From Desulfovibrio oxyclinae DSM 11498 (lineage in GTDB: Bacteria > Desulfobacterota > Desulfovibrionia > Desulfovibrionales > Desulfovibrionaceae): a stretch of DNA of 64,000 nt. Under the pieces are notes generated by a model. The model did not search any database, was not told the origin of the DNA, and saw only the letters and a program-made list of their open reading frames with translations. A program made the translations under genes and the position numbers. The stretch spans positions 9,434 through 73,433 of the forward strand of contig NZ_AQXE01000007.1 of the NCBI RefSeq assembly GCF_000375485.1, read 5' to 3'. How positions within the stretch are numbered: position 1 is the stretch's first letter; each line of letters opens with the position of its first letter. Positions 1 through 64,000 of this stretch are shown here, piece by piece.

Positions 1-1
1 G

Positions 2-1723
2 GGAATTTACAAGGACGACGCCCGCGACGTGATCGTCAAGGACCTCGAAGCCGCAGGCCATCTGGAAAGCATCGAGGACCATGAGCACAAGGTCGGCGTC
101 TGCTACCGCTGCAAATCCGTCATCGAGCCGCACGTATCCACCCAGTGGTTCGTTTCCATGAAGCCGCTGGCGGAAAAGGCCCGTGCAGCCGTTCCGGAAC
201 GGACCAGGATCCATCCCGAGAACTGGAGCAAAACCTACTACAACTGGCTGGACGAAATTCGCGACTGGTGCATCTCCCGTCAGATCTGGTGGGGGCACCG
301 CATCCCGGCGTGGACCTGCGGCGACTGCGGCGAACTCATCGTCGCCAAGGAAGACCCCACCACCTGCGTCTGCGGCAGCGAAAATCTCGCGCAGGACGAG
401 GACGTGCTCGACACCTGGTTCTCCTCCGCGCTCTGGCCGTTCTCCACACTCGGCTGGCCGGAACAGACCAGAGATCTGGAAAAGTATTACCCGACCTCCT
501 GCCTCGTCACCGGGTTCGATATCCTCTTCTTCTGGGTTGCCAGAATGATGATGATGGGACTGGAGTTCATGGACAAGGTGCCGTTCCACGACGTCTACAT
601 TCATGCGCTGGTCCGTGACGAGAAGGGCAAGAAGATGTCCAAGTCCACCGGCAACGTCATCGACCCGCTGGACATGATCCAGACCTACGGCGCAGACGCC
701 CTGCGCTTCACGCTGACTTCCTTCGCCGCCATGGGCCGCGACATCAAGCTCAGCGAAAAGCGCATCGAAGGCTACAAGCACTTCATGAACAAGATATGGA
801 ACGCGGCGCGCTTCAGCCTCATGAACCTGCCCGAGACCATCCCGGCCGTGGAGCTGTCCGAAAGCGACAGCCTCGCCGACAAGTGGATTCTCAGCCGCCT
901 CGAAGAACTCAAGGTCACCGTCAAGGAAGCCACCGAGACCTATCGCTTCAACGAAATCGCCCAGACCCTTTACAAGTTCATCTGGAGCGAATTCTGCGAC
1001 TGGTATCTCGAAATGGTCAAGCCCGCCCTCTACGGCGAAGACGAGGCCGTCAAGGCCAGAACCCAGCGCGTGCTCTGGACCGTTCTTTCCGAAGTGCTCA
1101 TCCTGCTGCACCCGGTGACCCCGTTCATCACGCAGGAAATCTGGTCCGTGCTGCCGCGCCCCGAAGGCGATGACCGCAGCGACGACATCGCCACGCTCGC
1201 CTATCCGGACATGCGTCCGGAACTGCGCGACGAACAGGCCGAGGCCTGCATGGAACTCTTCATGGGCGTTGTCTCCGGCGTACGCAATATTCGCACCGAG
1301 CTTGTCATCGAGCCCGCCAAGAAGCTCGATCTGTTGGTCAAGACCGTGTCCGACGAGGATCGCGAACTGCTCGAAGCCAACATCGAGCTGATCCGCTCCC
1401 TCGCACGGCTGGAGAACATCACCATCGGCCCGGACGTCGAGGGCCCCAAGGCCTCCGGCTCCACCGTGGTTCAGGGCAACGAAATCTACGTCCCGCTTGA
1501 AGGCGTCGTGGACTTCGACGCCGAACTCGCACGGCTGGACAAGAATATCGCCAAGATCGAAAAGACCAAAGGCGGCGTGTCCAAGAAGCTCTCCAATCCG
1601 GGCTTCATCAACAACGCGCCCGCCGAAGTCGTTGAAAAAGAAAAGGAAAAGCTGGCCGAGATGGAAGAAGATCTGGCCAAGCTCGCAGAACTCAAGGAGC
1701 GCCTGAGCTCCATCGCAGGATAG
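2..1723 (+). CDS. valS: valine--tRNA ligase, C-terminal part (5' end outside window)
   Basis: Charges tRNA-Val with valine in the cytoplasm. The reading frame is open from base 2, so the start and the N-terminal HIGH-motif region lie outside the window; 573 residues are visible. Seen: the class I signature KKMSKS at 629-646, the region just before it that follows the editing domain, a helical anticodon-binding domain, and a charged C-terminal coiled coil (about 1510-1715), which is diagnostic of ValRS rather than IleRS or LeuRS. A hairpin terminator follows directly. The family is about 880 residues, so roughly one third is missing. The family call is secure. Confidence 0.97.
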   Translation, partial: GIYKDDARDVIVKDLEAAGHLESIEDHEHKVGVCYRCKSVIEPHVSTQWFVSMKPLAEKARAAVPERTRIHPENWSKTYYNWLDEIRDWCISRQIWWGHRIPAWTCGDCGELIVAKEDPTTCVCGSENLAQDEDVLDTWFSSALWPFSTLGWPEQTRDLEKYYPTSCLVTGFDILFFWVARMMMMGLEFMDKVPFHDVYIHALVRDEKGKKMSKSTGNVIDPLDMIQTYGADALRFTLTSFAAMGRDIKLSEKRIEGYKHFMNKIWNAARFSLMNLPETIPAVELSESDSLADKWILSRLEELKVTVKEATETYRFNEIAQTLYKFIWSEFCDWYLEMVKPALYGEDEAVKARTQRVLWTVLSEVLILLHPVTPFITQEIWSVLPRPEGDDRSDDIATLAYPDMRPELRDEQAEACMELFMGVVSGVRNIRTELVIEPAKKLDLLVKTVSDEDRELLEANIELIRSLARLENITIGPDVEGPKASGSTVVQGNEIYVPLEGVVDFDAELARLDKNIAKIEKTKGGVSKKLSNPGFINNAPAEVVEKEKEKLAEMEEDLAKLAELKERLSSIAG

Positions 1724-1730
1724 CTTGAAT

Positions 1731-1771
1731 CGATGGGGAGCCTCGGAAAGAGGTTCCCCATCGAATTTTCC
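1731..1771 (+). terminator. intrinsic terminator of valS
   Basis: Inverted repeat CGATGGGGAGCCTC / GAGGTTCCCCATCG with a five-base loop and one G-T pair, followed by AATTTTCCC, 7 bases after the valS stop codon. Confidence 0.8.
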
Positions 1772-2143
1772 CTACAGCCCTTGATGCGGGCCAATTGAAT
1801 GCGCGAAAGTGCATGAAGACCCGTATTTGCGGCTTGTGAAAAGTGGGTTGGACCTGCTAGGAACGGTCGAGTCGTCGGACCGGAGACCGCCGGTGCCTTC
1901 GGCGAGCAGGGCGCTGCCCTGCACCCGGCAAAGGGGTGGGCCCCCTTTGCAATCCCTGTCTTGTTTCGGCAAGGCACCCGGTCAGGGCCGTCGCTTTCGC
2001 GATCGTCCCTGCCCGTGTACCTTCCCGAAACGGGGTGTGTCAGAGGGATGGTTTGATATTTGTGAGTCCCCGGGCGCCGCCAGGTCGGTATCCGCTTTCC
2101 CGGGCGGTGTGCAGCGGCGCAAGATAAGACGTTTTGGGGATTC

Positions 2144-2171
2144 TCAAGGACCTTTTGGAAAAGGTCCTTGA
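2144..2171. repeat. 28-base perfect palindrome, repeat copy 1
   Basis: TCAAGGACCTTTT and AAAAGGTCCTTGA flank a GG centre, giving a 13-bp perfect stem. It resembles a terminator stem but no T-tract follows; the GCCGCCGGAGGC box follows instead. Confidence 0.9.
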
Positions 2172-2439
2172 GCCGCCGGAGGCCGTTTATGCCTTCGGCG
2201 AGCAGGGCGCTGCCCTGCACCCGGCAAAGGGGCGGGCCCCCTTTGCAATCCCTGTCTTGTTTCGGCAAGGCACCCGGTCAGGGCCGTCGCTTTCGCGATC
2301 GTCTCAGCCCGTGCACCTTCCCGAAACGGGGTGTGTCAGAGGGATGGTTTGATATTTGTGAGTCCCCGTGCGCCGCCAGGTCGATATCCGCTTTCCCGAG
2401 CGGTGTGCAGCGGCGCAAGATAAGACGTTTTGGGGATTC

Positions 2440-2467
2440 TCAAGGACCTTTTGGAAAAGGTCCTTGA
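2440..2467. repeat. 28-base perfect palindrome, repeat copy 2
   Basis: Same palindrome as at 2144, displaced by exactly 296 bases, again followed by the GCCGCCGGAGGC box. Confidence 0.9.
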
Positions 2468-2734
2468 GCCGCCGGAGGCCGTTTATGCCCTCGGCGAGCA
2501 GGGCGCTGCCCTGCACCCGGCAAAGGGGCGGGTCCCCTTTGCACCCCTGTCTTGTTTCGGCAAGGCATCCGGTCGGGGCTGTCGCTTTCGCGATCGTCCC
2601 TGCTCATGCACCTTCCCGAAACGGGGTGTGTCAGAGGGATGGTTTGATATTTGTGAGTCCCCGGGCGCCGCTAGGTCGGTATCCGCTTTCCCGGGCGGTG
2701 TGTAGCGGCGCAAGATAAGACGTTTTGGGGATTC

Positions 2735-2762
2735 TCAAGGACCTTTTGGAAAAGGTCCTTGA
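2735..2762. repeat. 28-base perfect palindrome, repeat copy 3
   Basis: Third copy of the palindrome. After the following GCCGCCGGAGGC box (ending 2774) the repeat breaks off into unrelated sequence. Confidence 0.9.
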
Positions 2763-2914
2763 GCCGCCGGAGGCATTACCGGCGACGAGAGGGACTGCCG
2801 TTGGGAGCTTGCGGCTTGTCCGACTGGTACAAGGCTACAGGCCGGGGTCTTCAGGGAGCCCGGTATTCATCATTTTGGGAGGTGCGTCGTCTCTACTCGC
2901 AAGGAGGATGGACG

Positions 2915-2975
2915 AGGTGTCTTTCGAATATATTCAAGAGCTTTTTTGAAGGGGCTTTCTAGCTCCCGGAGGCAA
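2915..2975. repeat. degenerate relative of the repeat end, next to cobA
   Basis: The stretch running from TTTCGAATATATTCAAGAGC through GAAGGGGCTTTCTAGCTC to CCCGGAGGCAATA has the layout of the palindrome and GGAGGC box that end each 296-bp unit, but the stem is decayed. Its GGAGGC sits just upstream of the cobA start and probably serves as the ribosome-binding site. Base-by-base homology to the repeat is an inference. Confidence 0.45.
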
Positions 2976-2981
2976 TAAGCG

Positions 2982-4487
2982 ATGTCCACAGTGTATCTTG
3001 TCGGTGCCGGACCGGGCGATCCCGGAATGCTGACTCTGAAGGCAAAGGAAGTGATCGAGACGTGCGACGTCATGATCTATGACTACCTTGCCAACGCCGA
3101 TTTTCTGAAGTGGTGCAAGGAGGATTGCGAGATCCTCTATGTCGGCAAGAAGGGCGGGGATCATACCCTGCCGCAGGATAAGATCAACGAGCTGATCATC
3201 GAAAAGGCCCGGACCGGTAAGACCATTTGCCGTCTCAAGGGCGGTGATCCGTACGTTTTCGGCCGCGGCGGCGAGGAAGCCGAGGAGCTGGTCGAGGCCG
3301 GTATCGATTTCGAGGTGGTGCCGGGCATCACCGCCGGCGTTGCTGCTCCGGCGTACGCGGGCATCCCCGTGACGCACCGGGACCACACCACCAGCGTATG
3401 TTTCATCACCGGACACGAGGACCCCACCAAGGAGAAATCCGGCCATAACTGGTCGGTGTATGGTCAGTCCAACTCCACTCTGGTATTTTACATGGGCGTG
3501 AAGAACCTGCCCATGATCGCGGAAAATCTCATGAAGAACGGGCGCGCGGCCGATACGCCGGTGGCGCTGGTTCGTTGGGGCACCCGTTGCGAGCAGACCT
3601 CCATGGTTTCCACGCTGGAGAATGTGGCCGAGGATGCCGCCGAGCGCGGATTCAAGGCTCCTTCCATCATTGTGGTGGGCGGCGTCTGCTCCCTGCACGA
3701 CAAGCTTGGATGGTTCGAGAAGAAGCCGCTTCTGGGACAGGGGGTGGTTGTCACCCGCGCTCGCGAGCAGGCCAGCGGCATGGTCAAGACCATGCGCGAC
3801 CTGGGCGCCTGCGTGTACGAATTTCCGACCATTTCCATCAATCCGTTGGAGAATGCCGACGAGGTCGAAGAGCACGCGTTGCAGCTCGGTCGCTGGGACT
3901 GGGTGATCTTCACTTCGGTCAACGGCGTGAAGCACTTCTGGCAGCACCTGCGTAATGCAGGTCTCGATGCCCGTCAGTTCGGCGGCATCAATGTGGCGGC
4001 CATCGGTCCGGCCACGGCCAACGCCCTGCGCGATCGCGGTATCAATCCCGACTTCGTGCCCAAGAAGTACGTTGCCGAGCACGTGGTCAAGGGCCTGCTG
4101 GACCTGGACATCGCGGGCAAGAAGGTGCTCATTCCCCGTGCCCGCGTGGCGCGTGAGATTCTGCCCGCCGAGTTGACCCGCGCCAAGTGTGACGTGAAGG
4201 TCCTGCCGGTCTACGAGACGACTCTCGCGGAAGAGAGCGGCGCCGAGATCGAAAAGGCGCTTGAAGAGGGCAGGATTCAATATGTCACCTTCACTTCTTC
4301 GAGCACGGTGGAAAACTTCTTCCAGCTCGTGAAGGCCGAAAAAGTGCAGGATTGTCCGCACGTCAAGATGGCCTGCATCGGTCCCGTCACAGCGAAAACG
4401 CTGCGGGACTACGGGCTGACACCGGACATTCAGCCGGAAGACTACACCATTCCGGGACTGGTACAGTCCATACTTGACGACAAGTAG
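2982..4487 (+). CDS. cobA-hemD: bifunctional uroporphyrinogen-III C-methyltransferase / uroporphyrinogen-III synthase
   Basis: The C-terminal half (about 250-501) is HemD-like and cyclises hydroxymethylbilane to uroporphyrinogen III. The N-terminal half (about 1-245) is an SAM-dependent methyltransferase making precorrin-2, the branch to siroheme, cobalamin and, in sulfate reducers, alternative heme. Seen: VGAGPGDPGMLTLKA at residues 7-21, GGDPYVFGRGGEE at 87-99 and a PGITAGVAAPAYAGIPVTHRD stretch, all classic CobA motifs. At 501 residues it matches the known fused form. ATG 2982 is preceded by GGAGGC. A terminator follows, so it is probably transcribed alone or from upstream of the repeat block. 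Siroheme is needed by dissimilatory sulfite reductase. Confidence 0.96.
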   Translation: MSTVYLVGAGPGDPGMLTLKAKEVIETCDVMIYDYLANADFLKWCKEDCEILYVGKKGGDHTLPQDKINELIIEKARTGKTICRLKGGDPYVFGRGGEEAEELVEAGIDFEVVPGITAGVAAPAYAGIPVTHRDHTTSVCFITGHEDPTKEKSGHNWSVYGQSNSTLVFYMGVKNLPMIAENLMKNGRAADTPVALVRWGTRCEQTSMVSTLENVAEDAAERGFKAPSIIVVGGVCSLHDKLGWFEKKPLLGQGVVVTRAREQASGMVKTMRDLGACVYEFPTISINPLENADEVEEHALQLGRWDWVIFTSVNGVKHFWQHLRNAGLDARQFGGINVAAIGPATANALRDRGINPDFVPKKYVAEHVVKGLLDLDIAGKKVLIPRARVAREILPAELTRAKCDVKVLPVYETTLAEESGAEIEKALEEGRIQYVTFTSSSTVENFFQLVKAEKVQDCPHVKMACIGPVTAKTLRDYGLTPDIQPEDYTIPGLVQSILDDK

Positions 4488-4494
4488 CCGACTC

Positions 4495-4536
4495 CGGGCC
4501 GGGACGCTCTCCAGCGCTCCGGCCCGTTTCTCTTGA
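4495..4536 (+). terminator. intrinsic terminator of cobA-hemD
   Basis: Stem CGGGCCGGGACGCT / AGCGCTCCGGCCCG with a short loop and a two-base mismatch, followed by TTTCTCTT, 8 bases after the stop. Confidence 0.75.
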
Positions 4537-4718
4537 TCCTGCGGTTGCGGTCCGCTCCGCATCCAGACGCGTCCACGAGTGGCCCCGGAGCGCTTCAGGA
4601 ATTATTCCCGAAGGTTCCGGAAATCGGCGCAAAATGGAGCCCGGATGGATTTGGCGTTTGTCAGAGCGCGGTTGCGCGTGTTACCTCTTAGACCATTATA
4701 AACCGTTCATGGAAGCTG

Positions 4719-5558
4719 ATGGTAGTTCCTCCTAAACATATCCGCCACGCCCGCAAACGGCTTTTCATAGCGCTCATCAGCGGCGCGTGCTTCGTTGTGT
4801 GTCTGCTGCTTGCCGCGCTGTGGGTGGTGCCCTACATCGGGCTGGACAACATTCACCCTTCTGCGAAGTGGATACTCGGAGCGCTCGTGGTGGTGCTGGG
4901 CGGCATGGTCTGCGTGGCCTACTGGGGATTGTTCCTCAACATCGTGCTCAAGCGGCCCCTGCCGGGCTCCCGACGCTTCAGGGGGCTGACGGTCAAGCTT
5001 TTTCTGCCGCTGATGGTGCTCATAGGCCGTATGCTGGGCATCGAAAAGAAGTCGATCCTGCTGTCCTTCATCAGCGTGAACAACGAACTGGTGCTTGCGG
5101 AGGCGGAGCGGTACGATCCGGACCGCGTCCTGCTGCTGATGCCGCACTGCCTGCAGTCCAGCCGCTGCTCGAAACGGCTGACCTACGATGTCAACAACTG
5201 CAAACGCTGCGGCGAATGCCCCATTGCCGGGCTGCTGGATATTCACGATCGGTACGGCGTGCATCTCGCCATTGCCACCGGCGGCACCATCGCCCGGCGC
5301 ATCGTGGTGCAGCTTCGACCCAAGCTGATCATCGCCGTGGCCTGCCAGCGCGATCTGGCCAGTGGGATTCAGGATACGTATCCGCTGCCGGTTTTCGGCG
5401 TGCTCAACGAGCGACCGCACGGCCCGTGTCTCGACACCACCGTTGCGCTTGGCCGGGTGGAGGAGGCCTTGCAGCGATTTCTCAATGAGGACGCTCTCGC
5501 CGGGGTCGAAGGGCCACGAGGCTCGGCTATCGGGACGGGGCAGGCCGTCAACCTCTGA
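4719..5558 (+). CDS. DUF116 family membrane protein
   Basis: 279 residues. Two hydrophobic segments (about 14-40 and 50-76) anchor it in the membrane; the rest is probably cytoplasmic. A cysteine-rich site follows: C144, C150, then CKRCGEC (C161, C164, C167), suggesting a metal or Fe-S site. This layout is typical of the DUF116 family, whose reaction is unknown to me. The start ATG 4719 has a weak GGAAG site. rsmB follows 102 bases downstream on the same strand, so co-transcription is plausible. The 180 bases upstream hold no gene that I can see. Family call is good; function unknown. Confidence 0.8.
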   Translation: MVVPPKHIRHARKRLFIALISGACFVVCLLLAALWVVPYIGLDNIHPSAKWILGALVVVLGGMVCVAYWGLFLNIVLKRPLPGSRRFRGLTVKLFLPLMVLIGRMLGIEKKSILLSFISVNNELVLAEAERYDPDRVLLLMPHCLQSSRCSKRLTYDVNNCKRCGECPIAGLLDIHDRYGVHLAIATGGTIARRIVVQLRPKLIIAVACQRDLASGIQDTYPLPVFGVLNERPHGPCLDTTVALGRVEEALQRFLNEDALAGVEGPRGSAIGTGQAVNL

Positions 5559-5660
5559 TTGTTTCAAGACGGTCGGCTGCGTGACGCTTTCTCTGAAGCA
5601 AGGCGCGCCTGACCATGATATTTGTTTCGCGAGAAATACTTTCAAGGAAAAGGAGATCCG

Positions 5661-6950
5661 GTGTCCAAAGCCGCTCACAAGTCCAAGGTGAAGAACAGGC
5701 CGCTGCCGCCCGCGCGTGCTGCGGCGCTGGAGGCGTTGCAGCGTTGTCTGGGGCAGGGATGCGACATTCAGGCCGCGCTCGACGAAGCCCTGAAGGGCAA
5801 GAACCTTGACCCGCGCGATGCGGCGCTGGCCACAGAACTGGCCTATGGCTATCTGCGGCTCAAAGGCCGCGTTGAGTACGTGCTTTCCGGGTTCGTCAAG
5901 GAGCTGGACCGGATTCCGGACCGTTTTCTCATGGCTCTGGGCGTTGCGGCGTACGAGATTCTGTACCTTGACCGGGTTCCCTCATACGCTTCCGTTGACT
6001 GGGCGGTGGAGTTTGCCAAGAGCAAGCCGGGCGCGAGGCTCTCGGGGTTGTTCAATGCCGTGTTGCGCCGCGTTTCGGAGTTGGGCGCGGACGTGCATGA
6101 AGTTTCCTATTATGACGACGGTTCCGAGCTCGTTGAAGTCTGGAGTCGCTATTATTCCTGCCCGACATGGATCGTGCGGATGTGGCTTGATGCCTATGGC
6201 GAGAAGAAGGCGCAGAAATATCTCGCGGCGCAGGTGCAGCCACCGGCGCTCGGGGTCACCCTCTGGGGACGCGAGGACGCGGATGAGTTGTTCGGGGTGC
6301 TCGCGGGACGTGAGGACCTTCTGGACATTGAAGGCTACTCTTTCGCCTTCCGTCCGGGCGTGTCCCTGCAGAAAATTTCGCCGCCGCTGGAACGTCGCAG
6401 CTTCGCCTCGCGTCAGGCGCTGGAAGCCTTGTATCCCGAACAGTGGCCCACGCCCGTGTGGGATGCCTGCTCCGGGCGCGGCGGCAAGACTCGTGTGTTG
6501 CTGGAGAAGGGAATCGGCCCGCTGTACGCCAGTGACGTGCACATGGGACGGCTCAAGGCCTTGCGCGAGGGAATGCCTGAAGTGGGCGCGTTTCGCGCCA
6601 GAGCCGATGCGGGGGCGCCGCTCAGGGACATGGGCACCGTGCTGCTCGACCTTCCGTGCTCAGGACTCGGCGTGCTCTCGCGGCGGCCGGACGCCAAGTG
6701 GCGGCGCAGCCAGAAGGACATCGCTTCGCTCATCAAGCTGCAGACGGACATCATGGATGCCGCGGCCGAGGCGCTTCGTCCCGGTGGAAAGCTGGCCGTC
6801 ATCACCTGCACGCTCAATCCCGACGAGAACGAGAAGCTCATCGAAGGCTTTCTTGAAAGAAATCCCGGCGCAAGCGAGACAGTACGCTGGACCACCCCGC
6901 TTAATGCCGGACTGGGCGAATTCTTCTTTGCTTCACTGATCGAAAAATAG
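5661..6950 (+). CDS. rsmB: 16S rRNA (cytosine-C5)-methyltransferase RsmB
   Basis: Methylates C967 (E. coli numbering) of 16S rRNA with SAM. GTG 5661 is preferred over ATG 5622 because AGGAG lies 5 bases before it and the extra 13 residues are not family-like; this gives 429 residues. N-terminal NusB-like RNA-binding helical domain (about 15-150), C-terminal Rossmann methyltransferase. Seen: DLPCSGLG with C333, which releases product, and ITCTLNPDEN with catalytic C383, the two cysteines of the Nop2/RsmB family. The SAM loop reads WDACSGRGGKT (usually ACAAPGGKT). It ends close to the convergent lipoprotein gene. Confidence 0.92.
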   Translation: MSKAAHKSKVKNRPLPPARAAALEALQRCLGQGCDIQAALDEALKGKNLDPRDAALATELAYGYLRLKGRVEYVLSGFVKELDRIPDRFLMALGVAAYEILYLDRVPSYASVDWAVEFAKSKPGARLSGLFNAVLRRVSELGADVHEVSYYDDGSELVEVWSRYYSCPTWIVRMWLDAYGEKKAQKYLAAQVQPPALGVTLWGREDADELFGVLAGREDLLDIEGYSFAFRPGVSLQKISPPLERRSFASRQALEALYPEQWPTPVWDACSGRGGKTRVLLEKGIGPLYASDVHMGRLKALREGMPEVGAFRARADAGAPLRDMGTVLLDLPCSGLGVLSRRPDAKWRRSQKDIASLIKLQTDIMDAAAEALRPGGKLAVITCTLNPDENEKLIEGFLERNPGASETVRWTTPLNAGLGEFFFASLIEK

Positions 6951-6983
6951 GGCAAACGGGGCGGCTAGCCGGCCGCCTCTGCT

Positions 6984-7811
6984 TTAGCTGATTCGCTCGA
7001 TATCCAGAAATTCCGTGGTCGCCGTGTGAACCTTGAATCGGTGGCCGTTGATTTCGATCAGCGGTGCTCCAAGGGGCACGGTAACCTTCTCACGGCTCAT
7101 GACCTTGGGCCGGCTTCCGCCCTTGAGTTTTCTCACCTCGAAAAGAATGCTCATGCCCTGTTTACCCTCGAAACGAATGACGTAATGCCGTTCCGAAGAG
7201 GGGATAACCCGGGTACGGATCACGTCCTGGAACCGGACATTGACCGGGTGAATCTCAGCGGGTTGGTTGCGGAAGACACCGGGCGTGCCGGTGGGTTGAT
7301 GGAAGGTGCGTGAGAGAGTGCCATTGCCGTCCACAGCCACGATATAGGAGTCGAGCAGCAAGACGTCGGTGCCGTGCGATGTCTTGAGCTTTTCGTAGGA
7401 AACGTTGGAATAGCCCTGAAGGGTTCGCTCAGCTCCGTCAGGCGATCCACCCGGCAGCTTTACGGTGAAGTCTCGGGAGGCCTGCATCTTCGGCAGTGTC
7501 AGCACTTCTTCATCGTATTTGAGAATGCGCAGGATGTCGGTCCCGGCCGGGAAGGATTTGCGGGTGTCTGTGGCGAGGCTCTCGGAGCGCACCTTGCGCA
7601 CCTTGCGACGGGAAATGTTTTCCAGAAAGCCCACCGTCATGCGTACTTCGCCCGGCGCGAGCGGGGATTCTTGTTCCACTTGCGCGGGGGGCTCGTCAGG
7701 CGGTTGCACGTCGGAAGCCTGCCGTACGCAGCCGGTAAGCGCCAACAGGGACGCCGTCAGGACCGTCAGCGTCATCAGCAGGCATCTAGGACGCAAATGC
7801 TTCCATTGCAT
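6984..7811 (-). CDS. lipoprotein of unknown function in the ATP-grasp/transglutaminase cluster
   Basis: 275 residues from ATG 7811. A type II signal peptide is clear: basic start, hydrophobic stretch 11-24, lipobox LTGC with lipidated C28. A proline-rich linker follows (about 33-50), then a predicted beta-rich periplasmic domain that I do not recognise. The frame continues upstream but the lipobox decides the start. It is last of four minus-strand genes and overlaps the 3' end of the ATP-grasp gene by 26 bases, so it is very likely translated with it. It could be a substrate or a periplasmic partner of that system; this is inference only. Confidence 0.82.
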   Translation of the reverse strand: MQWKHLRPRCLLMTLTVLTASLLALTGCVRQASDVQPPDEPPAQVEQESPLAPGEVRMTVGFLENISRRKVRKVRSESLATDTRKSFPAGTDILRILKYDEEVLTLPKMQASRDFTVKLPGGSPDGAERTLQGYSNVSYEKLKTSHGTDVLLLDSYIVAVDGNGTLSRTFHQPTGTPGVFRNQPAEIHPVNVRFQDVIRTRVIPSSERHYVIRFEGKQGMSILFEVRKLKGGSRPKVMSREKVTVPLGAPLIEINGHRFKVHTATTEFLDIERIS

Positions 7812-8727
7812 AGTCAATCCGTTGTTCTTCCGTTTCGAGAGATTGGTGAACCGCGTCCACGCTGTCCAGCCGGTGTCGCAATCCAGCGCGGTTGGCAACC
7901 TGAATCGCCAGCCCCGGACGCGCGTTGAGTTCCAGTATGAGCGGTCCCTGCGTTTTGTCCAGCACGATGTCCACCCCGAGATAGCCTAGACCGGTGACGG
8001 TGTAGCCGAGCGCCGCCTGTTTCAGCAGCTCCCGCCAGTCCGGTATGGCGACGCCGCCGATCGGATTGAGCGTGTCAGGGTGCGTGTCACAGCCTGCGTT
8101 CTTCCACACGGCGGTAGTGGTCATCCCGGTGTGCATGTCGATGCCGCAGCCCATGGCGCCCTGATGCAGGTTGGCTTTTCCGTCCGACTCGCGGGTGGGC
8201 AGCCGAAGCATGGCCATGACCGGAACACCCTTGTAAACGATGATCCGAATGTCCGGCACGCCTTGATAAGCGATGTCCCGGAAAACCGGGGAGAACTGCA
8301 CGCAGTATTCAACCATGGCGCGGTCCGGCATCCCGCCGAGACTGTACATCCCGCTGAGGATGTTGAGGATGTGAAATGAAATGGACTCGGCGGAGACCAG
8401 CGAATCGTCGGGTTTTCGGAAGCTGTGGCCCAGCTTGCCGGTGATGACCATGATGCCGTTTCCGCCAGCGCCCCGTGCGGGTTTGACCACGAACGAGTCG
8501 TGCCGCTCCAGCAGTTCGGGCAGCCTCTTGAGCTCGTGCTGAGAGCGGAATATCCCGTACAGTTCCGGCACGTTCAGCCCGGCGGATTCGGTCAGCCGTT
8601 TCGTGGTGATCTTGTCGTCCACGAGCGGATAGAGCGGCCGGGGATTGTGGGGCAACACATATCCGGCATTGCGGGAGTTGAGGCCGACCACGCCGAGCGA
8701 GCGGAGTTTTCTGAACCAGCCGAGCAT
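7786..8727 (-). CDS. RimK-related ATP-grasp ligase (alpha-L-glutamate ligase-like)
   Basis: 313 residues. The ATP-grasp fold is visible: a nucleotide-lysine segment SFVVKPARGAGGNGIMVI near residue 80, and the Mg-binding end with LGVDIVLDK and LILELNARPGL near 265-285. RimK-type enzymes join amino acids such as glutamate to a carboxyl group using ATP. No ribosomal S6 or coenzyme F420 context is present. Instead it sits 4 bases after the inactive-transglutaminase gene in a cluster also holding a retropepsin-like protease. Such clusters are known from comparative genomics, with a proposed role in peptide or protein tagging at the envelope. Cytoplasmic; exact substrate unknown. Confidence 0.85.
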   Translation of the reverse strand: MLGWFRKLRSLGVVGLNSRNAGYVLPHNPRPLYPLVDDKITTKRLTESAGLNVPELYGIFRSQHELKRLPELLERHDSFVVKPARGAGGNGIMVITGKLGHSFRKPDDSLVSAESISFHILNILSGMYSLGGMPDRAMVEYCVQFSPVFRDIAYQGVPDIRIIVYKGVPVMAMLRLPTRESDGKANLHQGAMGCGIDMHTGMTTTAVWKNAGCDTHPDTLNPIGGVAIPDWRELLKQAALGYTVTGLGYLGVDIVLDKTQGPLILELNARPGLAIQVANRAGLRHRLDSVDAVHQSLETEEQRIDYAMEAFAS

Positions 8728-8731
8728 GATC

Positions 8732-10297
8732 CTACCTCTTGAGCAGCGCCCGGAAGCGGATGAGTTCGAGCAGCCGGAAGCCGGTGTAGCGTCCGGTCAT
8801 CATGGTCAGCGCCAGCAGCACGAGGAACAGCTCCGGGAAGACGAAGGTGAGATGCTCTATGTACTGATTGCTCATGGCCAGATAAGCCAGCACGGCCACG
8901 GCCATGGTGCCGATGATCTGCTGGATGGCCTTGCCTGCGCCCATCTCGTCCCACATGACGGAGACGCGCTCGATGGTCATGCTCAAAATAACCATGGGGA
9001 AGAGGCTGACGGAGATGCCGCGGGGAAAGCCCAGCTTGAAGCTGACGACGCTGATGCCTGCCATGAGCAGCACCACCACGATGAGCACGCAGGCGAGCCT
9101 TGGCACGAGCAGCAGCTTGAGGTGCTCCAGATAGAGGCGGACCGAAAGCCCGAGGATGATCACGATGGAAAAGAGGCAGACACCCCAAAGCAGCTCGGTT
9201 TCCCTGAACGAGAGCGCGATGAGCGCGGGCATGAAGGTGCCGAAGGTGGAAAAGCCGATGACGTTGCGCAGGAAGACCAACAGCAGTGCCCCGATGGGGA
9301 TGAGCAGAATGACCCGGTAGGTGGCCTGCGCCTGCACCGGCAGGTTGAAGAGGGAAAAGCCCATGATCGCGGGTTCGGTGATGTTGAGTTGCTCGACGGT
9401 GTTTTTCAGGGAACTCACGGATACCGGCGCCACGGAGAGTGTCACTTCGAGATTATCGCCGCCTTTCAGGGAGGCAAGCGGGGCATTGCCGCGCCACCAC
9501 GGGACGAAATCCCCCGGCGTTCCGAAGGCGCCCTGAGTGACGTCGAACATATGCCATGCGCCGTCGTGGTAGAGTTCCAGCCAGTGGCTCAGGGGGGCGT
9601 TGTTGGAGGTGCTGAGGGTGATGCCGTGGACCGACTGGGCCGGAATGCCTGAAAAATGCAGCAACCTGACGGCCATGTTGACCGCGCCGAGACGGCCGGG
9701 ATGTCCCCGCAGCAGATAGGCCGCGTCCGTGTTGTCCGAAGGCGGCATGAGCAGCTGCATCAGATGGGGCACGAAGGTTTCGATATCCGCGGATTCGCTG
9801 CCGACCTTGGTTAGCAGGGAGTTGGCGGCGGCCTGCTCCGCCGGCGTGAACTGCGGGTCCACGAGTCTCGGGATGTCCGTTGGGTGCACCCAGGTGCGGT
9901 CGTCGGAATTGTTTTCGGGCCGCAGGCGGGCGGAGTAGAACAGGTCCTGTTTGCCTTTCGCGGAACGTTTGGACCAGACCGCGATGGCGTTTTCGGCGTC
10001 GGTGTCGTTGGTCAGGCCGGAGCCGTCTTCGGCCTGCATGCCGCGCAGGAGACCATAGTCGTCGCTGATGAAGTATTCGTCCGTGACCACGAAGCGGGGC
10101 AGCCGGTTCAGGGTCTGGAGCGTGGCCTTGACCGGGCTGTCCTGTGCCTCGAAGGAGACGCGGGCCTCCACGTTCCATGTTCTGGTCTGTTCTTCAGGTG
10201 TGAGCGGAAAGCCCAGAACAAAGGCCTTGTAGCCGAAAATGCCGAGACCGGTCAGCAGGAGCAGGCTCACCAACAGCTTCAATTGCAGAGAATTCAT
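8732..10297 (-). CDS. inactive transglutaminase-like protein with multi-TM C-terminal domain
   Basis: 521 residues. One N-terminal TM segment (about 7-27), a periplasmic transglutaminase-like domain (about 30-310), then a membrane domain with about seven helices (320-510). In the core, SHWLELYHDG and MFDVTQG keep the His and Asp of the triad, but the segment where the catalytic Cys is expected (GRLGAVNMAVRLLHFSGIPA) has none, so it should not be catalytic. This matches the 'inactive transglutaminase fused to 7TM helices' family that travels with RimK-like ligases. It ends 4 bases before the ATP-grasp gene and follows the protease gene by 44 bases. Confidence 0.88.
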   Translation of the reverse strand: MNSLQLKLLVSLLLLTGLGIFGYKAFVLGFPLTPEEQTRTWNVEARVSFEAQDSPVKATLQTLNRLPRFVVTDEYFISDDYGLLRGMQAEDGSGLTNDTDAENAIAVWSKRSAKGKQDLFYSARLRPENNSDDRTWVHPTDIPRLVDPQFTPAEQAAANSLLTKVGSESADIETFVPHLMQLLMPPSDNTDAAYLLRGHPGRLGAVNMAVRLLHFSGIPAQSVHGITLSTSNNAPLSHWLELYHDGAWHMFDVTQGAFGTPGDFVPWWRGNAPLASLKGGDNLEVTLSVAPVSVSSLKNTVEQLNITEPAIMGFSLFNLPVQAQATYRVILLIPIGALLLVFLRNVIGFSTFGTFMPALIALSFRETELLWGVCLFSIVIILGLSVRLYLEHLKLLLVPRLACVLIVVVLLMAGISVVSFKLGFPRGISVSLFPMVILSMTIERVSVMWDEMGAGKAIQQIIGTMAVAVLAYLAMSNQYIEHLTFVFPELFLVLLALTMMTGRYTGFRLLELIRFRALLKR

Positions 10298-10341
10298 GTC
10301 CGGTTGATCCTTGAAGAGATCGGCGGCGCGTGCGTCGTCGG

Positions 10342-10896
10342 TTACTGTCCTTCGGGCAGGGAGAGAAGGTTGCGGCGGGAAGAGTCTACCAGAATACCCC
10401 GGCGGAGTTCCTTTCTGCCGATGAGCATTCTGGATGAGAAATTGCTTCTGTCGGCCAGATTGATGAACGCATCGAGCTTTTTGCTGCCGATGGTCACCAC
10501 CACCGGGATGACGGCTCGGCGCTGGTAACCCGAGGGTCGCTTCTTGATTCTCACGATACGGTCGTATTCGCAGGTGACCCGCTGTTTGCGATCCTGCTGG
10601 TCCAACACGGTGAAGGTCACGGTGTCGTTATCCTCGTCGAGGACGATATCCTCGGCGTGCATGGAGGAACTGTCAGCGCCGCTGTCGAGCTTCGCTTCCA
10701 TGGTGATGGGGGCTTCTATGCCGCGGATCGTGATGGAGACCTTCTCCATATATCCTGCGATGATGTAGTCCCGGCTCGTGAGTTCGGAAGCCGTTTCCTG
10801 AGCGCTGGGTTCCTGCTTCGCGGCGCCGTCGTCCGCATGAACGATACCCGTCGTCAGGATCATGCAGAGAGTCGTCAGGATTATGATTCTGTTCAT
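10342..10896 (-). CDS. secreted retropepsin-like (RimK-associated 'zinc protease') aspartic protease
   Basis: 184 residues from ATG 10896. An N-terminal signal peptide (about 1-20) implies export. The motif KLDSGADSSSMHAED (about residues 69-83) contains the DSGA that matches the DTGA active site of retropepsins; members are often annotated 'ATP-dependent zinc protease', a name that need not reflect mechanism. An in-frame TTG at 10908 is a less likely start. It is the first gene of the cluster. Logically it could trim what the ATP-grasp enzyme adds, by analogy with other RimK-protease pairs, but compartments differ. Family call good, substrate unknown. Confidence 0.85.
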   Translation of the reverse strand: MNRIIILTTLCMILTTGIVHADDGAAKQEPSAQETASELTSRDYIIAGYMEKVSITIRGIEAPITMEAKLDSGADSSSMHAEDIVLDEDNDTVTFTVLDQQDRKQRVTCEYDRIVRIKKRPSGYQRRAVIPVVVTIGSKKLDAFINLADRSNFSSRMLIGRKELRRGILVDSSRRNLLSLPEGQ

Positions 10897-11142
10897 ATCA
10901 AGTCTCAATTAATAAAACTATTTCCTGTCAATGGGCGGGAGAAGCGACCCCGAGGCCGTTTTTTCTGCGCGCATTGTCGGTGGAGTTCGTGACTGTAGAA
11001 AGAGCATGCCGAATTTGCCGATAGCCCTCAGGAGTCGGCAGACAGGACGCAATGTGTAATTGTGCCTATAAGAAATTTCGGCACGCGTAAAGATTGAAAT
11101 GGCCGGGGGTGATGTGGCGGTTCCGTAAAGAACCGAGTCGGT

Positions 11143-11787
11143 CTAGCGCTTGAATGTCATGGTCTGATTTGCCAGCGCTTCCTCGGAGCCGGCCCACGCG
11201 TAGGACAGCAGGCACGGTTCCGTTCTCCCCGTAGTGATGCGGTGGCTGTGCTCCGGAGGGTTGTAGATGAGAGAGCCCGGGGCATACACGCCCGCGTCGT
11301 TCTGCGAAAGCGTGCCACTGAGGCATAGGTAGGATTCGGTGATGCCTGCGTGGCTGTGAGCCGGGTACACCGTATCGGGGGCGAGCAGCACGACGCCGAG
11401 GATCAGTTTGTCGAAGCGCACCAGCCCGCATGGCCCCATGAGTTCGCTGTAGGCGTATCTGTCACTGAGTTTCTTGGGCATCCACTCGTAACCGTATCCC
11501 CATGACAGGCTTGCGGCGATGCGCGAGAACATCCGTACCGACCCGGCGGCGGGGCCGTGCATTCCGTTGTCCACCGCACGGTCAAGATGAAAGCAGACGG
11601 GTTTGGACTGCGCTTCTGGCAGGACGACTTCAGGGCATTGCTTCAGGGCCTGTTTCAACGCCACGCGAACATGTTTCATGTGGCTGTTGATGATCTTGCT
11701 GCCGCCGGCAGAGCCGTTGCGGTACCAGAACAGGATGTCCTGAAGGTAGTAGGTCAGATACGGGTGGTCTTTGAGCGTGCAGGTCAT
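11143..11787 (-). CDS. cupin protein resembling DMSP lyases (DddL/DddQ type)
   Basis: 214 residues; start ATG 11787 behind GGGGAGG. The cupin core is intact: H144-x-H146, E151, Y153 and G158 in YPAHSHAGITESYLCLSG, then P170-G171 and H180/H182 in PPEHSH. The Tyr two after the Glu, the preceding SWGYGYEW and YAYSELMGP segments, and the closing SYAWAG segment are as I recall the DMSP-lyase cupin family, which splits dimethylsulfoniopropionate to DMS and acrylate with a metal ion and that Tyr. A generic sugar or regulatory cupin is the alternative. DMSP cleavage is known in some marine Desulfovibrio. No acrylate genes sit beside it. Confidence 0.55.
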   Translation of the reverse strand: MTCTLKDHPYLTYYLQDILFWYRNGSAGGSKIINSHMKHVRVALKQALKQCPEVVLPEAQSKPVCFHLDRAVDNGMHGPAAGSVRMFSRIAASLSWGYGYEWMPKKLSDRYAYSELMGPCGLVRFDKLILGVVLLAPDTVYPAHSHAGITESYLCLSGTLSQNDAGVYAPGSLIYNPPEHSHRITTGRTEPCLLSYAWAGSEEALANQTMTFKR

Positions 11788-11892
11788 GTCCTCCCCGTAG
11801 CATGAAACGGCGGACGAAACAAACGCAACCCTTGCAGGCAGTGGCTTTCCTGGGTGATGAAAATAATGAAATCAGACTTTGCGAGGGGCGTG

Positions 11893-12309
<417 letters not shown>

Positions 12310-12331
12310 GAGTTCTCCGAATCTGTTTTGA

Positions 12332-13078
12332 TTACATGAATTTTTCCATGATACGTTTGTAAGTACCATCCTGCTTCATCTCGTCAAGGGTGCTCTGCCA
12401 TCGTTGTACCACTTCTCGCGGTACGTCCGGCGACATGGCAATATACAGTGAATCGGTGCCGAGCGTGACGCCGGTGGGGGAGAACATATCCGGTTTGAGC
12501 AGACGATGACGACGCAGGAATTCATTGAAAAACCTGTGGTCCATGACGGCAAGGGATACCCGGCCGACAGCGAGTTTGGCAAAGTCAGAAAAATGACCGT
12601 TGCTCAGGTCGAGGTTCCTGAAACCCAGTCCGGAGAGCCGGAGGTGCGCGCTATGGTCCCGGGTCACGGAGATCCGTTCGACCCTTTTGGCGTCGTCAAG
12701 ATTGTTTATGGTGACCTTGCCCTGAGCGTTGCGGAAGAACATGGGTTCGATCTCCGCCAGCGGGCCGATCAGCCACAGCCGGGAGCGGATTGCTTCCGTT
12801 TCAGGTACGGGAAAGAGCACTCTGTTCTTTTTGTTGAGCAGATCGTCATATCCTCTCGCCCAGGGGAGTAGTCTTACGGAGTGTGGATCGCGGCCGTTCC
12901 TGCGCAGTATCTCGGCAACAATTTCCACCATGCATCCCGAAGGCTCTCCGTCCTCGAAATAGGCGTACGGGGGGATGTTTTCCGCAACAATATTAAGGTG
13001 GTGTGCCGTTGCGGAACGGTTTCCCGTCACGAGAAACGCTATCGCCAGAGCGGCTGTAAAAACTAAAATACGTCGCAT
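12332..13078 (-). CDS. orphan periplasmic solute-binding protein (amino-acid type, SBP family 3)
   Basis: 248 residues from ATG 13078. A signal peptide covers about residues 1-26. The mature part starts [21 protein letters not shown], the typical entry of family 3 binding proteins, followed by [15 protein letters not shown] and a C-terminal [22 protein letters not shown]. There is no permease or ATPase beside it, so it may serve a distant transporter or act as a sensor or scavenging protein, as many such orphans in Desulfovibrio seem to. Ligand unknown. Confidence 0.82.
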
Positions 13079-13148
13079 CGAGACCCTCGTTTTGCGAACG
13101 TATCCTACTTGGAATCCGAAGGGAACCCCGTCTATATGTCTGAATGCG

Positions 13149-13694
13149 TTAGTCTGGGCAGATGGAGCCGAGCAGCCGGATTTCGTCGCACCAGCCATGC
13201 ATCATATCTCCCTTCATGGACTGATGAAGCTGGAGCAGTTGAGCCAGCGGAAAATCCCGTCCCCAAAGGGAGCGGTACCCCACGATGCCGTGTCTGCGGA
13301 GAATCTGCGCGCCAAGGTTCCAGACGGCCTGCGCCAGCTCGGTGCGGTCGAGAACCGTCTGGTGGTGCCAGACCAGAGACGGTCTGTCGCCGAGCACCCT
13401 GCTGCCCGCAAAATTGGTGGAGACATGCAGAAGGTCGCCCTCGGGCCGTACCTCCCATGCATAGAGCCAGCCTTCGCCGAGCCATTCAAATTCGAAGTGC
13501 CAAGGCCCGTCGCCGTCACGTTCGGAGTATTCCGCGGCGTCCACGAGGCAGTCGCACAGATCCTTGAGCGGTTCGGAAAAGACGGAGGCCACGCTGTATT
13601 CGCAGGTTCGGTCGGGAGTGACGAGCGTGAGATCCATCCAGCCACGGCGAAGTTCCGTGAGGTTCAGCTTGGGAGTGTGATGGTGTGTGGGCAT
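13149..13694 (-). CDS. hypothetical protein, 181 aa
   Basis: Start ATG 13694 with GGAGAA upstream; the longer frame reaching 13910 is low-complexity antisense of hxlR and is rejected. A His-rich start (MPTHHH) precedes a soluble mixed protein, with a Trp-rich middle (WHFEFEWLGEGWLYAWEV) and many acidic residues. No signal peptide or TM segment. I do not recognise a family. It lies between the SBP and hxlR on the minus strand, 40 bases after hxlR, so may be in that unit. Confidence 0.7.
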   Translation of the reverse strand: MPTHHHTPKLNLTELRRGWMDLTLVTPDRTCEYSVASVFSEPLKDLCDCLVDAAEYSERDGDGPWHFEFEWLGEGWLYAWEVRPEGDLLHVSTNFAGSRVLGDRPSLVWHHQTVLDRTELAQAVWNLGAQILRRHGIVGYRSLWGRDFPLAQLLQLHQSMKGDMMHGWCDEIRLLGSICPD

Positions 13695-13734
13695 TCGGGT
13701 TCTCCGGCGCGGTTGAAGGGCGGCTGAGTGCGTA

Positions 13735-14109
13735 TCAGGCGGCGTCTTCTTTGGAGAGGGTTTCGAGTTTTCTGGATTCGAACATGCTGCCCCATTCGCA
13801 GAGCTGGCGGAGCAGGGGGATGATCGACTGTCCCAGGTCGGTGAGCGAGTATTCCACCTTGGGCGGTACCTGCGGGTAGACCTCGCGATGGATGAGTTCG
13901 TCCGCCTCAAGTTCCCTGAGCTGCTGGGTCAGCATCTTCTGGGTGATGCTCGGCATGGAGCGCTTGAGTTCACTGAATCGCAGCGTCCCCTTGTTGCCGA
14001 GATAGTAGAGGATGATCGGTTTCCACTTGCCGCCCACTATCTGGAGCGTCAGCTCCATGGTGCAGTAATATTGTCTGCCGTCCAGCGTCTTGATGGGGCA
14101 GTCTGACAT
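13735..14109 (-). CDS. HxlR-family winged-helix transcriptional regulator
   Basis: 124 residues. Seen: the family entry TLQIVGGKWKPIILYYLG, then RFSELKRSMPSITQKMLTQQ as the recognition region, and the wing with VEYSLTDLGQSIIPLL. HxlR proteins bind DNA as dimers and often sense quinones, aldehydes or electrophiles; an N-terminal Cys (C4, with C16 near) is common in sensors of this family. It is divergent from a nitroreductase gene, with 134 bases between, the usual layout for a regulator acting on its neighbour. Inducer unknown. Confidence 0.9.
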   Translation of the reverse strand: MSDCPIKTLDGRQYYCTMELTLQIVGGKWKPIILYYLGNKGTLRFSELKRSMPSITQKMLTQQLRELEADELIHREVYPQVPPKVEYSLTDLGQSIIPLLRQLCEWGSMFESRKLETLSKEDAA

Positions 14110-14243
14110 ATATGATTCCCTCGGTATGTTTTTGGATACTATGGAACAACGCCGTGCGTACTTGCGTTTTGGTGTTCTTTAGCCCAAAACATGAGACAGG
14201 TAAAGAAAGCCCTCGCTGACTGCAACACAAGGAGGAAACATAA
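14110..14243. promoter_or_regulatory. divergent hxlR / nitroreductase regulatory region
   Basis: 134 bases between two divergent starts. AAGGAGG at about 14230-14236 is the ribosome site of the nitroreductase. I see no clear -35/-10 pair or certain HxlR operator; its role as shared promoter is inferred from layout. Confidence 0.5.
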
Positions 14244-14759
14244 ATGGACGTATTTGAAGCCATAATGAACAGGCGCAGCATCCGGAAATTCACGGATGCT
14301 CCCATCTCAGATGAAACCATGCACGACGTGCTCGAAGCGGGCATGATGGCCCCGAGCGCAGGCAACGCCCAGCCGTGGCAGTTCGTCATCGTGGACGACC
14401 CGGAAAAACTCGCGGCCTGCAAGGAGTTGAACCCTTATGCCGCCATGGCTGTCAAGGCTCCGGCAGGCATTCTCGTCTGCGGCGATACCAGCCTTGAAAA
14501 GTTCCCCGGCTTCTGGGCTCAGGACTGCTCCGCGGCAATCCAGAACATCCTGCTGGCGATTCACGCCAAAGGACTCGGCGCGGTCTGGACCGGTATTTAT
14601 CCGGTGGAAGAGCGCGTGGCCGGTTTTCAGAAGGAGTTCGGTCTGCCGGAGAACGTGGTGCCGCTGGCACTGATTGTAATGGGTGAACCCGCACAGCAGC
14701 CCACAGCCGAGTCGCGTTACCGGCAGGACCGCGTGCACAGGAACGGATGGCAGGGATAA
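14244..14759 (+). CDS. nitroreductase family flavoprotein
   Basis: 171 residues. Contains the FMN-binding start RRSIRKF (11-17), the APSAGNAQPWQFVIV segment and GLGAVWTGIYP, typical of NfsB/NOX-like reductases that use NAD(P)H to reduce nitro compounds, quinones or flavins. Strong AAGGAGG ribosome site. Divergent from hxlR, which may control it. It overlaps by one base (TAATG) the start of the monooxygenase-like gene downstream, so the two form an operon. Physiological substrate cannot be told. Confidence 0.9.
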   Translation: MDVFEAIMNRRSIRKFTDAPISDETMHDVLEAGMMAPSAGNAQPWQFVIVDDPEKLAACKELNPYAAMAVKAPAGILVCGDTSLEKFPGFWAQDCSAAIQNILLAIHAKGLGAVWTGIYPVEERVAGFQKEFGLPENVVPLALIVMGEPAQQPTAESRYRQDRVHRNGWQG

Positions 14760-15064
14760 TGAAAAACGAACAGCCGACGGTACTGGTGCTTTTCGAGGCA
14801 AAGGCCGGATATGAGGAAGAGGCCCGTGAAGTGCTTCGCGAACTGGTGCGGAAAAGTCTTCGCGATGAAGGGTGCCTGCAATACGACATGCACGAAAAGC
14901 CGGATGCACCCGGCCGTTTCATGCTTTTTGAACGCTGGGCTTCCCGTGAGTTGTTGAGCGAGCATTAGGAAAAGGAGTGGATGGCGGAGCACGGCAGGAA
15001 GATGGCCGAAGTCATGGCCGCCGAACCGGAAATCTCCTTCTGGACACCGTTTTCCGGTAGCTGA
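14759..15064 (+). pseudogene. antibiotic-biosynthesis-monooxygenase (ABM) domain gene interrupted by in-frame amber codon
   Basis: From ATG 14759 (alternative 14747) the frame encodes 69 residues of a dimeric ferredoxin-like ABM domain: VLVLFEAKAGYEEEAREVLRE-type start and FERWASRELLSEH. TAG at 14966-14968 stops it exactly where the family continues. Reading through, the same frame gives 31 more residues ending in EPEISFWTPF, which is the normal last strand of ABM proteins, and stops at TGA 15062-15064, for a full length of 101. So a single codon change (such as TTG to TAG) splits a gene of otherwise normal length. ABM proteins act on quinones and similar compounds, which would suit the nitroreductase partner. 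A base error in the assembly is possible. Confidence 0.8.
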
Positions 15065-15235
15065 CGCCGCAACGCTTCCGGTTTCCGCGGGGCTCGTTTG
15101 AGGCCGCGTCCGTTCTTCCGGTCATGTCTTGCCAAGAGAGAAAATAAACTGCATGAAATGGTAGCTTCACGTTTGCAGTTACACACTGCGCAAGGCAGAT
15201 AAAGGAACAATGGGCGACAGCCCGAGGAGAAGAAT

Positions 15236-15622
15236 ATGCGTATCAAGAATCTTGTTCTGGCAATGATGCTGCTCCTTTCCGCCGTGGCGGTGACCGGTTG
15301 CGGCGCAATCATCGCAGGCACTGCGGCTGCCACGGGAACGTATGTCTACGTTGACGGTCAGGCCAAGGCAGACTACCGCGCCAGTCTGGGGCGGACTTAT
15401 GACGCCTCTCTGGCGGCCTGTCGCAGTCTCGGCATGAACATCACCGGACAGGAGATCGACGGCGACTCCGCAAGCATCAGCGCGGACTATCGTGGCGATA
15501 CCATCTGGATTCGCCTGTCTTTGGAGGGTGATAACTTCACGCAGGTCAGCGTCCGCGTCGGCCTTCTGGGCGACAAAGTGCAGTCCAGACGTATTCACGA
15601 CTCCATCGCGGCGAACCTGTAA
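15236..15622 (+). CDS. small DUF3568-type lipoprotein
   Basis: 128 residues with a type II signal peptide: hydrophobic LVLAMMLLLSAVAV, lipobox VTGC with C22. A Gly/Ala-rich segment (GAIIAGTAAATGTYVYVDG) leads into one small alpha-beta domain with AACRSLGM and QEIDGDSASISADY. This pattern matches the DUF3568 family of small envelope lipoproteins in Desulfovibrio; function unknown. Monocistronic, with its own strong terminator. Confidence 0.82.
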   Translation: MRIKNLVLAMMLLLSAVAVTGCGAIIAGTAAATGTYVYVDGQAKADYRASLGRTYDASLAACRSLGMNITGQEIDGDSASISADYRGDTIWIRLSLEGDNFTQVSVRVGLLGDKVQSRRIHDSIAANL

Positions 15623-15646
15623 GGCTTCCCGCAAGAGACAAAGGAA

Positions 15647-15680
15647 GCGGCAGGCCGGTACACCGGCCTGCCGCTTTTTC
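15647..15680 (+). terminator. intrinsic terminator of the DUF3568 lipoprotein gene
   Basis: Perfect stem GCGGCAGGCCGGT / ACCGGCCTGCCGC followed by TTTTTC, 25 bases after the stop. It may also limit transcription from the convergent liv operon. Confidence 0.92.
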
Positions 15681-15708
15681 GTGGGACCCGAAAGTGCGAG
15701 CGTGACGG

Positions 15709-16446
15709 TTAGCCTCCGAGATAGGCTTTTTTCACTTCGGGGTCCTCCATGAGTTCTTCGGAAGAGCCGCGGGCCACTATTTCGCCCGTGTCGATGACGT
15801 AGCCGCGGTGCGCGAACTTGAGCGCGAGGTTTGCGTTCTGTTCGATGAGCAGGATGGTCATGCCGTCCTTGTTCAGGTCCTTGAGGGCGCGGAACATGTC
15901 GTACATCAATAGCGGTGCCAGCCCCATGCTCGGCTCGTCCAGCATGATGGTGGTGCTACCGGACATGAGGGCACGACCCACGGCCAGCATCTGCTGTTCG
16001 CCGCCGGAAAGGGATTCGCTGCGCTGTCTGCGCCGCTCGTTCAGGCGCGGGAAGAGCGAATAGACACGCTTGTAGTCTCGTTCCACGTCCGCGTGGGAAT
16101 CCTTGCGTGCATAGGTGGCGAGCTTGAGGTTCTCCTCCACGGTGAGGTTGCCGAATATGTGCCGACCTTCGGGCACCAGCACCAGGTGCAGGTCGGAAAC
16201 CACCTTGTCCGGGGACATGGGAAGGATGGATTGCCCCTCGAACCGGATGTCGCCCGAGATGACTTTCGGGGCTTCCGGCGGCGGCAGCCGGGCGATGGAC
16301 ATGAGCGAGGTGGATTTGCCCGCTCCGTTGGCGCCGATGAGGGTGACGATTTCCCCGCGTTGCACGCTGAATGAGATGCCGTGCAGGGCCTCGATGTTGC
16401 CGTACTTGACGTAGAGGTTGTCGATTTCGAGAAGCGGTGCGCTCAT
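15709..16446 (-). CDS. livF: branched-chain amino-acid ABC transporter ATPase LivF
   Basis: 245 residues. One of two cytoplasmic ATPases of the high-affinity Leu/Ile/Val importer. Seen: Walker A IGANGAGKST, signature LSGGEQQML, Walker B IMLDEPSMGLAP. The start ATG 16446 overlaps the LivG stop as ATGA, so the longer frame upstream is rejected. Last gene of livKHMGF. Confidence 0.95.
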   Translation of the reverse strand: MSAPLLEIDNLYVKYGNIEALHGISFSVQRGEIVTLIGANGAGKSTSLMSIARLPPPEAPKVISGDIRFEGQSILPMSPDKVVSDLHLVLVPEGRHIFGNLTVEENLKLATYARKDSHADVERDYKRVYSLFPRLNERRRQRSESLSGGEQQMLAVGRALMSGSTTIMLDEPSMGLAPLLMYDMFRALKDLNKDGMTILLIEQNANLALKFAHRGYVIDTGEIVARGSSEELMEDPEVKKAYLGG

Positions 16447-17210
16447 ATCGTGTCGTCTCCGAGGTAGGCCTTGATAACCGTGGGGTCGTTCTGGATGTCG
16501 TCGGCGGTGCCTTCCGAGATGGTGGCGCCGAAGTCGATGACCTTGATGAACTGGCAAAGCGAGGTGACCACCTTCATCTGGTGTTCGATCATCCAGATGG
16601 TGATCTCGAAGGTGTCGTGAATCCAGCGCACCAGCGAGATGAGCTTTTCCACGTCCGCCGAGTTCAGGCCCGCCGCGGGCTCGTCGAGCAGCAGCAGCTT
16701 GGGCTGAACGCTCATGGCCCGCGCTATCTCCACGCGCCGTTGCAGGCCGTAGGGCAGGTTCGGCGGGTATTCATACGCGTAATCCTTGAGACTCATGGCC
16801 TCCAGCATCTCCCATGAAACGCGGTCGATGTTGGCCTCGCCCTTGCGGTAGCGTTTGGTGCGCAGGAAGGAGTCCCAGACCGTATATCCCATGCGGTAGT
16901 GCTGGGCGATGCGGATGTTGTCCAGCACGGTCATGTCGTGCCAGAGGCGGATGTTCTGGAAGGTGCGGGCCACGCCGCGCGCGGTGACCTGATGCGGCCT
17001 CATGCCGCGCGTGTCCTTTCCCTGAATGAGGATGTCGCCTTCGGTGGGCTGGTAGAATCCTGAGACAAGGTTGAAGATGGTGGTCTTGCCCGCGCCGTTG
17101 GGGCCGATGAGGCCGACCAGTTCGCCGCCTTCCAGCGTGATGTTGAAGTCCGATACGGCCTGTAGCCCGCCGAATCGCTGCGTCAGTCCGTCTATTTGAA
17201 GCAGTGGCAT
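16443..17210 (-). CDS. livG: branched-chain amino-acid ABC transporter ATPase LivG
   Basis: 255 residues. Second ATPase of the importer. Walker A IGPNGAGKTT and Walker B LLLDEPAAGL are intact; the signature reads LPYGLQRRVEIARAM, as usual for LivG, which lacks a canonical LSGGQ. It ends in a four-base ATGA overlap with livF and begins 9 bases after livM. Confidence 0.95.
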   Translation of the reverse strand: MPLLQIDGLTQRFGGLQAVSDFNITLEGGELVGLIGPNGAGKTTIFNLVSGFYQPTEGDILIQGKDTRGMRPHQVTARGVARTFQNIRLWHDMTVLDNIRIAQHYRMGYTVWDSFLRTKRYRKGEANIDRVSWEMLEAMSLKDYAYEYPPNLPYGLQRRVEIARAMSVQPKLLLLDEPAAGLNSADVEKLISLVRWIHDTFEITIWMIEHQMKVVTSLCQFIKVIDFGATISEGTADDIQNDPTVIKAYLGDDTI

Positions 17211-17219
17211 GGCTGGTTC

Positions 17220-18302
17220 CTATTTGAAGCTGTAGAAGCGCTTGAGTTTGGGGAAGAAGTCGGACAGTTCCCGGTTGCCCATGATGCCCTCCGGCCTGAA
17301 CTGCATGAGCAGCACGAGAATCAGCGGTATGAGTACCCATTTGATGACGCCGGCCGAAGGTTCCCAGTCCGGTATGACGGCGGTCACCGGCGTAAGGATG
17401 AAGTCGATGATGGACTGTGAACGCAGCACTTCAAGCAGCGCCGTGAACAGGATGGCCGACATCACCGCGCCGGAGAGCGACCCCATGCCGCCGAGGTAGA
17501 CCATGACCATGGCCTCCGTGGACTTGAGGATGCCGAACGCCGAAGGGTTGATGAAGCCCACGATGTGGGCGAAGAGTCCGCCCGCGATGCCTGCCAGCCC
17601 GGAAGAGAGCATGAAGTTGACGATCTTCATCTTGTTGGTGTTCACGCTCATGATTTCCGCCGCCACCTCGTCCTGACAGATGGCGTTGACGCCCTTGCCG
17701 TAGGTTGAGGAGACGAAGCGTCGGATGAGCCAGACCGTCAGCGTCATGAAGGTCAGCACCCAGAACAGCATCCACGGTAGTTCAATGGTGTCCACCATGG
17801 CCCAGACCGTGTCCTTCATGCCCATGAAGCCGCTGGGGCCGCCGATGAATTTCATGTTCTCGATGCCTGAGATGATCATGTAGTTCACCGCGATGGTGAT
17901 GATGGCGAGGTAGTCGCCGCGCGTCTTGAAGGACGGCACTGCCACGAGGATTCCCGCCAGCGAGGCCACCAGGCCGCCGATGATGATGATCACCGGGAAC
18001 AGGAACATGGCGTATTCGGCCGGAAACAGCGGGTCGCCAAATTTTGATCCGAAGCATAGCACCGAAAGGATGGACGAAACGTAGGCGCCTACGCAGATGA
18101 AGGCCGCGTGACCGCACGAGAATTCGCCCATGTTGCCGTTCACGAGGTTCAGGCTCGTGGCGATGATGATGTTGATACCGGTGAACATGAACACCGACAG
18201 GGTGTAGTTGTTGATGAAGTCGTATTCATACTGGTTGTGGGCGATGTAGAGCAGCCCGAGGCAGAATAGGACGTATGCGATGTTGAACGTGTATTTTGTC
18301 AT
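17220..18302 (-). CDS. livM: branched-chain amino-acid ABC transporter permease LivM
   Basis: 360 residues, about nine to ten hydrophobic segments; inner-membrane permease pairing with LivH. Seen: LNLVNGNMGEFSCGHAAF near residue 52 and the coupling loop GKGVNAICQDEVAAEIM near 197, typical of LivM. Ends with a charged tail. Lies 15 bases after livH. Confidence 0.94.
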   Translation of the reverse strand: MTKYTFNIAYVLFCLGLLYIAHNQYEYDFINNYTLSVFMFTGINIIIATSLNLVNGNMGEFSCGHAAFICVGAYVSSILSVLCFGSKFGDPLFPAEYAMFLFPVIIIIGGLVASLAGILVAVPSFKTRGDYLAIITIAVNYMIISGIENMKFIGGPSGFMGMKDTVWAMVDTIELPWMLFWVLTFMTLTVWLIRRFVSSTYGKGVNAICQDEVAAEIMSVNTNKMKIVNFMLSSGLAGIAGGLFAHIVGFINPSAFGILKSTEAMVMVYLGGMGSLSGAVMSAILFTALLEVLRSQSIIDFILTPVTAVIPDWEPSAGVIKWVLIPLILVLLMQFRPEGIMGNRELSDFFPKLKRFYSFK

Positions 18303-18317
18303 GATGCAGCCCTCGCC

Positions 18318-19229
18318 CTAGATCTTGGTTGTGCGGGCCACGCCGAATAGGCCCGTGGGCTTGAGCCACAGGATGAACAGCAAAATGGAGAAGGCGAAGA
18401 AGTCGCGGTAGGTGGACGGGAAGAATGACACCACGCCGATTTCGATGAAACCGAGCAGAAAGCCGCCCACGAATGCGCCCCGGATGTCGCCGATGCCGCC
18501 GACGACGGCCGCGATGAACGCTTTCCAGCCGATAATGGCGCCCATAAAGGGTTCGAGGATCGGGTAGGACATGGCGAAGAGCAGTCCGGCCAGCCCGGCA
18601 AAGCCCGAGCCCAGCACGAAGGTGAAGACGATGATGTTGTCGATGGGGATACCCATGAGCGGTATGGCGAACTTGTCGTAGGAGATGCCGCGCATGGCCA
18701 TACCTATTTTGGTCTTGGTCACGATGAAATTCAGGATGAGGAATACGGCAACCGCCGCGAAGATGACCAGAATTTTGAGGTTGGTCACGGCGACGCCGCC
18801 GATGTTCCAGACGGTTTTCTCCAGCAGTGTCGGGAATTTGAGCCTGCTAGCGCCGAATGCGGCGAGGTTGGAGTATTCGAGGATCAGGCCACACATGAGG
18901 GCCGTGATGACCACATAGAGCCGGTGTGCTCCCTTTCTTCGCAATGGTCGGTAGGCGATGCGTTCAAGGGTGACCCCCACGCAGGCGGTAAGCATCATGG
19001 TCAGGGGGATGATGATCACGAACGCCAGAGCCGGAGAGAGCCCCACAGTCGGCCCCAGCAGCATGGTGGCGAGGCCGAAGGCGATGTAGGCTCCCACCAT
19101 GAAGACGTCGCCATGGGCGAAGTTGATGAGCAGCAGAACGCCGTACACGAGGGTGTAGCCGAGCGCGATGAGCGCGTAGAAGCTCCCCCACTGCAGGGCG
19201 TTGAGTATGTTCTGGATGATGAAGTCCAC
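18318..19229 (-). CDS. livH: branched-chain amino-acid ABC transporter permease LivH
   Basis: 303 residues, about eight TM segments. Seen: the LivH start WGSFYALIALGYTLVYGVL followed by NFAHGDVFMVGAYIAF, and the coupling loop MAMRGISYDKFAIPLMGI. It begins 123 bases after livK, with hairpins between that probably set the ratio of binding protein to membrane parts. Confidence 0.95.
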   Translation of the reverse strand: MDFIIQNILNALQWGSFYALIALGYTLVYGVLLLINFAHGDVFMVGAYIAFGLATMLLGPTVGLSPALAFVIIIPLTMMLTACVGVTLERIAYRPLRRKGAHRLYVVITALMCGLILEYSNLAAFGASRLKFPTLLEKTVWNIGGVAVTNLKILVIFAAVAVFLILNFIVTKTKIGMAMRGISYDKFAIPLMGIPIDNIIVFTFVLGSGFAGLAGLLFAMSYPILEPFMGAIIGWKAFIAAVVGGIGDIRGAFVGGFLLGFIEIGVVSFFPSTYRDFFAFSILLFILWLKPTGLFGVARTTKI

Positions 19230-19269
19230 AGCAGTCGTTCCTATGAAATTTTTTCCGTGTCGGTTCAGA

Positions 19270-19338
19270 CGGGCCCTGTGGGGCCCGCAGGATCTTCCGT
19301 GTGTCTGTAGTAGGGCGGAGCCGTTTTCGGCTCCGCCC
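19270..19338 (-). promoter_or_regulatory. livK-livH intergenic hairpins
   Basis: Two inverted repeats: GGGCGGAGCC / GGCTCCGCCC (19313-19338) and CGGGCCC / GGGCCCG (19270-19287). On the minus transcript no T-tract follows, so they look more like RNA-stabilising or partial-termination hairpins than full terminators. Such elements after a binding-protein gene usually raise its mRNA relative to the permease genes. Confidence 0.6.
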
Positions 19339-19352
19339 GGTTTTGGTTCGGA

Positions 19353-20531
19353 TTACGGGCAGACTGACTCGGCGAAGACGAATTCACCCTGATCGTCGAT
19401 CTCGACGACCACGGCGCATTTGATCGGGTCGCCCTGTTCGTCGAATTTCATGTCGCCGGTGATGCCGGGGAAGGACTTGATGGAGGCAAGTCCCTCACGC
19501 ACGAGCTTGCGCATCTTGCGCGGGTTGCGCTCCACGGTACCGGCGTTCTGGATGGCCTGCAGCATGAGGCCGATGGCGTCCCAAGTCAGGGCCGCGTAGT
19601 CGGCGGGCACGGAGCCGTAGGCTTCCTTGTAGCGGTCGATGAATTCCTTGGTGGCACCGGTGGCGCCGGCTGCGGCGTAGTGGGTGGAGAAGTACTGGCC
19701 GTAGCAGTCCTGTCCGCAAAGCTTGATGAGGTCGGGGGTGCCCCATGCGTCAGCGCCCATGAACGGACCCTGATAGCCGAGGTCGCGTGCCTGCGGGATG
19801 ATCAGCGCGGTCTGGTTGTAGTTGTCCGGCACGAAGATGAAGTCCGGGGCGGCGGCGATGATCTTGGTCAGCTGGGCCGAGAAGTCCTGATCCTTGGCGC
19901 CGTGAGAGACGAAAGCGACAACGGAACCTTCGCCGTGCTTCTTTTCCCATGCTCCCTTGAACACGTTGGCAAGACCATCGGAATAGGGATTGGAGATATC
20001 GAAGATGACGGCGGCCTTCTTGGCGTCGAATTTGGAGGAGGCGAAGTTGGCTGCAACGACGCCCTGGAAGTCGTCGAGGAAGGCGGCGCGGAAGACCCAC
20101 GGACGATCAAGCGTGGTGTTCACGTTGGTGGACCACGGGGAGATCATGGGCACGCGGTTGTCGTTGCAGGTGCCGCCTGCGGGAACGGCCTGGTTGGAAG
20201 AGTTGGGGCCAATGACCGCGACAACGCTTTCCTGCTCGATGAGCTTGAGGGCTGCGTTGACGGCCGAGTCGGGCTTGGACTCGTTGTCCATGTAGATGAA
20301 TTCAAGCGGGTACTGTTCGCCGCCAACTTCGAGTCCGCCCGCTTCGTTGACGTCCTTGAGGTACATCTCGGCGGCGTTTTTGGAGCCTTCGCCCACTTCG
20401 GGGATGTCGCCGGTCAGGGGCAGGTTGAAACCGATCTTGATGGGCTCGTTTGCCACGGCGGCGGTTGCCAGGCACAGGCAGGCGGCGAGGCTCAGTACGA
20501 GCGCGCCAAGTTTGCTGAAGCAATGACTCAT
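19353..20531 (-). CDS. livK: branched-chain amino-acid ABC transporter substrate-binding protein LivK
   Basis: 392 residues. Signal peptide about 1-27 ending at AVA-N. The mature protein opens PIKIGFNLPLTGDIPEVGEGSKNAAEMYL, the hallmark of Leu/Ile/Val-binding periplasmic proteins, followed by VAVIGPNSSNQAVPAG. A strong GAGGAGGA ribosome site precedes ATG 20531. First gene of livKHMGF. Ligand preference within the family cannot be read from sequence. Confidence 0.94.
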   Translation of the reverse strand: MSHCFSKLGALVLSLAACLCLATAAVANEPIKIGFNLPLTGDIPEVGEGSKNAAEMYLKDVNEAGGLEVGGEQYPLEFIYMDNESKPDSAVNAALKLIEQESVVAVIGPNSSNQAVPAGGTCNDNRVPMISPWSTNVNTTLDRPWVFRAAFLDDFQGVVAANFASSKFDAKKAAVIFDISNPYSDGLANVFKGAWEKKHGEGSVVAFVSHGAKDQDFSAQLTKIIAAAPDFIFVPDNYNQTALIIPQARDLGYQGPFMGADAWGTPDLIKLCGQDCYGQYFSTHYAAAGATGATKEFIDRYKEAYGSVPADYAALTWDAIGLMLQAIQNAGTVERNPRKMRKLVREGLASIKSFPGITGDMKFDEQGDPIKCAVVVEIDDQGEFVFAESVCP

Positions 20532-20845
20532 TTCTTCCTCCTCAGATGGTGAAATACAATACGGAAAACCCTCGATTTCGATCAGGCTTACCCGATTGCT
20601 TGTCGAAAGAAAAGAGCTGTTGTTTTGACAAAAAAGACAATCTGTTTTTCAGAAGTGGTTAATTGTGGGTTATAATCTAGGTCATATTTTCAATGATGTG
20701 TAAAAGAAAAAAATTGCGGTTGTGAATGTTTTAAATTTGTAAAAAAGTATTTCGAGGGAGTATTTCCCGAATTTAGTACTTTTTTATGTGAAAAGGCGAT
20801 GAAAGCGCAGAGTGTTGAGAGCGGGTGGGTTGCGGTAAGCGGGCA
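20532..20845. other. AT-rich gene-free region upstream of livK
   Basis: About 310 bases, markedly richer in A and T than its surroundings, with no credible gene. It must hold the livK promoter. An imperfect dyad at 20741-20785 lies inside it, flanked by an A-run and a T-run. I could not place a -35/-10 pair with normal spacing on the minus strand. Confidence 0.6.
20741..20785. terminator. possible bidirectional terminator or operator dyad
   Basis: Imperfect palindrome TTCGAGGGA / TTTCCCGAA extended by AAAAAGTA on the left and TACTTTTT on the right. The A-run and T-run would allow termination in either direction. A regulator-binding dyad for livK is the alternative. Confidence 0.4.
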
Positions 20846-20871
20846 AGAAAAAAGGCCCACCGAGGTGGGCC
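20846..20871 (-). terminator. intrinsic terminator of the acyl-CoA ligase gene
   Basis: On the minus strand GGCCCACC / GGTGGGCC with a short loop followed by TTTTTTC, 35 bases beyond the stop at 20906. Confidence 0.9.
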
Positions 20872-20905
20872 ATTGGAAGGAATTCTTATGCGAAAATGTC
20901 GATTT

Positions 20906-22609
20906 TTATTTCGAATTTTTTTCCTTTCTTTTTTCTGCTTTTTCTATCTCCTCTTCACGAAGAGCGCGCCTGAGTACCTTGCCAACCATGGTTTTTGGCA
21001 ATTCCTTGCGGAATTCCACCTGCTTGGGAACCTTGTAGTTGGCCAGTTTCTCGCGGCAGAAGCTGATCACGTCCGATCTGGACATCTTCACGCCCGGCTC
21101 AAGGACAATGTAGGCTTTGACGATCTCCCCTCGCTGAGGGTGGGGGATGCCCACGGTGACGGCCTCGCGGATGTCCGGATGTGCGTAGAGCACTTCGTCC
21201 ACTTCGCGCGGATAGATATTGTAACCGCCTGAGATGATGAGGTCTTTCTTGCGATCAACGATGAAGAAGTAGCCGTCCTCGTCCATGTAGCCGATGTCGC
21301 CGGTGAAGAGCCAGCCGTTGCGCAGCACGTCGGCGGTGGCGTCGGGCCGGTTGTAGTAGCCTTTCATCACCTGCGGCCCCCGGATGACCAATTCGCCCAT
21401 CTTGCCAACGGGCAGCGGATCTCCAGCGACTTCCATGTCCACGATTTTGGCGTCGGTATCCGGGAAAGGCAGGCCGATCGAGCCGTTCTTGCGTTCGCCG
21501 CGAATAGGGTTGAGATGCGTGACCGGGGAAGCTTCAGTAAGTCCGAATCCTTCGAGAATCTTGGCTCCGGTCATTTCGTAAAAGCCTTCGATGTACTCGA
21601 CAGGCATCGGCGCGGAGCCGGAAACGCAGTACTGGATCGACTTGAGGTCGAACTTAGCCACGTTCTTTTGCTGGAGCAGGGAAATGTACACGGAGGGGGC
21701 GCCGGGAAAGACGGTGGGCCGATGCTTGTGAATGCCCTTGAGAACGTCCTGCGGGACATAGCGCGGAAAGGGAATGAGCGTCGCGCCGATTGAAATGGGC
21801 CAGGTGCAGCAGGTGGTCAGCCCATATATATGGAAATAGGGCAGCACGCCGAGGAATATCTGCGGATCTTTGGAGAGTTCGCTGAGCATGGCGCTGCACT
21901 GCTGCACGTTGGCGCCGAGGTTGAAGTGCGTGAGGATGCAGCCCTTGGCGATGCCCGTGGTGCCGCCAGTGTACTGGAGCATGGCCATTTCATCCGGGTC
22001 GATGTCATCGCAGGTGAAAGTCTTGCGGCCCGAGACGAGGGGTTTGAAGGGCTGGATTTTTTTGCCGTCAAAGGGAATGGCTGGCTTTTTCCCCTCCCGG
22101 GCTGTCTTGAACTTGTAAAGCCAGTTCAGTGGAAAGCGCAGGGAGTCGGCAATGGAGGTGAAGAAATACTTCTCGGTGGGCAGGTCGGGCAGGAGTTTCT
22201 GCAGCTTGGGCCAGAGCATGTCCAGAGTTATCAGAAAGCGGGCGCCGGAATCGTTGAACTGGTGAACGATTTCCGTTTCCATGTAGAGCGGGTTGACCAT
22301 GGTCACCACGCCGCCGGCTCGCAGGGTGCCCCAGTAAGCGATGAGGGTCTGGGGCAGGTTCGGCAGCATCAGGGCGACGCGGTCACCGCGTTTGAGCCCC
22401 TGCTTTTTGAGATTGGCGGCGAAGACGCCGCTGAGCTGTTTGAGCTTTGCGTAGGTGCACGACCAGTTCTGAAAGATGATGGCCTTGCGGTTGGGCCATT
22501 TTCTGGCAGCCCGATCCAGATATTCGTGCATCGGAAGACGCTCGTAATCAAGGTTGGGCGGCACCTCGGCATCGTACGACTCGACCCAGGGGCGGTGAAA
22601 GCTGTCCAT
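20906..22609 (-). CDS. fadD: long-chain acyl-CoA ligase (FadD type)
   Basis: 567 residues. Activates fatty acids to acyl-CoA through an acyl-adenylate. Seen: the P-loop-like YTGGTTGIAKG at 213-223, GYGLTE-type motif as GFGLTEASPV near 355, YRTGD-type motif as WLFTGDIGYMDEDGYF, RKKDLIISGGYNIYPREVDEVL, and the catalytic-Lys segment KTMVGKVLRR near 545. Length and order match FadD. Monocistronic, with a terminator. A medium-chain or aromatic acyl ligase cannot be excluded on sequence alone. A very charged, Lys/Glu-rich C-terminus follows the last motif. Confidence 0.9.
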   Translation of the reverse strand: MDSFHRPWVESYDAEVPPNLDYERLPMHEYLDRAARKWPNRKAIIFQNWSCTYAKLKQLSGVFAANLKKQGLKRGDRVALMLPNLPQTLIAYWGTLRAGGVVTMVNPLYMETEIVHQFNDSGARFLITLDMLWPKLQKLLPDLPTEKYFFTSIADSLRFPLNWLYKFKTAREGKKPAIPFDGKKIQPFKPLVSGRKTFTCDDIDPDEMAMLQYTGGTTGIAKGCILTHFNLGANVQQCSAMLSELSKDPQIFLGVLPYFHIYGLTTCCTWPISIGATLIPFPRYVPQDVLKGIHKHRPTVFPGAPSVYISLLQQKNVAKFDLKSIQYCVSGSAPMPVEYIEGFYEMTGAKILEGFGLTEASPVTHLNPIRGERKNGSIGLPFPDTDAKIVDMEVAGDPLPVGKMGELVIRGPQVMKGYYNRPDATADVLRNGWLFTGDIGYMDEDGYFFIVDRKKDLIISGGYNIYPREVDEVLYAHPDIREAVTVGIPHPQRGEIVKAYIVLEPGVKMSRSDVISFCREKLANYKVPKQVEFRKELPKTMVGKVLRRALREEEIEKAEKRKEKNSK

Positions 22610-23162
22610 GATATATCCTTCGAAACGATTATTGGCGGTAAAAACGGTTCGGCGGAAGGTATACCAGAGGGGCGAGGGGGGTCAACAATTGAGAAATGGC
22701 CCCTGAAACCAGTGAGACCCCGGTCGGACGGGACCGGGGCCTCTCGGGCGGGACGTATAGCATGGCGCCACAAAACGTGGCAAAACCCTTATGGTTCACG
22801 AGGGGTTAAAATACAATAGGGGTGTCCCATATTCTGGTCGGGAAAATCCCCTAGACGCCAAAGGTATAAGCAATGAACGCATTTCAGGTGCAGCTTTGGG
22901 GTGACGTAGTGGTCGATATGGGCACGGTTCTTGATGAGTGAATCAGAAACGGAAAAAAGCGCCAACATTCCGTCGCGGGGTAAAGCCGATCGTTTACCTA
23001 ACCGATTATTCATTGTGTAGACGATTTGCCTTCCGAGGGGGCCTCGGGCCTCAAGCGGAAGAAATGTGCATCAGGCGGCGGTATAATTGACATGCGGGAC
23101 AGGCGCGGCTAGAACCGCAAGAGTTGTTAAAATGCCCATCGAGCCGGAGAAATGTTGAGTAT
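22610..23162. other. gene-free divergent region, 550 bases
   Basis: Separates fadD (left) from the winged-helix gene (right). A hairpin with stem CCCCGGTC / GACCGGGG lies at 22718-22739. TATAAT at 23082-23087 could be a -10 element of the rightward gene but lacks a clear -35. Short open frames here show no ribosome site or recognisable protein. Confidence 0.5.
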
Positions 23163-23822
23163 ATGAACGGTATGGAAGCACCAGCCGGTGAAAACCGGAT
23201 AGTCAAACAGCTTATCTCGGAAGGGAACTACCTGAAGCCGAGCAAGAACACCCGCATTCTCGCGATGCTGGATGCGCTTTCGATCGACTCAGGTCTTTCG
23301 CAGTTTGAGCTTGGCAAGAAGTTGAGTCTTTCCGGTGCGATGGTCAACCAGTACCTGCGGCAGATGCAGGCCGACGGACTGGTTGAGTACGAGCCCGTCA
23401 ACGGCAAGAGCTATAGGTATCAGCTGACCGAAAAAGGCGTCGCCAGACGCCGCAGGATGCTGGCCGACTATTCCTCGGAGACGGTGCGCATCTATACCAC
23501 CGTCAAGGAATTCATTCGTGAACGTCTTTCCCCTCTTCGCGAGGCCGGTCTGTTGAGGCTTGCGTTGTTCGGGGCGTCCGAGACCTGTGAGGTGGTGCTT
23601 TCCACCCTGCAGGAGAGCCCGTTCAAGGTCGTGGCTCTTGTCGATAATAATTCTAATAAATACGGTCAATTGTTTCACGGTTACGTTGTTTCCTCCCCGG
23701 TGCTCATGGAGCAGTTGGAGTTCGACGCCGTGGTGATCACCTCGTTCGGAAGGCAGGACGAGATTTACGCCCAAGTAGAGCCCATGGCTCGAAAGAAGGG
23801 CATAGACATTGTGAGATTCTGA
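23163..23822 (+). CDS. winged-helix protein with C-terminal Rossmann-like (CoA/nucleotide-binding type) domain
   Basis: 219 residues from ATG 23163 (upstream in-frame TTG 23124 is less likely). N-terminal part: MarR/LexA-like winged helix with GLSQFELGKKLSLSGAMVNQYLRQMQADGLVEY and a wing YRYQLTEKGVARRR. C-terminal part from about 125: RLALFGASETCEVVLSTLQ, then VVALVDNNSNKYGQ and AVVITSFGRQDEIYAQV, a Rossmann-like pattern seen in sugar-biosynthesis sensor and methyltransferase-partner domains. It ends 2 bases before neuB, so the two are co-transcribed. A nucleotide- or sugar-sensing regulator of the synthase is a reasonable guess. Confidence 0.78.
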   Translation: MNGMEAPAGENRIVKQLISEGNYLKPSKNTRILAMLDALSIDSGLSQFELGKKLSLSGAMVNQYLRQMQADGLVEYEPVNGKSYRYQLTEKGVARRRRMLADYSSETVRIYTTVKEFIRERLSPLREAGLLRLALFGASETCEVVLSTLQESPFKVVALVDNNSNKYGQLFHGYVVSSPVLMEQLEFDAVVITSFGRQDEIYAQVEPMARKKGIDIVRF

Positions 23823-23824
23823 TT

Positions 23825-24922
23825 ATGGAACAGGTCAAGAGCGTCACGCTGCGGTCCGGAGTCACGATCGGCGAAGGGCATCCCTGCTTTGTCGTCGCGG
23901 AAATCGGCAACAACCATCAGGGCGATCCAGAAATCGCCGCGCGCATGATCAGGGAAGCCGCCCGTACCGGGGCGCAGGCGGTCAAATTTCAGAAGCGGCA
24001 CACCGAGTCGCTGCTCACCCGGGAAGGTCGCGCCGCGCCCTATACCGGTTGCAACAGCTTTGGGCCTACGTATGGCGAGCACCGCGATGCGCTGGAGCTT
24101 TCCATCGAGGAGATGGCCGAACTGAAAACGCTTGCCGAATCCCTCGGTGTGGTCTTCTTTGCCTCGGCATGGGACGATCCAAGTCTTGACGAAGTCCTCT
24201 CTCTGGACGTGGAACTGCTCAAGATCAGCTCCGCCGAGCTGGTGAACCTGCCGCTGGTTGCCAAGTACGCGGCCGCGAACGTCCCGGTCATCCTTTCCAC
24301 CGGCATGAGTTCCCTTGAGGAGATCGAGGCGGCCGTGGACGTCATCCGCTCCTACCATGACAAGCTGATTCTGCTGCACTGCAACAGCACGTATCCGTGC
24401 CCTGAAGAGTGCATCGGCCTGCCTGTCATGGAAACCCTTTCCGAGCGCTTCGGTGTTCCGGTTGGATACTCCGGCCATGAACGCGGGCTCGGTCCGAGCG
24501 TGGCTGCCGCCGCCCTTGGCGCACATGTGGTGGAACGGCACTTCACCCTCGACAAGACACTCAAGGGCACCGACCATCAGGTCTCGCTTGAGCCTTCCGA
24601 TCTGGAGGCGCTGGTGACCATGATTCGCGAGACCGAAAAGGCCATGCAGGTGCGCGGCAAGATCGTATTTCCTGAAGAACAGTCTGCCGCAAAGAAATTG
24701 CGCAAGTGCATCGTCTTTTCCCGGGATCTTCCCGCCGGACACGTGGTGACTTCGGCGGACCTGACCACCCGGTGCCCGCGTGCCGGGGTGTCACCCATGT
24801 ACTGGGACGAGGTTGTCGGCGGTGTGCTGAGGCACAGCGTCAAGCATGAACAGCCCGTACAGTGGGAAATGCTCGAGAAGCACGACGGCGAGACCCTTGA
24901 GGCCGCCAGCGCCAGGTATTAG
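23825..24922 (+). CDS. neuB: NeuB-family N-acetylneuraminate (sialic-acid-like) synthase
   Basis: 365 residues. Condenses phosphoenolpyruvate with a 6-carbon amino sugar to make a 9-carbon nonulosonic acid. Seen: VVAEIGNNHQGDPEIAARMI near residue 23, AVKFQKR, the LLHCNSTYPCP segment, GYSGHERGLGPSVAAAALGA and ERHFTLDKTLKGTDHQVSLEP, then a C-terminal SAF (antifreeze-like) domain from about 290 (KLRKCIVFSRDLPAGHVV). Substrate (ManNAc, legionaminate or pseudaminate precursor) cannot be told. Partner genes neuA, neuC or pseBCFGH are not here. Flagellin or surface glycan modification is the likely use. Confidence 0.88.
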   Translation: MEQVKSVTLRSGVTIGEGHPCFVVAEIGNNHQGDPEIAARMIREAARTGAQAVKFQKRHTESLLTREGRAAPYTGCNSFGPTYGEHRDALELSIEEMAELKTLAESLGVVFFASAWDDPSLDEVLSLDVELLKISSAELVNLPLVAKYAAANVPVILSTGMSSLEEIEAAVDVIRSYHDKLILLHCNSTYPCPEECIGLPVMETLSERFGVPVGYSGHERGLGPSVAAAALGAHVVERHFTLDKTLKGTDHQVSLEPSDLEALVTMIRETEKAMQVRGKIVFPEEQSAAKKLRKCIVFSRDLPAGHVVTSADLTTRCPRAGVSPMYWDEVVGGVLRHSVKHEQPVQWEMLEKHDGETLEAASARY

Positions 24923-25054
24923 AAACTGAAATCGAAGGATGACGGGTGGCGGCAGCTATTATAGTTTGCCGTCAACCGTCTGATTCGTATTCACGTTTTC
25001 CGCCTGTTGCGCTATGCTTCCCCAAATGCATCCGACGTGGCCAGGAGGGCTTTC

Positions 25055-26020
25055 ATGAGCGCTGAACAGGATATTCTGCTTGAAACCGGAACCAACGAGC
25101 TTGAAATAATTGAGTTTTTTGTCCATGAGAATGTGGATGGAGAACGGCAGACGCATTATTTCGGGGTCAACGTGGCCAAAGTTCTGGAAGTGGTGGAGGC
25201 CCCGGACGGTCTTGAAGGATCGGAAGCGGCCCCGCATCCGAGTTTTCTCGGAACCATCCCGCTCAGGGACCTCATCCTGCCCGTCATTGATCTGAGCGTC
25301 TGGCTCGACATGGAGCGCGACGCAGAAGAGAACGAACCGATTATTGTCACGGAGTTCAATAATGCCGTGACCGGCTTTCGCGTTTCAGGCGTGACGCAGA
25401 TCCACCGTGTCAACTGGCGCGACGTGGAACCGCCCCCGCGCTATGTGGCCAGCTTCGACACCAACTGCATCACCGGCACGGTCAAGATTCATGATCGCTT
25501 CGCGCTCATGCTGGACCTCGAACAGGTCCTTTCCGAACTTGACGGTTCAGGCGGGCAGACCGGAACGGGTGACGTAGAGCGGTCCGATACTCGTTACCGC
25601 GCTCTCGTGGCGGACGACTCCACCTCGGTCCGTGCGCTTCTGAGCAATAATTTCGCAGCAGCCAACTTCGAGGCCGAAGTTGTTGGCGATGGTGCCGAAG
25701 CCTGGTCGCGGTTGGAAAAGGTCCGCGAACTCAGCCGACAGGAGAACCGCAGCCCTCTGGAGTATCTCGACGTGGTCGTTTCCGACATCGAGATGCCGCA
25801 GATGGACGGTTACACCCTGACCCGAAGGATCAAGGAAGACCCGATTCTCAAGGTCATCCCGGTCTGCCTGTTCTCATCGCTCATTTCCAAGGGGCTGCGC
25901 CACAAGGGAGAGTCGGTCAAGGCCGACGATCAGGTGACCAAGCCCGAGTTCGACGAGCTGACCTCTCGGGTCATCCAGCTTATACGCGAGTGGGACCCGG
26001 AAAAGGCGGCTCGCTCCTGA
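25055..26020 (+). CDS. cheV: chemotaxis protein CheV (CheW domain plus receiver)
   Basis: 321 residues. ATG 25055 is chosen because AGGAGGG lies just upstream. N-terminal CheW-like scaffold (about 10-165: HYFGVNVAKVLEVVEAP, LGTIPLRDLILPVIDLSVWL), C-terminal CheY-like receiver (about 185-315) with VADDSTSVRALL, phospho-acceptor D244 in VVVSDIEMPQMDGYTL, and the Ser of the SS pair near 275. CheV links receptors to CheA and adapts signalling by phosphorylation. Lone chemotaxis gene here. Confidence 0.93.
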   Translation: MSAEQDILLETGTNELEIIEFFVHENVDGERQTHYFGVNVAKVLEVVEAPDGLEGSEAAPHPSFLGTIPLRDLILPVIDLSVWLDMERDAEENEPIIVTEFNNAVTGFRVSGVTQIHRVNWRDVEPPPRYVASFDTNCITGTVKIHDRFALMLDLEQVLSELDGSGGQTGTGDVERSDTRYRALVADDSTSVRALLSNNFAAANFEAEVVGDGAEAWSRLEKVRELSRQENRSPLEYLDVVVSDIEMPQMDGYTLTRRIKEDPILKVIPVCLFSSLISKGLRHKGESVKADDQVTKPEFDELTSRVIQLIREWDPEKAARS

Positions 26021-26021
26021 G

Positions 26022-26306
26022 CTAGATTTCCTTGTTTTCGTGCAGGCAACGCCTCAGAGAGCTTACGCCGCACGAGTGATGCATCACCATGGGGATTTCC
26101 CGGCTCTTGACCACTCCCATCACTTCGTTGCGGGCTTTGTGCGAAATCTTGTTGGTGAACATCACCACCAGGTCCACACCACCGACGCTGCCGCTGATGT
26201 TGCGCTCCTTGCCGGTGAAGAACTTCAGCTTCACGCCCTGCTTTTTGGCCTCGTTCATATATTCCCTTTTCAGCCTGTCCATACCGCCGATGAGTGCCGC
26301 GCACAT
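26022..26306 (-). CDS. DUF2325 domain protein
   Basis: 94 residues from ATG 26306, preceded by GGAG. Seen: CAALIGGMDRLKREYMNEAKKQG, then a Rossmann-like GVDLVVMFTNKISHKARNEVMGVVKSREIPMVMHHSCGVSSLRRCL. The IGGM start, the MFTN segment and the HHSCG end are the signature of DUF2325, small proteins often found with metal or polysaccharide genes; function unknown. It converges with cheV, sharing almost no gap. Confidence 0.82.
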   Translation of the reverse strand: MCAALIGGMDRLKREYMNEAKKQGVKLKFFTGKERNISGSVGGVDLVVMFTNKISHKARNEVMGVVKSREIPMVMHHSCGVSSLRRCLHENKEI

Positions 26307-26537
26307 GGTTTTCTCCTCTTCTTGAAATTGAGATTCGTTTTCAATTAAACAAAGGAGCACACGAGTGTCAACTACTTTGCCCGATTTTATATGCATGGAA
26401 GAATCAGCTGACTGCGAACAAGCGGAAGGCTATCAATAACCGTCCGTTATTTCGTAAGGATATGAAAAAGGGTCTTGAGGTGCAGGTCGGGGGCTGAGAT
26501 GTGCCGAGCAGGAAGGGCCTGCTCCCGACATGGGAGG

Positions 26538-27431
26538 CTAGGCTGTGAAGGGGATCACGTTGTTGGTGAACGCTCGTACGGCTTCTTCTGCCGCGTCCGT
26601 TCGCTTTACCTTGTTGATGGTGTGTGCGTTCAGCATGTGGCTGACTTCCACGGCGGTGGGGATGGTTCGGAAAGTCCACGCTTCGGCCCAGGACTCGCCG
26701 CGGAGGTAGGAGAGAGCCCAGCGCAGAGTGTGCCCGTGGAAATAGCCCGGGTTGGCTATGACCACCAGCGCCTTGCCGCGACCATCGAGAGCGCGTTCGC
26801 GAAAGCCCACCTTGCGTTGCACCGCACTGAGCAGAGGGTAGGCAATGTGCAGAAAGGCGCAGCCGGACTGTGCGGCGCGGACGTGAAGGTCCCATTCCGA
26901 ATAGATGAAGTCTTCGCGAAACATTTCCAAACGTTCGAATGTTTCCTTCAAGACAGTGACGGATGGGCCGAGGATGTCGGTCCTGCGGATCGCATCCTCG
27001 TCGAAAGGAGCCAGCCGCATCAGGCCGGAGGCGCCACGATTGTCGTTTTGCGACATGCGCACATAGTCGGTGTAGATGAAGTCCGCTTCCGGCACGTCAT
27101 CATGAGCGTCAAGGAGTTCGTCCAGATAGTGGCGGTCGAGCCGATGCGATGCATGCAGAAAACTCAGAAGCGGCGACTGCGCGTGCTTTGCCGCGGCATT
27201 GCGCATGGCTGGGACAGTAGCTTCGTCAGCCGTCGGAACAGCCGTAATAGGCATATCGAGAGCGGTTTCCCAAATCTTCACGTCCTCAAGCAGTCGCTCG
27301 GGTGCCGCCACGATCAATTCCGCTCTGTCGGGATCACCGTTCTGCATCGCGGCCGTCTGAAAGGCGCGGGGCAGGGAGGGATGCTCCTCGGCGAGCGTTA
27401 TGATCAATGAGGCTCTGGGATTTCCTCTCAT
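26538..27431 (-). CDS. glycosyltransferase-like protein (GT2/GT-A-type, divergent)
   Basis: 297 residues from ATG 27431. Pattern of a GT-A fold: SLIITLAEEHPSLPRAFQTA at the start, NAAAKHAQSPLLSFLHASHRLDRHYLDELLDAH in the middle, YTDYVRMSQND where GT2 enzymes carry the DxD-like site, and SEWDLHVRAAQSGCAFLHIAYPLLSA with the usual late acidic-x-x region. A protein-glycosylation or lipopolysaccharide transferase is likely, but no clear DxD is present, so activity is unsure. Divergent from the SulP gene. The 230 bases after it (26307-26537) hold nothing I can name. Confidence 0.6.
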   Translation of the reverse strand: MRGNPRASLIITLAEEHPSLPRAFQTAAMQNGDPDRAELIVAAPERLLEDVKIWETALDMPITAVPTADEATVPAMRNAAAKHAQSPLLSFLHASHRLDRHYLDELLDAHDDVPEADFIYTDYVRMSQNDNRGASGLMRLAPFDEDAIRRTDILGPSVTVLKETFERLEMFREDFIYSEWDLHVRAAQSGCAFLHIAYPLLSAVQRKVGFRERALDGRGKALVVIANPGYFHGHTLRWALSYLRGESWAEAWTFRTIPTAVEVSHMLNAHTINKVKRTDAAEEAVRAFTNNVIPFTA

Positions 27432-27574
27432 GTCCAAACCCTTCCGTGGGTTTTGCCTGCGACACGTCCATGTGCGCAATTCGGCTTCTTCGTGACCGTC
27501 TTATCGGCGCAGGGAGGGTATTCTTTAGGGGGTGAATGAAAAAAAAAATGCGTTTCATGAATCAGCGGTGCGGG

Positions 27575-27603
27575 TTGCCACGTCCATCGGGTTTGCGTAT
27601 AAG
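27575..27603 (+). promoter_or_regulatory. sigma-70-type promoter of the SulP gene
   Basis: TTGCCA (27575-27580) and TATAAG (27598-27603) are separated by exactly 17 bases. Transcription would begin near 27610, which rules out the upstream in-frame ATGs at 27536-27560 as the start of the SulP protein. Confidence 0.65.
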
Positions 27604-27649
27604 TCAAAAGAAGCTGTCTCTTCGGATGGTTGGCAACAGTGATAATTCG

Positions 27650-30295
27650 ATGGAGGATGCCGTGGCGGTCTTCAAATGTCCCGAGTGCGATTTCGAGAAA
27701 CGCGTTGCCGACGATCTCGACGGTCGGGCGGTACGATGTCCCGTCTGTGGCGAAGTTTCCGTGACAGGGGAATCTCTTGATCTGAACATTGATCAGGGGG
27801 GGGCACAATTCGATGAGATCAGCTCGCCCGAAGATATCTGCCCCGACTGCGGCGCGACAGTAGGGGACTGCGATACCCCCGGCACCTGCCCGAACTGCGG
27901 CGGCGCCATCTGCATGCCCCATGAAGAGGTCACGGAGCTTCCCGACCCTGAAGACACTTCGGTGGACCTGAGCGATCTTGTGGACGAGTCCGGAAGGCCA
28001 TGGGAGCCGCAGGAACATCCGGAAGAGCCGGAAGGTCTTGAGGATTTTCAGGCCGCTCAGCGCGAAGAGCAGCGGGGCAGGGTCTTGGCCGGTGGCTGGT
28101 TTCCCAACATTTTCGCCGGGATCGTCTCCGGCCTGCTCGGATATGTTTCCGCCTTGTGCATGGGGCTTCTCGTCGGCTCGCAGGCCGACGGCGGAGTCTT
28201 TCTGGCCAATGCGGCTGCCATGGCACTCGTCTCCGCCTGCGTCGGCGGTTTTCTTTTTTCCTTGAGAAGCAGGATCCCCTTTGCGCTTGCCGGGCCCGAG
28301 TCGGTCCTGTGCGGCGTAACCTTTCTCTATGCCGGTGCGCTATATTCCGGGCTGCAAGGCGGCCCTGCCGATTCGGTGGTCCCGACCCTGACTGCGGGCA
28401 TCGTGACTGCGGGGATCTGTACTGGACTGACACTTTACGCACTCGGACGTGTGGGAGCCGGAGTCTGGGTCCGCTACACCCCGGTACAGGTCATCGGCGG
28501 CGTTGTGGGCGGTATAGGCTTCTTCATCGTGCTTGCCGCTCTTTCCCTCATGACCGGTGATGGAAGCGTCCCGCACGCGGGGCTTTCTGTCCTTCAGTTC
28601 ATGGACTGGGAACGCATTGCCACAGCAGATCCGATACGCGTGCTACCGCCGGTCGCGTTCGGCTTCTTCCTCTACATTCTTTCCGGACGCTTCCGGAACA
28701 GCCTGTGGCTGCTCTGCGTGCTCGTGGCGACCCTCATCGGCGTGCAGGCGCTGGAGCTGTGGGGGCATGACAGTCTCTGGACGAAAGTGTTGTTGATTCC
28801 GGCCGGGTTGCCGGTGAATGCCGAAGCGTTCCACTCCGAAGTGCTGAGTTCCGGTTTCTGGAGCCGGGTCCAGTGGCAGGTCATACTGGACAACGCCTAT
28901 TTCATTGGCGCGTTGATGGCCATTGCGTTCATCAAGGTGACGTACAGGGGGACGCTCTTGGAGGCCGAGGTTTCGCCCACCGAGGGGGGCGTGGGTGACT
29001 TCGAATCCGTGGGTCTGGCAAATTTCGGTTCCGCAGTGCTTGGTGGAATGCCTGTCTCCTTTTCACGCGGGCGCAGCCTCGGAAGTCTGGCCATCGGCGG
29101 CAAGGGTGCCTTGGCCGGCGTGCTGGCTTCCTTTATTTGCGGAGGGCTTTACCTTGCCGGAGAGGTACCCGTGGCATTCCTGCCCCGTTTCGTCCTTGAA
29201 GGCATGTTGATTTTCTTCGGCCTCGCACTGATTCGCGACTGGATGTTCAAAGTCCGCTCCGCATTCTATCGCCGTGACGACACCCTCGTGATGATGCTTG
29301 TGTTTTTCATGACGATTCTCCTGGGCGTGGTGATCGGCATCGGCTTTGGAGTGGCTTTCGGGGCGCTCATGAGCATCCGCCGCTACAGCCGTGACGGCGG
29401 TGTGCGCGGTGAACTTTCCGGCGCGGTCTTTCACAGCAACGTGGACCGCTCCCCCGCTCAGGCGCGCGTTCTGCGAGAGGTGGGCGAGCACGTGCACGTG
29501 GTCAGCCTGCGCGGCTTCGTGTTTCTCGGCACCATGCAGGACATGGTGGAACGCATCCGTGAACGCACCCTCGATCAGGAAAAGCTGGACGTGGAGTACC
29601 TGATCGTGGACTTCGGCAAAGTCTCCGGCTTCGCCTCGTTTTCGAACCTCGGTTTCGGGATGCTGCGCAACCTCGCGCTTGATGAGGAACTCAACGTCAT
29701 CTTTACACGGGTCCCGTTTGAGTTGGAGGAATACCTTGCCAAAAGCGGCTTCGCCATCAATGACATGGAAGGTTCTTTCCGCATCTTCATCAATCTGGAC
29801 TACGCTCTGGAATGGTGCGAAGAGCGACTGCTCGAAGCCGAGGGCATGACCTCGAAGACGCAGGGGACTCTGGTGCAGATGCTGGGACCGGCTTTTGCCG
29901 ACGAGCGGTATGCTCAGGCTCTGGTCAAGGTCATGAAGCGCATCGAGGCCAGTGACGGCGACGTGCTGTTCCGGCAGGGCGATCCGTCGGATACCATGTA
30001 TTTCGTGGAAAGCGGTTCCCTCGAGGTGGAACTGCAAAAGGATGGCAGGCGGTTCAGGCTCAAGAAGGTCGGCCCCGGTGCGGTGGTGGGGGAAATGGGC
30101 ATCTATACGGAAGCCCCGCGAACCGCAACGGTCAAGGCCGCCGAGCGGACCGTGCTGTATATGCTGACTCGGGACAAGCTCCACGCCGTGGAGCGTAAGG
30201 TGCCCAAGCTGGCAACGGCGCTGGACCGTTACCTGATAAACCTGCTCTCGGACCGCCTTTCGGATGCCAATCTGCGCGGGCGGGAACTCATCTAG
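27650..30295 (+). CDS. SulP-type anion transporter with N-terminal zinc ribbons, STAS and cyclic-nucleotide-binding domains
   Basis: 881 residues if started at ATG 27650 (27626 is the alternative; neither has a clear ribosome site). Order: zinc ribbon 1 with C10, C13, C30, C33; zinc ribbon 2 with C64, C67, C80, C83 (extra C74, C88); acidic linker; membrane domain of about ten to eleven segments (150-590) including the SulP PFALAGPES-like stretch; STAS domain (about 610-740) with FVFLGTMQDMVERI and YLIVDFGKVSGF; cNMP-binding domain (about 755-875) with GDVLFRQGDPSDTMYFVESGSLEV and GEMGIYTEAPRTATVKA. SulP proteins carry sulfate, bicarbonate or similar anions. SulP-STAS-cNMP is known; the paired zinc ribbons are unusual. 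Ligand and substrate unknown. Confidence 0.88.
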   Translation: MEDAVAVFKCPECDFEKRVADDLDGRAVRCPVCGEVSVTGESLDLNIDQGGAQFDEISSPEDICPDCGATVGDCDTPGTCPNCGGAICMPHEEVTELPDPEDTSVDLSDLVDESGRPWEPQEHPEEPEGLEDFQAAQREEQRGRVLAGGWFPNIFAGIVSGLLGYVSALCMGLLVGSQADGGVFLANAAAMALVSACVGGFLFSLRSRIPFALAGPESVLCGVTFLYAGALYSGLQGGPADSVVPTLTAGIVTAGICTGLTLYALGRVGAGVWVRYTPVQVIGGVVGGIGFFIVLAALSLMTGDGSVPHAGLSVLQFMDWERIATADPIRVLPPVAFGFFLYILSGRFRNSLWLLCVLVATLIGVQALELWGHDSLWTKVLLIPAGLPVNAEAFHSEVLSSGFWSRVQWQVILDNAYFIGALMAIAFIKVTYRGTLLEAEVSPTEGGVGDFESVGLANFGSAVLGGMPVSFSRGRSLGSLAIGGKGALAGVLASFICGGLYLAGEVPVAFLPRFVLEGMLIFFGLALIRDWMFKVRSAFYRRDDTLVMMLVFFMTILLGVVIGIGFGVAFGALMSIRRYSRDGGVRGELSGAVFHSNVDRSPAQARVLREVGEHVHVVSLRGFVFLGTMQDMVERIRERTLDQEKLDVEYLIVDFGKVSGFASFSNLGFGMLRNLALDEELNVIFTRVPFELEEYLAKSGFAINDMEGSFRIFINLDYALEWCEERLLEAEGMTSKTQGTLVQMLGPAFADERYAQALVKVMKRIEASDGDVLFRQGDPSDTMYFVESGSLEVELQKDGRRFRLKKVGPGAVVGEMGIYTEAPRTATVKAAERTVLYMLTRDKLHAVERKVPKLATALDRYLINLLSDRLSDANLRGRELI

Positions 30296-30300
30296 TTCAT

Positions 30301-31164
30301 CTAGCCCAGCTTCTCCAGATATTCTCTGAGGGCGTCGCGCCAGTGTCGCGGCGTGACGCCCGTTTTTTCTGTGAAACGGGACGTGTCAAGGACAGAATAA
30401 GCCGGACGCACCGCGCGCGTGGGCCATTCCGAAGAGGGGATGGGATCCACTTCACACTCGATTCCCGCCATGCCCACCGCGGCCGAGGCAAGATCATGCC
30501 ATGTGGCGGTTCCGGTGTTGGTGAGATGGTAGACACCGGTTGCGTCATTCTCTACGAGGCGCAGCGTGTTCTCCGCAATATCCGGGGTGTAGGAGGGCGA
30601 TCCTGTCTGGTCCGCCACTACCCTGAGCTGGTCGCGATCTGCGGCCAGTTCCAGCATCCGCTGGACAAAATTCATTTTTCCGGGACCGAAGAGCCAGGCA
30701 ACGCGAACTATCAGCGTGTGCTCGTAGTCCAGATCCAACAGGCCCTGTTCCCCGGCGGCCTTGCTGATGCCGTAGACGGACACCGCGCCGGGCCGGTCCG
30801 TTTCAAGGTACGGCATGTTGGCGTTGCCCTTGAACACGAAGTCCGTGCTGAAGTGGATGAACAGGGCATTGAAGCGGGATACTTGCGCGGCCAGAAGCGG
30901 TGGCACCGTGGCGTTGAGGGCGAATGCTTTCTCTTCCTCGTCCTCGGCGCCGTCCACCTGCGTGTAGGCCACGGCGTTGAAGACCGCGTCAGGGCGGAAG
31001 TCGTCCAGAATCCCGGCCACGGCCGCCTGATCGAGAACGTCCACATCCTCACTGGAAAGCGCCAGTACGTCGGCGCCTTCCTCTTTCAGTCGTGCGGAAA
31101 GCGCCTGTCCCAGCAGTCCGGTCCTGCCGCCGAATACGACGGCTTTCATGCCCTGAATTCGCAT
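30301..31164 (-). CDS. rfbD: dTDP-4-dehydrorhamnose reductase
   Basis: 287 residues from ATG 31164, which overlaps the rfbB stop as TAATG; ATG 31149 gives a more family-like MKAVVFGGRTGLLGQAL start and may be used instead. Last step of dTDP-L-rhamnose synthesis. Seen: GGRTGLLGQ nucleotide loop, FNAVAYTQVDGAEDEEE, STDFVFKG, and the YGISKAAGEQ active site with Tyr and Lys. Converges with the SulP gene, leaving 5 bases. Confidence 0.92.
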   Translation of the reverse strand: MRIQGMKAVVFGGRTGLLGQALSARLKEEGADVLALSSEDVDVLDQAAVAGILDDFRPDAVFNAVAYTQVDGAEDEEEKAFALNATVPPLLAAQVSRFNALFIHFSTDFVFKGNANMPYLETDRPGAVSVYGISKAAGEQGLLDLDYEHTLIVRVAWLFGPGKMNFVQRMLELAADRDQLRVVADQTGSPSYTPDIAENTLRLVENDATGVYHLTNTGTATWHDLASAAVGMAGIECEVDPIPSSEWPTRAVRPAYSVLDTSRFTEKTGVTPRHWRDALREYLEKLG

Positions 31165-32180
31165 TAGGTCCGATCCTCGTACCATTGGTTCATGAAGTTG
31201 CGGTAGGCTCCGCTCTGCACCTGATCCAGCCAGTCGGCGTGGTTCTCGTACCATTCTATTGTCTTCACGAGGCCGTCCCGGAATCCGATGGTCGGTGCGA
31301 AGCCGAGTTCCTCGGCGGCAAGCTTGAAGTCCATTGCGTAACGCAGGTCGTGCCCGGGCCGATCCTTGACGAAGGTGATCAGCGACTCGGGTTTGCCGAG
31401 GATGGAAAGAATGGTGCGTACCACATCAAGATTGGTTTCTTCGGCATCGCCGCCGAAGTTGTAGGCCTGCCCGTCGCGGCCCTTGAGCAGCGAGAGTTCC
31501 ACACCGAGACAGTGGTCCTCCACCCAGATCCAGTCGCGCACGTTCATGCCGTCCCCGTAGACCGGGAGAGGCTGATCAGCCTTGGCCCTGAGATAGATGA
31601 GCGGGATGAGCTTTTCCGGGAACTGGTAGGGTCCGTAGTTGTTGGAGCAACGCGTCACGACCATGGGCATGCCGTAGGTCTCGAAATAGGCCCGCGCCAT
31701 CATGTCCGCAGAGGCCTTGCTGGCGGAATAGGGGCTGTTGGGCGCCAGCGGCGTGCACTCCGTGAACTTCCCTTCCGGACCGAGCGTGCCGTAGACCTCG
31801 TCGGTGGAGACGTGCACGAAGCGTGAAATACCGTTCTGCCGGGCGCATTCCATAAGATTCTGCGCACCCTGGATGTTCGTGGTCACGAACGGAGATGGAT
31901 CATTGATGGAACGGTCCACGTGCGATTCGGCGGCAAAGTTGACCACCGCGTCCAGATGCGGGTCTGCCATGATCTCCATGCACAGTTCGCGGTCGCAGAT
32001 GTCGCCCTGCACGAAGGAGTAGCGCGGTTCGTCCTGCTCAAGGTCGAGAAGGTTCAACCGGTTGCCCGCGTAGGTGAGCTTGTCGAGATTGACGATCTGC
32101 CAGTCCGGGTGTTTCCGGAGCATCATGCGGATGAAGTTGGTGCCGATGAATCCGCAGCCGCCGGTGACGAGAATTTTCAT
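31164..32180 (-). CDS. rfbB: dTDP-glucose 4,6-dehydratase
   Basis: 338 residues. Converts dTDP-glucose to the 4-keto-6-deoxy sugar with bound NAD. Seen: GGCGFIGTNFIR (7-18), VNFAAESHVDRSI, STDEVYGTLG with the catalytic D-E pair, and YSASKASADMMAR with Tyr and Lys. Overlaps rfbD. rfbA and rfbC, needed to complete the pathway, are not in the window. Confidence 0.95.
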   Translation of the reverse strand: MKILVTGGCGFIGTNFIRMMLRKHPDWQIVNLDKLTYAGNRLNLLDLEQDEPRYSFVQGDICDRELCMEIMADPHLDAVVNFAAESHVDRSINDPSPFVTTNIQGAQNLMECARQNGISRFVHVSTDEVYGTLGPEGKFTECTPLAPNSPYSASKASADMMARAYFETYGMPMVVTRCSNNYGPYQFPEKLIPLIYLRAKADQPLPVYGDGMNVRDWIWVEDHCLGVELSLLKGRDGQAYNFGGDAEETNLDVVRTILSILGKPESLITFVKDRPGHDLRYAMDFKLAAEELGFAPTIGFRDGLVKTIEWYENHADWLDQVQSGAYRNFMNQWYEDRT

Positions 32181-32265
32181 GTATCGGTCCTGAAGGGCTC
32201 TTGTTTAACTGGATGCGGGGAATCGTCCCAATCAATACAGGCAGGCCGGAAAAATGACAAGCGAC

Positions 32266-32724
32266 CTATCCCGGAAGCTGACCGGTCCGTCCCAAAGCCT
32301 GATAAAGCAGAATGCCGGTAGCCGTGGATTGGTTCAGGCTGCGAACTGCGCTACGAATGGGGATGCGCACGTGCCGCGTGAATCGGTCCAGTACCTCGGC
32401 GGGAATGCCTCGCGTCTCCGGGCCGATCAGGATGGCGTCATCCGGTTCAAAGGCGAAGTCGTGCAGCAGGGTGCCGCCGCGTGCGCTGGAACAGACCACG
32501 CCGCCGTCGTGCGATTCGAGAAAATGGTCGAGGTCCGGGTGCACCGTCACATCCACATGGGGCCAGTAATCCAGCCCGGCGCGCTTGAGGTATTTGTCTT
32601 CAAGCGAGAACCCCAGCGGCTCTATGAGATGCAGCGGGGTGCCGGTGGCGGCGCAAAGGCGCGCGATGTTGCCGGTGTTCGGCGGAATTTCCGGTTCGTA
32701 AAGGACGATCTTCATGCGCGGCAA
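32266..32724 (-). CDS. trmL: tRNA (cytidine/uridine-34-2'-O)-methyltransferase TrmL
   Basis: 152 residues, the usual length of this minimal SPOUT enzyme. It methylates the ribose of position 34 in certain leucine tRNAs with SAM. Seen: VLYEPEIPPNTGNIARLCAATGTPLHLIEPLGF, the mid segment GTLLHDFAFEPDDAILIGPETRGIP, and the C-terminal knot RSLNQSTATGILLYQAL (usually RSLNLSNA). Downstream of mobB by 16 bases on the same strand. Confidence 0.93.
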   Translation of the reverse strand: MPRMKIVLYEPEIPPNTGNIARLCAATGTPLHLIEPLGFSLEDKYLKRAGLDYWPHVDVTVHPDLDHFLESHDGGVVCSSARGGTLLHDFAFEPDDAILIGPETRGIPAEVLDRFTRHVRIPIRSAVRSLNQSTATGILLYQALGRTGQLPG

Positions 32725-32740
32725 AATAGCCGCGAAACCG

Positions 32741-33448
32741 CTAGACGTCCACCTTGATTTCGGCCTTGCCCGGCGCGAACCCCTTGAGGGTGCTGAGCAT
32801 GCCGCGGACCGTTGCCGCGATCATCTTTTCCACGAACGGGTTGGTGCCAAGCGGCGTGCCGTTGATGCTGATCTCCGCCGCGCTTTCGAGGGATACGCAG
32901 TCGTTCACCGAAGCCTGACCGGAAGCTATTTCCGCGGCAAGTGCCTTGCAGCTTTCCCGGCCGCAGGCTTCACAGTCCAGAGCGGGCAGAACGAAGCCGC
33001 GTTCAAGCACGATGTCAGCCAGTTCGGCCGGATCGTCCGTGGTCGGGATGCCGGGGATTTCGTATTTCCCGTAAACCGCGACAGCCAGCTCCGGGGAGAG
33101 CCAGTCGAGCCCTTCGGCTGGCTCTTCGTCGAGAACCAGTACCCGCGGCATCCAGCCGAGATACTTGCCGCCTTCGACCACCATGAACTCCGCGTCCATC
33201 AAGGGCAACAGGTCGGCGAGGGGGCGTACCTTGGGCCACAGGGCGAAGGCTTCATTGGGGCCGAAGCCGAGGACGCCGGTGCAGTGTTCGGCGTAGCGGG
33301 CGGTGTCCGTGTCCTGACGGTCGAAGCCGTGGCTGGAATGCTTTGCGGCGGAAACGCGGATGCCGCGCTGCTTCAGTTCCGCGCAGAGTGCGAGGCCGAG
33401 AGTGGTCTTGCCGGCTTTCTTGGGGCCGACGATGGATACCGCTTTCAT
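32741..33448 (-). CDS. mobB: MobB-like P-loop protein with C-terminal Fe-S motif
   Basis: 235 residues from ATG 33448, which overlaps the tupC stop (ATGA). N-terminal MobB-type GTPase with P-loop GPKKAGKTT (8-16) and VEGGKYLGWMPRV; MobB aids guanine-dinucleotide addition to molybdopterin. The C-terminal part carries CEACGRESCKALAAEIASG...C: C159, C162, C167, C184. That is the pattern of the small [4Fe-4S] domain found in RnfB and acetyl-CoA synthase subunits. The fusion is unlike E. coli MobB. Being the last gene of the tup operon, it ties metal uptake to cofactor synthesis. Confidence 0.83.
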   Translation of the reverse strand: MKAVSIVGPKKAGKTTLGLALCAELKQRGIRVSAAKHSSHGFDRQDTDTARYAEHCTGVLGFGPNEAFALWPKVRPLADLLPLMDAEFMVVEGGKYLGWMPRVLVLDEEPAEGLDWLSPELAVAVYGKYEIPGIPTTDDPAELADIVLERGFVLPALDCEACGRESCKALAAEIASGQASVNDCVSLESAAEISINGTPLGTNPFVEKMIAATVRGMLSTLKGFAPGKAEIKVDV

Positions 33449-34122
33449 GCGTTTTCTCCCTGTGTGGTCTTCTGTTTCACGATGCTGCCGCGCTCCATGC
33501 AGATGACGGTGTCGCTCACCGCGTGCAGCCATTTCATGTCGTGGCTGACGATGACCAGCGTGGTGCCGAAGCGAGATCTTGCCGAAAGCGCGGCTTCGCG
33601 GATGGTCGCCGCACTGGCTTCGTCAAGGCTCGCCGTCGGTTCGTCCAGAAGCAGCAGGGCCGGACGGAATGCCAGTCGGGCCGCCAGCGCCACGCGCTGC
33701 GCCTCTCCGCCGGAGAGTTCATACCACTTCCGGTGACAGAATGCGACGGGGTCGAGCCCAACGAGTCGCAATGCCTCGTAAACCCGTTCTTTTTCGTTTT
33801 CCATGCCCCGCGCCCTGAGTCCGAAGGCGACGTTGGAATAGACGCTCTGCTTGAGCAGAAACGGCTCCTGAAGCAGAAGCGTCACGTCGCGGTGGCCGGG
33901 GGTGGAGGCGGCATCGGTGCGCTCACCGTTCAAGAGGACCGTGCCGATGGCCGGAGATTCAAGCTGGGCCATGATCCGTAGCAGGGTGGACTTGCCGCAT
34001 CCGTTCGGGCCGCTTAGGCCTGTGATGCTTCCCTGCTCAAGGCTGAGGTAGGGGATGTCCAGCACGTCGCGTCCGCAGTACTGCTGACGTATTTCGAAAA
34101 GTTCGCAGATGGGCTGGCTCAT
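33445..34122 (-). CDS. tupC: tungstate ABC transporter ATPase TupC
   Basis: 225 residues. Walker A GPNGCGKST, signature LSGGEAQRVALAARL and Walker B LLLDEPTASLDE are intact. It lacks the C-terminal regulatory domain of ModC, as TupC does. Overlaps tupB by four bases upstream and mobB downstream. Energises uptake of tungstate (perhaps also molybdate) across the inner membrane. Confidence 0.92.
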   Translation of the reverse strand: MSQPICELFEIRQQYCGRDVLDIPYLSLEQGSITGLSGPNGCGKSTLLRIMAQLESPAIGTVLLNGERTDAASTPGHRDVTLLLQEPFLLKQSVYSNVAFGLRARGMENEKERVYEALRLVGLDPVAFCHRKWYELSGGEAQRVALAARLAFRPALLLLDEPTASLDEASAATIREAALSARSRFGTTLVIVSHDMKWLHAVSDTVICMERGSIVKQKTTQGENA

Positions 34123-34814
34123 TGTCCGGCCCTCCGCTTGAGCATGGAGACGCCGATGTTTACTGCGAACGCTACGGCCAGAAGCACCATGCCCAGTGCA
34201 ATGCCGGTATCGAATTCACCCTTGCCGGTTTCCAGCGCGATGGCGGTGGTGATGGTGCGCGTGTGCCACTTGATGTTGCCGCCGACCATCATGGAAATCC
34301 CAACTTCCGAGACGATGCGCCCGTAGGCTGCAACAGCGGCGAGCATGAGGCTGTATCGCGTTTCCAGAATGGTGGCGGTGAGCATCTGGCGCTTACTGGC
34401 GCCGAGGGTGATGAGGGTCGGCTTGAGCCTTCTGTCCTGCGATTCGACCGCGTTGGCCGTCATGGCGACCACGATGGGCATACCCAGCATGAATTGGCCG
34501 ATGGCGATGCCGGGGATGGTGAACAGCAGCTCCAGATCGCCCAGCGGGCCCCGGTTCGAAAGAAAGGCGTAGACCACCAGCCCGATGACCACGGTGGGAA
34601 ACGAGAGCAGGGTGTCCACGACGGTGCGAAGTGCCTTCTTGCCGCGAAAGTCGTTGTGACCGAGCAGAAATCCCAGCGGAATGCCTGCGGCAAGACATGC
34701 GACGATGGAAAGCGTGGACACTGCAACAGTGGTCCAGATAGCGGAAAATGTCTCGGGATCGCCCCCGAAAAGCAGCCCGAAAGCTCTGATAAACCCGTTC
34801 AGCAGGTAGTCCAT
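34119..34814 (-). CDS. tupB: tungstate ABC transporter permease TupB
   Basis: 231 residues with about five TM helices. Coupling loop region VESQDRRLKPTLITLGASKRQMLTA and the family end VSEVGISMMVGGNIKWHTRTITTAIALETGKGEFD identify TupB/WtpB-type permeases rather than ModB. Sits 69 bases after tupA. Confidence 0.93.
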   Translation of the reverse strand: MDYLLNGFIRAFGLLFGGDPETFSAIWTTVAVSTLSIVACLAAGIPLGFLLGHNDFRGKKALRTVVDTLLSFPTVVIGLVVYAFLSNRGPLGDLELLFTIPGIAIGQFMLGMPIVVAMTANAVESQDRRLKPTLITLGASKRQMLTATILETRYSLMLAAVAAYGRIVSEVGISMMVGGNIKWHTRTITTAIALETGKGEFDTGIALGMVLLAVAFAVNIGVSMLKRRAGQ

Positions 34815-34883
34815 GGCCCGTCCGTGCGAAAAGCGCGGCGCAGAGTCGTGCCCTGCGCCGCGCGTCTTTGCGAGTTTATGCGG

Positions 34884-35705
34884 TTATTTGGCGTTGGGGA
34901 TGAAGAGCTTCTTGCCGAGCAGGCGGAAGTCGCCGATGGCCTTCTGCACATCGGGGGAAGCCATCCATTCGATGAACTTGGTGGCGAGCTTGTACTCGGC
35001 CTTCTTGCACTTCTCGGGGTTCACGGCCAGCGCGCTGTACTGGTTGAAGAGCACTTTGTCGCCTTCCACCAGAACCTTCAGCGGCGGGTTGCCGTCGTGG
35101 TTGGCGCTGAACTTGATGAAGGTGCCGCGGTCGGTCATGGTGTAGGCGCCCTTCTCGGTGGCAACAGTGATGGTGGGCAGCATACCCTGACCGGTCTGGA
35201 TGTACCAGTCCTGCTTGTCGGGAACGGCCATGTCGGCGGCCTTCCACAGGGAAATTTCCTTCTTGTTGGTGCCGGAGTCGTCACCGCGGGAGGCAAACTC
35301 TGCCTTGTCCTTGGCAATGGCCTGCATGGCGTCTACCACGCTCATGCCCTTGATGCCTGCGGGGTCGGCTTCGGGGCCGATGATAACGAAGTCGTTGTAC
35401 ATCAGTTCCTTGCGGTCCACGAGGGCGCCGGAATCGACGTACTTCTGCTCGGCTGCCGGGGCGTGCACCAGAACGATATCCACGTCGCAGTTGTCGGCCA
35501 TCTTCAGCGCCTTGCCGGTGCCCACGGCCACGAACTTGAGCTCGATGCCGGTGTCCTTCTGGAATTTGGGAGCGATAAGCTCGTCCAGCAGGCCGGTGTT
35601 TGCAGTGCTGGTGGTGGTGGCCATCATCAGGCTTTCCGCAAAGGCTGAACCGGCCATGAAGGCGGTCAGCATCAGGCAGACAAGGGCGATTTTCAGGGAT
35701 TTCAC
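34884..35705 (-). CDS. tupA: tungstate-binding periplasmic protein TupA
   Basis: 273 residues from GTG 35705, preferred over the ATG at 35732 because GGAGG lies just upstream and the signal peptide then starts at once. Signal peptide about 1-23. The TupA hallmark TTTSTANTGLLDEL begins at residue 30; the Thr/Ser residues there bind the oxyanion. Also VLVHAPAAEQKYVDSG and SRGDDSGTNKKE, both typical. TupA usually binds tungstate far better than molybdate. Lies 23 bases after the ModE-like gene. Confidence 0.95.
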   Translation of the reverse strand: MKSLKIALVCLMLTAFMAGSAFAESLMMATTTSTANTGLLDELIAPKFQKDTGIELKFVAVGTGKALKMADNCDVDIVLVHAPAAEQKYVDSGALVDRKELMYNDFVIIGPEADPAGIKGMSVVDAMQAIAKDKAEFASRGDDSGTNKKEISLWKAADMAVPDKQDWYIQTGQGMLPTITVATEKGAYTMTDRGTFIKFSANHDGNPPLKVLVEGDKVLFNQYSALAVNPEKCKKAEYKLATKFIEWMASPDVQKAIGDFRLLGKKLFIPNAK

Positions 35706-35728
35706 AGGGTACCTCCGCTCGTAGGTTG

Positions 35729-36127
35729 TCATTCAGTGTCGTCAAGGCCGAACTCGTGGCTCGGCAGAACCTCTTCTCCCATGACTTCCGACGCCCGCAT
35801 CCGGGCGTACTGCTCCACGTCCGCGTAAAAGGCCGTGAAACGTTCCATGAGGGTCCGACCCTCATCCGAAAGTCCGAACCGCTGCCCCTGGCCGGGAGTC
35901 TTGGTCACCAGCTTCGTCCCAACGCGCTTCTCGGTCTTCTTGAGGCGTCCCCAGGCACGGCGATAACTCATGCCCAGTTCTTCGGCCGCCCGCTTGAGCG
36001 AGCCGAGTTCATCGATTTTCCTCAACAGCAACGTGCTGCCGATGCCGATGTAAAGTTCCTGGTCCTCTTCAATCCAGACACGAAGTCGAAGCGTTGGGTT
36101 CGATCGCTTGGCGCTCATTGTCACCAT
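35729..36127 (-). CDS. ModE-like winged-helix regulator without TOBE domain
   Basis: 132 residues (ATG 36118 is an alternative start). LysR/ModE N-terminal HTH: LLRKIDELGSLKRAAEELGMSYRRAWGRLKKTEKRVGTKL, then QGQRFGLSDEGRTLMERF. E. coli ModE continues with two TOBE oxyanion-binding domains, but here the protein ends after the dimerisation helix, so it may not bind the metal itself. It is first in the tup operon and is the obvious candidate for its control. It is not the recombinase-like TunR of other sulfate reducers. Confidence 0.85.
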   Translation of the reverse strand: MVTMSAKRSNPTLRLRVWIEEDQELYIGIGSTLLLRKIDELGSLKRAAEELGMSYRRAWGRLKKTEKRVGTKLVTKTPGQGQRFGLSDEGRTLMERFTAFYADVEQYARMRASEVMGEEVLPSHEFGLDDTE

Positions 36128-36209
36128 CCAGGTTTTCGCAGTTAGGGGCAGAATTGCCTGATAGCGAAGATTAAGTCAACATAGACATAATACGTGCGGT
36201 CTGACACCG

Positions 36210-37049
36210 CTAGAGGGATACGGTCTCGAAGGTGGGGCCGTTCATGTCGATGATGAGCATCGTGCCGGCGAGCGGAGATTCCTTTCCGGTCAGAATGCGC
36301 ATGACCTCACGGGCCATGATCGAAGAAACGAGATTCACCGTGGGAGCCGGACAACCAAGGCTGTCCTCGGCGGAGTCGTCGCTTCCCATGATGTCCCCTG
36401 GACCAAGCTGGCCCGGCATGACCACGCCCACGTATCCGGTCCAGCCCGCCAAAGCGCCTGTAACAAGCGGAACTCCCCGCTCCGAAGCCGCCTCCTGCAA
36501 CGCCGGACGGTCCCTGAGTCCGCCCAGAGCGTCCACGGCCACATCGCAGTCTTCGAGCAACTTCAAGAAACCGGCACGATCCAGAAACGCCGCCTCCGCG
36601 CTGAGTTCCACCGAAGGGTTGATGCTGCGGCATCGTTCGACAGCAGCTTCGGCCTTGGGCCTGCCCAGCACGTTCATCCCGGAGAGCGCCTGCCGGTTGA
36701 GGTTGGATTCCTCAAATACATCGCCGTCCACCGCACGAATGCGCCCGACACCTGAGCGCGCCAACGTTTCCACCATGAGTCCGCCAAGCCCGCCGAGACC
36801 CACCTGCGAAACCCTGCCGCGGAGCATACCGACTTGCTCCGAGCGGCCAATGCCGTTCATGCTGCGTAGATATCGTCGGGGATAAATGCCATTCTCAAGG
36901 GCAAGCGCCTCTATTTGCCAACCGGCAGCCTTGAAATGCAGCGCAATGCGAGAAATCACGTCATGCGAAACAACCGGCGCCCTGCCGTCAGGCGTGTCGT
37001 CTTCGACCGCACCTGACCGCAGCACCTCCAGAGCGGCACCCTCGTCCAT
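36210..37049 (-). CDS. moeB: MoeB/ThiF-family adenylyltransferase for the adjacent MoaD-like protein
   Basis: 279 residues from ATG 37049, one base beyond the moaD stop. E1-like enzyme that adenylates the C-terminal Gly of a MoaD/ThiS protein. An extra N-terminal segment (1-65) precedes the fold. Seen: VSQVGLGGLGGLMVETLARSGVGRI (80-104), VDGDVFEESNLNRQ (107-120) with the ATP-binding Asp, Arg and Asn, and VDALGGLRDR. The C-terminal CxxC zinc pairs common in MoeB are missing; only GCPAP remains. Coupled to moaD, so the pair works together in tungsto/molybdopterin or sulfur transfer. Confidence 0.87.
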   Translation of the reverse strand: MDEGAALEVLRSGAVEDDTPDGRAPVVSHDVISRIALHFKAAGWQIEALALENGIYPRRYLRSMNGIGRSEQVGMLRGRVSQVGLGGLGGLMVETLARSGVGRIRAVDGDVFEESNLNRQALSGMNVLGRPKAEAAVERCRSINPSVELSAEAAFLDRAGFLKLLEDCDVAVDALGGLRDRPALQEAASERGVPLVTGALAGWTGYVGVVMPGQLGPGDIMGSDDSAEDSLGCPAPTVNLVSSIMAREVMRILTGKESPLAGTMLIIDMNGPTFETVSL

Positions 37050-37050
37050 A

Positions 37051-37278
37051 TCAACCACCACCTACAGCCGGGAACAATCCGAGGCGGTCCCCGTCCTTGA
37101 GTTCCGTGTCCAGCCCGGCACGGGCACTGTTCACGAATATCAGATGAACCTCGTCTTCGCCGATGTCCAGACGCTTCATGACAGATGCAACCGTTTCGCC
37201 TGCCTCAATAGGAAAATCATCCGAATTATCCGGCAAACGACTTGCCAACGTCGCAAAACATTTTACCTGTATTTTCAT
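37051..37278 (-). CDS. moaD: MoaD/ThiS-like sulfur carrier
   Basis: 75 residues from ATG 37278. Beta-grasp pattern: MKIQVKCFATLASRLP start, IEAGETVASVMKRLDI, LKDGDRLGLFPAVGGG end. The required C-terminal Gly-Gly is present (three Gly). It receives sulfur as a thiocarboxylate for molybdopterin synthesis. Adjacent to and coupled with the MoeB-like gene. Confidence 0.88.
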   Translation of the reverse strand: MKIQVKCFATLASRLPDNSDDFPIEAGETVASVMKRLDIGEDEVHLIFVNSARAGLDTELKDGDRLGLFPAVGGG

Positions 37279-37362
37279 GCAGCCAATGTATCCGCACAAC
37301 CGCCCCAAGGCAACACCGCAAACCCATTTGCGTCAAACCAATCAATGTGGTTAACTAGAATC

Positions 37363-37689
37363 ATGGCTATCGATACTGCAGCATCGGCCATCTCTGCGGC
37401 CTCCACCGCACAGCAGGTCAATGCAAACAACCTCGCCAACGTCAATACGGACGAATTCAAGGCCTCCTCAACCGTTTTCGAAGAAAACCGAAACGGCGGA
37501 GTGCAGGTGTCCGACATCCGCAAAGACAACTCCCAAGGCCCCATGGTCGCCGGCACCGAAGGCCCCAATACCAATGTAGCACGCGAAATGGTGGGACTCA
37601 TGCGCAACGAACACATGGTCGGAGCCAACGCAACCGTCGTTCGAGCCCAAGAAGAAATGACCGGCCATATTCTCAATATGATCGCCTGA
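37363..37689 (+). CDS. miniature flagellar basal-body rod-like protein
   Basis: 108 residues. N-terminal rod helix AASTAQQVNANNLANVNTDEFKAS, matching the ANNLANxNTxGFK motif of FlgB/C/E/F/G, and the C-terminal rod helix VAREMVGLMRNEHMVGANATVVRAQEEM, matching the other conserved end. Only about 35 residues lie between, so it lacks the middle domain; FlgC in this window is 146 residues. No ribosome site is obvious before ATG 37363. It is far from the flagellar operon. A reduced FlgC-like or rod-accessory protein is likely. Confidence 0.75.
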   Translation: MAIDTAASAISAASTAQQVNANNLANVNTDEFKASSTVFEENRNGGVQVSDIRKDNSQGPMVAGTEGPNTNVAREMVGLMRNEHMVGANATVVRAQEEMTGHILNMIA

Positions 37690-38294
37690 TCATTGCCTCC
37701 GGCGGCTCTCCGAGGGCCCTCCGCGGGCTTAAGAACCTTTTGCAAAAGGTTCTTAAGAATCTCCAAAAACATTTGGCTTGCCAAGCCGCGTTGGAGCTTT
37801 CCGAAAGCTGAGGCTTTCAGGCGGCTTGGCGTATGGGCTGGCATTGGATGTCTGTTCCGAGAGACTAAAAACGCTGAAGTCGTTCAGAATCGTACAACAA
37901 AGAAGCTCAGACCCGCAGACAACCCAGGGATTCCAAAGGGGGCCCGCCCCTTTGGTCCGCCCGAAGGGCCCGCCGGAGACTATGCTTCGGTGCTTTGGTG
38001 GCGGGAGTAGATGGTTTGCCGGGAGTTCTGAATGTGGAGTGTGTGAACTGAGGGAAGTCCTGATAACTGATCTCTTCTGACGGAGTTTGTCAGCCAAGAC
38101 GCACAGAACAAAAATTTCCCGTCAGCGGGGTTGCAGCTAGAACGCGAGTTGTGCGACCGCATAGACCCCAGCAGCTGCAAGCCCGCTCACAACTCAGGGA
38201 TTCCAAAGGGGGCCCGCCCCTTTGGCGGGGTGCAGGGGCAGCGCCCCTGCCCGTCGGAGACCCCAAAAAGAGCTACCAGTTGCCGGAATCCTTC
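37690..38294. repeat. inverted block of the dispersed palindromic repeat family
   Basis: 605 bases without a credible gene. It opens with GCCTCCGGCGG, then the perfect palindrome at 37728-37757, then AATCTCCAAAA: this is the reverse complement of the end of the 296-bp unit at 1.9-2.8 kb, with base changes. Two copies of CAGGGATTCCAAAGGGGGC follow (from 37925 and 38196); the second runs on into a GCAGGGGC / GCCCCTGC hairpin, which is the reverse of the other end of that unit. A separate stem GCCAAGCCGC / GCGGCTTGGC lies at 37780-37830. Open frames here on both strands look spurious. Confidence 0.82.
37728..37757. repeat. 30-base perfect palindrome
   Basis: CTTAAGAACCTTTT and AAAAGGTTCTTAAG around a GC centre, a 14-bp perfect stem. 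Same design as the palindromes at 2144, 2440 and 2735, with compensating changes in both arms (GGACC to GAACC). Confidence 0.9.
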
Positions 38295-39950
38295 TTAAAT
38301 TGAGATGACGAGCGGCACGACGACGGGGTCGCGGTCGAGGACTCTTCTGAAGAACCGGCGCAGTGCGGAGCGGATGCGTTCCTTGAGTTTTTTGGTGGCA
38401 CCGGGAGGGATGTTTTCGTGCACGTCGAGGACGATGCACTTGGCGTCTTCGAGCAGGTGTGCGTAGCGTTGTTCGAAGACGAATCCCTTGGAGACGATTT
38501 CCGGGCCTACGCTGATTTCGCCTGTGTTCTCGTCCACGACGAGCAGGACGATGACCATGCCTTCTCCGGCGAGGAGTTGCCGTTCCTTGAGCACGCTTTG
38601 CCCGACATCGCCGACGCCTTTTCCGTCCACGAGAATCTTGTCTGCGGAGACTGGGGCTTCGTATTCGAAGCCTTGTTCGGTGAAGGTGAGCGGCTGGCCG
38701 TTTTCTATGACGAGGGCGTTCTGGTCTTCGACGCCGCAGTCTACTGCGAGGCGTTTGTGTTTGACGAGGTGGCGGTATTCGCCGTGTACGGGGATGAAGT
38801 ACTTGGGCTTGACGGTCTCGAACATGATGCGCAGCTCTTCGCCGTGTGCGTGTCCGGAGGCGTGGATGCCTTGCACCCGTTCGTAGAGAACTTCGGCTCC
38901 GAGTTTGTAGAGCCGGTTGATGACTTTGGTGATGGCGCGCACGTTGCCGGGGATGAAGCGGGAGGAGAGCAGCACGAGGTCGCCTTCCTGAATGGAGAGT
39001 TGGCGGTGTTCTCCGGTGGACATGCGTGAGAGGGCCGCGAGGGGTTCGCCTTGGGAGCCGGTGACGAGCAGCACGACTTCGTGATCTTCGTAGTCGGGCA
39101 GTTCGTCGATGGTGATGAGCGTGTTCTCGGGAATTTTCATGTGGCCGAGGTCGCGGGCGAGATCGATGTTTCGTGACAGGCTTCGTCCGCTGACGGCCAC
39201 TTTGCGGTTGCAGGCTTCGGCGAGATCGAAGACTTCCTGCATGCGCTGGATGTGGCTTGAGAAGAGGGTGACCAGAATGCGGCCCCGGGCGGCATTGAAT
39301 ATCTCGCGCAGGGAGGATTTGATTTCTCGTTCGGTGAGCGCGAATCCGGAGCGTTCCACGTTGGTGGAGTCCGAAAGCATGAGGGTCACGCCGTCTTCGG
39401 AGAATTTCTTGAAGGCATGCAGGTCGGTGGCGTGTCCGTCGAGCGGATTGCGGTCGATCTTGAAGTCGCCGGTGTGGACGATTCGGCCCACGGGGGTCTC
39501 GATGCCGAGGCCGAAGCCTTCGATGATGGAGTGGCAGACGGGGATGAAGTTGAAGGCCATGTCGCCGAAGTCCACGCGTTCGAGGTCTGCGACGGGGACG
39601 AGCTCGGTCCACTTGTCGAGTTCGTGTTCGCGCAACTTGTTTTCCACCAGTCCAAGGGTGAAGAGCGAGCCGTAGACGGGCGCATTGACCTGCTTGAGCA
39701 GCCAGGGCAGGGCGCCGATGTGGTCTTCGTGCCCGTGGGTCAGGATGATGGCTTTGAGCTTGTCCTTGTTCTGGACGATGTAGTCGAAGCAGGGGATGAC
39801 CACGTCCACGCCGTAGAGGTAGTCCTCGGGGAACATGAGGCCGCAGTCCACGATGACCATGGATTCGGGCGTCGAGTAGAGCATGCAGTTCATGCCGATC
39901 TCGCCGAGTCCGCCCAGTGGCGTTATTGTCAGTTGCTGGTCGTTAGCCAT
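38295..39950 (-). CDS. rnj: ribonuclease J
   Basis: 551 residues. Metallo-beta-lactamase/beta-CASP RNase acting on mRNA and rRNA as 5' exonuclease and endonuclease. Seen: HGHEDHIG (72-79), CHSIIEGFGLGIETPVGRIVHTGDFKID, SDSTN, the beta-CASP HASGHA and PVHGEYRHL motifs, and a C-terminal domain. Its stop lies next to the repeat block and its start overlaps the plsC stop by 8 bases. Window also has an RNase II/R type enzyme. Confidence 0.95.
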   Translation of the reverse strand: MANDQQLTITPLGGLGEIGMNCMLYSTPESMVIVDCGLMFPEDYLYGVDVVIPCFDYIVQNKDKLKAIILTHGHEDHIGALPWLLKQVNAPVYGSLFTLGLVENKLREHELDKWTELVPVADLERVDFGDMAFNFIPVCHSIIEGFGLGIETPVGRIVHTGDFKIDRNPLDGHATDLHAFKKFSEDGVTLMLSDSTNVERSGFALTEREIKSSLREIFNAARGRILVTLFSSHIQRMQEVFDLAEACNRKVAVSGRSLSRNIDLARDLGHMKIPENTLITIDELPDYEDHEVVLLVTGSQGEPLAALSRMSTGEHRQLSIQEGDLVLLSSRFIPGNVRAITKVINRLYKLGAEVLYERVQGIHASGHAHGEELRIMFETVKPKYFIPVHGEYRHLVKHKRLAVDCGVEDQNALVIENGQPLTFTEQGFEYEAPVSADKILVDGKGVGDVGQSVLKERQLLAGEGMVIVLLVVDENTGEISVGPEIVSKGFVFEQRYAHLLEDAKCIVLDVHENIPPGATKKLKERIRSALRRFFRRVLDRDPVVVPLVISI

Positions 39951-40674
39951 TTTTTTTCTCGCTTCTGAGGTCCTGATAGGCTTCGGTCATCATTTGCCGC
40001 AGATCGTTTTTGAAAACGTCCCTCTCCTTGAGGGTGTAGCGCGACGGGTCGATGATGGGCAAGACTTTGATCCGGATCGTGCGTTTTCTGTTGAAGAGAA
40101 GTTTGCCTGGGGGCAGCAGGTCGTGCGTGCCTTCCATGACGAAAGGGACAACCGGCAGTCCGCACTTGAGGGCGATGATCATGCCCCCGGACTTGAATTC
40201 CATGAGTTCTTCCGGGTCGCGGTTACGCGTCCCTTCCGGAAAGATGAGCGGTGAGACGCCGCTGTTGGCGATCTCCACTGCGTGGCTGATGCTTTTCATG
40301 GCGGCGCGGCGATTGTCCCGGTCAATGGGAATGTTGTCGGCTTCTTTTAGGGCGGGGCCGAAGACCGGGATGTCGAACAGGCTCTTTTTTGCCACGAAGC
40401 GGATGCGGTTTTTCTGAAACACCGAGAAGACGATGGGGATGTCGAAGTTGCTCTGGTGGTTGCCCATGAAAACGTAATGGCCTTCCGGGTCGAGGTCGCC
40501 AAGGTCCGCCTCCACGCGGATTCCCGCCAGCTTTACCAGCGTGGTGGCCCACTTGATGGGCACGGGGTCGATCTTTTCAGCCGGTACGCCTTTGCGTTTG
40601 AAACGTATCATTTTCAGGCTGTACCAGACAGTGACGGGGGCGATGCAGAGGTAGAAAAGAAGGATGCGAAACAT
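39943..40674 (-). CDS. plsC: 1-acyl-sn-glycerol-3-phosphate acyltransferase
   Basis: 243 residues from ATG 40674. Makes phosphatidic acid at the inner membrane. One N-terminal TM segment (about 2-20), catalytic NHQSNFD (72-78) of the NHX4D type, and PLIFPEGTRNRD near 145. Followed by rnj with an 8-base overlap. The neighbour plsY at 57.7 kb performs the preceding acylation. Confidence 0.94.
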   Translation of the reverse strand: MFRILLFYLCIAPVTVWYSLKMIRFKRKGVPAEKIDPVPIKWATTLVKLAGIRVEADLGDLDPEGHYVFMGNHQSNFDIPIVFSVFQKNRIRFVAKKSLFDIPVFGPALKEADNIPIDRDNRRAAMKSISHAVEIANSGVSPLIFPEGTRNRDPEELMEFKSGGMIIALKCGLPVVPFVMEGTHDLLPPGKLLFNRKRTIRIKVLPIIDPSRYTLKERDVFKNDLRQMMTEAYQDLRSEKKNG

Positions 40675-40929
40675 CGGTATTCCTTGTCGGGAGAACGGAA
40701 GGCCTCGGGCGCTTCCTCTTCGTATGGGCGCTGCCGTGAATGCTCCGTGAAAGAGATGGATTACGGTCGGTTGTACAGCGTCGTCATTGCCGGGCGGGCC
40801 CATGGTCCGCCGCGAGCGGATTTCCAGTGATTGTCGCGGTCGATGCGGTCGTCATTAACTATCGGAAAACGGGTTGCATCACAAGGGCGGCGACACGGTG
40901 GGTCAGCGTTGAAGTGCACTTCGATGCAT

Positions 40930-40964
40930 AGAAAAGCGGGCGGTTCGCGAAGAACCGCCCGCTT
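40930..40964 (-). terminator. intrinsic terminator of the EF-G gene
   Basis: On the minus strand AAGCGGGCGGTT / AACCGCCCGCTT with a seven-base loop followed by TTC, 26 bases beyond the stop at 40991. Between this and plsC (40675-40930) I see nothing. Confidence 0.88.
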
Positions 40965-40990
40965 TGGTCTTTCAGATGTGGATGACTGGG

Positions 40991-43051
40991 TTATTCCTCT
41001 TCATCCTTCTTGTTTTCGGCGATGACCTGATCGGTGATGTTGGGCGGGCATTCCTCGTAATGGTCAAATTCCATGAAGAAGGTGCCCTGGCCGCCGGTCA
41101 TGGCGTTGAGGGAGGGCGCGTACTTGAGCATTTCGGCCATGGGCACGTGAGCCTTGACCTCGGTGACGCCGGACTGGGACTCGGAGCCGAGCACCTTGCC
41201 GCGGCGGGAGGAGAGGTCGCCGATAACGTCGCCCATGAAGGAGTCGGGAACGGCAACGGTCACGGTCATGACGGGTTCGAGCAGCGCGACTTTTCCCTTC
41301 TCGGCGGCCTTCTTGAATGCCAGCGAACCGGCGACCTTGAAGGCCATCTCGGAGGAGTCCACATTGTGATAGGAGCCGTCGTAGAGGGTTACCTTGAAGT
41401 CGATGACCGGATATCCGGCGAGCACGCCGCGCTGGGCGGTCTCCTGAATGCCCTTGTCCACGGCGGGGATGAACTGGCGCGGGATGGCGCCGCCGACGAT
41501 CTTGTCCTCGAAGACGTACCCGGTGCCGGCGGGCTGGGGTTCCACGTTGATCCAGCAGTCGCCGAACTGTCCGCGTCCGCCGGACTGCTTCTTGTGACGG
41601 CCCTGCACTTCCTGTGCGCCAACCTTGAAGGTCTCGCGATAGGGGACCTTCGGGGTCTTGAGGACGATGTCCACCTTGGAGCGGCGCTTGGCGCGTTCCA
41701 CGGAGACCTCGATGTGGTTCTGGCCCATGCCGGAGAGCAGCACGTCCGAGGACTCCTCGTCGCGAGAGAGCGTGAGGGTGATGTCCTCTTCGAGCAGCTT
41801 GGCCACGGCGGCGAAGACCTTGTCCTCGTCGCCCTTCTCGGCCGGTGCCAGCGCGTAGGTGATGAGCTGCGGGGCCAGCTCGGGTTTGACGATCTTGAAG
41901 TCGTCCTTTTCGCTCACGAGGGTGTCCCCGGTGTGGGTGCCTTTAAGCTTGGCAAGGGTCACGATGCTGCCGGGCCCCATGGGGGTTTTGGAGGCGGTCT
42001 GTTCCTTGCCGTTCATGAGATGCAGCTGGCCGATGCGTTCCTTTTCACCACTTGCGGAGTTGGTGATCATTGAGTCGGGCTGCAGCGTTCCGGAGCAGAC
42101 GCGAACCACGGTGAGCTGTCCGGCGAAGGGGTCGGCGATGGTCTTGAATACGAAGCAGGACAGGGGCTCGTCAGGGGAGCTGGCGCGTTCGCCGTCCTCG
42201 CCCTGCCACGGCTTGTGTTCCAGCGGGGATGGCAGCAGGGTCTGGATAGTGTCCAGTAGCTCTTTGCCACCCTTGTTTTCCAGCGCGGAACCCACAGCCA
42301 CGGGAACCAGTTCGCCGGAGAGCACGCCCGCCTTGAGGCCCTGAGTGATCTGATCCGGGGTCAGCTCACCTTCCTCGAAATACAGTTCCATGAGTTCTTC
42401 ATCGGATTCGGCGATGTTTTCGATCATGGTCTCGCGCATGGTTTCCACTTCGTCGGCGATGTCGGCCGGGATGTCGCCTTCGGTGGTTTCACCGTTTTCG
42501 CCGAACATGATCGCCTTGCCGGAGAGCATGTCCACCACGCCCCGGAAATCCTCTTTGCTGCCGATGGGATAGTAGAGCAGCACCGGGCGCATGCCGAGCA
42601 TCTCGGAGAGGCCGTTGAAGGCACTGTCGAAGTCTGCGCGGTCACGATCCATTTTGTTGATGAAGACTATGGAGGGGAGTTCGGCGTCGGTCACGCGCCC
42701 CCAGATCTTGCGGGTCAGCGGCTTGACGCCGTCCACCGCGTCAACCACGAGCACGGCGCCGTCCGCGGCTTTCACGCTGAAGGACAGGTCACCGTTGAAA
42801 TTTGATGCTCCCGGCGTATCGATGAGGAAGTGCTGGTTCTTGTTCCACTTGAAGTTGGCGAATCCGGGCTGAATGGAGCCGCGGCGCTTGATCTCCTCGG
42901 GTTCGTAATCCAGTACGGTGTTGCCCTCTTCAACCTTGCCGAGCCGATTGACGACTCCGGCTTTGTACAAGAGCATTTCCGCGACCGAGGTCTTGCCGCT
43001 GCCGCCGTGGCCCACAATGGCGTAGGTTCTCTGCGTGTTCAGATCCGACAT
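40991..43051 (-). CDS. elongation factor G-like GTPase (EF-G paralogue)
   Basis: 686 residues from ATG 43051 with GGGAG upstream. Full EF-G layout: G domain (1-270) with GHGGSGKTS (14-22), DTPGASNF, NKMDRD; domains II-V to the end with RSKVDIVLKTPKVPYRETF and a C-terminal acidic tail. The P-loop begins GHGGSGKT rather than AHIDAGKT, which marks the EF-G-like paralogues found beside a true FusA. Function may be in ribosome rescue, recycling or back-translocation. Monocistronic. Confidence 0.9.
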   Translation of the reverse strand: MSDLNTQRTYAIVGHGGSGKTSVAEMLLYKAGVVNRLGKVEEGNTVLDYEPEEIKRRGSIQPGFANFKWNKNQHFLIDTPGASNFNGDLSFSVKAADGAVLVVDAVDGVKPLTRKIWGRVTDAELPSIVFINKMDRDRADFDSAFNGLSEMLGMRPVLLYYPIGSKEDFRGVVDMLSGKAIMFGENGETTEGDIPADIADEVETMRETMIENIAESDEELMELYFEEGELTPDQITQGLKAGVLSGELVPVAVGSALENKGGKELLDTIQTLLPSPLEHKPWQGEDGERASSPDEPLSCFVFKTIADPFAGQLTVVRVCSGTLQPDSMITNSASGEKERIGQLHLMNGKEQTASKTPMGPGSIVTLAKLKGTHTGDTLVSEKDDFKIVKPELAPQLITYALAPAEKGDEDKVFAAVAKLLEEDITLTLSRDEESSDVLLSGMGQNHIEVSVERAKRRSKVDIVLKTPKVPYRETFKVGAQEVQGRHKKQSGGRGQFGDCWINVEPQPAGTGYVFEDKIVGGAIPRQFIPAVDKGIQETAQRGVLAGYPVIDFKVTLYDGSYHNVDSSEMAFKVAGSLAFKKAAEKGKVALLEPVMTVTVAVPDSFMGDVIGDLSSRRGKVLGSESQSGVTEVKAHVPMAEMLKYAPSLNAMTGGQGTFFMEFDHYEECPPNITDQVIAENKKDEEE

Positions 43052-43268
43052 GTAGTACTCCCTCGATATAGTGTGATTTTTCAATACGGACGGCCCCCCG
43101 GGGCACGCCATTGAAAGCACCGTGTAAAATTTCCAGTAGTGTAGTGCTATAGGAAGCAGGGCACTACGTTGTCAAGTACAACCGGACGTGATTCAAGGCG
43201 GTTGGACTGCTTGACGAGCTTGAACAGGGGGGCTTTTTGTGGTCTATTCATGCACGGAGGACTTCGTC

Positions 43269-43739
43269 ATGCCCCTGATCGACTACACGGAGCGAATCGA
43301 GCGTCTGCAGCGGGGACTGGGCCGTGCCTTCGAGGCGGAGCCATGGATCCTGAACCTGCCGGGCAAGTCCGTTGCCTGCAAACTGGACCAGTACTATTAT
43401 CTCGCGGTGATGCCCGCATTTGCCGAAAAACTGGCGCGCTATTCCGGGCTGCTCCCCGAGAGCGTGGTGGAAACGCTGGTCAGGACGGGCAACCTCATCA
43501 CCCGTCCCCCGGAGCGAGACCCGGTCGTGACGCTTGGCGTCACGTGGGGCGGCAAGGTCTACGAGATCACCGCCGCCTTTGTGGAAGCGGATTTCATCGA
43601 CCGCGCCGTCAAGGTCTACGGCGATATGGAAAGCGGGCTCAACGTGTCGGACCTCAAGATAGCCGCGGCCTCGAAGCCATCGGTGGACGAGCTTTTCGAG
43701 GGGAAGACCGCGCCGCAGGGGCTGGCCTTTACCGGCTGA
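43269..43739 (+). CDS. hypothetical protein, 156 aa
   Basis: Start ATG 43269 with GGAGG 8 bases upstream. Soluble, no signal or TM segment. Seen: MPLIDYTERIERLQRGLGR, a repeated mention of Gly/Val near GVTWGGKVYEITAAFVEADF, and LKIAAASKPSVDELFEGK at the end. I do not recognise the family. It precedes merR on the same strand by 112 bases. Confidence 0.72.
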   Translation: MPLIDYTERIERLQRGLGRAFEAEPWILNLPGKSVACKLDQYYYLAVMPAFAEKLARYSGLLPESVVETLVRTGNLITRPPERDPVVTLGVTWGGKVYEITAAFVEADFIDRAVKVYGDMESGLNVSDLKIAAASKPSVDELFEGKTAPQGLAFTG

Positions 43740-43851
43740 AGCCCGATTATCATGGGCCGCGTCCCTTTGCCGGGACATGATACCGGACATGAAAGAGCTC
43801 CGGTTGGCGGCCCGTTTCCGTTCCCATTCACGTGAAACCATCCGGAATGTC

Positions 43852-44157
43852 ATGACTGCTACCAATGAAGAAACGCCGCTGAAAATCGGGCAGGCCGCCT
43901 CGAAGCTCGGGTTGAAGTCCTATGTGCTTCGGTACTGGGAAACCGAGTTCTCCATGCTGAAGCCCATCAGAACCGAATCCGGACAACGGCTTTACGGGGC
44001 TGAGCAGATGCGTATGCTGGAAGAGATAAGGTCTCTTCTTTACGAGGAAGGCCTGACCATCGAAGGTGCGCGCAAACGCCTTGAAAGCGGCGAAGAGCGT
44101 GACACGCTGGCAGAAGTCCGAAACGAATTGAGGGAGATAGCCAAGCTCCTTGAGTGA
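43852..44157 (+). CDS. MerR-family transcriptional regulator
   Basis: 101 residues from ATG 43852 (ATG 43777 would add 25 basic residues). MerR HTH: LKIGQAASKLGLKSYVLRYWETEFSMLKPIRTESGQRLYGAEQMRMLEEIRSLLYEEGLTIEGARKRL, followed by a short dimerisation helix. No effector-binding domain, so it is one of the small MerR proteins common in Desulfovibrio near infC/pheT or cell-envelope genes. asmA begins 18 bases downstream; co-transcription is likely. Confidence 0.9.
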   Translation: MTATNEETPLKIGQAASKLGLKSYVLRYWETEFSMLKPIRTESGQRLYGAEQMRMLEEIRSLLYEEGLTIEGARKRLESGEERDTLAEVRNELREIAKLLE

Positions 44158-44175
44158 ACAAGCCTCGGAGAGAGC

Positions 44176-46632
44176 ATGTCGAAGGTTCTGAAGTGGTTCA
44201 TGATTGCAGGAATTGCAGCCGTCATCATCGGTGCCGCCGCCGCGGCCTACGTCAAGAGTCGATTTGAACCCGAGCGGCTCAAGCGCGACCTTGCCGGGGT
44301 CGTGATGAAGCAGACCGGGCGCACGCTGAAAATCGCCGGAGACATGGAGCTCACCTTTTTCCCAAGCTTCGGTGTCAGGCTTTATGACGCCACGCTTTCC
44401 AACCCGGACGGATTCGATGACGACCCCATGCTGAGAGTGGGGATGGCCGATGTCTCCGTGGACATCATGCCGCTTTTTTCCAAGCAGATTGAGATGGGCG
44501 ATGTTACGTTGCAGGACGTGACGTTTCGACTGCTCATCGACGAAAACGGCAGATCGAACCTTGAGGGACTTGCCGGCAAGGACGAGCCGGACGACAAGGG
44601 CGTCGAGGGGGAAAGCGGGGCGACCTATTCCTTCAGGGCGAAGTCTCTTGAGGCTTCCGGGCTTCGTTTTGTTCTGGACAACCGCCAGGACGGGCGCTCC
44701 CTTGACCTTTCTGACATAGACCTGAGCGCGACGCCGGTGGAGCTGGGCAAGCCCATGAAGGTGCGCACTTCGCTCGGCGTGGCTCTTTCCGACCCCGGGC
44801 TTGAAGCCGATGCCTCGTTGCGTTGCACGGCGGTGCTCAAGCCGTTTGAGGATACCTATTATCTCAAAGACATATCCGGTAACGGCAATCTCTCCGGAGC
44901 AATACTCAAGGACGGCGCGGTCGAACTGGGCCTGCAGGCCGATTCGCTTGATGTCCATCCACAGGCGCGGCGGTTGGTGTTTGGCAATCTCGGGCTGGAA
45001 GCCTCTGGGGAGTCTCCGTTGGTGCCGTCGAATGATCTCTCCGGCTCGCTTTTCGTGGAAAAGGGCAGCATCGGGTTTGCCGACGAGGTGTTGAAACTCA
45101 CAAATTACAGGCTTGCCGCCTACGGCGCGCAATTGACCGGTAGTGTGGAGCTTGATGGTTTCGCCTCCGCCCCGGTGGGCAAGGGTGTCATCCGGCTGGC
45201 CCAGTGCACGCCGGTACAGGTCTTTCGAAACCTCGGCCTGGAGCTGCCGCCGATGAGTGGTCCGGACGCGCTTTCCGAGGCGGAGGGCGAACTGACGGTG
45301 GATCTGAAAAAGGACACCGTGGACATTAAAAAGGCCATGCTCGTGGTGGACGGACAAAGCATTGAAGGCAAAGCCACCATGGCTGGTTTTGAAAAACCGG
45401 AATATATCATCGATATCTCGGCCGACTCTCTGAATCTTGATCCATACCTGCCGCCACGCGGCAAGGCACCGAAACCTGCCGACGAAGCCTCCGTTACCCA
45501 AGCGGATGCAGAGGCCGCCAAGTCCGGACCCGGTGCGGGCAATGCAACCGACTCGTCCACAACCAATGCCACTGAAGCCGGTATCGACGCGGCAAATGCC
45601 ACCGATGCAGCCTCGAATGCCACGGCGGGACAGGAAGCGAAAGCGGATGCAGGGAGCGCCAAACCTGCGGAGGCGGCTGTAGACGAAGGCATCCTTCCGG
45701 TCAAGATGCTCCGGGACCTGCGGCTTTCCGCCGACCTGGAGGCCGGGACGCTTCAGGCGCGCGGTGTGCGCTTTGACAACTTCAGCGCCCGGATTCGCGC
45801 ACGGGATGGCGTGGTCTGGCTCAAGCCGCTCAAATTTGAAAGCTACGGCGGGAAGGTGGTTGCCGCTGCTGTCGCCGACGTGCAGCAGGCTTCGCCCCAC
45901 AGCGGGATGGCCGTTCACGTGGACGACATTCAGGCCGCCCCCCTCGCCAAGGGTTTTGCCGGGCGCGACGACATCGCCGGAAATATTGACTTTGCGGGAC
46001 ACGTACACACGCACGGCAACACTGTTCCCGCCATGCTCAGGGGGATGAACGGCGCTTTCAAGTTCGACGTGCAGGACGGCGTATTTCCCGGCGTCGACCT
46101 CAAGGGCATCACGGAGAAGACTGAAAAACAAAAGGACAAAGGCGGCACCATCAGGGCCACCAAGGATTCCCGAACCAAGTTCGGGGCCGTCACCGGCAGC
46201 GGTGTCATTGAAGACGGGGTGCTATTTAATCCCGACCTGAGCATCAAGGCGCCCGGCCTGCGTGCGGTGGGCGACGGCAGCGTGAACCTGTACGACGGCG
46301 ACCTCGGCTATCTGGTCAAGGCCAAGCTGGTGGCCTCTTCCAAGGGGCAGGGCGGCGAGTCGTACGAAGACCTCACGGGCATCGCCGTTCCCGTCCGACT
46401 GGGCGGCACCATCGCGAATCCCTCGTGGTTCGTGGATGTGACGCAGTATCTTCAGATTCTCAGCGGAGCAGTGGTGGGGACCGTCGGCGACGTCATCTCC
46501 GGAGTGGGTGATATCCTGACCCTCGGCGGCCTTTCCCGATATCAGGAGAAGGAGAAGATGAAGGAGATCAAGGCGCTGCGCGTTGATGTCGATCCCCAGA
46601 AAGTCATAGACAGGCTTGAGGCCGAGTTTTAG
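44176..46632 (+). CDS. asmA: AsmA-family envelope protein
   Basis: 818 residues. One N-terminal TM anchor (about 7-29), then the AsmA start VKSRFEPERLKRDLAGVVMKQTGRTLKIAGDMELTFFPSFGVRL, a long repeat-like beta domain, and the C-terminal AsmA_2 part with LRGMNGAFKFDVQDGVFPGVDL. AsmA-like proteins bridge the periplasm and move or place lipids. A low-complexity Ala/Thr/Asn-rich linker at about 45470-45690 (residues 432-505) splits it, an odd insertion. A hairpin follows. Confidence 0.88.
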   Translation: MSKVLKWFMIAGIAAVIIGAAAAAYVKSRFEPERLKRDLAGVVMKQTGRTLKIAGDMELTFFPSFGVRLYDATLSNPDGFDDDPMLRVGMADVSVDIMPLFSKQIEMGDVTLQDVTFRLLIDENGRSNLEGLAGKDEPDDKGVEGESGATYSFRAKSLEASGLRFVLDNRQDGRSLDLSDIDLSATPVELGKPMKVRTSLGVALSDPGLEADASLRCTAVLKPFEDTYYLKDISGNGNLSGAILKDGAVELGLQADSLDVHPQARRLVFGNLGLEASGESPLVPSNDLSGSLFVEKGSIGFADEVLKLTNYRLAAYGAQLTGSVELDGFASAPVGKGVIRLAQCTPVQVFRNLGLELPPMSGPDALSEAEGELTVDLKKDTVDIKKAMLVVDGQSIEGKATMAGFEKPEYIIDISADSLNLDPYLPPRGKAPKPADEASVTQADAEAAKSGPGAGNATDSSTTNATEAGIDAANATDAASNATAGQEAKADAGSAKPAEAAVDEGILPVKMLRDLRLSADLEAGTLQARGVRFDNFSARIRARDGVVWLKPLKFESYGGKVVAAAVADVQQASPHSGMAVHVDDIQAAPLAKGFAGRDDIAGNIDFAGHVHTHGNTVPAMLRGMNGAFKFDVQDGVFPGVDLKGITEKTEKQKDKGGTIRATKDSRTKFGAVTGSGVIEDGVLFNPDLSIKAPGLRAVGDGSVNLYDGDLGYLVKAKLVASSKGQGGESYEDLTGIAVPVRLGGTIANPSWFVDVTQYLQILSGAVVGTVGDVISGVGDILTLGGLSRYQEKEKMKEIKALRVDVDPQKVIDRLEAEF

Positions 46633-46662
46633 ACTTTCCTACTATACAATTTGCCAAATCGT

Positions 46663-46697
46663 CACCGGGCCTCCCTTTTCATGGGGCGGGCCCGGTG
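46663..46697 (+). terminator. hairpin between asmA and arsC
   Basis: Stem CACCGGGCC / GGCCCGGTG with a 17-base loop, no T-tract. Possibly a weak terminator or processing site. Confidence 0.5.
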
Positions 46698-46726
46698 TAT
46701 TGCTGTCTGCATTCAAGGGGAACGCA

Positions 46727-47149
46727 ATGAAGAAAATACTTTTTCTCTGTACCGGCAATTCCTGCCGCAGCCAGATGGCTGAGGGATGGGCCCGGCATCT
46801 CAGGCCGGACCTTGCGGCGTTTTCGGCCGGCATCGAAAAACACGGCATCAATCCTTATGCCGTGCGCGTCATGGCCGAGGAAGGCGTGGATATTTCGGCG
46901 AACGATTCCAAACTGGTTACCGAGCTGCCAGAAATGGAGTTTGATTACGTGGTGACGCTCTGCGGCCATGCGAACGAGACCTGTCCGTTCTTTCCCGGAT
47001 CAGCCAAAAGAGTGCACAAGGGATTCGATGATCCGCCAGCGCTGGCAAAGGAGCTGGAGGACGAGGAAGCTCGCATCGACGTATATCGCCGGGTGCGCGA
47101 CGAGATTCGCGAGATGGTGAAAGGGATTCCCGCCAGTCTTGAGGAATAG
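46727..47149 (+). CDS. arsC: arsenate reductase, thioredoxin-coupled (LMW-PTPase fold)
   Basis: 140 residues from ATG 46727 behind AAGGGGAA. The phosphate loop CTGNSCRS (C8, C13) and the resolving pair C79/C86 in VTLCGHANETCPFFPGS give the three-cysteine relay of the pI258 type. Reduces arsenate to arsenite. No arsR, arsB or acr3 nearby. A plain low-molecular-weight phosphatase is unlikely given the cysteine pair. Ends 3 bases before the convergent fliI. Confidence 0.92.
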   Translation: MKKILFLCTGNSCRSQMAEGWARHLRPDLAAFSAGIEKHGINPYAVRVMAEEGVDISANDSKLVTELPEMEFDYVVTLCGHANETCPFFPGSAKRVHKGFDDPPALAKELEDEEARIDVYRRVRDEIREMVKGIPASLEE

Positions 47150-47152
47150 GGG

Positions 47153-48466
47153 CTACTTGCCGGCGAGGTCGTGCAGCCTGCCGTAGGCGTCGTCCAGTGT
47201 TGACTGCTCGGTGACGAGCTGGCGAAGATAGTTGTTTATGGGGCCGACCATGGCGATGGCTTTGTCCACCTCCGGGTTCGCGCCCTTTTTGTATGCGCCG
47301 ATGTTGACCATGTCTTCCACGCGGTTGAAGGTCGCCATGTGGCGCGTTACCTCGCGTCCGTCCTGCTGTACCTGTTCCGGGGTGATGTCGGAGCGCAGTC
47401 GGCTGACGCTCTTGAGCACGTCGATCGAAGGGTAGTGGCCCTGATCCGCAAGCTCGCGCGTCAGGACGATGTGCCCGTCGAGGATGGATCGCACGGCGTC
47501 GCAGACCGGTTCGTTGAAGTCGTCGCCGTCCACGAGCACAGTGTAGATGCCGGTGATGGAGCCCTTGGGATTCTTGCCCGCGCGCTCCAGCAACTGGGGC
47601 AGATGCGCGAACACGCTCGGCGTGTAACCGCCGCGCGTCGGCGGTTCCCCCGCGGCGAGTCCCACTTCGCGTCCGGCCATGGCGAAGCGCGTCACCGAGT
47701 CCATCATGAGCAGGACGTCTTTGCCTTCGTCGCGGAAGTATTCGGCGATTGCCGTGGCTGTGTAGGCGGCGCGCTGGCGGATGAGCGGGCTCTTGTCGCT
47801 GGTGGCCACCACCATGACGCTGCGGGCCATGCCTTCCTCGCCGAGGCTGTTTTCCATGAATTCCACCACCTCACGACCGCGTTCGCCAACGAGGGCGATG
47901 ACGTTCACGTCGGCCTCGGTGTAGCGGGCCATCATGCCCATCAGGGTGGACTTGCCCACGCCGGAGCCAGCCATGATGCCCACGCGCTGGCCCTTGCCGA
48001 GCGTCAGCAGGCCGTTGATGGCGCGAACGCCCACGTCGAGTGGTTCGTGGATTCGGGGGCGCTCCAGCGGGTTCGGGGCTTCACGGTGCAGGGGGCTGTA
48101 TCCCGTGGGGGCGAAGGCTCCCTTGCCGTCCAGCGGTTCGCCGAAGGCGTCCACGGCCCGGCCCAGCATCTCGGAACTGACCGGGATATGCGGCGGGACG
48201 TTGGAGTTGCGGATGAGACTGCCCGGGCCGATGCCGCGCATGTCGCGGTAGGGCATGAGCAGGCACGAGCGGTCGCGGAACCCCACCACTTCGGCGGCGA
48301 TGGGTTCGCTCTCGTCGTCCGGCATGAGATGGCACACCGCGCCGAGCGGTGCCTTGATGCCCTGACCTTCAGCGATGAGGCCCACCACCTTGGTGACCTT
48401 GCCGAAGCTCTGGCACGGGTCCAGCTCTTCGAGAAGATTGATCGAGTCCGTGCAGTCGATGCCCAT
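47153..48466 (-). CDS. fliI: flagellum-specific ATPase FliI
   Basis: 437 residues. Powers export of flagellar parts. Walker A GSGVGKST (167-174), Walker B LLMMDSVTRFAMAGREVG, and the typical TSDKSPLIRQRAAYTATAIAE segment. Starts directly after the fliH stop. Last gene of the operon here; fliJ, which usually follows, is absent. Confidence 0.96.
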   Translation of the reverse strand: MGIDCTDSINLLEELDPCQSFGKVTKVVGLIAEGQGIKAPLGAVCHLMPDDESEPIAAEVVGFRDRSCLLMPYRDMRGIGPGSLIRNSNVPPHIPVSSEMLGRAVDAFGEPLDGKGAFAPTGYSPLHREAPNPLERPRIHEPLDVGVRAINGLLTLGKGQRVGIMAGSGVGKSTLMGMMARYTEADVNVIALVGERGREVVEFMENSLGEEGMARSVMVVATSDKSPLIRQRAAYTATAIAEYFRDEGKDVLLMMDSVTRFAMAGREVGLAAGEPPTRGGYTPSVFAHLPQLLERAGKNPKGSITGIYTVLVDGDDFNEPVCDAVRSILDGHIVLTRELADQGHYPSIDVLKSVSRLRSDITPEQVQQDGREVTRHMATFNRVEDMVNIGAYKKGANPEVDKAIAMVGPINNYLRQLVTEQSTLDDAYGRLHDLAGK

Positions 48467-49228
48467 TTACTTTTCCGGGGATTCGTCCTGCGACGTCTGT
48501 GTCAGCGTCATCTGTTCGAGGATGGGTTCCACGGCGGCCCAGCGGGAATCCACCGTGTTGTCCACCCGGCCCTGCGCGGTCTCCACGACAACGCCGCCGT
48601 TTTCCAGCGCCGGGTCGGGCCGCAGCTGCCAGTGGCCGATGCCGGGATTGCGCTCCTTGGCCTGACGCATGAGTTCGTCCAGAAGCTCCTGATCCTGCGG
48701 GGCGCAGCGGATGGTCAGTTCGCGCTGTTCCTCAAGCTTGCTCAGGGCCTCTTCGAGCAGGGCCGTCAATGATTCGACGCGCTGCTCGGAAAGCTCCACC
48801 TGAATGGTCTTGGCCACGGCGGCCTTCACCAGCTTGAGGATGTCGTCGCGTCTGTCGCTCCAGAGGTTGCGCCCCTGACTGTTCAGTGATTCAACCGTTG
48901 CCTGAAACGTCTGGCCGATGGATGACACGTGCTGGTCGAGCTGCTGCTGCGCCTGCGCGAGTCCTTCGTTGTAGCCTTCCTCATGGGCGGACGCCTTGAG
49001 CTGTTCGGCCTCCTGCATGGCCTTGGCAAGGATGTCCTTGGCCATGGCCTGAGCGCGGGCGCGAACGCGGGCGGTGTATTCCTCGTCGATGGACTCGTCC
49101 CACATCAGGCGCTTCTTTCCTTCAAGCTCCTGAAGGCTCATTTCGTTGGGCCCGGGGGTGTCCATGCCCATGATGACCCGGCCGGAATTGCGGGTTCTGA
49201 CCGGTTCGTCAGCGCTAGACGAAGACAT
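48467..49228 (-). CDS. fliH: flagellar assembly protein FliH
   Basis: 253 residues. Binds and holds back FliI in the export gate complex. Long coiled-coil middle (about 50-150, EGYNEGLAQAQQQLDQHVSS) and a C-terminal domain with AAVAKTIQVELSEQRVESL and VEPILEQM. Position between fliG and fliI supports the weakly conserved sequence. Overlaps the fliG 3' end by 14 bases. Confidence 0.88.
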   Translation of the reverse strand: MSSSSADEPVRTRNSGRVIMGMDTPGPNEMSLQELEGKKRLMWDESIDEEYTARVRARAQAMAKDILAKAMQEAEQLKASAHEEGYNEGLAQAQQQLDQHVSSIGQTFQATVESLNSQGRNLWSDRRDDILKLVKAAVAKTIQVELSEQRVESLTALLEEALSKLEEQRELTIRCAPQDQELLDELMRQAKERNPGIGHWQLRPDPALENGGVVVETAQGRVDNTVDSRWAAVEPILEQMTLTQTSQDESPEK

Positions 49229-50213
49229 CGCCGCTACCTCTGCTGATGACTATCTTGCCCTCGTCCTCCAGCCTGCGCACGGTTTTGACCACGTTCTGCT
49301 GGGCGCTTTCCACCTCGGAGAGCTTCTTCGGCGGCATGATCTCAAGGTCTTCCCGGATCATGGTGCTGGCGCGTTCGGACAGGTTCTTGAAGAATTTTTC
49401 CTTGAGCTCGTCGCTGGCTCCCTTGAGGGCGACGGTGAGGTCCTCGTTGGAGACCTCCTTGAGCACTTCGCGGATGGCCACGTCTTCGAGCTGCTTGATG
49501 TCTTCGAAGACGAACATGAGGTTCCTGATGTCTTCCGCCATCTGGGTGGACTCCTCCTCGATCTCGGAGAGGACGTCCTCCTCGGTGTTGCGGTCCACCG
49601 CGTTGAGAATCTCGGCAACGGCCTGTACGCCGCCGACCTTCTTGCCTTCCTTGCCGCCCATGGCGATGAGCTGGCTTTGCAGGACCTTGTCGACTTCCAT
49701 GAGCATGTCCTCCGCCACGGCTTCGAGTTTGGCCAGGCGCATGAGCACCTCGGCGCGGACGCCTGCCGGAAGGTTGCTGATAAGCTCTGCCGCCTGATCC
49801 GACTGCAGGTGTCCGAGGATGAGCGCCAGCGTCTGCGGGTGCTCGTTCCTGAGTATCTGGGCCAGGATGCGGGGGCTGACGTTTTCCAGTTCCTGGAACG
49901 GTGTGGGTCCGGTATCCAGATCCAGCATGTCCATGATGTACTTCGCCGTTTCCGCGTCCAGCGACTTGGTGAGTATGCGTTTGACCTGTTCCGCGCCGCC
50001 CACGAGCAGTTCCGCACCGTAGGCAAGGGCTTCGTTGTATTCCTTCAGGACTTCGAGCACCTGTTCCTTGGGAATGGAGTCGGTTTCGAGCATGGCCTTG
50101 GAGACGGCCGCAATCTCGTTTCGCTCCAGGCGCTTGAAGACGTCCGCCGTGAATTTCTCGCCCATTGCGAGCAGCACGATGGCGGTTTTTTGGGGGCCGG
50201 AAAAGTCGCTCAC
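49215..50213 (-). CDS. fliG: flagellar motor switch protein FliG
   Basis: 332 residues, normal length. Rotor protein contacting FliF, FliM and the stator. Seen: KTAIVLLAMGEKFTADVFKRLE, EHPQTLALILGHLQSDQAAELISNLP, and the C-terminal torque helix region MFVFEDIKQLEDVAIREVLKEV with charged residues. Ends VFV instead of the usual V/E-rich tail. Confidence 0.97.
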   Translation of the reverse strand: MSDFSGPQKTAIVLLAMGEKFTADVFKRLERNEIAAVSKAMLETDSIPKEQVLEVLKEYNEALAYGAELLVGGAEQVKRILTKSLDAETAKYIMDMLDLDTGPTPFQELENVSPRILAQILRNEHPQTLALILGHLQSDQAAELISNLPAGVRAEVLMRLAKLEAVAEDMLMEVDKVLQSQLIAMGGKEGKKVGGVQAVAEILNAVDRNTEEDVLSEIEEESTQMAEDIRNLMFVFEDIKQLEDVAIREVLKEVSNEDLTVALKGASDELKEKFFKNLSERASTMIREDLEIMPPKKLSEVESAQQNVVKTVRRLEDEGKIVISRGSGDVFV

Positions 50214-50216
50214 GGT

Positions 50217-51809
50217 CTAAGCCTCCTGGGTGAGCCAGCTCTTGAGCAGACGCACAGCCTGATCCATGTTCTCTTCCGAGAGCTGGGAGGCGTGGGCCTT
50301 GGCGTTCTCCAGACGACGCGTGGTGTCCAGAGCTTCCTCGTCCACTTCCTCCTCTTCCAGTGCCAGACGCTCTGCGCCGGGCAGGCCCGCCATTTCTTCC
50401 ACGTCATGTTCGGTGACGCGGGGGCGGATCAGGGCCATGATCACCGGTCTGACGACCAGGATCAGGAAGAGGAAGATCAGTATGCCGTTGAGGAAAGGCT
50501 TTCCGAGGCGCTGCGCGTATTCCAGCATGGTGCGCATCAGCGTCTGGGAGTCCACCGCTTCGGGTTCGCCGAAGGAGACGTTGGTCACTTCCACGGAGTC
50601 GCCGCGGACCTGATCGAAACCGGCCGCATTGCTGACGAGATTGCGGATTTTTTCCATCTCTTCGGCGGTGCGTTCCTGGTAGGTGAACGTGCCGTCCTCG
50701 TTTTCAACGTACGTTCCGTCCACGATAACCGCAATGCTCAGGCGCTGCAACTCTCCCACCGGAGCGATGATGTTTTCTTCCTGCTTGTTGATTTCGAAGT
50801 TGGTGGTGCGCGTTTCGCGGCTGGAGTCCTGCGTGGTCTGCGTGCCGGTGAAGCCGTCGCCGCGGAAGTTCACGTCGGGTTCGCCGCCGGCCATGGAGGC
50901 CGCGCCTTCCGTGGTTTCCTCGCTGCGGGTCTCGGAGCGGACCACGGCGCCGTCGGGATCGTAGGTTTCCTTGCGGATGGTCTTCTGGCTGAAGTCCATG
51001 TCCGCGTTGACGCGGGCGACGACCTTCTCGGGACCCACCACGGGGCCGAGCAGTTCCATGATGCGGCGTTCGAGCTTGCGTTCGTAGGTGGTCTTGTAGT
51101 CGAGCTGGGTGTTGGACATGCCCACGCCGGTCTCGTCGTCCTGCGGCTCGTAAAGCGGCAGGCCCTTCATGTTGGTCACGGTGATGTGCTTGTCGTCGAG
51201 ACCTTCCACGGACATGGTCACGAGATTGACGATGCCGCGGATTTCCTTGTCGTCGAGCTTGCCGTCGTTCTTGAGCTTGAGCACAACGGAGGCGGACGGC
51301 GGAACCTGTTCTTCGATGAACAGGGATTTGTCCGGGATGACCAAATGAACGCGTGCGCGCTCCACCTGGGGAAACTCGCTGATGGTGCGGGCCAGTTCGC
51401 CCTGCAGGGCGCGGGTGTAGTTGACGTGCTGGACGAAGTCGGTCTGGCCGATCTTCATCTCGTCGAAAATTTCAAAGCCGATGCCCTGCCCGTGCAGGTT
51501 GCCTTCGCCCGCGATCTTGAGGCGGAGTTCGTAGACGCGGTCCGCCGGCACGAGGATGGTGGAGCCGTTGTTCTGCAGCTTGTAAGGTTCCTTGGAGGCC
51601 TGAAGCATGTTCACGACCTTGGAGGCGTCCTCGGGGTAGAGCTTGGTGTAGAGCACCTTGTAGTCGGGCCGGTTCATCCAGTAGACCATCAGGATGAAGG
51701 CGAGGATGACAGACACGGCCAGTCCGCCGATGAGAACCCGCTGGGGCAGGGTGCGGTCGGACCAGAAGTTGGTAACCTTGTTCCAGATGTCTGTGATGAA
51801 GCTCGGCAT
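50217..51809 (-). CDS. fliF: flagellar MS-ring protein FliF
   Basis: 530 residues. TM segments near 24-45 and 437-457 anchor the MS ring; the periplasmic ring-building region lies between (DASKVVNMLQASKEPYKLQNNGSTILVPADRVYELRLKIAGEG). The C-terminal tail after the second TM binds FliG, whose gene starts 3 bases downstream. Confidence 0.96.
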   Translation of the reverse strand: MPSFITDIWNKVTNFWSDRTLPQRVLIGGLAVSVILAFILMVYWMNRPDYKVLYTKLYPEDASKVVNMLQASKEPYKLQNNGSTILVPADRVYELRLKIAGEGNLHGQGIGFEIFDEMKIGQTDFVQHVNYTRALQGELARTISEFPQVERARVHLVIPDKSLFIEEQVPPSASVVLKLKNDGKLDDKEIRGIVNLVTMSVEGLDDKHITVTNMKGLPLYEPQDDETGVGMSNTQLDYKTTYERKLERRIMELLGPVVGPEKVVARVNADMDFSQKTIRKETYDPDGAVVRSETRSEETTEGAASMAGGEPDVNFRGDGFTGTQTTQDSSRETRTTNFEINKQEENIIAPVGELQRLSIAVIVDGTYVENEDGTFTYQERTAEEMEKIRNLVSNAAGFDQVRGDSVEVTNVSFGEPEAVDSQTLMRTMLEYAQRLGKPFLNGILIFLFLILVVRPVIMALIRPRVTEHDVEEMAGLPGAERLALEEEEVDEEALDTTRRLENAKAHASQLSEENMDQAVRLLKSWLTQEA

Positions 51810-51862
51810 GGTTTCTCTCCGCTGGGTGGCTCGTCGCTCTTGGTTTCTTTAACCCGTCAGGG

Positions 51863-52201
51863 CTACAGGGGCATCTGCATGACTTTCTGGTAGGCGGTCA
51901 TGACCTTGTTCCTTACGGCCGTGGTCATGGACATGGCAAGACCGGCCTTCTGCATGTGGATCATGAGTTCGTGCACGTTCTGGTTCTTGCCGGACGCGAA
52001 CTCTTCGATCATCTTCTTCTTTTCGCCCTGCAGTTCGTTGACCCGCTTCAATGAGTTTTCCACGGTGTCGCCGAAGGGCGTTCTGGGCTGTTCCGGCTTC
52101 TTGAGGTTCTCGCTGACCTTGGCCGTCATTTCGCGCTGCTGTTTCTGCTGCGCCATGGCCCTGCCGTATGCCTGCATTGCTGCTGCGGACTTGATATTCA
52201 T
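51863..52201 (-). CDS. fliE: flagellar hook-basal body protein FliE
   Basis: 112 residues. Links the MS ring to the rod. C-terminal FliE signature: NVHELMIHMQKAGLAMSMTTAVRNKVMTAYQKVMQMPL. Position between flgC and fliF is canonical. Confidence 0.94.
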   Translation of the reverse strand: MNIKSAAAMQAYGRAMAQQKQQREMTAKVSENLKKPEQPRTPFGDTVENSLKRVNELQGEKKKMIEEFASGKNQNVHELMIHMQKAGLAMSMTTAVRNKVMTAYQKVMQMPL

Positions 52202-52222
52202 CGTCTCTTACTCCTCGGCTTC

Positions 52223-52663
52223 CTAGCCTGCGCCGATCTGCGTGGCCTTCATGAACATGCGCTTGACGGACTGAACCGTCTGGACGTTTGCTTCGTAAGA
52301 CCGGGTGGCGGTGATCATGTTGGCCATTTCTTCCACCACGTTGATGTCCGGGTAAAAGACGTAGCCCTGATCGTTGGCGTCCGGGTGGCTGGGGTCGAAG
52401 ACCTGCTTGAACGGGCGGTTGTCGTTGACCACGCCCGTGGCCTTGACGCCGTGCAGGTCGCGGTTCTTCTGGTCCCACATGGCCTGATCGAAGGGCGAGT
52501 AGACCGGGGTGGACTCGAAGGACACGCTCTTGCGGCGGTACGGCCCGCCTTCCATGGTGCGGGTGGTCCGGGCATTGGCGAGGTTCATGGACACGACGTT
52601 CAGATACGAACGCTGCGCCTTGAGGCCGGATGAGCTGATATCTAAGGCGGTCATGAAATCCAT
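52223..52663 (-). CDS. flgC: flagellar basal-body rod protein FlgC
   Basis: 146 residues. Proximal rod. N-terminal ALDISSSGLKAQRSYLNVVSMNLANA and C-terminal VVEEMANMITATRSYEANVQTVQSVKRMF, with PDINVVEEM marking FlgC. Lies 2 bases after flgB. Confidence 0.96.
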   Translation of the reverse strand: MDFMTALDISSSGLKAQRSYLNVVSMNLANARTTRTMEGGPYRRKSVSFESTPVYSPFDQAMWDQKNRDLHGVKATGVVNDNRPFKQVFDPSHPDANDQGYVFYPDINVVEEMANMITATRSYEANVQTVQSVKRMFMKATQIGAG

Positions 52664-52665
52664 GA

Positions 52666-53076
52666 TTACATGCTCCCCTTGGTGATGACTTTATCCATGC
52701 CGGTGAAGTTCTTCTTAATGACCTGACTCAATGCGTTGTACATCATGGAGTTCTTGGCCATGGTGGACATTTCCTTGTCGATGTCCACGGAGTCTTCACC
52801 GTACACCTGCTTGGCGTGGAATTCCTTCCAGTTGTTGCCTTCAAAGGAGTTGGCGTCGAACGCTGCCGGGAGGTGGCTCTTCTGGGTGCGCGTCATTTTG
52901 CCGCGCTGATCCAGGGCCAGAGCGTCCTGCAGCTTGTCCTCGAACTCAAGCCTGCGGGGCCGGTAGTTCGGGGTGTTCTGGTTCGCAATGTTTCCGGTGA
53001 CAACGTTTTGACGTTCCAGCCGGAGGTCAAGAACCTTTGCGGTAAGGTGGATGTGTGATCCGAAAAGTCCTTTCAT
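52666..53076 (-). CDS. flgB: flagellar basal-body rod protein FlgB
   Basis: 136 residues from ATG 53076, which has AGGAG upstream; longer in-frame starts are excluded because the sigma-54 start point would fall inside them. Proximal rod. Seen: KVLDLRLERQNVVTGNIANQNTPNYRPRRLEFE and VDIDKEMSTMAKNSMMYNALSQVI. First gene of flgBC-fliEFGHI. Confidence 0.95.
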   Translation of the reverse strand: MKGLFGSHIHLTAKVLDLRLERQNVVTGNIANQNTPNYRPRRLEFEDKLQDALALDQRGKMTRTQKSHLPAAFDANSFEGNNWKEFHAKQVYGEDSVDIDKEMSTMAKNSMMYNALSQVIKKNFTGMDKVITKGSM

Positions 53077-53152
53077 GCCTGTGTCTCCTGCATTTTCAGC
53101 CGTTTTCTCCCCGTGGCCGGAAAAAAATTCCGGGCGGTTTCGGATGAGCTTA

Positions 53153-53168
53153 AGCAATCGGTGTTCCA
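53153..53168 (-). promoter_or_regulatory. sigma-54 promoter of flgBC-fliEFGHI
   Basis: On the minus strand TGGAAC-ACCGA-TTGCT, one base away from TGGCAC-N5-TTGCW, with GG and GC exactly 10 bases apart. Transcription would start near 53142, about 65 bases before flgB. Confidence 0.75.
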
Positions 53169-53400
53169 ACGTATTCAAGTGACTGTTTTGTAATGCTTTT
53201 TGTTGCGCATGATGCGGAGTCATGCGTTCCGGGCGGGGCGAAGTGTCAGCTTCATGGCTGGTGCGGTGGTGGCAAATAGTTCCATTTCCTGTGAAATGAG
53301 GCGAATCGTGAGGGGTGGTGTTTATTAAATCTTTGATTTTGGATATTTACAGGTGTGTATCGTTTCCTGCCCGGTGGGTATGAGCTTTTATTGCGAGTTT

Positions 53401-53416
53401 TGGCACACGCGTTGCT
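53401..53416 (+). promoter_or_regulatory. sigma-54 promoter of the TPR gene
   Basis: TGGCAC-ACGCG-TTGCT matches the -24/-12 consensus completely. It lies 86 bases before the TPR start, in opposite orientation to the flgB promoter 230 bases away. Confidence 0.88.
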
Positions 53417-53501
53417 TAAGAGTGCTCAGGCACATTCGCCTGACAACAACTTCCGTCCACAACCACAAACCGGACGGGACATCCTTTGGAGGGGAAATGT
53501 C

Positions 53502-54065
53502 ATGAGTGGTCATCTTGATTACGAAATCAACAAGGAACTGGGTGAGTGTTACCTGTTCATGGGTGAACTCGAAAAGGCCGAGGAATACTACCTCAAGGCC
53601 ATCGGTTCCAACGGCATCCATTCCGATCCCTACATCGGTCTGGCTACCGTAGCCATCCAGCGCGGTGCACTTGAGGAAGCCCTTGAGATGTACGGCAAGG
53701 CCCACGCAATCGAGCCCACCGACAAGAGTTTTTCCGGCATCGGGCTCATCCGCATGGAACTCGGTGAACACGAAGCCGCCTTCGAACAGTTTGCCGACGC
53801 CCTGCGGAAGAACCCCGAAAACATGGTCGCCCTGTTCAGCCTCATTCGGCTGGGACATGAGCTCGACCGCCTGAAGGAGATCATGCCCTTCCTGGAGAGC
53901 CATCTGGAAGTGGCCCCCGACAACAAGGAAGTGCGCTACTCCCTGGCCGGCTGCCTCGTCTGCCTTGAGCGCAAGGACGAAGCCGTTGACCATCTGAACA
54001 GGATTCTGGAAGCCGACCCCGAGCACGAGGCGGCCACCGAACTCCTGAACCAGATTCAGGCGTAG
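53502..54065 (+). CDS. tetratricopeptide-repeat protein, sigma-54 dependent
   Basis: 187 residues from ATG 53502 behind GGAGGGG. About four to five TPR units fill the protein (LGECYLFMGELEKAEEYYLKAI, LATVAIQRGALEEALEMYGKAH, GLIRMELGEHEAAFEQFADAL, LVCLERKDEAVDHLNRIL). No signal peptide. Function not known, but its perfect sigma-54 promoter facing away from the flagellar operon suggests a role in flagellar assembly or control. Confidence 0.88.
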   Translation: MSGHLDYEINKELGECYLFMGELEKAEEYYLKAIGSNGIHSDPYIGLATVAIQRGALEEALEMYGKAHAIEPTDKSFSGIGLIRMELGEHEAAFEQFADALRKNPENMVALFSLIRLGHELDRLKEIMPFLESHLEVAPDNKEVRYSLAGCLVCLERKDEAVDHLNRILEADPEHEAATELLNQIQA

Positions 54066-54090
54066 CCGACGGTATCTCCCCTCCCGTTGG

Positions 54091-54131
54091 TCCCCCGCGC
54101 CCGTCGCAAAGGGCGGCGCGAGCGCGGGGGA
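54091..54131. terminator. GC-rich hairpin after the TPR gene
   Basis: CCCCCGCGC and GCGCGGGGG arms around a 23-base GC-rich middle, 30 bases beyond the stop; no T-tract. The remaining bases to purH hold an AGGGGG ribosome site. Confidence 0.5.
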
Positions 54132-54247
54132 TCAGCCTCTCGCGAGGCCGGGAGCGTCGTGATCATATCAGCGGGGCAGTGCGCCCGCCGCTTGCCTTTG
54201 CGGTGCAAATCCGGCACAACCACCCAAAAACCATTAGGGGGTTGTGA

Positions 54248-54841
54248 ATGGACTTGTTGCCTGTCAAACGCGCCTTGCTGAGCGTCACCGATAAAAGCGG
54301 CCTTGTGGACTTCGCCCGGTTCCTCGTGGACAACGGCGTTGAGCTTGTTTCCACCGGCGGTACCAAGAAGAAGATTGCGGAAGCCGGACTTCCCGTCACT
54401 TCCGTGAGCGACGTCACCGAATTTCCCGAAATCCTCGGCGGAAGGGTCAAGACCCTGCACCCGCGGATCCACGGCGGAATCCTTGCCGACAAGGATGACC
54501 CGTCCCACATGCAGACCCTTTCCGAACTGGACATCGCGCCGTTCGACCTCATCTGCGTCAATCTCTACGACTTCGCCAAGGCGGCCGAGCAGGAACTGCC
54601 GCTCAAGGACGCGGTGGAGCAGATCGACATCGGCGGTCCCTGCATGCTTCGCGCTTCCGCGAAAAACTACCACAGCATCGCGGTGGTGCCCGGCCCCGAA
54701 TACTATGAGCGCATCATGGAAGAGCTGAAGGGCAACGGTCTGACCCTTGGTTTCCGCAAGGAAATGGCCGCCCGTACGTTTGAGCTCACCAGTCGTTACG
54801 ATGGCATGATTTCGCAGTATCTGGCCTCTCACGAGGAATAA
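54248..54841 (+). CDS. purH: IMP cyclohydrolase domain protein (stand-alone PurH N-terminal half)
   Basis: 197 residues. Contains only the MGS-like IMP cyclohydrolase domain: RALLSVTDKSGLVDFARFL, LVSTGGTKKKI, GGRVKTLHPRIHGGIL, VNLYDF, QIDIGGPCMLRASAKN. The second half of ordinary PurH (AICAR formyltransferase, 300+ residues) is missing; a terminator follows, so it is not a truncation by the window. In this group the formyltransferase step must be done by another protein. Cytoplasmic, last step of purine synthesis to IMP. Confidence 0.93.
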   Translation: MDLLPVKRALLSVTDKSGLVDFARFLVDNGVELVSTGGTKKKIAEAGLPVTSVSDVTEFPEILGGRVKTLHPRIHGGILADKDDPSHMQTLSELDIAPFDLICVNLYDFAKAAEQELPLKDAVEQIDIGGPCMLRASAKNYHSIAVVPGPEYYERIMEELKGNGLTLGFRKEMAARTFELTSRYDGMISQYLASHEE

Positions 54842-54851
54842 GACGGATTAT

Positions 54852-54883
54852 CGTCCTCCCCGACCACGGGGAGGACGTTTTTC
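54852..54883 (+). terminator. intrinsic terminator of purH
   Basis: Perfect stem CGTCCTCCCC / GGGGAGGACG followed by TTTTTC, 10 bases after the stop. Confidence 0.93.
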
Positions 54884-54968
54884 TTGAGCCCAAGGGGCGA
54901 TCTCGGGTATTCTGGTTCAAGAACATTTTTTCGTGCCGCCGCACCTTTTGCCCATCGGCAAAACCACC

Positions 54969-55016
54969 ATGCGACGGCGACGCCACAGGCGTGAAACCAA
55001 AGGAGCACTCCCATAG
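54969..55016 (+). other. possible 15-codon Arg-rich leader ORF before hflX
   Basis: ATG 54969 starts MRRRRHRRETKGALP, whose TAG stop overlaps the apparent ATA start of hflX (ATAG). The AAAGGAG site of hflX lies inside it. It may be coincidence; no ribosome site of its own is clear. Confidence 0.25.
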
Positions 55017-56635
55017 CACAGAAGGCGCGCGGCAATACGCAGGGATTAAAACCGAGTCAGCTCAAAAGACTAAACAGACTGTATTTTCGTTCCTATCCCG
55101 TTGATTCGGGATTCACCCCGGAGCAGGCCCGGGAGCTGGCCTCCATCAGTGAGGACATCGGCCGGCAGGTGGCGCTGCTCATCGACCGTGCGGGCAAGCC
55201 GTACATGGTGCTCGTGGGCGATACCGGCTCCATCTACATCCCTAAACTGCCCCGCGCCCGTTTGGGTTCCCGCCGTCTGCGCGGCCTGCGGCTGTTGCAT
55301 ACCCACATAAGTGGTGAAAAGCTGACACAGGAAGACCTCATGGACATGGTCTTTTTGCGGCTGGACAGCGTGTGTGCGCTCATGTGCGAGCAGGGACAGC
55401 CCGTTGCCGCACAGGTTGCCTATCTGTTGCCCACGGAGGTGGAGGGGCGCAGCTACGAAGTGCTGGACCCGGTGCGCTGGGACCAACTCGACGTAGACCT
55501 CGCCGCCACGGTGGAAGCGCTGGAGGACGAGCTGGCGCGCTCGGCCGGAACCGCCGAAGTCAGCGACGAAAACCGTGCGCTGCTTGTCAGCGTGGACACC
55601 GCGCCGCGACACGTGCAGGAGCTTTCCCTCGAAGAGCTGGCCGATCTGGCGGAAACCGCCGGGCTCGACGCGGCGGGCACCATGATTCAGCGCGTGCGCA
55701 AGCTCAACCCCAAGTTCATCATGGGTAAGGGCAAGCTGGCCGAGCTGGAGGTCAAGGCGCTTCAGGCCGACGCCGGAGTCATCGTCTTTGATCAGGACCT
55801 TTCCCCGGCCCAGATCCGCAACCTCGCCGAGGTGACGGAACGCAAGATCATCGACCGCACACAGCTCATCCTGGATATTTTTGCCCAGCACGCCACCAGC
55901 CGCTCGGGCAAGCTGCAGGTGGAGATGGCCCAGCTCAAATATGCGCTTCCCCGGCTCGTGGGCAAGAACAGGGCCATGTCGCGGCTAGTTGGCGGCATCG
56001 GCGGACGCGGTCCCGGTGAAACCAAGCTTGAGATCGACCGTCGCCGCGCAAGGGACCGTCTGACCCGGCTCAAAAAGGAGCTGGATCAGGTCCGCAAACG
56101 GCGCGGGCAGACCCGTGAACGCCGTGCCAAGGCCGGACTGCCCATCGTCTCCCTTGTGGGGTACACCAACGCGGGCAAGTCAACGCTGCTCAACACCCTT
56201 ACCGGCTCGGAAGTACTGGCGGAAAACAAGCTCTTCGCGACGCTGGACCCCACCAGCCGCCGCATCCGCTTCCCGCGTGAGCGCGAAGTGGTGCTGACCG
56301 ATACGGTCGGGTTCATCCGGCGGCTTCCGCCGGACCTTCAGGAAGCCTTTCGGGCGACGCTGGAGGAACTCGATTCCGCGGATGTCATGGTGCTGGTGGC
56401 GGATGCCTCGCATCCCGAAGTGGAGGAGCAGGTGGCGGCGGTGCGCAGCATCATCAATGAGATGGATCTTGATGACACCCCGACCATTCTCGCGCTGAAC
56501 AAGTGGGATCGGCTGGGCGAAGATGAGCGGGTGACCATGGGCAACGTGTTCCCGGACGCCCTGCCCGTCTCCGCGCTGGATAGACCTTCGCTTGAGCCGC
56601 TGGTGGAAGAGATTCTCGACAACCTTCCGAATTAG
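55013..56635 (+). CDS. hflX: ribosome-associated GTPase HflX, apparent ATA start
   Basis: 540 residues if begun at ATA 55013. HflX splits and rescues stalled ribosomes. G domain: GYTNAGKST (383-391), DTVGFIRRLP, NKWD; the HflX-specific RLVGGIGGRGPGETKLE and a coiled-coil RTRLKK-type region precede it. The conserved N-terminal part GLKPSQLKRLNRLY...IGRQVALLIDR begins only about 10 residues after the ATA, so the protein cannot start at the first ordinary in-frame start, GTG 55169. AAAGGAG (54999-55005) lies 7 bases before the ATA, and no ATG, GTG or TTG is in frame between. So the start is either ATA or an ATG changed at 55015. Confidence 0.93.
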   Translation: MAQKARGNTQGLKPSQLKRLNRLYFRSYPVDSGFTPEQARELASISEDIGRQVALLIDRAGKPYMVLVGDTGSIYIPKLPRARLGSRRLRGLRLLHTHISGEKLTQEDLMDMVFLRLDSVCALMCEQGQPVAAQVAYLLPTEVEGRSYEVLDPVRWDQLDVDLAATVEALEDELARSAGTAEVSDENRALLVSVDTAPRHVQELSLEELADLAETAGLDAAGTMIQRVRKLNPKFIMGKGKLAELEVKALQADAGVIVFDQDLSPAQIRNLAEVTERKIIDRTQLILDIFAQHATSRSGKLQVEMAQLKYALPRLVGKNRAMSRLVGGIGGRGPGETKLEIDRRRARDRLTRLKKELDQVRKRRGQTRERRAKAGLPIVSLVGYTNAGKSTLLNTLTGSEVLAENKLFATLDPTSRRIRFPREREVVLTDTVGFIRRLPPDLQEAFRATLEELDSADVMVLVADASHPEVEEQVAAVRSIINEMDLDDTPTILALNKWDRLGEDERVTMGNVFPDALPVSALDRPSLEPLVEEILDNLPN

Positions 56636-56640
56636 GAAGG

Positions 56641-57612
56641 CTATTCCAGGACAGGTCCCTCGGACCCGCCGGAAAGCACATGCTGGCAGGCGCCGCCGGT
56701 CTCCTTCCCGTCGAACGAGGCTCGGTCTTCGAGCGGTTCCACGTGGATGGTGATCTGCGCGCTGTCGAGCTTATGCTTGATGTCGTCCTCGATGTCGCAG
56801 CACAGATCGTGCGATTCCTTGACGCTCATGGCTCCGGGCAGGAGCAGGTGGAAATCAATAAAGCGCAGGGCTCCGGCCTTGCGAGTCCTGAGTCCGTGAA
56901 ACACCGCATCGACTCCCGCGCGGCCCCGGATGGCCTCGGCAATGATTTCGAGTTCCTCTTCTGGCAGGGCGTCATCCATGAGGCCTTTGATGGCGCGCTG
57001 AACCAGTTGTACGCCGGTCCAGACGATGTTGGCTGCCATGAGTACGGCGATGATCGGGTCGAGGACGGTGTATTCCGGAAACAGAATGAGCACCGAGAGT
57101 CCGGCCACGAGACCGAGCGAGGTCCAGACGTCCGTGAGCAGGTGTTTCGCGTCCGCTTCGAGGGTGATGGAATCGAATCGGTTTGCCGCACGCATCATGA
57201 TCTTGGCGGTGACGAAGTTCACCACCGAGGATACCGCTGCGAGAATCAGACCGGGGCCGAGGCTTGTCAGCGGTCTCGGGTGCAGGAAACGGTCGAAGGA
57301 TGCCCACGCGATGCCGACAGCCGCGATGATGATCAGCACGCCTTCCACGCCGCTGGAAAAATATTCGACCTTGCCGTGCCCGTACGCATGGCTTTCGTCT
57401 GCCGGGCGCATGGCGATGGTGATGGCGGTAAGCGCCATGAGTCCCGCGGCGAGGTTGATGAAAGACTCTGCGGCGTCGGAGAGCAGCCCCACGGAGTCGG
57501 TCATGGCCCATGCACCGAACTTCATTCCAAGCGTGAGCAGCGAGGCGGCAACGGAGTACCAGGCGTAGCGCACCGGTGTGTCGGTGTCGGTCAGGTCGGC
57601 TTGCATGTGCAT
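56641..57612 (-). CDS. cation diffusion facilitator (CDF) metal/proton antiporter
   Basis: 323 residues (ATG 57606 also possible). Six TM helices (about 18-215), HDxxD-like metal site in TM II as SDAAESFIN and in TM V as EADAKHLLTDVWTS, and a cytoplasmic domain with ELEIIAEAIRGRAGVDAVFHGLRTRKAG. FieF-type exporters use Fe, Zn, Co or Mn; TM II has SDAAE where Zn-specific members have D, so the metal is open. The C-terminus ends with a Cys/Gly-rich tail. Faces hflX across 5 bases. Confidence 0.9.
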   Translation of the reverse strand: MHMQADLTDTDTPVRYAWYSVAASLLTLGMKFGAWAMTDSVGLLSDAAESFINLAAGLMALTAITIAMRPADESHAYGHGKVEYFSSGVEGVLIIIAAVGIAWASFDRFLHPRPLTSLGPGLILAAVSSVVNFVTAKIMMRAANRFDSITLEADAKHLLTDVWTSLGLVAGLSVLILFPEYTVLDPIIAVLMAANIVWTGVQLVQRAIKGLMDDALPEEELEIIAEAIRGRAGVDAVFHGLRTRKAGALRFIDFHLLLPGAMSVKESHDLCCDIEDDIKHKLDSAQITIHVEPLEDRASFDGKETGGACQHVLSGGSEGPVLE

Positions 57613-57651
57613 GATGAGTGGTCCCCGGCGTTCGTCCGTGTTGGTCGAAGC

Positions 57652-57679
57652 GGAAAAAGGCCCGCCGGAGCGGGCCTTG
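57652..57679 (-). terminator. intrinsic terminator of plsY
   Basis: On the minus strand GGCCCGCTCC / CGGCGGGCC arms followed by TTTTTCC, 4 bases beyond the stop at 57683. Confidence 0.85.
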
Positions 57680-57682
57680 GGA

Positions 57683-58321
57683 TTACTTGTCTTCGTCGGA
57701 CGTGTCGAACGTCCGCCAGGCCTTTTCCTCGCCTTCAGTGTACTTGGAACGACGCCACGGCTTTTCCTGACCGCTCGACAGCCGCTGGATGTTCTCCTTG
57801 TGCTTCCAGAAGATCAGCAACATGATGATGAGCGAGACGGGCAGGAGCTCGATGCAGCCGGAGAGCAGGGAAAGCACCGGCAGCATGACGGCGAACGTCA
57901 GCGAACCCATGCTCACGTAGCCGGAAAGCAGCACCGCGCCGATGCAGGCGGCGGAGGCGATCAGGCCGATCCAGAAGGATGCACCGAGAAAGACGCCCAC
58001 CGAGGTGGCCACGGCCTTGCCGCCTTTCCAGCCGAGGAAGGGAGAATAGGCATGTCCGAAAACGGCGGCGACCATCACGAGGCTGGTGAAGAACCATCCG
58101 CCGTGCTGGGTGGCCATGACGACCGGCAGAAATCCCTTGAGCAGGTCTAAGGCCAGCACTGCTATGCCGTACTTGGTTCCGCAAAGGCGCGCCACGTTGG
58201 TGGCGCCGGTGTTGCGGCTTCCCCCCTCACGCGGGTCGATGCCCTTGAACGTGCGGGCTACGTAAAGCCCGAAGGGCAGGGAGCCGAGGAAAAAGGCGAA
58301 AAGTATCAGTATAAGTTTCAT
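57683..58321 (-). CDS. plsY: glycerol-3-phosphate acyltransferase PlsY
   Basis: 212 residues, about five TM helices. Transfers acyl from acyl-phosphate to glycerol-3-phosphate. Seen: GSLPFGLYVARTFKGIDPREGGSRNTGATNVARLCG near residue 14, GHAYSPFLGWKGGKAVATSVG, both diagnostic. A charged C-terminal extension of about 30 residues (SSGQEKPWRRSKYTEGEE) goes beyond the usual family length. Ends in its own terminator. Confidence 0.95.
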   Translation of the reverse strand: MKLILILFAFFLGSLPFGLYVARTFKGIDPREGGSRNTGATNVARLCGTKYGIAVLALDLLKGFLPVVMATQHGGWFFTSLVMVAAVFGHAYSPFLGWKGGKAVATSVGVFLGASFWIGLIASAACIGAVLLSGYVSMGSLTFAVMLPVLSLLSGCIELLPVSLIIMLLIFWKHKENIQRLSSGQEKPWRRSKYTEGEEKAWRTFDTSDEDK

Positions 58322-58391
58322 GCGGGTCTCCTTGTGAATTGCAACAGGCCGGATTGTAGCCGTTTTACGAGATTTTGAAAAGTCCCGTCGG

Positions 58392-58895
58392 TCACTTGGG
58401 TCGCTTCACAGCCGGGCGAATGTGCGCGATGACCCGTTTCAGGGCCTCTTCGGACTCCTGCGTGCACAGTTCGGGAACGGTGTCGCGCTCCACGTGCATG
58501 ACCGCGCCGCAGGGGCACATCTCCACGCAGGCGGGGCCAAGGCCGATGTCGCGGCGTGAGGCGCACAGGTCGCATTTGCGCACCGCAACTCCCGTCGAGG
58601 TAAGGAATATTGCCCCGAACGGGCAGGCCAGCAGACACTGGCGCGTTTCGCAGCCGCGGCAGAGCATGGGCTGCAGCACAAGGGCGCCGTCGCGGTCGCG
58701 AACCAGTGCCCCTTTTTTGCACGCCCTGGCACAGGGCGCGTCCTCGCAGTGCCGACAGTAGAGCGGTACCATCAGGCCGTCGCGCGTGCGGGTCATGTGG
58801 ATGCGCGGCGTGTCGTGGATGAATCCGCAGACCGCCTCGCAGGTCTCGCAGCCGATGCATTTGGAATAATCTATGTAAAGTGTCTTGCCTTCCAT
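58392..58895 (-). CDS. polyferredoxin-like electron carrier with four [4Fe-4S] sites
   Basis: 167 residues. Sixteen cysteines in four groups: C13/16/19/23, C47/50/55/59, C79/82/87/91 and C108/111/123/127, the DMSO-reductase subunit B / CooF / AorA type. No Tat or Sec signal, so cytoplasmic. It follows the FAD oxidoreductase by 2 bases and is co-transcribed with it, so electrons pass between the two. Size matches the AorA subunit of tungsten aldehyde oxidoreductases, but no AorB gene is here. Confidence 0.88.
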   Translation of the reverse strand: MEGKTLYIDYSKCIGCETCEAVCGFIHDTPRIHMTRTRDGLMVPLYCRHCEDAPCARACKKGALVRDRDGALVLQPMLCRGCETRQCLLACPFGAIFLTSTGVAVRKCDLCASRRDIGLGPACVEMCPCGAVMHVERDTVPELCTQESEEALKRVIAHIRPAVKRPK

Positions 58896-58897
58896 GC

Positions 58898-59947
58898 TTA
58901 CCTCCGCCCGCTTTCGTCGTCTTCGGACGATGCTTCGAGGCTCTCGCCGCGAAGGTCCAGCCAGTTGCCGAGCGAGCGGGCCGCCTTGAGTCCCGATTCC
59001 ACGGCCTTGCCGATTTTGCTCGGTCCGGTGAGCACGTCGCCGGCCACGAAGACGTTGTCGATGCTGGTCATGTTCAGCCAGCGCACATCGCCCTTGCGGA
59101 TGTTCTCCAGTCCGAGCTTGCCCGCGAACGGCGGGGTCGGGATTTCGCCAATGGCGATGATGACCATATCGACCGGCACTTCCGTTTCGGTTCCGTCAGC
59201 GCACGACAGTTTGACGCCTCGCACCCTGTCTTCGCCGGTCAGCTCCAGCGGGGTGACCTTTTCCATCCACTCGATGCCCAGCTCCTCAAGACGATCGATC
59301 TCGAAGGTACCGCATGGCGCGTCGCGCTTGGTGCGTCGGTACAGCACCGAGACCTTTTCCGCGCCGAGGTGGTTGGCGCTATGCGCCGCGTCCATGGCGG
59401 AGTGGCCCGCGCCAATGACGGCCACGCGCTTTCCGGCCACGTCGGGAACGGAAACGTCGGGCCGCGCGTACCGGGCAGCGCGGATGGGGAAGAGAAATTC
59501 AAGTCCGGAATAAGCGCCGGGCAGGTCTTCGCCGGGAATGCCAAGCCTGCGGGATTTCCATGCTCCGGTGCAGATGAGGACCGCGTCGTGTTCTTCCACC
59601 ATTTCACCGAGACCGATCATGTCGGCCGAAAAATGGTCGCCCTCTTCTTCGTGTAGCGGCGCGGAGCAGCAGACCTTGGTGGAGCAGTGGAAGTTGACGC
59701 CGAGTTTGCGTTCGAGCAGGCGCACCCCGTCCTCGATGCGGTCCGTGGGGATGCGGTGCGAGGGGATGCCGAAGGTCATGAGGCCGCCGGGCGAGGGCAG
59801 CTTGTCGTAGACCTCCACCTGATAGCCCAGCCCGCCGAGGTATCCGGCGGCGGCGAGTCCGGAGGGGCCTGCGCCCACCACCGCGACGCGGCGGCCGTTG
59901 CAGGGCAGGGGCTCGCTTCTGAGAAAGTTGAAGTTCATGGCGTTCAT
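58898..59947 (-). CDS. FAD/NAD(P)H oxidoreductase, glutamate-synthase-small-subunit type
   Basis: 349 residues. FAD site RRVAVVGAGPSGLAAAGYL (19-37), GGLMTFGIPSHRIP near 54, NAD(P) site KRVAVIGAGHSAMDAA near 180, and the closing NVFVAGDVLTGPSKIGKAVESGLKAA. Lacks the N-terminal Fe-S domain of GltD, which the neighbouring ferredoxin may replace. Could oxidise NADH or NADPH and reduce the ferredoxin, or the reverse. Resembles AorC. Confidence 0.88.
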   Translation of the reverse strand: MNAMNFNFLRSEPLPCNGRRVAVVGAGPSGLAAAGYLGGLGYQVEVYDKLPSPGGLMTFGIPSHRIPTDRIEDGVRLLERKLGVNFHCSTKVCCSAPLHEEEGDHFSADMIGLGEMVEEHDAVLICTGAWKSRRLGIPGEDLPGAYSGLEFLFPIRAARYARPDVSVPDVAGKRVAVIGAGHSAMDAAHSANHLGAEKVSVLYRRTKRDAPCGTFEIDRLEELGIEWMEKVTPLELTGEDRVRGVKLSCADGTETEVPVDMVIIAIGEIPTPPFAGKLGLENIRKGDVRWLNMTSIDNVFVAGDVLTGPSKIGKAVESGLKAARSLGNWLDLRGESLEASSEDDESGRR

Positions 59948-59992
59948 GCGTTTCTCCGATGCGGTGGGCCGATAACTGGCCCGGTGGGTTGA

Positions 59993-62041
59993 TTATTCTT
60001 CCAGCGCCTCGACGACCCTGATTTCGTTGGTCAGCGGATCGATTCTGCCGAAGCGTATCGCAAAACGCTGGCCGGGGTACAGTTTGTCGCCCAGCAGTTT
60101 GAGCGGCGCGCGCACATTGATTTGCAGCTCCGGCATGGCAAGGTTCGGCAGAGGGCCGTTTTCATCGGCCACCAGCGCGGAATGCCACTCGTTCCTGCGT
60201 AGGGCGAGGTAGTGCAGCTTCCAGTATCGCGGGCGGAACCGCTGTACCTGCGTCACGGACTGGATGCGCGCGGAAAGATTGGGGAGCAGCGCTTCCATCT
60301 CGTCCTTGGAAAGACGCGCCTGACCGTCCTTCAGGTATGATTCGATCTGCGCCATGTTCAGAAAATCGGTGTAGCGGCGAAGCGGCGAAGTGCAGGGAGC
60401 GTAGACGTCCACGCCGAGCGCGGCGTGGGGACGAGGGGAAGTTTCCACCGAAGTCGGGGCCAGCATCCGCACCACGGCGGCGATGTCGGAAGGGTCGGTG
60501 AAGATCCCGGCCGCTTCCGGCGGCAGGGCGATGGCCTGCGTGCGGTGCATAAGGGTGATGCCGTGCTCCTGCGCCCATTCGGCCAGCCCGCGGTTGGCGA
60601 GGATCATGAATTCGCTCACGATCAGCTCGCTTTGCGGATACGCGTCCTTCATTTCGATACGGACTTCCGCGTTTCCGGGGAATCCTTCCACCCGCACTTC
60701 CGGCTCGGGCTTGCGGATGATGCAGGCTCCGTTGCCGATGCGGCGTTCGATAAGCTTTTCGGAAAGTTCATGGGCCACGGCGTACATGCCGTTATCTTCT
60801 TCGAGGCATTTCTCCACCGCTTCATAGGTGGTGTTTGCCTTGAGCCTCACCCAGTCGAGCCGGGGGGCGGTTTCCAGAAGGTTCCCTTCGGCGTCCAGAC
60901 GGAACTCGGCAATCAGCGCGGGGCGGTCCTCGTTCTCCAGCAGGCTGTAGAGCCCGGTGCCGAGGGTCTCCGGCAGCATGTGGCTGGAGCCTTCGGGCAG
61001 GTACAGGCTGGTGACGCGGTTGAATACCGCGCGGTCAAGCTCGGAGCCGAATTCCCAGTGCGCGGTGGGCCGGGCGAGCGCCAACTGCAACCGGTAGCCG
61101 TCGCCGTCACGCTCGATGAAGAAAGCGTCGTCTATGTCGCGGGTGGTGGGACCGTCGATGGATTCGAAGGGTGTTTCCACCGGCTCGTGGCGTGCGGCCT
61201 CGAACCGTTTGCGCAGCGCCGCGATTTCCTGTTCGTGCTCGTCGGACCAGTCATCGCCCCACTCGAAGCCTGCGAGATCCAGATGAAAATTGTGGTGTTC
61301 GGGCAGGATGCCCCAGGTCTGGGCCAGCTGCAGGGGCAGGTGCGGATGGTCGGGGAGCCCTTTTTTGACGGCGGTCCATATCTGCTGCTGCCGGTCGTCC
61401 AGGCAGTCGGCCACGGCAGCCTTCAGCAATTGTGCGAGGCTTTCGGCCACATCCTCGTCGAGCTTCGGCGGCTTGGGTTCGCTGCCGTGCTTGCGGGCGT
61501 CCCACAGGGCCTTGAACATATCCTGTCCTGCACGGGTCACGGCCTCTCTGGCCTTTTCCTCTGCCTGCTGCTTGAGGCGCAGTTCAACCTGCTCGTGGGT
61601 GTATATCTCGAATTTCGGCGGCCGGAACTTGAAGTGCGTCTTGGTGGAGAGCATAGCCCTGCCGAGGGCCGCGAGCCGGTCCGGGCTGATCTCCTCCCAG
61701 AGCAGGTCCGCAAACCATTTGACATCCGCCTCGGGTAGTTCGCCCTGCGAGAGTTCCCAAAGCTCCATCACGTCCAGCCCGGCCTGTATCTCGCCGCGCT
61801 TCTCCTGATGCCGGTTCAGGATGTCCTGAATCTCCTGCTTGGAGGCGTCGGGCGCGTAGTTGGGGCCGGCCCATGGAAGGACTCGGGCCGCGGGCATCTT
61901 GGTCTCGCGTTTGTTGATGGTCCACAGCCGGAGCTTGCCGGACTGCTCGTCGAGCACAAAGGCCAGCTGCGGCTGGTCGCCTTGCATGAATTCCACGACG
62001 GAACCGGGACGTATGTTGGTCAGCAGGGTGTTTTTCGCCAT
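59993..62041 (-). CDS. RNase II/R-family exoribonuclease
   Basis: 682 residues from ATG 62041. 3'-to-5' RNA degradation. Catalytic RNB domain seen: the acidic site IDGPTTRDIDDAFFIERDGDGYRL, LPEGSSHMLPETLGTGLYSLLENEDRPA, and the R-pair in CTSPLRRYTDFLNMAQIESYL. The N-terminal RNA-binding part (1-250) is long and not clearly a cold-shock pair; the C-terminus is S1-like. Close to the RNase-II-like group of cyanobacteria and Desulfovibrio. Start has no clear ribosome site; the frame extends 29 codons farther upstream. Confidence 0.88.
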   Translation of the reverse strand: MAKNTLLTNIRPGSVVEFMQGDQPQLAFVLDEQSGKLRLWTINKRETKMPAARVLPWAGPNYAPDASKQEIQDILNRHQEKRGEIQAGLDVMELWELSQGELPEADVKWFADLLWEEISPDRLAALGRAMLSTKTHFKFRPPKFEIYTHEQVELRLKQQAEEKAREAVTRAGQDMFKALWDARKHGSEPKPPKLDEDVAESLAQLLKAAVADCLDDRQQQIWTAVKKGLPDHPHLPLQLAQTWGILPEHHNFHLDLAGFEWGDDWSDEHEQEIAALRKRFEAARHEPVETPFESIDGPTTRDIDDAFFIERDGDGYRLQLALARPTAHWEFGSELDRAVFNRVTSLYLPEGSSHMLPETLGTGLYSLLENEDRPALIAEFRLDAEGNLLETAPRLDWVRLKANTTYEAVEKCLEEDNGMYAVAHELSEKLIERRIGNGACIIRKPEPEVRVEGFPGNAEVRIEMKDAYPQSELIVSEFMILANRGLAEWAQEHGITLMHRTQAIALPPEAAGIFTDPSDIAAVVRMLAPTSVETSPRPHAALGVDVYAPCTSPLRRYTDFLNMAQIESYLKDGQARLSKDEMEALLPNLSARIQSVTQVQRFRPRYWKLHYLALRRNEWHSALVADENGPLPNLAMPELQINVRAPLKLLGDKLYPGQRFAIRFGRIDPLTNEIRVVEALEE

Positions 62042-62156
62042 GTATCGCTTGGTGGTGTCGGCAGTGATGAAAAGGGCTTCGGGGCACGCGTCGCGCCCGG
62101 AAGCCGTTTCCCGTCTATCGCATTTCACGTCCGCTGGCTAGGGGCGAAACATCGAC

Positions 62157-62188
62157 GGACCGGGGCGGCACAGTGCCGACCCCGGTCC
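62157..62188 (-). terminator. hairpin between putA-like and the RNase gene
   Basis: Arms GGACCGGGG / CCCCGGTCC around a GGC/GCC inner stem, no T-tract on either strand. A weak terminator for the putA-like gene is possible. Confidence 0.55.
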
Positions 62189-62232
62189 GCGGAGAGTAGG
62201 TCGGGCCGTGAATGGCCCGGAAACGCCGTTGA

Positions 62233-64000
62233 TTAGATCCAGTCGTCGTCTTCGCTGATGGGCGCGAAGCCGCGGCGCATGGTGTTTTCGCACACGATGC
62301 GCGGGTCCATGAACTGGAGCAGGTAGTCGGGACCGCCGGATTTGGAGCCCACGCCGGACATCTTGAAGCCGCCGAATGCGTGGCGTTCCACCAGCGCGCC
62401 CACGGAGGGCTTGTTGAGGTACAGGTTGCCCACGCGGAATTCGCGTGCGCCGCGCTCAAGGTTGTTGGGGCTTCTGGAGTAGATGGCGCCGGTCAGGGCG
62501 AACTGTGTGGAGTTGGCCCATTCGAGCGCCTGATCGAAGTCCTTGACCCGCATGACGGAGAGCACCGGTCCGAAGACCTCTTCCTGCGCGATGCGGTGCT
62601 CGGGCGTGATGCCTTCCACGATGGTCAGGGGCACGTAGCAGCCGCCGTCGGCGCGGTATTTCTCGTCGGCCTCGCGCTGCACGAGCACGCTGCCTTCCTC
62701 GGCGGCGATCTTCGCGTAGTTGAGCACGTTCTCCTGGGCACCCTTGTCCACCACGGGACCCATGTAGTTGCCGGGCTCCTCGGCCGGGCCGAGTTTGACG
62801 GATTCGGCGGCCTCGCGCAGCCGGTGCACGAAGCGGTCGTATATGGAGTCGAGCACGATGACCCGCGAGCAGGCGGAGCACTTCTGGCCCTGAAACCCGA
62901 AGGCCGAGTACAGAACGCCGAGCACGGCTTCGTCGAGGTCCGCGTCATCGTCGATTATGATGCCGTTCTTGCCGCCCATTTCCGCGATGACGCGTTTGCA
63001 CTGCTGCTGGCCGGGCTGCTTGACGGCGGCTTTTTCCTGAATGCGCAGGCCCACTTCCATGGAGCCGGTGAATGCGATGAGCGCGATGTCCGGGTGTTCG
63101 ACGATGTAATCGCCGATGACCGATCCGCGGCCGGGAGTGTAGTTGAACACGCCGTCCGGCAGGCCGACCTCGCGCCACATTTCCGCGAGCTGCCAGCCGA
63201 TGACCGAAGACAGGCCGGAGGGCTTGTAGAGCACCGGGCAGCCGGAAACGATGGCCGCGGAGACCATGCCCACGGAGATGGCGAACGGGAAGTTCCACGG
63301 TGCGATGACCGCGGCCACGCCCTTGCCCTGATAGAAGTAGCGGCTGTATTCGCCCGGAGCGTTGCCCATGCGACGCGGATCACCGAGACGGATCATCTCG
63401 CGGGCATAGTATTCCATGAAGTCGATGGCTTCGCCCACGTCGGCCTGAGCCTGATCCCACTGCTTGCCTACTTCGAGCACCTGCAGCGCGGAGAGCCGCC
63501 AGACGTTCTTGCGGCACCATTCGGCTGCGTCCAGAAGGTACTGGGCGCGCTTCTTGGGATCCACGTCGCGCCAAGACAGGTATGCTTCCTTGGCGCCGTC
63601 CATGGCCTGATCGATCTCACCGGTGCCTGCCTGACAGATGGTGCCGATGATCTCGGACGGCTTGGCCGGGTTGTAGGAGTCGAGCGTATCGTCAGTGGTG
63701 ACTTCCCTGCCGTTGATGAAAAGCGGATACTGCTTGCCGGTCTCCTCGCGCCAGCGTTTCATTTCCTCGGGAAACGCCGCCCGCTGGGACGGGATGGTGA
63801 AGTCGGTGGGCGGATAGTTGTTGAAGGGCGGAATCTCGCCTTCCAGTCCCTGCACGCCCGGACGTGTGCGTGCGGTGCACGGCTTTTCGACCATCTGGCG
63901 GCGAAGGGTTTCTTCCGGATTCTCCAGCAGGCGGTCCATGTCGGCCTCGTCCGCGAAGGTCTGCTTGAGGAAGGACTCGTTGGCAGTGTTTTCCAGTAGA
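62233..64000 (-). CDS. putA: delta-1-pyrroline-5-carboxylate dehydrogenase part of PutA-like enzyme (5' end outside window)
   Basis: 588 residues visible; the frame is open to the window edge. Oxidises glutamate semialdehyde to glutamate with NAD. Seen: PWNFPFAISVGMVSAAI, GRGSVIGDYI, FTGSMEVGLRIQEKAA, the Glu of VIAEMGGKNGIIIDDDAD, and nucleophile Cys in GFQGQKCSACSRVIV. Upstream of 63939 the frame reads LENTANESFLKQTFADEAD, which is the end of a proline dehydrogenase domain, so the gene is a fused proline dehydrogenase/P5C dehydrogenase. The N-terminal proline dehydrogenase half is outside. Confidence 0.9.
   Translation of the reverse strand, partial: LLENTANESFLKQTFADEADMDRLLENPEETLRRQMVEKPCTARTRPGVQGLEGEIPPFNNYPPTDFTIPSQRAAFPEEMKRWREETGKQYPLFINGREVTTDDTLDSYNPAKPSEIIGTICQAGTGEIDQAMDGAKEAYLSWRDVDPKKRAQYLLDAAEWCRKNVWRLSALQVLEVGKQWDQAQADVGEAIDFMEYYAREMIRLGDPRRMGNAPGEYSRYFYQGKGVAAVIAPWNFPFAISVGMVSAAIVSGCPVLYKPSGLSSVIGWQLAEMWREVGLPDGVFNYTPGRGSVIGDYIVEHPDIALIAFTGSMEVGLRIQEKAAVKQPGQQQCKRVIAEMGGKNGIIIDDDADLDEAVLGVLYSAFGFQGQKCSACSRVIVLDSIYDRFVHRLREAAESVKLGPAEEPGNYMGPVVDKGAQENVLNYAKIAAEEGSVLVQREADEKYRADGGCYVPLTIVEGITPEHRIAQEEVFGPVLSVMRVKDFDQALEWANSTQFALTGAIYSRSPNNLERGAREFRVGNLYLNKPSVGALVERHAFGGFKMSGVGSKSGGPDYLLQFMDPRIVCENTMRRGFAPISEDDDWI

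Follow-up and report, generated by a model that had tools for sequence, protein, structure and literature searches.

A four-gene operon on the (-) strand of the sulfate reducer Desulfovibrio oxyclinae DSM 11498 joins the already known rlo core, which genes A, B and C constitute by gene order and domain content, to a new part, gene D. This lipoprotein gene, as yet without a class, accompanies rloABC, and we propose to name it rloD. The genes are tightly packed at 6984-10896 of the window (the whole stretch of 64,000 nucleotides that was analyzed), are transcribed in the order A, B, C, D, and are spaced by 44 bases (A-B), 4 bases (B-C) and -26 bases (C-D, an overlap).

10342-10896, (-): rloA-type secreted retropepsin-like aspartic protease; 184 aa, PF05618, signal peptide, DSGA
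8732-10297, (-): rloB-type inactive transglutaminase-7TM membrane protein; 521 aa, PF14400 and PF14402
7786-8727, (-): rloC-type ATP-grasp ligase; 313 aa, PF14397 and TIGR02291
6984-7811, (-): gene D (rloD, proposed here), lipoprotein; 275 aa, lipobox LTGC with Cys 28, all-beta in its predicted fold
7786-7811, (-): overlap of rloC and gene D, 26 bases

The open reading frames and their translations confirm this four-part cluster and its spacing, which a first-pass annotation had described; overall, the observation made there is confirmed and its interpretation partly supported. Systems of this kind were reportedly predicted early on, by Iyer et al. in 2009.

The rlo core and its conservation

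A 2025 study of Pseudomonas aeruginosa gave the rloA-rloB-rloC operon its name (PMC12239564), and what had correctly been called a known but poorly understood association of three of the genes is now the partly solved rlo system. In P. aeruginosa, three secreted RloA proteases are jointly needed for growth without salt; in vitro, RloA cleaves chains of 8 or 10 Glu and leaves those of 6 or fewer uncut; without salt, the triple mutant grows fully again once rloB or rloC is deleted, its other defects being relieved in part; and the system affects low-salt tolerance, biofilm and cell shape (PMC12239564). The same operon is listed in a suppressor screen (PMC7314104), and disruption of an inactive transglutaminase-7TM gene in Shewanella leads to more vesicles (PMC12096838).

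The window's operon has the same three families in the same order, strand and contiguity as that of P. aeruginosa, and the residues that contact polyglutamate are kept. It differs in the added lipoprotein gene D, which overlaps rloC by 26 bases, in the DSGA rather than DTGA motif of its protease, which also lacks the Cys pair, and in its genome background, where a single PF05618 gene stands against the RloA, RloA2, RloA3 and RimB of P. aeruginosa. We claim rlo membership from synteny and domains, because the NCBIfam RloA and RloB models (three of type "exception", one of type "equivalog") are apparently narrow; the best score of the window's RloA with the RloA, RloA2 and RloA3 models is 54.7 bits (cut-off 210), and its RloB scores 409.6 bits with the RloB model (cut-off 900).

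Gene neighborhoods support the association. Loci were picked by the presence of PF14402 (RloB). Of 199 genomes sampled in the order, 19 have it, as do 20 of 247 in the phylum; both counts include the window's genome, and one PF14402 piece (G383, contig 272) was left out. Besides the window, A-B-C is contiguous in 17 of 18 loci of the order, the 18th having A-B on a contig that ends before C. The rest of the phylum contributed 20 loci from 19 genomes: 14 with A-B-C, three with A-B before a contig end, and three with B-C, so that A adjoins B in 17 of 20. Contiguity at these frequencies is not due to chance, and the three-gene association proposed in the first-pass annotation is conserved. The "single machine" read there from the spacing holds as tight gene linkage; a single physical machine is unsupported here.

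Two variants were seen among the phylum loci. L099, L100 and L101 carry rloB-rloC with no rloA detected and a more divergent RloB, and five loci (L085, L088, L089, L090 and L093) carry a tandem pair of RloA-type protease genes before rloB, which may be a local counterpart to the redundant RloA set of P. aeruginosa.

Protease, membrane protein and ligase

RloA (PF05618, E 7.6e-20) begins with a hydrophobic stretch ending in GIVHA before D22, which by eye is a signal peptide, and its active site reads DSGA with catalytic D71, in agreement with the exported DSGA protease first described. K69, D71, R127 and R150 correspond to P. aeruginosa K46, D48, R114 and R137, the set in contact with polyglutamate, and the four columns are K/R, D, R and R in all 16 aligned RloA rows (from 16 of the 21 distinct loci having an A gene). 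DSGA is rare, occurring in 1 of these 16 rows, the window's own. A Cys pair is said to be conserved in periplasmic RloA orthologues (PMC12239564), and the mature window protein has only C109; the pair is a structural trait, outside the gene-order definition of the rlo operon.

RloC is an ATP-grasp protein (PF14397, E 9.6e-86) that passes TIGR02291 with 428 bits (cut-off 314.2). It had been labeled RimK-like: the ATP-grasp part of that label stands, and the S6-type part gives way to TIGR02291/ATPgrasp_ST, the S6 ligase model NF007764 reaching 17 bits where its cut-off is 331. A standard S6-type RimK function, which the first-pass annotation had set against its own reading, is not what the ligase model returns. 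The RimB-RimK system nevertheless offers a rival explanation, namely that the operon modifies the ribosome. It too pairs a retropepsin-like protease with an ATP-grasp ligase and deals in glutamate chains, and the two pairs are distant homologues: RloA matches the RimB model NF052261 at E 3.4e-10 (39.9 bits, cut-off 200) and RloC matches TIGR00768 at E 3.3e-11 (43.1 bits, cut-off 143.4). However, RimB is a cytosolic protease and the target of RimK is ribosomal protein S6 (RpsF), whereas the window's protease has a signal peptide and its operon adds a membrane protein. Together with the score of RloC on the S6 ligase model and the absence of a genetic interaction between rimB and rloA in P. aeruginosa (PMC12239564), these differences make ribosome modification extremely unlikely.

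RloB carries PF14402 (E 2.4e-98) and PF14400 (E 3e-43), both above cut-off, and is predicted to consist of an N-terminal helix, a beta-sandwich followed by a Cys-less transglutaminase fold (38-295), and a 7TM part, with PF14402 at 273-518. Cys occurs in none of the 48 aligned RloB rows in the columns of residues 191-262; the observation that the transglutaminase domain has lost its Cys thus holds for the rows aligned, and, judged from sequence, RloB lacks the catalytic Cys of an active transglutaminase or cysteine protease. It differs in the same way from 3isr, a putative cysteine protease of Cytophaga hutchinsonii, in having no Cys at the active-site stretch, and further in carrying a 7TM domain.

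A system that makes, exports and trims a glutamate polymer is known in PgsB-PgsC with its hydrolases, which we take as a works-like analogy only, PgsB being a different kind of ligase from RloC. A closer reading would make RloC-RloB a polymer synthase-exporter of the PgsB-PgsC kind, the RloB 7TM being a distant relative of PgsC/CapC. We tested this kinship because the spacing of invariant prolines is nearly the same in both families, 77 residues in RloB (P357/P434) and 79 in CapC (P33/P112); the first motifs coincide in the profile alignment, and the predicted helices of RloB are broken near P357. Yet profile comparison with hhalign gave no significant match (E 0.52, 0.27 and 0.074), the score of 17.8 was beaten by 5 of 60 block shuffles (a reversed alignment scored 12.6), Pfam hmmscan found CapC in 0 of 48 RloB rows, and no solved CapC relative was found for a fold comparison. 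Kinship of RloB with PF14102, suggested by motif spacing, is thus not supported by the profile tests, and we keep the reading as an improbable, weak rival.

In the accompanying searches, PF14102 itself was found in 2 of 247 phylum genomes. Within a single class, 4 of 85 genomes had a hit at E <= 0.001, one of the four being an ORF that resembles an unrelated transporter; a scan of viral_contigs confirmed no CapC. One CapC protein of the same phylum (L056, 5195-8437, (-)) has 1080 aa, with PF14102 twice in tandem and a long C-terminal part; the CapC of L053, by contrast, is small and has a single domain.

Gene D, a clade-specific companion of rlo

D matches no Pfam or NCBIfam family at E <= 1. 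Among 5.8 billion proteins it has 19 matches, the window's own copy included, and those that are named come from Maridesulfovibrio, Desulfovibrio and Desulfobaculum. No fourth rlo gene is recognized among the literature titles listed, and the word "lipoprotein" is absent from the main text of PMC12239564.

When the window's D is aligned with 16 of its 19 matches (17 rows; the own copy, P0009 and P0017 were left out), every row keeps the lipobox Cys and none has Asp after it. In E. coli lipoprotein sorting, the residue after the lipobox Cys, Asp or other, bears on the destination membrane. Since no Asp follows the Cys, D is, by the E. coli rule, probably sorted to the outer membrane. The AlphaFold2 model of D, built from 17 sequences, is all-beta with a mean pLDDT of 85.8 and ends in a confident beta strand (268-273, block pLDDT 96-97) with no acidic tail; Foldseek found no PDB match to it at E <= 0.001, and VIA-align none exceeding the stated background. 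Fourteen alignment columns are always basic and nine always acidic, an excess that weakly suggests an acidic binding partner.

D is strictly linked to rlo. Of 199 genomes of the order, a D profile picked out 10; each of them has PF14402 and carries D directly after rloC, which places D in 10 of the 19 rlo-bearing genomes sampled there; in two further named loci (L003 and L004), D also directly follows rloC. The profile found D in 0 of 20 loci in the rest of the phylum, where the contigs of L085, L088, L089 and L098 end at or before the place of D, and no recurring fourth gene was seen among the ORFs downstream of rloC in these 20 loci. Thus, the lipoprotein belongs in the cluster as first proposed, as a clade-specific addition and not as an equal fourth part. 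In one of the phylum loci (L090), an ORF of 790 aa that looks like a lipoprotein and has Cys-rich motifs resembling those that bind haem lies 98 bases after rloC; the D profile does not match it.

An in-frame ATG that gives the 26-base overlap with rloC is present in 10 of 10 distinct typical D loci; in five of these, earlier in-frame ATGs exist as well, and the start was picked by likeness. In the divergent D loci L050 and L051, the only ATG listed gives overlaps of 116 and 101.

RloB was placed in a maximum-likelihood tree of 30 rows: 22 distinct loci, with L002 omitted because it duplicates L043, and 8 other homologues. In this tree the 12 D loci, L050 and L051 among them, form one clade (support 100/99) that contains no row without D, and six D-less loci (L036, L038, L039, L040, L041 and L049) form a separate clade (support 100/100). 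The single RloB clade, the 26-base overlap in typical loci and flanking genes that vary between genera are most simply explained if D was gained once and then kept with the operon. In the window's genus, PF14402 is present in four genomes and absent from at least 20 listed; three of the four belong to the D-less lineage and only the window's to the D lineage, its RloB most resembling (up to 79% identity) the RloB of a different genus, apparently Maridesulfovibrio. Either transfer or differential loss would account for this placement.

A proposed route from cytosol to envelope

In the explanation that we find somewhat more probable than not, this is a Desulfovibrionaceae rlo operon with D added, in which RloC makes, RloB passes and RloA trims a product and D holds it. 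Cytosolic RloC would use ATP to synthesize an acidic peptide; the likeliest form is an alpha-linked glutamyl chain, either free or attached to an acceptor. RloB would then carry or present the product across the inner membrane. On the periplasmic face, its Cys-less transglutaminase domain would perhaps act as a scaffold that binds the peptide. RloA, presumably a periplasmic homodimeric aspartic protease, would trim the product, so that the envelope is spared damage. D, at the outer membrane, would bind the product or RloA and keep the trimming there.

Gene order, protein families, export signals, catalytic and substrate-contact residues and the linkage of D are read directly from the window and its relatives. 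The steps of synthesis, passage and trimming lean on the published P. aeruginosa epistasis; the substrate of RloC, the transport role of RloB and the carry-over of those results to D. oxyclinae would follow by analogy. The earlier suggestion that an amino-acid tag is added to and removed from an envelope substrate fits the rescue of rloA loss by deletion of rloB or rloC (PMC12239564).

What D does we judge from its linkage, its overlap with rloC and its predicted location. As a constant neighbor in one clade, it is a concrete candidate for the substrate, the receptor or the anchor of rlo. We tentatively picture it as an outer-membrane arm that may capture the RloC/RloB polyglutamyl product or be its acceptor, making rlo a cytosol-to-outer-membrane system, a proposal that we hold with low confidence. 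If it is true, rlo in the D clade links envelope integrity to a glutamate polymer that is made without the ribosome.

More specifically, D could be the acceptor, an envelope protein polyglutamylated by RloC and restored by RloA. Its gene is strictly linked to, directly behind and overlapping that of the ligase, and the genome, in all 32 contigs, holds no DNA run coding for eight Glu. But RloC has no export signal, whereas D is exported as a lipoprotein; the C terminus of D is the beta strand described above, unlike the acidic tail of a RimK-type C-terminal acceptor; and D-less operons must have another substrate. We regard this version as quite improbable.

Alternatively, D could serve RloA as its lipid anchor or docking partner, replacing the apparent anchor that RloA itself carries in the D-less lineage. 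Indeed, in the separate D-less clade the N terminus of RloA resembles that of a lipoprotein (three of six loci by lipobox pattern, six of six by eye), often with a long linker, whereas of the 9 distinct typical D loci that have an A gene, none shows the pattern in RloA (L048 being possible by eye). However, the divergent loci L050 and L051 have both an RloA lipobox and a gene D, and L035, L037, L052 and the Legionella locus L005 have neither RloA lipobox nor D; the pattern may reflect only two or three independent events and be a historical accident. The anchor reading therefore seems unlikely, if far from negligible. Together, these loci hint that rlo lineages have repeatedly provided the trimming step with a lipid anchor, and in the preferred explanation D would still hold the product or RloA at the outer membrane. 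Three loci of the lineage with apparently lipidated RloA belong to the window's own genus.

The window's clade also offers a simpler background. At 99.78% completeness, the genome (3.32 Mb, 32 contigs) carries a single PF05618 (RloA/RimB-type) gene, so a second protease of the RimB type was not found. A PF08443 search (1e-3) detected no RimK, although the search also left RloC unreported and is thus insensitive to distant members. With one RloA-type protease gene, RimK undetected and no encoded eight-Glu run, single deletions may reveal what three redundant proteases hide in P. aeruginosa.

The surroundings of the operon yielded a few minor observations. A scan for promoters and terminators gave 2 promoter-like sites (1.4 expected) and 4 terminator-like sites (3.1 expected), the lone candidate near rloA overlapping the rloA start codon. 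The convergent neighbor at 5622-6950 is, judging from its sequence, presumably an rRNA methyltransferase-like gene. On the other side, 246 bases upstream of rloA and on the same strand, a cupin gene (11143-11787, (-)) reaches the cut-off of no NCBIfam DMSP-lyase model and has a strong match to Pfam DMSP_lyase (PF16867, 2e-36). Farther on, a small DUF3568 protein (15236-15622, (+); PF12092, 2.7e-33) has a lipoprotein-like N terminus.
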